Positions 1 to 22,427 of a stretch of 22,427 nt of DNA are shown here, one piece after another (position 1 is the first letter of the stretch; every line of letters starts with the position of its first letter). The notes beneath the pieces were generated by a model, which was not told the DNA's origin, ran no database searches, and saw only the letters and a list, made by a program, of their open reading frames with translations. Both the position numbers and the translations under genes were made by a program. The stretch lies in the IMG/VR virus record IMGVR_UViG_3300006752_000258, positions 1 to 22,427 of that record; one strand, written 5' to 3'. Origin of the DNA: a virus.

Positions 1-1025
1 ACATCGTAATAACAATCAATGTCATGGCTCTTCATAAGCGCATGATAGTTGTCTGTGGTAGCCATTATCCTGCCGTTTGCAGTTTTGTCGAACTCTACAA
101 GCTCAGGGACATCGACTTTCTTCTCTATTAGCTCACCACTGATTGCCATTTGGTCGTTAAAGTCCATCCCTTCTTCTTCAGGCATGACCACTTCTGCGTT
201 GGTTATTTGTGCTGCTGCAATAGCTTTGTCTTGACCTATGTTGTTTTCATCATTGTCTGCATAGATAATAAATTCTTTATTAGGTAGCGCATCCGATAGT
301 TTCTTGGAGACACTAAGCATGTTGCCTGCATTAAAGCAGACTATCATAGGTATTTGTTTTTGTTCGTAGATTGTCATACAAGTTGCATAACCCTCACCTA
401 TCCCAACCTTTGTTGCTTCTTTTAATAACTTGGTGCCTATAATAAAGAAGCCACCACCAGTCTTACCACCGCTAAGGAAACGCTTACCGCCATCCTCCTG
501 TATCATTTGTAAGGTCCACAGCTTACCTGTCTCATCCATAATAGGAATGATTAACTTTCCTTTATGCTCTCTAAGAGAATGGGATGCAACACCCTTACTA
601 AGTAAGTACGGATGAGAGTCGCATGGTAGTGCTACATCCCAAATCATTTTGGCTTTCTCTGATACCTTTAGCCATTTTTGTTCTTGGTCTTGTTTTGCTT
701 CTTTTCTAAATCTTTCCAGTGCTTCAGTATTAGTCTTGGTCGATTTCCTTCCTGATAATTTAAAGTTATGCGTTTGCCCGGTTCGATAATCAGAGGCAAA
801 GCCAACAGGCGTGCCGTAATTATCATAGAAAGCATAGTAGCCTGATAAAGCTCTTTTGTTATTAACATTGGTATATGCTCTCTGCGGTTTGGTAGGATTT
901 GTTTCTAACGGTTCTTTTGTTTCAAACCCATGTGATTCTAAGAAGTTTTCAAAACTATAAATCGCTTCACTGGTTAGCGGTTTATCAAAGTCTTTGGTGC
1001 TTCCTTGTATATTTTTTATTCCCAT
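1..1025 (-). CDS. Toprim-domain DNA primase (probable primase-helicase), partial at the left edge
   Basis: This open frame of 341 codons starts at ATG 1025 and runs off the left edge. A GAGAGGG ribosome-binding site lies just upstream. Residues 135-165 (CDSHPYLLSKGV, then KGKLIIPIMD) match the region before the Toprim fold in TraC-type and phage primases. The Toprim fold itself is visible: GEGYAT at 210-215 with catalytic Glu211, and YADND at 255-259 with Asp257 and Asp259 followed by NIGQDKA. The role is RNA primer synthesis at the phage fork. The last visible residues (NGRIMATTDNYHALMKSH) resemble the linker leading into a VapE-type helicase in phage primase-helicases, so a helicase domain probably follows outside the window; this is inference. 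I see no N-terminal CHC2 zinc motif. It is divergent from the SSB/exonuclease operon, as expected for a replication module. Confidence 0.85.
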   Translation of the reverse strand, partial: MGIKNIQGSTKDFDKPLTSEAIYSFENFLESHGFETKEPLETNPTKPQRAYTNVNNKRALSGYYAFYDNYGTPVGFASDYRTGQTHNFKLSGRKSTKTNTEALERFRKEAKQDQEQKWLKVSEKAKMIWDVALPCDSHPYLLSKGVASHSLREHKGKLIIPIMDETGKLWTLQMIQEDGGKRFLSGGKTGGGFFIIGTKLLKEATKVGIGEGYATCMTIYEQKQIPMIVCFNAGNMLSVSKKLSDALPNKEFIIYADNDENNIGQDKAIAAAQITNAEVVMPEEEGMDFNDQMAISGELIEKKVDVPELVEFDKTANGRIMATTDNYHALMKSHDIDCYYD

Positions 1026-1139
1026 ACTTGCCCTCTCATCTAAACTTGTATATTATGTTCTATTGAATACCTTACAATATAGAATAATGTGAGGGAGATA
1101 ACAAGAACTTTTATAATTATTTTTAATTAGGAGATAAAT
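1026..1139. promoter_or_regulatory. Divergent promoter region between primase and SSB-like operon
   Basis: This 114-base AT-rich gap separates two divergent genes, so it must hold both promoters. On the plus strand TTCTAT, 16 bases and TAGAAT (-10 at 1080-1085) is the best sigma70-like pair; it would start RNA near 1092, at a G-rich stretch GTGAGGGAG. On the minus strand TTGTTA, 17 bases and TATATT is plausible, and TTGTAA, 16 bases and TAATAT lies closer to the primase. The SSB-like gene has a clear Shine-Dalgarno sequence, ATTAGGAG at 1126-1133. The GTGTTG operator boxes found elsewhere in the window are absent. The promoters are predicted by eye only. Confidence 0.5.
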
Positions 1140-1811
1140 ATGGCACTAACAATTAGTGAATCAGGTGGAGGTAACTTCGAGCAAGCACCAAAAGGCATGC
1201 ACAACGCTACATGTTTTAGATTGGTTGATGTGGGAACACACGAAGAAACTTACGAGGGTGAAACAAAAAAAAGACACAGTATTTTTATTTACTGGGAGCT
1301 AAACGATGTGAAGATGGAAGACGGGCAACCTTTCTCTATCATGAAACAATACACGCTTTCTTTAAATGAAAAGTCTGCTTTATACAAAGACTTATGTGCA
1401 TGGCGTAAAAAACAATTTACTGACGAAGAACTTAAAGGCTTTGACCTGACTAATGTTCTTGGCGTGACTTGTGATATAGATATTGGTGAAACCAAGACTG
1501 GTAAATCCAAAGTGATTGCGGTTTATAGTCCTGACGGTGGCGCTAAAAAAGCACCAACAGTCAATGAGCCAATTGCATTTGATATAGATGAATACATTGC
1601 AGGCAATAAAGACATGATTGGTCTGTGGGTAGATTTACCTGCGTGGGTCCAAACAAAAATTGATGAATCTTTTGAAGTAAGAGCTAGAGATAACAAACAG
1701 GCCGCAGAAAGGTCTAAGGGTGACTTTGCTTCTTTAGAATCATTGAATGAAGATAAAGAGGAAATGTTCCCACCAAAATCTGAGTTGACTGAGGACGACC
1801 TACCCTTTTAA
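1140..1811 (+). CDS. Phage single-stranded DNA-binding protein-like (OB-fold, acidic DDLPF tail)
   Basis: The 223-residue protein ends in TEDDLPF after an acidic stretch. This is the C-terminal tip typical of bacterial and phage single-strand DNA-binding proteins, which use it to recruit replication and repair partners. The N-terminal 130 residues are rich in predicted beta strands with aromatics (HSIFIYWELNDV, PFSIMKQYTLSL), fitting an OB-like fold as in phage proteins of the DUF669/SSB-like type. The likely role is coating single-stranded DNA during phage replication and recombination. The next gene is a RecE-like nuclease, a usual partner. ATG 1140 is chosen because AGGAG at 1129-1133 sits at the right distance. 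Exact family membership is uncertain; the tail is the strongest clue. Confidence 0.7.
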   Translation: MALTISESGGGNFEQAPKGMHNATCFRLVDVGTHEETYEGETKKRHSIFIYWELNDVKMEDGQPFSIMKQYTLSLNEKSALYKDLCAWRKKQFTDEELKGFDLTNVLGVTCDIDIGETKTGKSKVIAVYSPDGGAKKAPTVNEPIAFDIDEYIAGNKDMIGLWVDLPAWVQTKIDESFEVRARDNKQAAERSKGDFASLESLNEDKEEMFPPKSELTEDDLPF

Positions 1812-1817
1812 AAGTTT

Positions 1818-1886
1818 GGTTGCCGGGTTTATTAATTTTTCATATTAATACGACTCCTAATCGTAATAAGCCGGGCAACCTTTTTT
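1818..1886 (+). terminator. Long hairpin with U-tract between SSB-like and exonuclease genes (terminator or attenuator)
   Basis: Arms 1818-1834 and 1864-1880 pair over 17 positions with one G-T wobble and one G-G mismatch. The outer part is GGTTGCC/GGCAACC. A run of six T follows at 1881-1886, the form of an intrinsic terminator on the plus strand. The loop is unusually long (29 bases, 1835-1863) and contains TAATACGACTC at 1846-1856. Since a same-strand gene starts only seven bases after the T run, the hairpin may attenuate transcription into the exonuclease gene rather than end the operon. Confidence 0.7.
1846..1863 (+). promoter_or_regulatory. T7-class-promoter-like sequence in hairpin loop
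   Basis: TAATACGACTC at 1846-1856 equals positions -17 to -7 of the T7 RNA polymerase promoter consensus. The next six bases (CTAATC) do not match well, but a G sits at 1863, where +1 would fall. Transcription from here would lead straight into the exonuclease gene. No single-subunit RNA polymerase gene is visible in the window, so function is unproven and a chance match is possible. Confidence 0.25.
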
Positions 1887-1892
1887 ATTATT

Positions 1893-2708
1893 ATGACTAA
1901 TATAATTCAATTTAAACCAAAAGAAGTAAAAAAGATTGCAGAAGGTGTTTACACCGATATGCCTTTTCCACAATACAATGAACTCGATGCTATTCGTTCA
2001 CACGACTTAACATCATTCATGAAAGACCCATTTACATGGAAGCATGAAGTCAAGCCTGACAGCGAGGCTTCTTTCTTTGTTGAGGGTAGATTGCAACATT
2101 GTTTATTTTTAGAGCCACATGTATTCCATGATGAATTTGTTGTGGCACCTAAAGTAGACAAAAGAACCAAAGCAGGCAAACAAGAATACGAGGATTTCAC
2201 AGCTACAGTTGGAGACAGAAGCATTGTGACCCAAGACTTGTATGATGCATGCCAAGCACGAGTTGAGGTACTTGATGCTTTTAGACCAAGAGGTAAAGAC
2301 TTGACTGAGCTAAGTGTTGTCTTTGATTACTATGGTGACTTATGCAAAGCAAGATTTGATATGCTGCAGAACGATGTCATCATTGATTTAAAAACATGCC
2401 GGGACGCAAGTCCTAGAGGCTTTAAGCAAGCAGTAAAGTCCTTTAGCTATCATCAACAAGCAGCCTTCTATTTAGATGCAGCAGCGTCTGCAGGAATGAC
2501 TGAGGTTGATAGATTTCAGTTCTTGGCTATATCCAAACAGCATCCATATCCTTATGCCATCTATGAGCTAAGCGATGAAGCTATTGAATATGGTAGGTCC
2601 TTGAACCAAAAGGCTATAGACCAAATGAAACAATGCGAGAAAACTGGCATTTACACACCTTTTAATTTGCACAATAGAATCGTTGAGATTTCTTTGTCAG
2701 AGTTATAG
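1893..2708 (+). CDS. PD-(D/E)XK exonuclease, RecE / exonuclease VIII-like
   Basis: This 271-residue protein resembles the nuclease domain of RecE/ExoVIII-type and lambda-exonuclease-like phage enzymes, which degrade one strand of duplex DNA to give single-stranded tails for recombination. Visible marks are HDLTSFMKDPFTWK near 38-50, the GRLQHCLFLEP motif at 65-75 with His69, KARFD with Asp156, IIDLKT with Asp165 and Lys167 of the D-x-K catalytic pair, and the QAAFY helix at 189-193. It follows the SSB-like gene in the same operon; no separate annealing protein is recognised, so the SSB-like protein may be its partner. ATG 1893 has no Shine-Dalgarno sequence; it lies seven bases after the U-tract of a hairpin. 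The next in-frame Met (MPFPQYNELDA, residue 23) is a less likely start. Confidence 0.85.
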   Translation: MTNIIQFKPKEVKKIAEGVYTDMPFPQYNELDAIRSHDLTSFMKDPFTWKHEVKPDSEASFFVEGRLQHCLFLEPHVFHDEFVVAPKVDKRTKAGKQEYEDFTATVGDRSIVTQDLYDACQARVEVLDAFRPRGKDLTELSVVFDYYGDLCKARFDMLQNDVIIDLKTCRDASPRGFKQAVKSFSYHQQAAFYLDAAASAGMTEVDRFQFLAISKQHPYPYAIYELSDEAIEYGRSLNQKAIDQMKQCEKTGIYTPFNLHNRIVEISLSEL

Positions 2709-2713
2709 GGAGA

Positions 2714-2758
2714 AGAGCTTGAGTCCATCACACCCCCTCACTGTATTGCTCAAGCTCT
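2714..2758 (+). repeat. Perfect 10-bp inverted repeat between exonuclease gene and next ORF
   Basis: AGAGCTTGAG at 2714-2723 and CTCAAGCTCT at 2749-2758 form a perfect 10-bp stem around a C-rich 25-base loop. There is no T run after it, so it is not a standard intrinsic terminator. The next start codon is at 2769, eleven bases downstream, and has no Shine-Dalgarno sequence. It may control translation or protect the 3' end of a processed RNA. Function is unknown. Confidence 0.7.
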
Positions 2759-2768
2759 GAACCCTTCT

Positions 2769-3044
2769 ATGGATAGACCTGAACATGACCACACTTACTG
2801 GGCAGCACAGTCTGCCGAGTATAATACTCATGCAGAAAGAGTCGAATATCTAAAGCAACAAGGGTTTACCAGTGAACAAAGAATTGATTGCATCCTGCAT
2901 CTAGCAGTAAGCTATTTGCCTAAGCGTATGTATCAATTGCCTAATAAGTTAATAGCTGCGGCGTGGAAAGATTTGCCTGATGATACTACCCGGACTATTT
3001 TTGCTGTTGGGATTAAAGCCTTAAAAAGAAAAGGCAGTGCGTAG
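2769..3044 (+). CDS. Small hypothetical phage protein
   Basis: I do not recognise this 91-residue protein. It opens with acidic and aromatic residues (PEHDHTYWAAQSAEY), continues with helix-like sequence around VEYLKQQGFTSEQRID and ends basic (IKALKRKGSA). It has no signal peptide or membrane segment. It is the last gene of the SSB/exonuclease operon, and its stop codon lies inside the stem-loop of the downstream terminator. No ribosome-binding site precedes ATG 2769; instead a 10-bp hairpin ends eleven bases upstream. A helper role in replication or recombination is suggested only by position. Confidence 0.65.
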   Translation: MDRPEHDHTYWAAQSAEYNTHAERVEYLKQQGFTSEQRIDCILHLAVSYLPKRMYQLPNKLIAAAWKDLPDDTTRTIFAVGIKALKRKGSA

Positions 3045-3071
3045 AAGGATAAACCACACACTGCCCTTTTT
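3033..3071. terminator. Bidirectional intrinsic terminator between convergent operons
   Basis: GGCAGTG at 3033-3039 pairs with CACTGCC at 3059-3065. On the plus strand the stem is followed by CTTTTT. On the minus strand the same stem is followed by TTTTCTTTTT. It therefore ends both the SSB/exonuclease operon and the minus-strand small-gene operon. The left arm overlaps the last codons of the 2769-3044 gene. Confidence 0.8.
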
Positions 3072-3113
3072 CATGACTGCACAGGAAACTGAAAATCCAT
3101 GCAATCCTGACCG

Positions 3114-3431
3114 CTAAAACTTTTCTATAACAAATCCCTTTTCGCCATCAATATCACCAAGAGCTTTTCTTAATACCAAGGTGCGTTCCTCGACATCCTC
3201 TAAGCTGACATACTCATCGCCATAGTCTGCCCTGAACTCATCAAGACTATCATACTCCTCATACTCACAACACAGAGCTATGACATCCAATTCCATTGGC
3301 TCAGTCATCTGTGATTCCCATTCTTCTAAGTGGTGAAACAAGACCGTAAGTGCATCCAGTGAAAACTGGTTCTCACGACCTGCATCCTTAAATGCTTGGA
3401 TGAAGTCGTGTTTGTTTATTGTGATGACCAT
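3114..3431 (-). CDS. Small acidic hypothetical phage protein (INKHDFIQAF type)
   Basis: This 105-residue acidic protein begins MVITINKHDFIQAFKDAGR and has a central LDVIALCCEYEEYDSLDEF. I recall similar uncharacterised proteins in many phages of proteobacteria, but no function is known to me. ATG 3431 is preferred over an ATG nine bases upstream because it forms TAATG with the stop of the preceding gene, the coupling seen throughout this genome. It is the last gene before the bidirectional terminator. With the gene upstream it forms a two-gene unit under the promoter/operator copy at 3684-3730. Confidence 0.7.
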   Translation of the reverse strand: MVITINKHDFIQAFKDAGRENQFSLDALTVLFHHLEEWESQMTEPMELDVIALCCEYEEYDSLDEFRADYGDEYVSLEDVEERTLVLRKALGDIDGEKGFVIEKF

Positions 3432-3652
3432 TATGCACACTCTCTAAAATATGCTATATCAATAAGCTCTTTTGCTTCTGCTAAGGTATTTGTGCTGTCG
3501 TGAGCTTCATGAGCTTGGTAAGCAGTTTCACCTGCAGGTATTTCTGCTATATTCCAAAATACATAGTCAGCACCTGCCCTATCTTTCATGTTTTCTATAG
3601 CATATCCCCTGTACTCGTAAAGTCCTGCTTCTATTTTTTTTGCTTTGTTCAT
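3431..3652 (-). CDS. Small hypothetical phage protein
   Basis: The 73-residue product starts MNKAKKIEAGLYEYRGYAIE and contains DYVFWNIAEI, a beta-rich pattern, then a helix (TNTLAEAKELIDIAYF). It resembles small uncharacterised phage proteins of the same gene neighbourhood. AAAAGGAGT stands just upstream of ATG 3652 as a strong ribosome-binding site. It is the first gene after the promoter/operator module at 3684-3730, and its stop overlaps the next start. Function is unknown. Confidence 0.7.
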   Translation of the reverse strand: MNKAKKIEAGLYEYRGYAIENMKDRAGADYVFWNIAEIPAGETAYQAHEAHDSTNTLAEAKELIDIAYFRECA

Positions 3653-3683
3653 ATTAATTACTCCTTTTATTTAATATACCCCT

Positions 3684-3730
3684 ATTATACACAGCTAACA
3701 TTTATATACAACACTTTTCAACACTTTATT
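3684..3730 (-). promoter_or_regulatory. Promoter/operator module, copy A
   Basis: Read on the minus strand: two GTGTTG boxes (3724-3719 and 3714-3709) exactly 10 bp apart; a -35 TTGTAT at 3711-3706 that shares TTG with the second box; 16 bases; and -10 TATAAT at 3689-3684. AGGGGTAT follows directly, then TTAAATAAAA. The same layout recurs at 5210-5256. A protein bound to the tandem boxes would cover the -35 element, so repression is the simplest reading. Confidence 0.75.
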
Positions 3731-3740
3731 TAATCTTTTT

Positions 3741-3968
3741 TTACTCTTCTTCAGCTACGATAATAGCGCCATCGACATTAATTTTTGTAAAGTTTAATCC
3801 ACTGACCTCTTCACTATTTATTTTAAAGATGACATCACGAACCAAGAGCCTAAGCAGAGCTGCTTTTTGATACAGGTTTAATCTTGCATAGGTTTCTATT
3901 ATTTCATCACCAGTCATCTTGTTAGTTTGCACCAACACGTCATCACTTTTCTTTTTGAATATTGACAT
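3741..3968 (-). CDS. Small hypothetical phage protein
   Basis: This 75-residue protein has a basic start (MSIFKKKSDD), a middle helix YARLNLYQKAALLRLLVRDVIF and an acidic end (VAEEE). It is unrecognised. GAGAGGAAG precedes ATG 3968 as ribosome-binding site. Its first 26 bases overlap the end of the 48-codon gene upstream, so it belongs to the coupled small-gene chain that starts at 5173. It is followed by promoter copy A. Confidence 0.65.
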   Translation of the reverse strand: MSIFKKKSDDVLVQTNKMTGDEIIETYARLNLYQKAALLRLLVRDVIFKINSEEVSGLNFTKINVDGAIIVAEEE

Positions 3969-4089
3969 ACTTCCTCTCTTTTTTGTTTGCCTTGTTAATT
4001 TTTTGTATATGAGCTAAGTCTTCTAAGACTCTAAATTCTTTTTCAATCTGCTCGTCTACAAGCCTTTGATTATCTTTTTCTGTCCTCAT
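3943..4089 (-). CDS. Very small hypothetical protein, 48 residues
   Basis: The frame starts at ATG 4089 with GGAG upstream and ends at TGA 3943. The product is a highly charged helix: MRTEKDNQRLVDEQIEKEF at the start, KANKKERKYV near the end. Its ATG overlaps the stop of the 28-codon gene upstream (ATGA), and its end overlaps the next gene by 26 bases. The ribosome-binding site, the ATGA coupling and the lack of any other gene here support it as real. Function is unknown; a short coiled-coil or nucleic-acid-binding peptide is possible. Confidence 0.6.
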   Translation of the reverse strand: MRTEKDNQRLVDEQIEKEFRVLEDLAHIQKINKANKKERKYVNIQKEK

Positions 4090-4172
4090 AATAACTCCAT
4101 TATATATATAGCCATGACAAATGTAAGCAATGCGAAAACTGACATCCAGTACATCTTCTCATCATCTTTCAT
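4086..4172 (-). CDS. 28-residue single-span membrane peptide
   Basis: ATG 4172 starts a 28-codon frame ending at TGA 4086. The first seven residues are charged (MKDDEKM); the rest is one hydrophobic stretch (YWMSVFALLTFVMAIYI, then MELL) long enough to span a membrane. AAGGAT lies seven bases before the ATG. It overlaps the upstream gene by ATGA and the downstream gene by ATGA, so it is placed for translational coupling on both sides. This suggests a phage membrane microprotein; a holin-like, exclusion or host-takeover role are all conceivable and none is shown. Confidence 0.6.
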   Translation of the reverse strand: MKDDEKMYWMSVFALLTFVMAIYIMELL

Positions 4173-4435
4173 TGTTTATCCTTGTCTTTTTTTGACTTAA
4201 TATAATTATTATTTTGCTCATTTTTCCATTTATCAATATGTTTTGTTTCTACCAAGTAGGTATCAGTTCTATTCTCCCAATATTTCTTTTCATCAAACCT
4301 CATATTATTAGCCATGTTTAGCCAATCTATATCATCTTCTTCTACTTTCTTATCAGCTAAGTAAAATAGTACCTCACAGGTTTCTCGCCACTTTCTTTCA
4401 AGAAAATGGTCGAGCCTTCTTAATAGGTTTCTCAT
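4169..4435 (-). CDS. Small hypothetical phage protein
   Basis: The 88-residue product begins MRNLLRRLDHFLERKWRETC, a basic amphipathic helix, has an acidic middle (KKVEEDDIDWLNMANNM) and a Lys-rich tail (KSKKDKDKQ). It is not recognised. Its ATG overlaps the stop of the gene upstream (TAATG) and its stop overlaps the start of the membrane peptide (ATGA). Position in the small-gene operon suggests an early or host-directed role; nothing in the sequence specifies it. Confidence 0.65.
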   Translation of the reverse strand: MRNLLRRLDHFLERKWRETCEVLFYLADKKVEEDDIDWLNMANNMRFDEKKYWENRTDTYLVETKHIDKWKNEQNNNYIKSKKDKDKQ

Positions 4436-4755
4436 TATGCTACCTCTTTTATTATTTGTAAGTGGGCGTTTGTATTTTTTTCTATGAAGTTATTAATAGC
4501 TTCTTTCATTTCTTTTGCAGTATCAAAATTATTGAACAGGTTTTCTACTGACCATTGAGCATCTGTCCATTTTGTGCAATCGCCCACGCCTCTTAAAACA
4601 TCGTTGTCCCAAATTGTTTTAGGAACAGAAACAGAATACACCATGCCACCCTTTACATTGCTGTGACTACGAGACATCCAAAGCCTTGTATAGTCAAACC
4701 CTTTATAGTTTAAAGTTTTGTAATTTTTGTTAGTTGTATGTTTTTGTTTTCTCAT
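4435..4755 (-). CDS. Small hypothetical phage protein
   Basis: This 106-residue protein has a basic N-terminus (MRKQKHTTNKNYKTLNYKG), a beta-like middle (MVYSVSVPKTIWDND) and a helical end (FDTAKEMKEAINNFIEKN). I do not recognise it. It begins five bases after the stop of the preceding gene and its stop overlaps the next start. The ribosome-binding site is weak (GGGG about fifteen bases upstream), so translation probably depends on the gene before it. Confidence 0.65.
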   Translation of the reverse strand: MRKQKHTTNKNYKTLNYKGFDYTRLWMSRSHSNVKGGMVYSVSVPKTIWDNDVLRGVGDCTKWTDAQWSVENLFNNFDTAKEMKEAINNFIEKNTNAHLQIIKEVA

Positions 4756-4759
4756 TATA

Positions 4760-5173
4760 TTAAATTACCCCTTGAGCCTTAAGCTCTTGCTCTGCAAGTT
4801 GCTCAAAGGACTTATTACCCATTTGTGCTTCCCAGTCCATACTAGTAACGCCTTGAGACATTTCTACATAATCCTTTGATTTACACCAAATTTTTTCTTT
4901 AGCAAATTGCTCTGTAAGATTATTAGGTATTTGTAATGTAATGTTAAAATCACAAACATCTAGCATGCTGTAGCAATTACCACATTCAATAGTTGCACAA
5001 GTATCAACAAAGTCACCTTCCTTGATTTGTTCCATTTCCAACATTGCACTGTAAGAATAAGAACCACCGCATGAGCAGTCCTTGACATGCTTGTTAAAAA
5101 AAACTTCAGCACTGTCTAAAGTATTCTTACCCCATGCATTGATGGTACCTGTTACTGTAATTGTATTTTTCAT
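4760..5173 (-). CDS. Cys-rich hypothetical protein, possible zinc-binding knuckles
   Basis: The 137-residue product contains DCSCGG (Cys33, Cys35) and ATIECGNCYSM (Cys59 just before, then Cys64 and Cys67), an arrangement of C-x-C and C-x2-C that could hold a zinc ion; Cys74 and Cys97 are further candidates. ATG 5173 is chosen: TAAGGAG lies nine bases upstream, whereas an in-frame ATG at 5203 falls within the promoter leader and would place that ribosome-binding site inside the gene. It is the first gene after promoter/operator copy B and leads the chain of six small genes down to 3741. Function is unknown. Confidence 0.65.
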   Translation of the reverse strand: MKNTITVTGTINAWGKNTLDSAEVFFNKHVKDCSCGGSYSYSAMLEMEQIKEGDFVDTCATIECGNCYSMLDVCDFNITLQIPNNLTEQFAKEKIWCKSKDYVEMSQGVTSMDWEAQMGNKSFEQLAEQELKAQGVI

Positions 5174-5209
5174 GTTATTTAACTCCTTATTTTTATTTAA
5201 CATACCCCT

Positions 5210-5256
5210 AGTATATATAACTAAATCTATATTGCAACACTTTACAACACTTTATT
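5210..5256 (-). promoter_or_regulatory. Promoter/operator module, copy B
   Basis: Read on the minus strand: two GTGTTG boxes (5250-5245 and 5240-5235) 10 bp apart, -35 TTGCAA at 5237-5232 overlapping the second box, 16 bases, and -10 TATACT at 5215-5210. AGGGGTAT and TTAAATAAAA follow. Spacing is identical base for base to copy A from the first box to AGGGGTAT, while the spacer sequence has drifted. This points to selection on the boxes and promoter, not to a recent duplication. Confidence 0.75.
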
Positions 5257-5265
5257 ACATTTATT

Positions 5266-5835
5266 TTATGGCAGTATTTCATATACATATCCACGAACTG
5301 CTCTTGGTTTCTTTAACGATATCTCATGTAGGTTGCCCTTTACTTTTTCTGTCAGCTCCCAAAAGGTATCTCTTCCCGGGTCAGCTATCAGCACAGGGCA
5401 TCGTGCTTTGTTAATTAATTTTTTTATATTACCTACATGCTGCTCCCAATAACAAATGTCGCAACCAATAATTAAATCTATTCTTTTAAAAACTTCTTTA
5501 GGCAATTCTTTGTAGTCCATGTATAAAACATCTACATTGGTTTTGTTATATTTATTGACCACATCAACATAAGGCTTGGTGTTTATATCTATATCTATGC
5601 CGCCACAATCTATGCCCTGCTTTTGTAAATAGGCTAGGACCACACCCCAACCACAGCCAACATCTATGGCTGTATCTATCTTTTGCAGGTTATATCGTGA
5701 TAAAAAATCTATGATAGTAAAGGAAGAGTTCCACACTTTATTGCCATGACTAACTGGTTTGGCAGTTTTTCTTTTTATTTGCTGTATTTCTTTGTCTGAA
5801 GATAATGGAATTTTTATGTTGTGTATTGCTTTCAT
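5266..5835 (-). CDS. SAM-dependent methyltransferase (METTL / Methyltransf_16-like)
   Basis: The 189-residue protein is a class I Rossmann methyltransferase. SAM-binding motif I is AIDVGCGWG at 56-64, the acidic end of strand 2 is in GGIDIDI (near Asp81), and strand 4 is LIIGCDICYWEQH at 121-133. The N-terminal HGNKVWNSSFTIIDFL (30-45) resembles the lead-in of METTL21/METTL20-type protein lysine methyltransferases. A protein substrate is therefore more likely than DNA; I see no DPPY/NPPY-type motif of adenine or N4-cytosine DNA methylases. The substrate could be a host or phage protein. It is transcribed alone toward promoter copy B, from a start codon with no Shine-Dalgarno sequence only about five bases from the predicted RNA start. 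Confidence 0.75.
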   Translation of the reverse strand: MKAIHNIKIPLSSDKEIQQIKRKTAKPVSHGNKVWNSSFTIIDFLSRYNLQKIDTAIDVGCGWGVVLAYLQKQGIDCGGIDIDINTKPYVDVVNKYNKTNVDVLYMDYKELPKEVFKRIDLIIGCDICYWEQHVGNIKKLINKARCPVLIADPGRDTFWELTEKVKGNLHEISLKKPRAVRGYVYEILP

Positions 5836-5894
5836 GGTGTTAAAATATATTACATTAAGTTATAATTAACAGCAACCAATAAACGGAGTTTTAA
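5836..5894. promoter_or_regulatory. Overlapping divergent promoters: methyltransferase (minus) and RHH regulator (plus)
   Basis: On the minus strand TTGCTG (5875-5870), 17 bases and TAATAT (5852-5847) form a good sigma70 promoter whose RNA would start near 5840, about five bases before the methyltransferase ATG. On the plus strand TATAAT at 5861-5866 is a perfect -10 with a weak -35; its RNA would start near 5873. The plus -10 lies inside the spacer of the minus promoter, so polymerase can occupy only one at a time. GGAG at 5885-5888 serves the plus gene. A single GTGTTA, close to the operator box, lies at 5837-5842. Confidence 0.6.
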
Positions 5895-6050
5895 ATGGGT
5901 GATTACAATAAAGGCTACAGGACACTTACAGTAGACTTAGAAACATATAAGATGTTGGAAGAAATTTGTGCTTCAGAAAGAAGAAAGAAGATTGACCAAA
6001 TTAGATTAATGGTTGAAAACAATCATAAAGAAGTTATCAAAGAAGACTAA
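5895..6050 (+). CDS. Ribbon-helix-helix DNA-binding protein, 51 residues
   Basis: ATG 5895, with GGAG six bases upstream, opens a 51-codon frame. The layout fits an Arc/CopG/MetJ ribbon-helix-helix repressor: a strand YRTLTVDLETYKMLEE (strand at 8-15, helix A from 16), a turn ASERRKK, and helix B IDQIRLMVENNHKEV at 33-47. Such dimers insert the paired strand into the major groove and bind tandem boxes about one helical turn apart, as found in the two operator modules in this window. It is the only plus-strand gene in the region, divergent from the methyltransferase, and its stop overlaps the stop of the 834-residue virion gene by three to four bases. A regulatory role is likely; the operator assignment is inference. 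Confidence 0.7.
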   Translation: MGDYNKGYRTLTVDLETYKMLEEICASERRKKIDQIRLMVENNHKEVIKED

Positions 6051-8551
6051 GCCAGTCCACCTATTCCACTTTTATTTGCCATAAGGCGTTCTGCTAACTC
6101 TCTATCTTTAGGGTTAGGCAATATAGTTTCTGAAATCATTGACTGAGGTGTTACTGCAGTAGCCGGTGGTACTAATGGTATGTTTGATTGATTTACACTA
6201 GCCAACATAGTATCGAGCTGATTAGCAATATTTTCTTTTTCTTGCGGCAGTATTTTATCTGATACCGAGCTAGGTACGGTTCTTTTGAAATTATCAACGC
6301 TTGTTGTATTTAATTTTTCCTGCTCGTCTTGTTTAAAATAATTTATTGCTTTGTTTTTTAGCTCATCACCAAATTCTTCAAAATCAATAGCGTTTGCATC
6401 TTCAGCAGCTTTAGTAACCTGTGCCGATATGTCACCTAAAACGTAAGGCGAGCTTGTTAAGCCTTCTAAAGCAGAAAAGAAATTAGCCAATTTAAAGGGA
6501 CTTACCCTGCTCCAAGCCTCGCCCAATGTATATCCTTTTCTTAAATTATCTACTAATCTTTTATATTCTGTTTCAGTCAAAATTTCTGCAATTTTTTCTG
6601 ACATCGCTTCGCTTTGCGCATCATCCAGTTTGTTAAAATCAACCCTAAGAACAGAATCTATAAGGTCGGTAGGAGTTAAACTACGACTTGATAAAGCTCT
6701 TTGCGATTTGTTTCGTGCTTTTTGTACAATAGCTGTTCTTTGTGCTGTTTGGCTTCCACCCAAAACTCTAACCTCTAATGCTCTTGAGTCTATCTCAGCA
6801 CCAAAGTTTTCAACAAATTCTTGAAATTGTTTTTCAGGCATAGAATCAGGAAAACTAAGTCTTAGCAAATTTATATTTCTTTCTGAGCCAATAATTTTTT
6901 TACCTATATTACTTCCCTCAGCAGACTCTTCCATTTTTCTTAACACGGCTTCAAACACGCCGTTTCTAAAAGCTTCTTTCTCTGAAGCGTTCATTGTTCT
7001 TACTATTTTTTCAGGATTTTGTGCGTATGTTTTTTTAGTAAATATATTTAAACCTAAGTCCATAGCATCTTCTACAGCCTTAGACCCTGCAAATATTTTT
7101 CTTGCAGTTCTGTAATCTTCATTAGAATCCATAATGCTTAAAAATTTATTCTTGGTGTCCATGACTTTACCAAGCTCAACATTTCCCATAGACGTGCTTG
7201 TAGGCTTGTTGGCAATAGATATTTCATTATCTAAAGCAAGCTTCATGTAATGCAAAAACTCCATGTCTACAGAGTCAATTGGCATACCTTTGCTTGGACC
7301 CTCTGTTATAACCAGTCCTCCCTCGCTGTATGCAATATCAGGAAGTTGCACACCATCTTCTAATGCAATTTCTTGTGCTTTATCAAAAGCTCTTTTTAAG
7401 CTTGGTCTAGTAAGCAGTTCATTGATTGTTACTACTTCTTGTTTGCCATTAGCATTTTCTTTTAAGACAAACTCTTGGTTTACGTCAATAGTCCTTGGCT
7501 GTGTAGTGGTGTTGCCATCTTCATCTATAAGTTCTTGTATAAAAGATGCCTTGTATTTTGGTGCTGCTGTTTCTTTTCTTGCATCTATTAGCGCATCTAA
7601 TGTTTCAAAATAAGAAGCGTTTACACCATAGGCTTTTACTAAGTCAGAATTTAATCTACCAAACCTACCTACAGACCTAGCTTCTAAAAAATCCCTTGTA
7701 ATCTTTGAGCCTTTGCTTGGTAGTACATTAACTAAATCTAAAACACTTCCACCGCTTGAGCCAATATCAGCCAACGTAAGTTGTTTGTTTTTGTTCATTG
7801 CATTATGAGCTAACAATAATGCTTCTTCTACAGAGCCTGCATCTTGCAACATTGCTTCTTCAATCATTTCCACAGCAATCTCTTCGCCCTTGCTAGCGCT
7901 AGGATATGTACTAATCCTTTCAGCAATCGCACCAAATATTCTTCCTAAAAGCACAGAAGGTGCTGCCAAAGCTGCTGCTGCCAAACCTGTTGCGTAAGGT
8001 TGATATTTAGTTAATCTCTCTTGTGCGGTTCCCTCGTCAGCTCCGACACTATATGCTGTCCCATAAATACCTGACCTTAGTATTGGTCTTTTCTTAATAT
8101 ATTCAGAAGTCTTTGTAAGTGCCTTTACTATAGGTCTTTGTGAAAAAAGCGTAGACGGCTTGCCTCTTCTTGTAGATACAGCAGTGTAAACGCCTTCTGC
8201 TATTGATGGTATTAAAGCACCCCCAACTTGAGCCACGGTAGCCTTAACTGGGTTCTCAGACTTGTACACATCGTAAGCATGGTTTTCTACTGCATTATAA
8301 AGTCTTGGAGGCATGCCTTGAAATCTTGCTTTTATTTCATCAGAAAAATTAAAAGTTGCGCCTTGAGCAACCATATCTAAAGCGTTTGCTTCAGCCTCGT
8401 TTAAAAAGTCAGCCAAAGATAATAAGTCTGTGCCTGCATCTTTACCACGTTGAGCAACTAAATTATTTACCTTTTGTCGTAAAGCGGGTATGTCTGATGG
8501 CATCCATTCCGGCTCAGATAGCGTGTTGTAATATTCTTCAGATAATTTCAT
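6047..8551 (-). CDS. Large internal virion / DNA-ejection protein, 834 residues
   Basis: This is the last gene of the virion operon. Residues 61-80 (VAQGATFNFSDEIKARFQGM) match a start motif seen in very large phage internal or ejection proteins, and LADIGSSGGSVLDLVNVLPS at 260-279 with DFLEARSVGRFGRL is a further motif I associate with that class. A hydrophobic Ala/Leu-rich stretch (about 186-211) could enter a membrane. The rest is mostly helical and rich in charged residues. By analogy with T7 gp16 and P22 ejection proteins, it probably leaves the particle with the DNA to form a path across the cell envelope. I see no lysozyme or transglycosylase active-site motif. No terminator follows it; its stop overlaps that of the RHH gene. 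Confidence 0.6.
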   Translation of the reverse strand: MKLSEEYYNTLSEPEWMPSDIPALRQKVNNLVAQRGKDAGTDLLSLADFLNEAEANALDMVAQGATFNFSDEIKARFQGMPPRLYNAVENHAYDVYKSENPVKATVAQVGGALIPSIAEGVYTAVSTRRGKPSTLFSQRPIVKALTKTSEYIKKRPILRSGIYGTAYSVGADEGTAQERLTKYQPYATGLAAAALAAPSVLLGRIFGAIAERISTYPSASKGEEIAVEMIEEAMLQDAGSVEEALLLAHNAMNKNKQLTLADIGSSGGSVLDLVNVLPSKGSKITRDFLEARSVGRFGRLNSDLVKAYGVNASYFETLDALIDARKETAAPKYKASFIQELIDEDGNTTTQPRTIDVNQEFVLKENANGKQEVVTINELLTRPSLKRAFDKAQEIALEDGVQLPDIAYSEGGLVITEGPSKGMPIDSVDMEFLHYMKLALDNEISIANKPTSTSMGNVELGKVMDTKNKFLSIMDSNEDYRTARKIFAGSKAVEDAMDLGLNIFTKKTYAQNPEKIVRTMNASEKEAFRNGVFEAVLRKMEESAEGSNIGKKIIGSERNINLLRLSFPDSMPEKQFQEFVENFGAEIDSRALEVRVLGGSQTAQRTAIVQKARNKSQRALSSRSLTPTDLIDSVLRVDFNKLDDAQSEAMSEKIAEILTETEYKRLVDNLRKGYTLGEAWSRVSPFKLANFFSALEGLTSSPYVLGDISAQVTKAAEDANAIDFEEFGDELKNKAINYFKQDEQEKLNTTSVDNFKRTVPSSVSDKILPQEKENIANQLDTMLASVNQSNIPLVPPATAVTPQSMISETILPNPKDRELAERLMANKSGIGGLA

Positions 8552-8553
8552 AT

Positions 8554-9807
8554 TTATAAATTTATTTCTTCTACTATGCTGCTTACCTCATCCTCTAACT
8601 CCTGCACAGTACCATCCAAGTTTCTTCTTTTCTTTTTGCCATTTTCTATATAAACAATAGCAACAACCTTATCTTGTGCATTTTTTATTTCTTCAATAAA
8701 CTCTGCACCTTCCGGAACTTCTAGCGGAAAGTCAAAAATTGCTTTATCCCAAGTTCTTATTTCTGTTGGCGTATATCCTTTGAACTCGCCTGATTTAGCT
8801 CCTAGGTTATATCTTTTTGCTGATTCTTGATAAAGTTTTTCTTTAGATTCAAAAATGTCTTTTAAAATAGCTGCGGCTCTGTATTTGTTTTGCAAGGCTC
8901 CCGGCTCTTTACCTAAAGCCTCTATAATTCTTTGTGCGTCAAACTCGGTCATAACACCCGGACCAACTGTTTCTACTCTAAACCTTCCAATTAAACCTTG
9001 AAACTTACCTGCCGCCAAACCTTGAGCTAAGGCTTCAGGCGTAATATCTTCTTGTGACAAAAGCGTAGAAAACCAATTATTAATTTCTTCAGCCATTCTT
9101 TCAAAACCAAACTTAGAGCCTCCCAAAGCAACCATATAATCTTGCAATTTATCTAAAGACGCTTCTTGCTCTTTGTATTCTTTTTCATATTTAAAGAAAT
9201 CATTAATATTCATGTTGTATCTTTGCTCTTCACTTGCAACGGTTGGTCTTGCTGTAGGAAACTTTGCACCGAATTCCATTTGGTCTAAAACCTGTCCTTC
9301 GCCCTTGTAAATAATTTCATCACCAACTATAAGTTCTCGAAAAAAATTGCCGTCATCATCTTTCCACAAAGCACCTATTTTTGCATTTGGCTCAGTTTTC
9401 TTTTTAGTCACTAATCCAAAAGCCGTCATATCTCTAGCTTGTTTGGCTTGTCTGTTTTTTTCGTCTATAGATTTTTGTAATTTACTAAATTCTTGAAACC
9501 CCAGTCCTAAGCCTCTTCCTAGTGAATTAAACTTTTCACCCTGTTGAGCTAACAATCCTGCACCAATAGATGATGCTAAGTCATACCCTGTTGCTCTTGG
9601 TGTTGGTGGTGCAATGCTTGAAAGCATATTGCTATACTTTTTAAATTGCATTTCTGTACTATCATTATTGCCTTGCTGAGAAAGCATTTGTTGTATTAGG
9701 TCTTGAACATTTGGGTCTGATAAAATTTCTTGCTCTGTTTGTTTCTCAACACCACCACCGTCTTGATAACCCATTAACGAAGATATACCCATTCTGCTTA
9801 TTGTCAT
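8554..9807 (-). CDS. Probable internal virion protein, 417 residues
   Basis: The product is mostly helical and charged. It starts MTISRMGISSLMGYQDGGGV, has Gln-rich helices (LSDPNVQDLIQQMLSQQGN) and a C-terminal part with beta features (EVPEGAEFIEEIKNAQDKVV). No enzyme motif is seen. It lies between the Gln/Gly-rich 462-residue protein and the 834-residue ejection-type protein, the place of T7 gp15-like core proteins in podoviruses, so an internal head role is inferred from position. AGGAT of the preceding gene's last codons serves as ribosome-binding site for ATG 9807. Confidence 0.5.
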   Translation of the reverse strand: MTISRMGISSLMGYQDGGGVEKQTEQEILSDPNVQDLIQQMLSQQGNNDSTEMQFKKYSNMLSSIAPPTPRATGYDLASSIGAGLLAQQGEKFNSLGRGLGLGFQEFSKLQKSIDEKNRQAKQARDMTAFGLVTKKKTEPNAKIGALWKDDDGNFFRELIVGDEIIYKGEGQVLDQMEFGAKFPTARPTVASEEQRYNMNINDFFKYEKEYKEQEASLDKLQDYMVALGGSKFGFERMAEEINNWFSTLLSQEDITPEALAQGLAAGKFQGLIGRFRVETVGPGVMTEFDAQRIIEALGKEPGALQNKYRAAAILKDIFESKEKLYQESAKRYNLGAKSGEFKGYTPTEIRTWDKAIFDFPLEVPEGAEFIEEIKNAQDKVVAIVYIENGKKKRRNLDGTVQELEDEVSSIVEEINL

Positions 9808-9809
9808 TA

Positions 9810-11198
9810 TTATCCTGAACCATATTGCTGTTGCGGATTAAAGAAGCTGCCCAATCCACCCAAAGCACTTAATCCTGCACCCAGTCCTGCCTGTAAAGCT
9901 GATTGCGGTACGCCGAAGGTTGTAGCTGTTTGACTGAATCCTGCAGGTACTGATTGTACAAATGGTAGCAACGATTGCATTTGTTGCATCGGAGCCATTT
10001 GATATTGCATAGCGTTAGCTCTAGCTGCGTCTAATTGTGCTTGTTGCTGTCCTTGAGTCATTCCACCTATTCCTAGTGTTCTTTGTATGTCCGCTTGTGC
10101 GGCTTGTTGTGCTTGCTGTCCTAGTCCTGACATAGCGCTACCCGCACCGAACTGTGCTTGTTGTCTTTGTTGTCCTATTTGTGCTTCCGTGCCACCCAAT
10201 TGACTTAATTGGTTGGCTAATGTCTGTTGTCCTGCTAAGGCGCTTTGTCCTGCTTGTGATAAAGCCTGTTGTCCTGCCTGACCATATCCTGCCAATGTAG
10301 AACCAAGTCCTCTCATTCCCGCAGCTCTTTGTCCTGCTACGTTGGCTAAACTTCCGCCTAATCCAGTTAATGCTTGTTGTTGTCTACCAAATTCACCCAA
10401 TGCTGATTGCTGTGCTTGTTGATATCCTCTACTTCTTATACCACCTATGGCTTCACCTAAGCCTCTTCCTAGCGCTTCCTGTCTTTCTGTAGCACCAAGC
10501 CTTGCTCTTGAACCAAAGGCTGATTCGCCACCTGTGCCGATATCCGATGCTCTTGCAGCTATGTCTTGTTTTGCACCTGCTTTCATGACATCTCTTGTGG
10601 TTTGGTCAACGACTGCTTGTTCGTATGGGTCGTAGAAATCCTGTGTCATCCCTTGATTAAATCTACCAGTGCCACCTTGTCTTAAATAATCACTAGCCTG
10701 ATTTAATCCTGCACCGTATTGTTTTTCTGCGCCTCTTGCTATACCTGCAGCTTCACCCAATCCACCAAACAAAGATTCTAGTCCTTGCTCTCTAAATGCT
10801 TGTTCTTGACCAACACCACCTGCAACACTACCTAAAGCCTCTCTACCGAGACCTCTCGCTGTGTCTGTGCCTCTAAATAAATCTTGTAGACCTGCTCTAT
10901 ATGAGCCGCCCGCTTCTTCCAAGTATGGTGTCTGTATGCCTGTAGCTTGTCTTGATAGCTGTATAGCTCTTTGTTGGTCAGGAGATAATCCCGCTACTTG
11001 CTGAGGAGCCACAATTGGATTTCCTTGCTCATCAAAGAAAGACCTGTTACTTGCTTGAAATGCTTGTTGTAAAAAACCCGGACTGTAAGAATCTGTGCCG
11101 GGAATACCTGAGCCATAGAATAATTCCCTTGTTGCAGGGTCTAGGCTTCTGAATTGTTGTTGTACGTCTACTGCTATTGGTCCTTGTTCTTCAGCCAT
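9810..11198 (-). CDS. Gln/Gly/Ala-rich internal virion protein, 462 residues
   Basis: The protein has a strongly biased composition: long helices of Ala, Gln and Gly such as GQQRQQAQFGAGSAMSGLGQ, and irregular repeats of a GQQAL type between about residues 270 and 390. This bias is typical of helical internal or ejection proteins (functional parallels T7 gp14, P22 gp7/gp20), which are packed in the head and released with DNA. The N-terminal part (PATRELFYGSGIPGTDSYSP) is less biased. Its ATG overlaps the stop of the gene upstream (TAATG). No catalytic motif is visible. The repeats in the DNA follow codon bias for Gln, Gly and Ala and are not a separate element. Confidence 0.55.
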   Translation of the reverse strand: MAEEQGPIAVDVQQQFRSLDPATRELFYGSGIPGTDSYSPGFLQQAFQASNRSFFDEQGNPIVAPQQVAGLSPDQQRAIQLSRQATGIQTPYLEEAGGSYRAGLQDLFRGTDTARGLGREALGSVAGGVGQEQAFREQGLESLFGGLGEAAGIARGAEKQYGAGLNQASDYLRQGGTGRFNQGMTQDFYDPYEQAVVDQTTRDVMKAGAKQDIAARASDIGTGGESAFGSRARLGATERQEALGRGLGEAIGGIRSRGYQQAQQSALGEFGRQQQALTGLGGSLANVAGQRAAGMRGLGSTLAGYGQAGQQALSQAGQSALAGQQTLANQLSQLGGTEAQIGQQRQQAQFGAGSAMSGLGQQAQQAAQADIQRTLGIGGMTQGQQQAQLDAARANAMQYQMAPMQQMQSLLPFVQSVPAGFSQTATTFGVPQSALQAGLGAGLSALGGLGSFFNPQQQYGSG

Positions 11199-12742
11199 TA
11201 TGCCACGCCTCCAAAGTGTTCCATGAGTTTATACATAACTCTTGTACCTGAGTCACGACTTGGGTCGCCGTTAGGAGTTAGTGTCAATATGCCGTTACTA
11301 TCATTAACATCAAATGCGCCCGCACCTTTAACTGCTTTGGCTGTCATTACAAACTCACCATCGGAAAGCATTGCAGGTATATCATCTGAAGTTTCAGTAC
11401 CCGGACCGTCTATTTGTCCATCCATTACTGGGAAGTTAGCAGGGTCTATTGGCACATCACCACCCTCTGCCATGGCTACTGCTCCGCCTTGTGCAAAAGC
11501 CATAATGCCGCCTTGTGCTGCTCCTCTAGGAGTTCCGCCTTGTAAAGCAGGCATACCTTGTGGGTTTAATCCGTATTCTACTCTGCTTGGTGCTTCTTCG
11601 CCTTTTTGTCTAGCCACCTCAGCAGCTACATTGTATCTGCCTAGTTGGTCCATAGTCGTTAATGGTGTTAATGGTACGCCTTTATTATTCTTGGCATCTT
11701 CGTAAGCTAATTTGCCGACCAATCCTGCTAGTCCTGCAATACCTAAGTTTCCTAAGCCACCGCCTGAGCCACCACCAAACATTCCACCTTCCCTTACAGA
11801 GTCGCTTGACTTACCTTTTAAAAAGTCTTCTATAAGACCAATCCTGCTTTGTCCCGGCGTACCTCCTCCAAATATTCCACCAAGAAAGTTTCTTAATCCT
11901 CCACCGCCTGTTTGTGTTTGTGAGCCTCTAACCTGTGCTAAAACATCTGCGGGAGAGAAAAGATTTCCGTCTTTATCTGCAAGCATGCCTGACTCACCTT
12001 TCACAGTGTAGTTTTCACTAATATACTTCATTTCTTCAGGACTTGGCATATCGCTTGAACTTGGTTGATAATTTGCATCAATAAATTGCCCATCTTGTCC
12101 GCCACTCATATAATCTACAGGTTGGTCGCCACCGCTAAACAAACCAAAGTAACCTTGTTTTTGGTCATCTCCGTATTGTTTCGCCATGTTTTTGCCGTAT
12201 TGAAATGGCTTAAACTTGCCATCAATACTACCTATACCTGAAAAAGCCTTACCAAATCCACCGCCAAGGTCTTTAAAACCACCTGATGTTATAGACTTGA
12301 GTGCGCCATCTTTACCAAATACTTTTTGACTACCGCCTGAAAATACAGTCATTAAGTCTCCAATGCCGCCTTTACCTTTAGCAATGTTTAATGCAGCACT
12401 ACCTTTTTGATATACAGCAGCAAAAGGCTGCCATGGCCCGGGAATGATTGCAGCTACTGGTGCTATCTTCTTAACAACCTTTTTAAGTCCTTTAGCTATT
12501 TTCTTTAAGAATCCAAACTCAGGATTACCTGTAATTGGATTAATAGACATGCCGCCACCAACAGTATATTCATCAGGGTCTAAACCCATGTTCATCATAT
12601 CCTGCTCTAATCTTTGTCTTGTTTCAGGCGTTATAACTGGTGGAACCACCATTTCGCCTTGTGCAACGTGTGCTAAATAGTTGTCTTCATCTCTGCCGAG
12701 TCTTGCTATTCCTTCGCCACTGTTGTCGATTCTATTCATCAT
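11198..12742 (-). CDS. Gly-rich virion protein with cationic amphipathic helix, 514 residues
   Basis: Two related motifs bracket the protein: AHVAQGEMVVPPVITPETRQ at 24-43 and IPAMLSDGEFVMTAKAVKGA at 455-474. The second type is familiar from tape-measure and internal proteins of marine phages. Residues 77-96 (GFLKKIAKGLKKVVKKIAPV) form a Lys-rich amphipathic helix followed by AAIIPGPW, similar in pattern to membrane-active peptides. The middle is Gly-rich and probably flexible. Two adjacent Met codons open the gene after TAGGG. It leads the group of three further internal-type proteins, so a role in particle assembly or genome delivery is inferred. No enzyme motif is recognised. Confidence 0.55.
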   Translation of the reverse strand: MMNRIDNSGEGIARLGRDEDNYLAHVAQGEMVVPPVITPETRQRLEQDMMNMGLDPDEYTVGGGMSINPITGNPEFGFLKKIAKGLKKVVKKIAPVAAIIPGPWQPFAAVYQKGSAALNIAKGKGGIGDLMTVFSGGSQKVFGKDGALKSITSGGFKDLGGGFGKAFSGIGSIDGKFKPFQYGKNMAKQYGDDQKQGYFGLFSGGDQPVDYMSGGQDGQFIDANYQPSSSDMPSPEEMKYISENYTVKGESGMLADKDGNLFSPADVLAQVRGSQTQTGGGGLRNFLGGIFGGGTPGQSRIGLIEDFLKGKSSDSVREGGMFGGGSGGGLGNLGIAGLAGLVGKLAYEDAKNNKGVPLTPLTTMDQLGRYNVAAEVARQKGEEAPSRVEYGLNPQGMPALQGGTPRGAAQGGIMAFAQGGAVAMAEGGDVPIDPANFPVMDGQIDGPGTETSDDIPAMLSDGEFVMTAKAVKGAGAFDVNDSNGILTLTPNGDPSRDSGTRVMYKLMEHFGGVA

Positions 12743-12756
12743 TTTAAAATTTTACC

Positions 12757-13518
12757 CTATTTCTTATGGTTTTGACCAACTTCTTGCATAAATTCTTTCA
12801 TATATTCTTTTGACTCATCCTTACATACTAGCCAAAAAACCAACAAATACCTGTCTCCACTTACAACAGGCAATCCTCTATGCATGTGAGTTAGACTAGG
12901 AAAGATTAAAGCATTACCCGTAGGCAAAGGCTCAACCGTTCCTTTTCTCATAAACTCAGTACCACCACCTTCATAATCTCCTGTATTAAGAGGTACTACT
13001 ATACTTATATCAGAACTAGCATCGTGATGCCAAGCTCCCTGTTTTTTATCTTTTAAATTGTAGTTAGCTATCTGTATATTACCACCAGTAACGTGCCTAT
13101 TCCAAATACTTAGTAATATTGGATTAATAACCGAATCAACCACCTGCATTAATGAGTGATAAAGCTGTGGACATTTGTCGTACAAAACTATTTCAGGTAT
13201 TTGTCGCAGCTCATCTTCTTCTTCATTAGGTTCAAAACCAAAATGCTGTGTCATGTTGTGCATTTCATTAATAAGCAGGTTGCATAGCTCTTTGCTAAAC
13301 AAAGGCACCGTATGTACATCCGGCAAAGGTTCTTTAATAATAGAGTTTAAAGGTAAGTTATCTAAACATTCTGCTCTTTCATTATAAAAATCGCTAAGTA
13401 TTGGTAATGTTTCTTTTGTTTTTTGTAGTGTTTCTTTTTCTACGAACCAGTCTGACGCAAAGCCAAGTAAAAGATTTTTTAATTGGTATTCTTGTTCTAT
13501 GTTAGTTTGCGCCAACAT
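12757..13518 (-). CDS. 2-oxoglutarate/Fe(II)-dependent oxygenase (prolyl 4-hydroxylase-like)
   Basis: The C-terminal half shows the double-stranded beta-helix signature: AWHHDASSDISIVVPLN with iron ligands His164 and Asp166, GDYEGGGTEF, and HRGLPVVSGDRYLLVFWL with the distal ligand His213 and 2-oxoglutarate-binding Arg223. These enzymes hydroxylate or demethylate protein, nucleic acid or small substrates with O2 and 2-oxoglutarate. The N-terminal 100 residues are helical and unrecognised. It lies between virion genes in the late operon, ten bases after the 202-residue gene and fifteen before the 514-residue gene, so it may modify a structural protein or act late on a host target. The substrate is unknown. 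Confidence 0.85.
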   Translation of the reverse strand: MLAQTNIEQEYQLKNLLLGFASDWFVEKETLQKTKETLPILSDFYNERAECLDNLPLNSIIKEPLPDVHTVPLFSKELCNLLINEMHNMTQHFGFEPNEEEDELRQIPEIVLYDKCPQLYHSLMQVVDSVINPILLSIWNRHVTGGNIQIANYNLKDKKQGAWHHDASSDISIVVPLNTGDYEGGGTEFMRKGTVEPLPTGNALIFPSLTHMHRGLPVVSGDRYLLVFWLVCKDESKEYMKEFMQEVGQNHKK

Positions 13519-13527
13519 CCAACAATC

Positions 13528-14136
13528 TTATTGTGGTGCTACTAGAGACAAAGCCATTTGAAAGTCATTCATATCAAATTCAGGGTCTTGGCTTAATACT
13601 TGTATTATAACCTGTTGCGCCTGCATAGATACTTCTGAATCTATTGGATTATTTAATATAGCCATAACTTCTTGCTCATAGCCATTTTCAGCTAATGGTA
13701 TAAATATTTCTTGCATGACTTGCTCTTTAGACATTTCAATCTCAGCCATACCTTCTTGTTGTGACATGTCAGCCATACCACCTTCTCTAAATCTAGGTAC
13801 GCCACTATCTATAGCTCGCATTACATTGCCTTTCATGCTTTGTATTTTTATTTTTTCTTCGTCTAGTTTGTTAATTTGATTTGCAATCATTTGCGCCCTT
13901 TGATTATCTCCATCTCTTACAGCCATTTCGTACTCTCGCATCATATTTTCTATTTGACTTTCTATTGAAAACATCATGCCTTCAGGAGACCTGTCGCCAA
14001 ACCTAGGTTCGTTGTCATTCATGTTAGGAGACATTGCTTGTTTAAACTTTTCCATTTCTTTGTTAGAAATAGCACCCATGGTGCCACTTGTTACTTGACC
14101 TATTAAGTTTTCTATTCTTGATTTTAAATCTGCCAT
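13528..14136 (-). CDS. Helical hypothetical virion-region protein, 202 residues
   Basis: The protein is mostly helical, Met- and Gln-rich, with a probable coiled coil near residues 55-100 (IESQIENMMREYEMAVRDGD and the following QINKLDEEK). The middle has a GVPRFREGGMADMSQQEG linker, a Gly-Met motif frequent in marine phage virion proteins. The C-terminal third is acidic and helical. AGGAA precedes ATG 14136. No enzyme motif is seen. A head-internal, scaffold-like or tail assembly role is possible from its place after the tail protein genes. Confidence 0.5.
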   Translation of the reverse strand: MADLKSRIENLIGQVTSGTMGAISNKEMEKFKQAMSPNMNDNEPRFGDRSPEGMMFSIESQIENMMREYEMAVRDGDNQRAQMIANQINKLDEEKIKIQSMKGNVMRAIDSGVPRFREGGMADMSQQEGMAEIEMSKEQVMQEIFIPLAENGYEQEVMAILNNPIDSEVSMQAQQVIIQVLSQDPEFDMNDFQMALSLVAPQ

Positions 14137-14145
14137 AATAATTTC

Positions 14146-14472
14146 CTATCTAATATTTACTGATATGTTACCACCAGTTATAACAGAGACAAAGCCTAAG
14201 CTAGCTGTTGCCTCATATCCTTGTTCATTAAATAACGTCAAATCAATCCATTCATTGCCGTTATACACCTGTAATACGTTATGTGTTGTATTCCATATTA
14301 CATCGCCTTGTACAAAATTCAATTCTGATAACTCTGTAGCGTTAAACCTAGGTGTTCTGTTAGGGTCAAATTGACCCAAGTTAATCTCTAAAACTCTAAC
14401 CAGTCTATTGAAGACTTCAGGCGTTACCTCTTGCGTTGCTAAGGGCAGCCTGCTTGGTAATAATTTAGCCAT
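14146..14472 (-). CDS. Small hypothetical virion-region protein, 108 residues
   Basis: The first half is helical (VTPEVFNRLVRVLEINLGQF). The second half has a beta pattern FVQGDVIWNTTHNVLQVYNG then NEWIDL, which resembles the short strand-turn units that end in an aromatic-Gly-Asn-Trp in phage fibre-associated proteins. ATG 14472 overlaps the stop of the large tail protein gene (TAATG), so its synthesis is tied to that gene. A tail or fibre attachment role is a guess from context. Confidence 0.55.
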   Translation of the reverse strand: MAKLLPSRLPLATQEVTPEVFNRLVRVLEINLGQFDPNRTPRFNATELSELNFVQGDVIWNTTHNVLQVYNGNEWIDLTLFNEQGYEATASLGFVSVITGGNISVNIR

Positions 14473-16334
14473 TACCTTCTACCGTCAGGTTGGATATCTA
14501 GTCTTGTATATCCTAATCTCCACTTATAACCTGTTCTGTTACCTACTGCAGCATCATCATCGCTTTGCAATCTCAATACAGCCTGTCTTCCTCTTGCTCT
14601 TACATGCACTTGGTCGGTGTTATTTGATATGTCTGTGGTCGCCTTGGTGGTCAAAGATTCGCTTGGTGCGTTTCTAGTTTTAAGCAACATATTTATCTGC
14701 GGAACACCTGTATCAACATTAGTGCCATAAAATTTTACATCGGGCATGATTCTTCTGATAAATGTAAAGTTGTTGCCCTCTTGTAAGTCAAAGTCTGAGC
14801 TTTCAATAAAGACCCCATCCATAGGTGAGCCATCTGCATCATCGCCGTCTTCTTGGTTAAACAGATAATTATTAGCAGTGGCTAATGGTTTACCGAATAC
14901 ATTTTGGTCAACCCAAGCGGTTCTAACCAACTGACCAATAGACCAAACGCCTTCTAAATAGTTGTATATGACATATCTTGATACCTCATCAGTTCCATCA
15001 CTTTCTGCAGGATAGAACCACCACACCTCATTAAACTCTTTGTTTAATAGTGCAAAGACTTTAAATGCTTGACCCAAATCTAAATCTTCTTGAACATAAC
15101 TTAATACACTGCAAGGTAGTTTTTGAACTGCACCGTTGTAAGAATAGAAACCATCATCGCCCATCCAAAAGACTCCATTAGGAGAGTTAATAGCTGCATT
15201 AGGTCCAATCATACCTGTGCCTTCATTAATTAAATTAACTGCAAAAGTTAATGGCGGTCCAACAAACTGCATACTATACATAGAAGTATCAGTCCATATT
15301 AGTGTTTCTTGTCTTGCTCTTAAGCCACCTCTGATTTCACTACCTGAAGATAATCTTAGAGAACCTGCTGTATTTGTAGTTTTTGGCTCCCACTCGGTAA
15401 TGCTTTCTTGGTCTGAGAAAGCTATGTTCATAGGGTCAACAACGCCTGTTCTTGCACCACCTGATACTGGGTCTGCGCCTAATACAATAACGTGCCTGTC
15501 CGTATCACTTACTATGGTTTGTAATCCAACTGTAGGTGATAAGTTTGCACCGGAAAGCGTAGTGATATCTACAGCTCTTGTAGTAGTGCCGTTGGACTCA
15601 TCCCAATAATAAATACTGCCACCCCTAGGATGCAATATTAAATCTTCACCAAAGTTATCTGATGACCATAATCTTAATTGGTTAGCAAAGCTTAAGCTAG
15701 TAGAGGCACCAAAAGCACCTTGACCCCAATTACCTGAGCCATATCCTGTAGATTGTATAAATACGTCCAAACCTACAGTTAATTGGTAAGCTGCATCAAC
15801 TCCTGAGCCGCCATTTCCTGTATCACTACCATTTGCTGTAGCCGTTGCTGTAAACGTAAATGTATTTGCACTTGGTACTGAAACCACCTGATACTCTTGA
15901 TTTAAAACGGTTGCAGTGATATTACCACCAAGACTTACTGCGCCACTGAAAGTAACAAAGTCATTTACCACAACTCCGTGAGTAGAATCTGTTGCTGTAA
16001 TAGTTGCAGAGCCATTTGTGGCAGCAAAAGTTACACCATTGGTTGTTGTTGCTCTTATAGGAGTTATGTCGTTTAAGCTTGTGCCTTCAAGTATGTATGC
16101 TTTTAAATGCGTGCCGATATATAAGTATTTATTACCTTCTAATGATATCCATGGAAATAGGTTACGACATGTACCTAAAAATGATGTAGTGGTTTGTTTT
16201 GTCCAACCGCCTATTTTTTCTACAAAGCCTTTGCGAAATCTGACAAGAGAAGCATCAAACCAACCACCCGCATTAGTGTAACTGGTTCCTTCTCTGTCTA
16301 TTCCTGCTTTAAATTGAAACTTTGCAAACGGCAT
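14472..16334 (-). CDS. P22 gp10-like tail (stabilisation / nozzle) protein, 620 residues
   Basis: The N-terminus carries the pattern of the phage stabilisation family: NAGGWFDASLVRFRKGFVEK followed by IGGW (21-44), then beta blades such as YLYIGTHLKAYIL and LRLWSSDNFGEDLILHPRGG. An Ig-like or beta insert rich in Thr/Ala (about 95-180) is present. The family forms the hub or nozzle below the adaptor in short-tailed phages and closes the channel after packaging. Length is above the about 470 residues of P22 gp10, largely by the insert. It follows two adaptor-type genes and a small beta protein in the operon, the expected order for head-tail joining parts. Confidence 0.7.
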   Translation of the reverse strand: MPFAKFQFKAGIDREGTSYTNAGGWFDASLVRFRKGFVEKIGGWTKQTTTSFLGTCRNLFPWISLEGNKYLYIGTHLKAYILEGTSLNDITPIRATTTNGVTFAATNGSATITATDSTHGVVVNDFVTFSGAVSLGGNITATVLNQEYQVVSVPSANTFTFTATATANGSDTGNGGSGVDAAYQLTVGLDVFIQSTGYGSGNWGQGAFGASTSLSFANQLRLWSSDNFGEDLILHPRGGSIYYWDESNGTTTRAVDITTLSGANLSPTVGLQTIVSDTDRHVIVLGADPVSGGARTGVVDPMNIAFSDQESITEWEPKTTNTAGSLRLSSGSEIRGGLRARQETLIWTDTSMYSMQFVGPPLTFAVNLINEGTGMIGPNAAINSPNGVFWMGDDGFYSYNGAVQKLPCSVLSYVQEDLDLGQAFKVFALLNKEFNEVWWFYPAESDGTDEVSRYVIYNYLEGVWSIGQLVRTAWVDQNVFGKPLATANNYLFNQEDGDDADGSPMDGVFIESSDFDLQEGNNFTFIRRIMPDVKFYGTNVDTGVPQINMLLKTRNAPSESLTTKATTDISNNTDQVHVRARGRQAVLRLQSDDDAAVGNRTGYKWRLGYTRLDIQPDGRR

Positions 16335-16344
16335 GTTTCATCTT

Positions 16345-16773
16345 CTAAGCTATTCTAATAATAGCTGTAGCTGCTGCTTTAGCAGGAAATACTATAGTAA
16401 AGTCGCCTGCTGTTGATGTCTTGTCACCACCAAAGTCAATAGTTGCTACTGACTTATCACTGTTAGTATCGTTGTAAATCATACAACCTCTAGCTGTGAT
16501 AGTAGCTGTACTAAATGTTAAATCAGAAAAGTCAGTTACTGCAGTAGTTCCAGTAGCAGAAGGCGTTACATTGGTTAATGCAGCTCCACCTGATGTATAG
16601 TTTGTACCACTTGCTTGTCCTGTAGTTGTAAAAGCAGTTGTTGCAGCACCCAAAGTAGCCGAACTGGTGTACAAAGCCAACTTAAAACTATTACCGCTTG
16701 AGTTGGTAAAGTTGTGCGTTCCTGTCAAAAGCTCTACTTTAAAGCTTGTTGTAAGAGTAGATGTAATTGCCAT
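16345..16773 (-). CDS. Beta-rich virion protein, 142 residues
   Basis: The sequence is rich in Thr, Ala, Ser and Gly with alternating strands (FKLALYTSSATLGAATTAFT, ARGCMIYNDTNSDKSVATID). No catalytic motif is seen. I recall close relatives in phages beside the tail nozzle gene, usually listed as structural or hypothetical. It starts one base after the stop of the gene before it and ends ten bases before the gp10-like gene. A tail surface or fibre-like role is likely but unproven. Confidence 0.6.
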   Translation of the reverse strand: MAITSTLTTSFKVELLTGTHNFTNSSGNSFKLALYTSSATLGAATTAFTTTGQASGTNYTSGGAALTNVTPSATGTTAVTDFSDLTFSTATITARGCMIYNDTNSDKSVATIDFGGDKTSTAGDFTIVFPAKAAATAIIRIA

Positions 16774-16774
16774 A

Positions 16775-17074
16775 TTAAATACCTTTTATTATTTTTGCTA
16801 AATCTTCACTACCTCCACTAGATAAATCTTGAATTAAGGTAGCCTTATAAGATTTTAAAGCATTTTTAATATATATCAAACAAACTTGGTAAATTAAATC
16901 TTGGTAAGCTCTAGCCTGAGCTTTTACATGTTCTTCATTATCGTCCGAAAAACCAACTATTTTTTCTGTTAATTGCTTTGCCCAAAACTCAGGCGGATGA
17001 CCTCCGAACTTGGTTGTAGCTACCTCAACCATGCCCAATTCAGGCACTCCGTCAGGCGTTATTTTTATTACCAT
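16775..17074 (-). CDS. Small hypothetical late protein, 99 residues
   Basis: After a short strand region (MVIKITPDGVPELGMVEVAT) the protein is helical, with FGGHPPEFWAKQLTEKIVGF and a hydrophobic YQDLIYQVCLIYIKNALKSY that is too polar for a membrane span. It is not recognised. Its start overlaps the end of the 243-residue gene by seven bases. It lies among tail genes; function is unknown. Confidence 0.6.
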   Translation of the reverse strand: MVIKITPDGVPELGMVEVATTKFGGHPPEFWAKQLTEKIVGFSDDNEEHVKAQARAYQDLIYQVCLIYIKNALKSYKATLIQDLSSGGSEDLAKIIKGI

Positions 17075-17799
17075 TTATTTGGCTCCGGCGCTTTAAGGTG
17101 ACTGTCATACCTGTCTGCAATTTGTGGCAGTATTTGTTTTTTTTGTACTTTAAGCTCGCTAATTTTTTTTACTTCTAAGCCATCTTTACCCTGAACAGGA
17201 ACATAAGGGTCTTTTAAACGATGATATCCATACAGTCTTTGTTCACCGGGTATGTTGGTATCTAGCAATGAGCTGCTAGATGCTACCTCAACCTGAATAC
17301 CTTTTTCCATGCATTTTACTAACCAAAACTCTACACAGGCTCTTCCTGCTTCTGCAAAATATAAGTTGTTCTTATATGTAAAATCTATACCAAATAACTT
17401 TATGTTGGCTACATCATTCCAATAAGCAAAGGCAACCGCATAAGCCACCGTATTGTTTAGATAATGACAATTGGTTTCTTTTACTATTTCTTGTACAGGA
17501 TATTCAACAAGGTTTTTACACCTTGCATCATTTTCACATGTATAAATAGGCTTGTTGTGATTTGTCAGCAGTTCTTTCATGCAGTCAGTTTGTCCGCCTG
17601 CGTCTTGTGTATCAAGAAACCTACTTGGCGGGTCCATCATAAACACACGGTCATGAAATATTACTGAAGCCACAGCATTAATTGCCCATACTTCATCAAA
17701 TTTTACGCTGTGTGATTTTGCAAGGTTGTAGTCAAACCAACTTTTGCCTAGACCGACAATAGCTACAGTTTTACCTTTAAGTTTTTTGATTGGTTTCAT
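17068..17799 (-). CDS. Rossmann-like protein, possibly DUF115/MAF-related, 243 residues
   Basis: KTVAIVGLGKSWFDYN at 10-25 is a beta-turn-helix nucleotide-binding pattern with a Gly-x-Gly turn. VWAINAVASVIFHDRVFMMD (38-56) and IKLFGIDFTYKNNLYFAEAG (133-152) recall the DUF115/MAF group, some of which are glycosyltransferase- or pterin-kinase-like. The later part (RACVEFWLVKC, LLDTN) looks well ordered and enzyme-like. I cannot name the reaction. AAGGAGAG before ATG 17799 is a strong ribosome-binding site. It lies inside the tail gene block although it looks like an enzyme, so a role in changing a virion or cell-surface component is possible. Confidence 0.55.
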   Translation of the reverse strand: MKPIKKLKGKTVAIVGLGKSWFDYNLAKSHSVKFDEVWAINAVASVIFHDRVFMMDPPSRFLDTQDAGGQTDCMKELLTNHNKPIYTCENDARCKNLVEYPVQEIVKETNCHYLNNTVAYAVAFAYWNDVANIKLFGIDFTYKNNLYFAEAGRACVEFWLVKCMEKGIQVEVASSSSLLDTNIPGEQRLYGYHRLKDPYVPVQGKDGLEVKKISELKVQKKQILPQIADRYDSHLKAPEPNKW

Positions 17800-17821
17800 A
17801 TTATCTCTCCTTAACTGAAAC

Positions 17822-18469
17822 TTATGTTACATTTGTTCTTAGTGAATCATACCTCATTTCGTCCCTAGTATCTCTTCCTTCACCTAGGTTCTTTAATCTT
17901 AGTAAACTTTCTTTAAATCTTGCTTCATACAAACCAACGTCATTAGGGTCTAACTTTAAAAATACCGCACCCTCTAACAAACAACCGTATAGCAAGGTGT
18001 CAGGTGCATCTGTAGACAAATATGTGGTTCCTGAGTCACCCCCTGCGGTTAATGATGCAGGCTGTGCTAAATAATGTAATTCCATAGAATAGTTTGTGTC
18101 AGGAACAGGAGCTATTTCAAAAGAACCTTGGTCAAATATAGCGTAATATCTTGGCTTTCCTCTTGTGGTTGTATCGGTTACAAATTCTTTTATAAAAGAG
18201 TTGTGTTTTAAATCTAGGTAATCATAGTTGTTTGAGCTTATAACAGCCAATGAAAACGGTGCTAAAAAATCAGCAGGTGTGTTTAAAAATCTATTATCTT
18301 GTGAAACATTACCCTGTACATTTTTTCTTTGGTCAGGAATCTGTACTGATTTAAGTATTCTTTCTTCTGCTTGTAAAATAATAGTATTAAGGTTATTTAC
18401 AAAAGTTGTTTCATCACTTTCTAAGTAATCTTGTATCGTAGTTTTTAATGTTGCTAATGTAAAACTCAT
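17822..18469 (-). CDS. Head-tail adaptor protein, SU10 adaptor-like, 215 residues
   Basis: The N-terminus LATLKTTIQDYLESDETTFV then NNLNTIILQAEERILKSVQI is typical of the helical start of SU10-type adaptors of short-tailed phages, followed by FLNTPADFLAPFSLAVISSN and a beta core (YYAIFDQGSFEIAPVPDTNY). The C-terminal helix holds YEARFKESLLRLKNLGEGRD. These proteins form the ring between portal and tail nozzle. Its ATG overlaps the stop of the zinc-ribbon gene (ATGA). Together with the 231-residue protein it gives two adaptor-like layers before the gp10-like protein. Confidence 0.65.
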   Translation of the reverse strand: MSFTLATLKTTIQDYLESDETTFVNNLNTIILQAEERILKSVQIPDQRKNVQGNVSQDNRFLNTPADFLAPFSLAVISSNNYDYLDLKHNSFIKEFVTDTTTRGKPRYYAIFDQGSFEIAPVPDTNYSMELHYLAQPASLTAGGDSGTTYLSTDAPDTLLYGCLLEGAVFLKLDPNDVGLYEARFKESLLRLKNLGEGRDTRDEMRYDSLRTNVT

Positions 18470-18783
18470 GATGTTGTTATTGTAACTGTCCCTACTGCAC
18501 TTGTCATGCTGTCGGGAATGGTTAATTTTTGACCTATTATGCCTAAGTCATAGTTTGTATATACTGTAAAACTTGTTGGCGATACGCTTGTATCAGGTCT
18601 TGGCTCTCTTACAGCTTGTGGGTCAGCAATCTTTTTTACTGGATTTAACTGGGGATGCTTAGACTCGTAACATTCAGGACATGTTTTTAAACCATTCCAT
18701 TCTTTGCGTAACTCTCTTAAGCCATATCTAAAGCCACATCTATCGCAAATTGCATAAGCGTTTTTGTTAGATGCAAAAGCCAT
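18466..18783 (-). CDS. Zinc-ribbon phage protein, 105 residues
   Basis: Four cysteines in two knuckles, CDRCGFRYGLRE (Cys13, Cys16) and KTCPEC (Cys35, Cys38), form a probable zinc ribbon at 13-38. The second half (SFTVYTNYDLGIIGQKLTIP then VGTVTITTS) is beta-rich and may be the virion-contact part. Similar small proteins occur between adaptor genes in marine phages. ATG 18783 overlaps the previous stop (TAATG), and its own stop overlaps the next start (ATGA), so its amount is tied to the adaptor proteins. A structural role is inferred. Confidence 0.65.
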   Translation of the reverse strand: MAFASNKNAYAICDRCGFRYGLRELRKEWNGLKTCPECYESKHPQLNPVKKIADPQAVREPRPDTSVSPTSFTVYTNYDLGIIGQKLTIPDSMTSAVGTVTITTS

Positions 18784-19478
18784 TATGCGATGTTATAGCT
18801 AGATATATCAGGGGTTATGCTAAAAGAAGCTCTATCTTCATCTGTATCTAAAGCTCTTTGGAACTCTTCCTCATATATTTGTTTGAGTAACCCAGTTCTG
18901 TCAGGACTTTTTTTAATTGATATGTAGTAAGCAAGACCTGCTGCTAAACATGGATAAAACCTAAATGGTAACTGTAATGTATTAGTAGCTGCATCTACAT
19001 CATCCATTCTAGTAAGCACGTTTAAATGCACAGTATATGTAGTATTTGCATCCGGGGTTGGATATACGCTTATTGTTGGTGATATTTGTTTATCTACAAA
19101 AAACTGCAAAGGCGTTCCTGTTGATGATTTGTTGGGTACCGCAGAGTAATCGCTTCTTGATAGTCTAGTCATTTGTATGTCTGAGTTTTCAGAATTTACA
19201 GTTTGTCTCATAAATGCATCTAAGACATCAATTGCTGCTGTGCTGTCTGTTTGGTCAATATTATAAGATGTTGTACCTGCGACCATGGTTATGGTTTTTT
19301 CTTTTATAGTCCACTGATTTAGACCACGGTTTGCCCATTCAGCCAACAATAAATTAAGACTTCTTCTAGCTGTTCTTAGGTCGTAAGCAGTTCTTAGCTC
19401 TAAGCCACACCTTTCAAATGCCTCTTCAATGTAATCGGCTACATCTAGTTCAAAGTTTTTTGAGCCTGATACTGCCAT
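18783..19478 (-). CDS. Tail tubular / adaptor-like protein, 231 residues
   Basis: ADYIEEAFERCGLELRTAYD and LRTARRSLNLLLAEWANRGL (14-53) form the helical start of a family widely found in short-tailed and marine phages next to adaptor genes. Strands follow (QWTIKEKTITMVAGTTSYNI) and a C-terminal helix pair (FRFYPCLAAGLAYYISIKKS). The fold pattern is like T7 gp11-type tail tubular protein A or a head-completion adaptor. It follows the small basic genes and precedes the zinc-ribbon gene by an overlap. Confidence 0.6.
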   Translation of the reverse strand: MAVSGSKNFELDVADYIEEAFERCGLELRTAYDLRTARRSLNLLLAEWANRGLNQWTIKEKTITMVAGTTSYNIDQTDSTAAIDVLDAFMRQTVNSENSDIQMTRLSRSDYSAVPNKSSTGTPLQFFVDKQISPTISVYPTPDANTTYTVHLNVLTRMDDVDAATNTLQLPFRFYPCLAAGLAYYISIKKSPDRTGLLKQIYEEEFQRALDTDEDRASFSITPDISSYNIA

Positions 19479-19481
19479 AAT

Positions 19482-19721
19482 TTACTTCTTAAGTTTTCCG
19501 CCTCTACCAAGTTTTTTGACACCTGCTTTGCCACCCATACGCATTTTTTTAACGCCTGCTTTACCGCCACCCATCATCTTTACAACACCTGATTTTGGCA
19601 TAGCTCCACCGCCTGCCATTTTAACAACACTGCTGTCTTTCATGGATTTAGCTAATTCAGATTTGTCTGAGTTTGACAATCCGCCTACTAACTTTTTGAG
19701 ACCTTTTAATGATTTTGCCAT
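19482..19721 (-). CDS. Small Lys/Gly-rich protein with tandem GGKAGVKK repeats, 79 residues
   Basis: The second half is built of tandem units: MGGGKAGVKK, then MRMGGKAGVKK, then LGRGGKLKK. An earlier related piece is MAGGGAMPKSGVVK. The product is strongly basic, with no acidic residue after about residue 28. AAGGAG precedes ATG 19721. It sits in a run of small basic genes after the capsid gene, so binding to packaged DNA or to the head lattice is a reasonable guess. No named family is assigned. Confidence 0.65.
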   Translation of the reverse strand: MAKSLKGLKKLVGGLSNSDKSELAKSMKDSSVVKMAGGGAMPKSGVVKMMGGGKAGVKKMRMGGKAGVKKLGRGGKLKK

Positions 19722-20215
19722 TATTTACTCCTTCTTTTTAAAATATTTTGGAAATCTTCTACATTCCAATTATTATAATAACCTATTTTTTGCAATCTTT
19801 CAGACGCTTTGTTTAATTCATCCAATCTTTGCATGAAGACCATATTATAGCTTTCTTCAAAATGTGGCTCAAAGTGTTCTTGTTCTACCACTTCTTTTGC
19901 TTCATGGTCTTGATGAAACCCCATTACCCAAAGGTTATGCGGTTGCAAATAAGAGTTTAACATCAATATTCTGCTATCAAAATGAAAAGCATCAACATCC
20001 ATGTTTAAATCACAATATATAACAACATCCTTGTCTTTGGGAAAATCTTTGCTTATGTCAATTAAATCTGTCCAATAAATACAATTAGACAAAACCACAT
20101 TTACCTTTTCTGTTTCCCATGTTTTTTTAGCAAAAGGACATACAGGGTCTTCAGTTTCTAAAACCTCTTTTGACCAATCTCTAATTTCTTCTTTTATAGA
20201 AGCCTGCGTAATCAT
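19721..20215 (-). CDS. Hypothetical protein with CPFAKKTW motif, 164 residues
   Basis: The N-terminal DPVCPFAKKTWETEKVNVVL recalls the CPFA motif of DUF1415-type proteins, but the match is short and I am not sure of it. Strands VVLSNCIYW, DVVIYCDLNM and RILMLNS alternate with helices in an alpha/beta pattern, suggesting an enzyme-like fold. NLWVMGFHQDHEAKEVVEQE supplies His and acidic residues, possible metal ligands. It starts within ATGA of the preceding basic gene and lies among structural genes. Function is unknown. Confidence 0.6.
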   Translation of the reverse strand: MITQASIKEEIRDWSKEVLETEDPVCPFAKKTWETEKVNVVLSNCIYWTDLIDISKDFPKDKDVVIYCDLNMDVDAFHFDSRILMLNSYLQPHNLWVMGFHQDHEAKEVVEQEHFEPHFEESYNMVFMQRLDELNKASERLQKIGYYNNWNVEDFQNILKRRSK

Positions 20216-20457
20216 TTTGCAAATGTTTTTACATTAGTTGGCTTACCACCAACTCCTTGTTTTTTTGACCTTTTTCTACTTACTGCTGATTTTTTTTCTG
20301 ACTTAGACATTCTATTAGCAACTGCTTTGGGTACGCATTTAGGGTATTTTCTTTTAGAGCCTTTGGCTTTTTTTCTACCACAACTGTCATAGCCACCACC
20401 TTTTTTTGGAGAACCTATGTCAACCCATTCTTCTTTAAACCATTTACCTAAACCCAT
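20212..20457 (-). CDS. Small basic phage protein, 81 residues
   Basis: The product begins MGLGKWFKEEWVDIGSPKKG and has GGYDSCGRKKAKGSKRKYPK followed by CVP, then MSKSEKKSAVSRKRSKKQGV and GGKPTNVKTF. Proteins of this type are common in cyanophages and marine phages (DUF5872/DUF6321-like groups; I am unsure which applies). It is very rich in Lys and Arg with two Cys. Start and stop overlap neighbours (TAATG before, ATGA after). A DNA-binding or head-associated role fits the charge but is not shown. Confidence 0.65.
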   Translation of the reverse strand: MGLGKWFKEEWVDIGSPKKGGGYDSCGRKKAKGSKRKYPKCVPKAVANRMSKSEKKSAVSRKRSKKQGVGGKPTNVKTFAK

Positions 20458-20729
20458 TACCTACCACGCATTTTAGTAACTTTTCTTCTAGGCTCCATCA
20501 CAGCACCACAACCTTTTGCTATAAAGCCGCCTGTACTTGCTTTAATTACACCACCTGTAGCAGCTTTTTTAGCTCCTGAATATTTACCGCCTCTTTTCTT
20601 GTATGTTTTTACAAGCCAAGCATTTGCATAAGCAGAGGGGTAAACGTCAAATTTTCTTTTAGCTTCTGATTTTACTCTGCTATATAAACTTTTATTGGTT
20701 ACATTGCTTGGTGTTTTTGATTTAGCCAT
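20457..20729 (-). CDS. Small basic phage protein, YPSAYANAW type, 90 residues
   Basis: FDVYPSAYANAWLVKTYKKR then GGKY is a motif I know from small phage proteins of the DUF5872/DUF6321 kind, usually near head genes. The C-terminal half has Gly-Gly-Val/Phe-Ile repeats (ATGGVIKASTGGFIAKGCGA) and a basic end (RRKVTKMRGR). ATG 20729 (MAKSK) is preferred to an ATG twelve bases upstream because it forms TAATG with the preceding stop. The function is unknown; it is grouped with three other basic proteins. Confidence 0.65.
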   Translation of the reverse strand: MAKSKTPSNVTNKSLYSRVKSEAKRKFDVYPSAYANAWLVKTYKKRGGKYSGAKKAATGGVIKASTGGFIAKGCGAVMEPRRKVTKMRGR

Positions 20730-21037
20730 TAGCACTTCCACCTTTTTCTTGCTTGCCTAATTCTTGAATTAGGGTCGTTTCTAGTTTTAGCAGAGCTACG
20801 CTTTAATTGTCCTAAAGACCTTGCGCAATAAGACTTACGTCTTTTAGCTGCTTTGCTACCTTTTTTAACTTTGCCTGTTACGGCTGTTTTGAGCTTTGAC
20901 CCGGGATTAGCCTTTCTATAAGCTTTCACACCTTTCTTGGTCATGCCCGCACCTGACTTGGTAGGGCGATAATTACCGCCCTTTCCAGTCGTCTTTTTTA
21001 TAGGCTTGGCTTTTTTTCTAGGCTTTTTTACTGCCAT
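20729..21037 (-). CDS. Small Lys/Arg-rich histone-like phage protein (DUF6321-like), 102 residues
   Basis: The protein has a Lys-rich start (MAVKKPRKKAKPIKKTTGKG) and a conserved-looking core GAGMTKKGVKAYRKANPGSK followed by LKTAVTGKVKKGSKAAKRRKSYCARS. It ends RIRQARKRWKC. I recall this core as the DUF6321 type in marine phages and in giant virus relatives. There is hardly an acidic residue. Charge and location next to capsid genes suggest packaging-related or virion DNA binding, by inference. It is the first of four basic genes in a row. Confidence 0.7.
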   Translation of the reverse strand: MAVKKPRKKAKPIKKTTGKGGNYRPTKSGAGMTKKGVKAYRKANPGSKLKTAVTGKVKKGSKAAKRRKSYCARSLGQLKRSSAKTRNDPNSRIRQARKRWKC

Positions 21038-21045
21038 AAGAAATT

Positions 21046-21453
21046 TTAACCGTAGTTCTTAATAAGTGTAAGGACTATGACATAGGTATCACCACTGGTA
21101 TGACCAGTCGTGGTTAAAGCTATGTCTCCAGTTTTTCCACTAGCTGCAGCAGTATTTAAAATACCACCAAATTCAGAAAAATCTTCTGAATCTGCATAGT
21201 CAGAGTTTAGGTCCCAACACACAGTATTGGTGTCAGCAACCCATAAGAGCCTTGCACTCATGCCAAAAGTAGAATAAACAATCTTTCCAAGCTTTACGCC
21301 TGTGCATGCTTGCCCATTACTACTTGATGATAAGGCGCTTACATCTACCTTGGTGACAGCAGACTCGCCTGTGCCATCAGAGGTACTTGTAAGCTGAATT
21401 ACAGCCAGTCTTTCACCATCTACTATAGTTGTTGATGTTACTGCATCTGCCAT
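21046..21453 (-). CDS. Virion structural protein, 135 residues
   Basis: The protein is beta-rich and polar: RLAVIQLTSTSDGTGESAVT, KVDVSALSSSSNGQACTGVK and SGDTYVIVLTLIKNYG at the end. It has two Cys and no catalytic motif. Relatives of this sequence type sit beside capsid genes in uncultured marine phages. It has a strong ribosome-binding site (AAGGAG before ATG 21453) and follows the decoration-like gene by ten bases. A head decoration or accessory capsid role is likely from position. Confidence 0.6.
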   Translation of the reverse strand: MADAVTSTTIVDGERLAVIQLTSTSDGTGESAVTKVDVSALSSSSNGQACTGVKLGKIVYSTFGMSARLLWVADTNTVCWDLNSDYADSEDFSEFGGILNTAAASGKTGDIALTTTGHTSGDTYVIVLTLIKNYG

Positions 21454-21463
21454 AATCTACTCC

Positions 21464-21973
21464 TTATGCGTCAGCAAATGGTGTTACTATTGTTCCTGAA
21501 CCAACTAATAATGAATCATGAACAAGGTATGTAGCTGTATCGATAGCTGTAACCTGTACAACACTACCGACTATACCGCCCTTTGTAGAACCATTTAAAG
21601 TCATAACATCGTTAGAAGCTCCCGGTACAAAAGCTTTTTTTGCTCCATCGTCTACAGCAACAATTACTGCGCCTTTAAACTTGTCAGTACCATCAGTTAA
21701 GATGTCTAAGTCTGTTGCTGCTGTTTCTATATAGAAATAGAAAGAAGCACCAATGTTATTAGCCTGATTAGGGTCTGTTGGGTCGCTTGGTGTTGTTGTA
21801 ACAATTGATGGTAAAGTAAATTTACCGTCTGCATCATTACATAATAAAATTTTGCCTGCATGTGAATCAACAGTTAGTGTTGTATCTGCTGTTAAGCTAA
21901 CACTGCTGTTTACACCTGCTGTAATAAATCCTGCCAATGACTTGACTGGACCTGAGAATGTTGATTTTGCCAT
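21464..21973 (-). CDS. Probable head decoration protein, 169 residues
   Basis: MAKSTFSGPVKSLAGFITAG opens a beta-rich protein with SVSLTADTTLTVDSHAGKIL and SFYFYIETAATDLDILTDGT. Composition (Thr, Ser, Ala, Val, Gly, Asp) and position just after the major capsid gene fit a decoration or head fibre protein. The ribosome-binding site AGGAGG is very strong but lies in a short hairpin. It is the first gene after the post-capsid terminator, so its expression needs readthrough or its own promoter. The family is recalled from marine phages; the function is inferred. Confidence 0.6.
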   Translation of the reverse strand: MAKSTFSGPVKSLAGFITAGVNSSVSLTADTTLTVDSHAGKILLCNDADGKFTLPSIVTTTPSDPTDPNQANNIGASFYFYIETAATDLDILTDGTDKFKGAVIVAVDDGAKKAFVPGASNDVMTLNGSTKGGIVGSVVQVTAIDTATYLVHDSLLVGSGTIVTPFADA

Positions 21974-22081
21974 AATTTCCTCCTAAGGAAATAAGTCTTA
22001 CCATCTTGGCTTGTCTGCTAGGTCAGTTGGTAAAACAAGTTAATTAATCCTAGTCTATTGATTGTATATTAGTTTTAGAAA
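21974..22081 (-). promoter_or_regulatory. Leader of the post-capsid virion operon, with hairpin over the ribosome-binding site
   Basis: On the minus strand TTTCCT, TAGG, AGGAAA (21991-21976) forms a 6-bp hairpin that holds the AGGAGG ribosome-binding site of the decoration-like gene. Between this and the terminator at 22082-22110 there are about 90 bases with no gene. A weak -10-like TACAAT or TAGACT is present, with no convincing -35. A late promoter here is possible but not shown; the GTGTTG boxes are absent. Confidence 0.4.
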
Positions 22082-22110
22082 TAAAAAAAGGGAGCCGAAG
22101 CTCCCCTTAT
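22082..22110 (-). terminator. Strong intrinsic terminator after the major capsid gene
   Basis: On the minus strand GGGAGC, loop TTCG and GCTCCC (22105-22090) form a 6-bp GC-rich stem closed by a stable UUCG-type tetraloop, followed by seven T. It lies 15-20 bases after the capsid stop codon. It would limit readthrough so that capsid RNA exceeds that of downstream virion genes, as in many phages. Confidence 0.9.
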
Positions 22111-22124
22111 TGGTTTTAAGAACC

Positions 22125-22427
22125 TTAAGCTCCTTGAGAACCAAAAACTCCACGCCAGTTAGAGACACCAAATGAGTATCTTTCTCTAGCTCTATACCTA
22201 ATGTTACCTGTTGAAAATTCAGGTTCCATAGAAGTTTCCATTCCTGTTCTGTTGAACATTTTTAGACCTTCTCCATCTGCATTAACCGATGTCATAATGA
22301 AATAAGCATCAGGGTCATTTAGATAATGGTTTACGCTGAAACCATTTGGTATTGAAGATTGGTTTTTAATTGAGTTAATGTCATTATCTGATGTTGACAC
22401 TCTACCCGGAGTATTTAAAAGTCTATC
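22125..22427 (-). CDS. Major capsid (coat) protein, C-terminal 100 residues, partial at the right edge
   Basis: The frame is open to the right edge, so this is the end of a longer gene; a GTG at 22400 is internal, not the start. The end of the product holds NDPDAYFIMTSVNADGEGLK, MFNRTGMETSMEPEFSTGNI and RARERYSFGVSNWRGVFG. The set DAYF-GLKxFxR-ERYSFG-RGxFG is what I know from the C-terminus of coat proteins of short-tailed marine phages (P22/N4-like coat group). The strong terminator right after it, and decoration-like genes next, support this. The rest of the gene, and probably scaffold, portal and terminase, lie to the right. Confidence 0.75.
   Translation of the reverse strand, partial: DRLLNTPGRVSTSDNDINSIKNQSSIPNGFSVNHYLNDPDAYFIMTSVNADGEGLKMFNRTGMETSMEPEFSTGNIRYRARERYSFGVSNWRGVFGSQGA

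Follow-up and report, generated by a model that had tools for sequence, protein, structure and literature searches.

A conserved tandem-box promoter/operator module before exchangeable small genes of uncultivated phages, and a predicted ribbon-helix-helix regulator

The stretch of DNA analysed here, which we call the window, is 22,427 nt long (IMG/VR record IMGVR_UViG_3300006752_000258, positions 1 to 22,427) and belongs to a podovirus-type phage. It carries on its minus strand two copies of one promoter/operator module, each standing before an operon of small genes. An earlier note on this DNA had proposed a coordinated control signal for two small-gene operons, and this proposal is supported, as the boxes and the fixed spacing of the module are conserved in many related phage contigs. 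We consider it fairly probable that a 51-aa protein of predicted ribbon-helix-helix (RHH) type, encoded at 5895-6050, is an autoregulated repressor of early accessory genes, acting via paired AAGTGTT boxes. This candidate regulator gene, the exchangeable genes behind each copy and AAGTGTT as the probable true box had been overlooked before. The features of the region are collected in Table 1.

Table 1. Coordinates of the module copies, operons and candidate regulator in the window.
Feature	Position	Strand	Description	Basis
Promoter/operator module 1	5210..5256	-	AAGTGTT 5252-5246 and 5242-5236; -35 TTGCAA 5237-5232; 16-nt spacer; -10 TATACT 5215-5210; as GTGTTG boxes, 5250-5245 and 5240-5235	Sequence reading, site alignment, PWM scan
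Operon 1 leader	5174..5209	-	AGGGGTATGTTAAATAAAAATAAGGAGTTAAATAAC, with ribosome-binding site
Operon 1	3741..5173	-	Variable 137-aa first gene (start 5173), then 106/80-aa, 88-aa, 48-aa and conserved 75-aa genes
Promoter/operator module 2	3684..3730	-	AAGTGTT 3726-3720 and 3716-3710; -35 TTGTAT 3711-3706; 16-nt spacer; -10 TATAAT 3689-3684; as GTGTTG boxes, 3724-3719 and 3714-3709	Sequence reading, site alignment, PWM scan
Operon 2 leader	3653..3683	-	AGGGGTATATTAAATAAAAGGAGTAATTAAT, with ribosome-binding site
Operon 2	3114..3652	-	Variable 73-aa first gene (3652-3431) and conserved 105-aa gene (3431-3114)
Methyltransferase-like gene	5266..5835	-	189 aa; between regulator gene and module 1 in this lineage
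Predicted regulator promoter	5836..5866	+	One GTGTT box 5837-5841; -10 TATAAT 5861-5866
Predicted regulator gene	5895..6050	+	51 aa, predicted RHH type	Linkage, sequence, predicted fold

The coordinates and spacing first read for the two modules were right. GTGTTG-N4-GTGTTG occurs exactly twice in the window, as compared with a mean of 0.004 per shuffle in 1000 dinucleotide-preserving shuffles, none of which contained two. A search of the window for the module with up to two mismatches gave 4 sites where 2.0 were expected, which is not significant alone, and the signal therefore resides in the exact box pair. The minus strand holds two AAAGTGTTG-N-AAAGTGTTG copies, each followed by a sigma-70-type promoter. 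In both modules the distance from the start of the first box to the start of AGGGGTAT is 41 nt, and TTAAATAAAA comes next. The earlier note had confined the drift between the copies to the spacer, which was mistaken: the box linker and one base of the -10 differ as well.

A search of related phages had been set beforehand as a possible refutation, and the module survived it, with boxes and spacing conserved in IMG/VR. An exact AAGTGTTGNAAAGTGTTG scan returned 67 stretches, and a looser scan that left a free gap of 14-24 nt to TATNAT returned 69, overwhelmingly with one gap length. Unique module copies in IMG/VR number about 50. The exact-scan set was retrieved with no downstream condition; a near-consensus -10 lies at a spacer of exactly 16 bp in 33 of its 49 distinct sites, which is every one of the 33 promoter-type sites, and at 15 or 17 bp in none of the 49. 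Most of the remaining 16 sites are either TTGCAAAGTG repeats or stretches that no promoter follows, and these 16 are a separate matter. Excluded as not this system were TTGCAAAGTGTTGCAAAG repeats (L005, L006, L019, L021, L025, L038, L058, L059, L060), module-like matches with no promoter behind them, L093 and two genome_contigs matches; L020 and L061 were set aside for their 17-bp spacing and different phage type.

Genome-wide PWM scans gave scores far above those of shuffled sequence at 1-3 sites in each phage contig. They also picked up weaker copies that the same phages have at a remote locus (G001 29541, G002 30950). Promoters with the shared operator stand before different operons, two in the window and two or three in several relatives. 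At the 52 distinct sites compared, box 1 is followed by G (36 sites), A (14) or C (2), whereas the G behind box 2, a part of the -35 TTG, is invariant, an invariance partly built in by both IMG/VR scans, which required this G. Since the first position varies and the second is fixed, the element read by the protein is probably AAGTGTT, repeated 10 bp apart. Of the earlier reading of GTGTTG as the box, the pair itself stands, and the last G is better assigned to the -35.

In class B phages a second promoter type, AAGTGTTCACAAGTGTTGACATTCAATG..GTAAATT, combines the same boxes with a full TTGACA and a spacer of about 17 bp (G003 7729, G004 31656, G012 5902, L134, L137, L141, L150, L153). Class B leaders (e.g. 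L013, L023, L100) have a hairpin right after the -10, GTAGGAA-loop-TTCTTAC or TTTCTAC, of -7.9 to -13 kcal/mol, which could protect the 5' end of the mRNA.

The 51-aa gene is found together with the module in the larger contigs that include this region. A scan with the 51-aa protein alone gave 41 loci. Subfamily 1 is represented by 37 loci with 700 bp or more of upstream sequence; the regulator alone fetched all but two of these, which were first met via the module. Of the 37, 34 have the module upstream on the opposite strand, at varying distances (mostly about -113, -640/-656 and -1693 bp). An intact module is missing nearby in the other three: L136, with one about 5 kb away in the record, L139, and L147, where box 2 has a one-base deletion. 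The N-terminus (M)GDxNKGYRTLTVD is invariant in this subfamily, even where overall identity falls to 63%. A wider scan brought in a sister subfamily (subfamily 2) of 41-55% identity with the predicted strand RKSLAVD instead of YRTLTVD, and the module is present at 0 of 34 of its loci. Between the subfamilies the core residues L11, V13 and D14 are kept and the alternating positions, predicted to face the DNA, differ. The strand change coincides with absence of the module, in a comparison in which linkage partly reflects shared phage ancestry and the two subfamilies make one evolutionary contrast. The 2.5-kb flanks of 12 subfamily-2 regulator loci contained no repeated module of their own. The regulator promoters at subfamily-2 loci (L197-L233, except L199 and L200) seem to share TTTGyA...CAAA near the -35, which may be an operator with another specificity. 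In two contigs (G003 8851-9090, G004 29913-30152) the regulator has a second small gene beside it, encoding 79 aa with ..DITPIAIDKHLSDQLFALASAKNKCPRKMAEYFINLGVQ..; its sequence pattern is RHH-like by eye, and it has no Pfam match.

The fold of the 51-aa protein was approached by profile and by model. The commonest sensible matches were Pfam RHH_1 (4 of 24 members, best E 0.031), TraY (E 0.027) and the PHROG family phrog_3180 'Arc-like repressor' (8 of 24 members, best E 0.018), each of them weak and sub-threshold. Searches of PDB sequences with the regulator or its alignments gave spurious or non-RHH matches only. A first AF2 model, from a shallow alignment, was one long helix, and its Foldseek search was uninformative. 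The second, from a deeper alignment, has an extended segment at 1-14 and helices at 15-27 and 33-50, the layout expected for an RHH monomer, whose strand pairs up only on dimerisation, at low confidence (pLDDT 65, pTM 0.33). Foldseek with this model gave no E value of 1 or lower, yet RHH proteins make up most of the top 50. In VIA-align the RHH matches had Z values of 5-6.8, all below 8, led by NikR (Z 6.8, 46 residues, 1.3 Å), AmrZ (6.6), CopG (6.4) and Arc (6.1). Taken together, these matches and models make an RHH type likely for the protein.

In the proposed mechanism, each module copy would be a strong sigma-70-type promoter whose two-site operator covers the -35. The AAGTGTT boxes are spaced by 10 bp, exactly one turn of the helix, and the second is fused to the -35 TTG. 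The predicted RHH protein would most likely occupy the paired boxes as two adjacent dimers on one helix face and so keep host RNA polymerase off the -35, and it would also act on its own promoter through the same box. Naked DNA entering at infection would first allow a burst of cargo expression; build-up of the regulator would then turn off the cargo operons and the regulator itself by negative feedback. We infer the binding by this regulator, its dimer-of-dimers occupancy, repression over activation and the early timing. Repression is favoured because box 2 overlaps the -35 and because the -10s are good, one module class having an extended TGn -10. That a bound protein would block polymerase at the module, as supposed earlier, gains strength from two sides: the linked small RHH-type gene has the same box in its own promoter, and the module promoters look complete without an activator.

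The boxes might instead be an activator site, at which a phage protein, RHH or other, bound at -45/-35 would recruit RNA polymerase. PhoB acts in this manner at tandem pho boxes that replace the -35, and the pho-box layout likewise has direct repeats spaced by one turn, the second of them at the -35. The second half of the -35, usually off consensus in the module (TTGCAA, TTGTAA, TTGATA, TTGTAT), would also suit activation. However, the -10s are near consensus at an ideal fixed spacer and extended in one class, and some copies (the L032 group, L112) have a full TTGACA. Negative autoregulation is suited by the regulator's own promoter, of which 16 of 18 distinct versions have GTGTT over the -35 region, seven of them with two boxes 11 bp apart; relatives have one or two boxes and the window's copy only one. 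Most known small phage RHH proteins act as repressors. We regard activation, the main alternative, as unlikely, while giving it some weight.

The reader of the boxes could also be of host origin, either a regulator or a sigma factor with an unusual extended -35, the phage only borrowing the signal. The -10/-35 layout is of the host housekeeping polymerase type, and the host could be missing among the genomes searched. Yet a scan of 84,980 prokaryote species genomes gave only two module matches, unrelated and scattered, few promoters per phage genome have the module, and a linked phage gene exists, all of which makes a host reader improbable. A DNA search of 50,697 phage records with the 2.7-6.0 kb region found no match, and a promoter-length query of the same records found only scattered short matches. 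The tail-stabilisation protein of the window phage has its closest match in Phage DSL-LC04 (40% identity); identity to Pelagibacter phage HTVC027P is 33%. The module is absent from the first 50 kb of each of these cultured relatives, and a search of cultured phages for a regulator homologue gave no match. With prokaryote genomes and cultured phages near-empty, the signal appears specific to a group of uncultivated phages.

The genes behind the modules are exchangeable. The first genes form about 25 unrelated clusters; in most cases the start codon lies 67-85 nt after box 1. The small genes tested, which cover a minority of these first-gene clusters, had no match to a named family. Homology to close relatives stops just past the start codon, at about 5166-5169 behind module 1 and about 3644-3649 behind module 2, and returns beyond the first gene or genes (pairwise comparisons with L107, L106, L113, L112 and L075). 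The modules thus mark the joints between conserved and variable parts of the cargo region and, as far as such comparisons go, are promoter-marked cargo slots with interchangeable small genes. The cargo region is located between an 834-aa virion-type gene and an exonuclease gene; in DSL-LC04 the nuclease gene (36432-37142) overlaps the DNA-transfer-protein gene (37097-40303), with no region between. The methyltransferase-like gene of the window is missing in other lineages, where module and regulator are directly divergent. Between convergent genes ending at 3044 (+) and 3114 (-), the window has an inverted repeat, GGCAGTG...CACTGCC with A- and T-rich flanks (3030-3075), probably a two-way terminator closing operon 2.

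These joints raise the question of whether the module is mainly a homology anchor for cargo swaps, its box conservation a by-product of recent recombination. Besides the breaks at the start codons, this would account for an 86-bp block around module 2 that is 100% identical to L051, where the next shared stretch is 81% identical. Loci fetched by the regulator were examined to lessen the bias that comes from searching by the boxes themselves. Within the same block at these loci, however, pairwise identity is 98-100% in the box columns and 74% in the -10, as compared with 48% in the spacer, 51% in the upstream flank and 48% downstream (36 sites, none differing from the module at more than 3 positions, which leaves some bias). 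Together with the constant distance to the -10, this pattern fits binding rather than block copying. As a sole or main explanation the anchor is quite improbable; an anchoring role and protein binding may be true together. It is very improbable that the boxes are the -35 element of a phage sigma factor or polymerase-appropriating protein defining a middle or late promoter class, for which the fixed spacing to the -10 and the few copies per genome would speak, since the box is paired instead of single, the -10 is of the ordinary sigma-70 kind, the genes behind the copies are small accessory genes rather than virion genes, and no sigma-like gene was recognised in the window.

The repressor reading places the module beside known systems, and the literature library searched contained no paper describing the module itself. 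By analogy, the logic of the system would be like that of Reg(p576) and Aca/acr. Reg(p576) is a small RHH repressor of the establishment regulon of clade II pLS20-family conjugative plasmids, where conserved operator-bearing promoters are likewise repeated before several variable small-gene operons and transient expression after entry is expected; these RHH plasmid repressors have been contrasted with the HTH phage repressors of anti-CRISPR genes (PMC8708921). Both systems combine a regulator gene, with the operator in its own promoter, and several operator promoters on one element, the identity of the regulator being a prediction here. The plasmids are those of Gram-positive hosts, and their Reg operators lie on either side of the promoter, while in the module the two boxes overlap the -35. 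The acr-aca systems, including the Aca8 regulon of archaeal rudiviruses, likewise have diverse small genes behind a strong, conserved early promoter and a small phage repressor thought to turn it off, Aca8 being termed a winged HTH protein (PMC11065993). Aca proteins are helix-turn-helix, whereas the linked regulator here looks RHH, and an anti-defence role of the genes here is putative at most. Known bacterial acr operators are inverted repeats.

P22 Arc and Mnt (immI) are phage RHH proteins of similar size that repress an adjoining phage promoter, and the arc/ant promoter serves arc itself. In contrast with the several dispersed promoters here, P22 has one, and the Arc operator is a single 21-bp site instead of a pair of AAGTGTT boxes; hhalign detected no sequence relationship of Arc or Mnt to the 51-aa protein, with profiles too thin for a match. 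PhoB/OmpR-type promoters resemble the module in having a pair of direct repeats spaced by about one helical turn, of which the second overlaps the -35. They differ in that they are served by response-regulator activators at 11-bp repeats of other sequence, and no response regulator is linked to the module.

The module offers a searchable tag: AAGTGTT-N3-AAGTGTTG-N19-TATNNT recovers about 25 unrelated small phage gene families of unknown function that share one control signal, and such gene sets often contain anti-defence or takeover proteins. It also comes with a predicted regulator-operator pair that has a natural specificity contrast between two subfamilies, in phages for which no cultured close relative carrying the system was found. 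Tentatively, and with more doubt than confidence, the whole might be an early counter-defence regulon of uncultivated aquatic podoviruses, in which dozens of exchangeable small gene families in cargo slots would be controlled by one autoregulated RHH protein through a 10-bp tandem operator, the promoter blocks doubling as swap joints. In some phage-classed contigs a CHASE2-adenylate/guanylate cyclase gene comes after a FecR-domain gene, and a module-type promoter stands between the two or close by (L098:7445-10660 of record G001, G002 27497-32047 and G014/L116). The Pfam scores at the cyclase locus are 4e-25 for CHASE2, 2.5e-24 for Guanylate_cyc and 3e-9 for FecR; nucleotide cyclases are unusual in phages of this sort.
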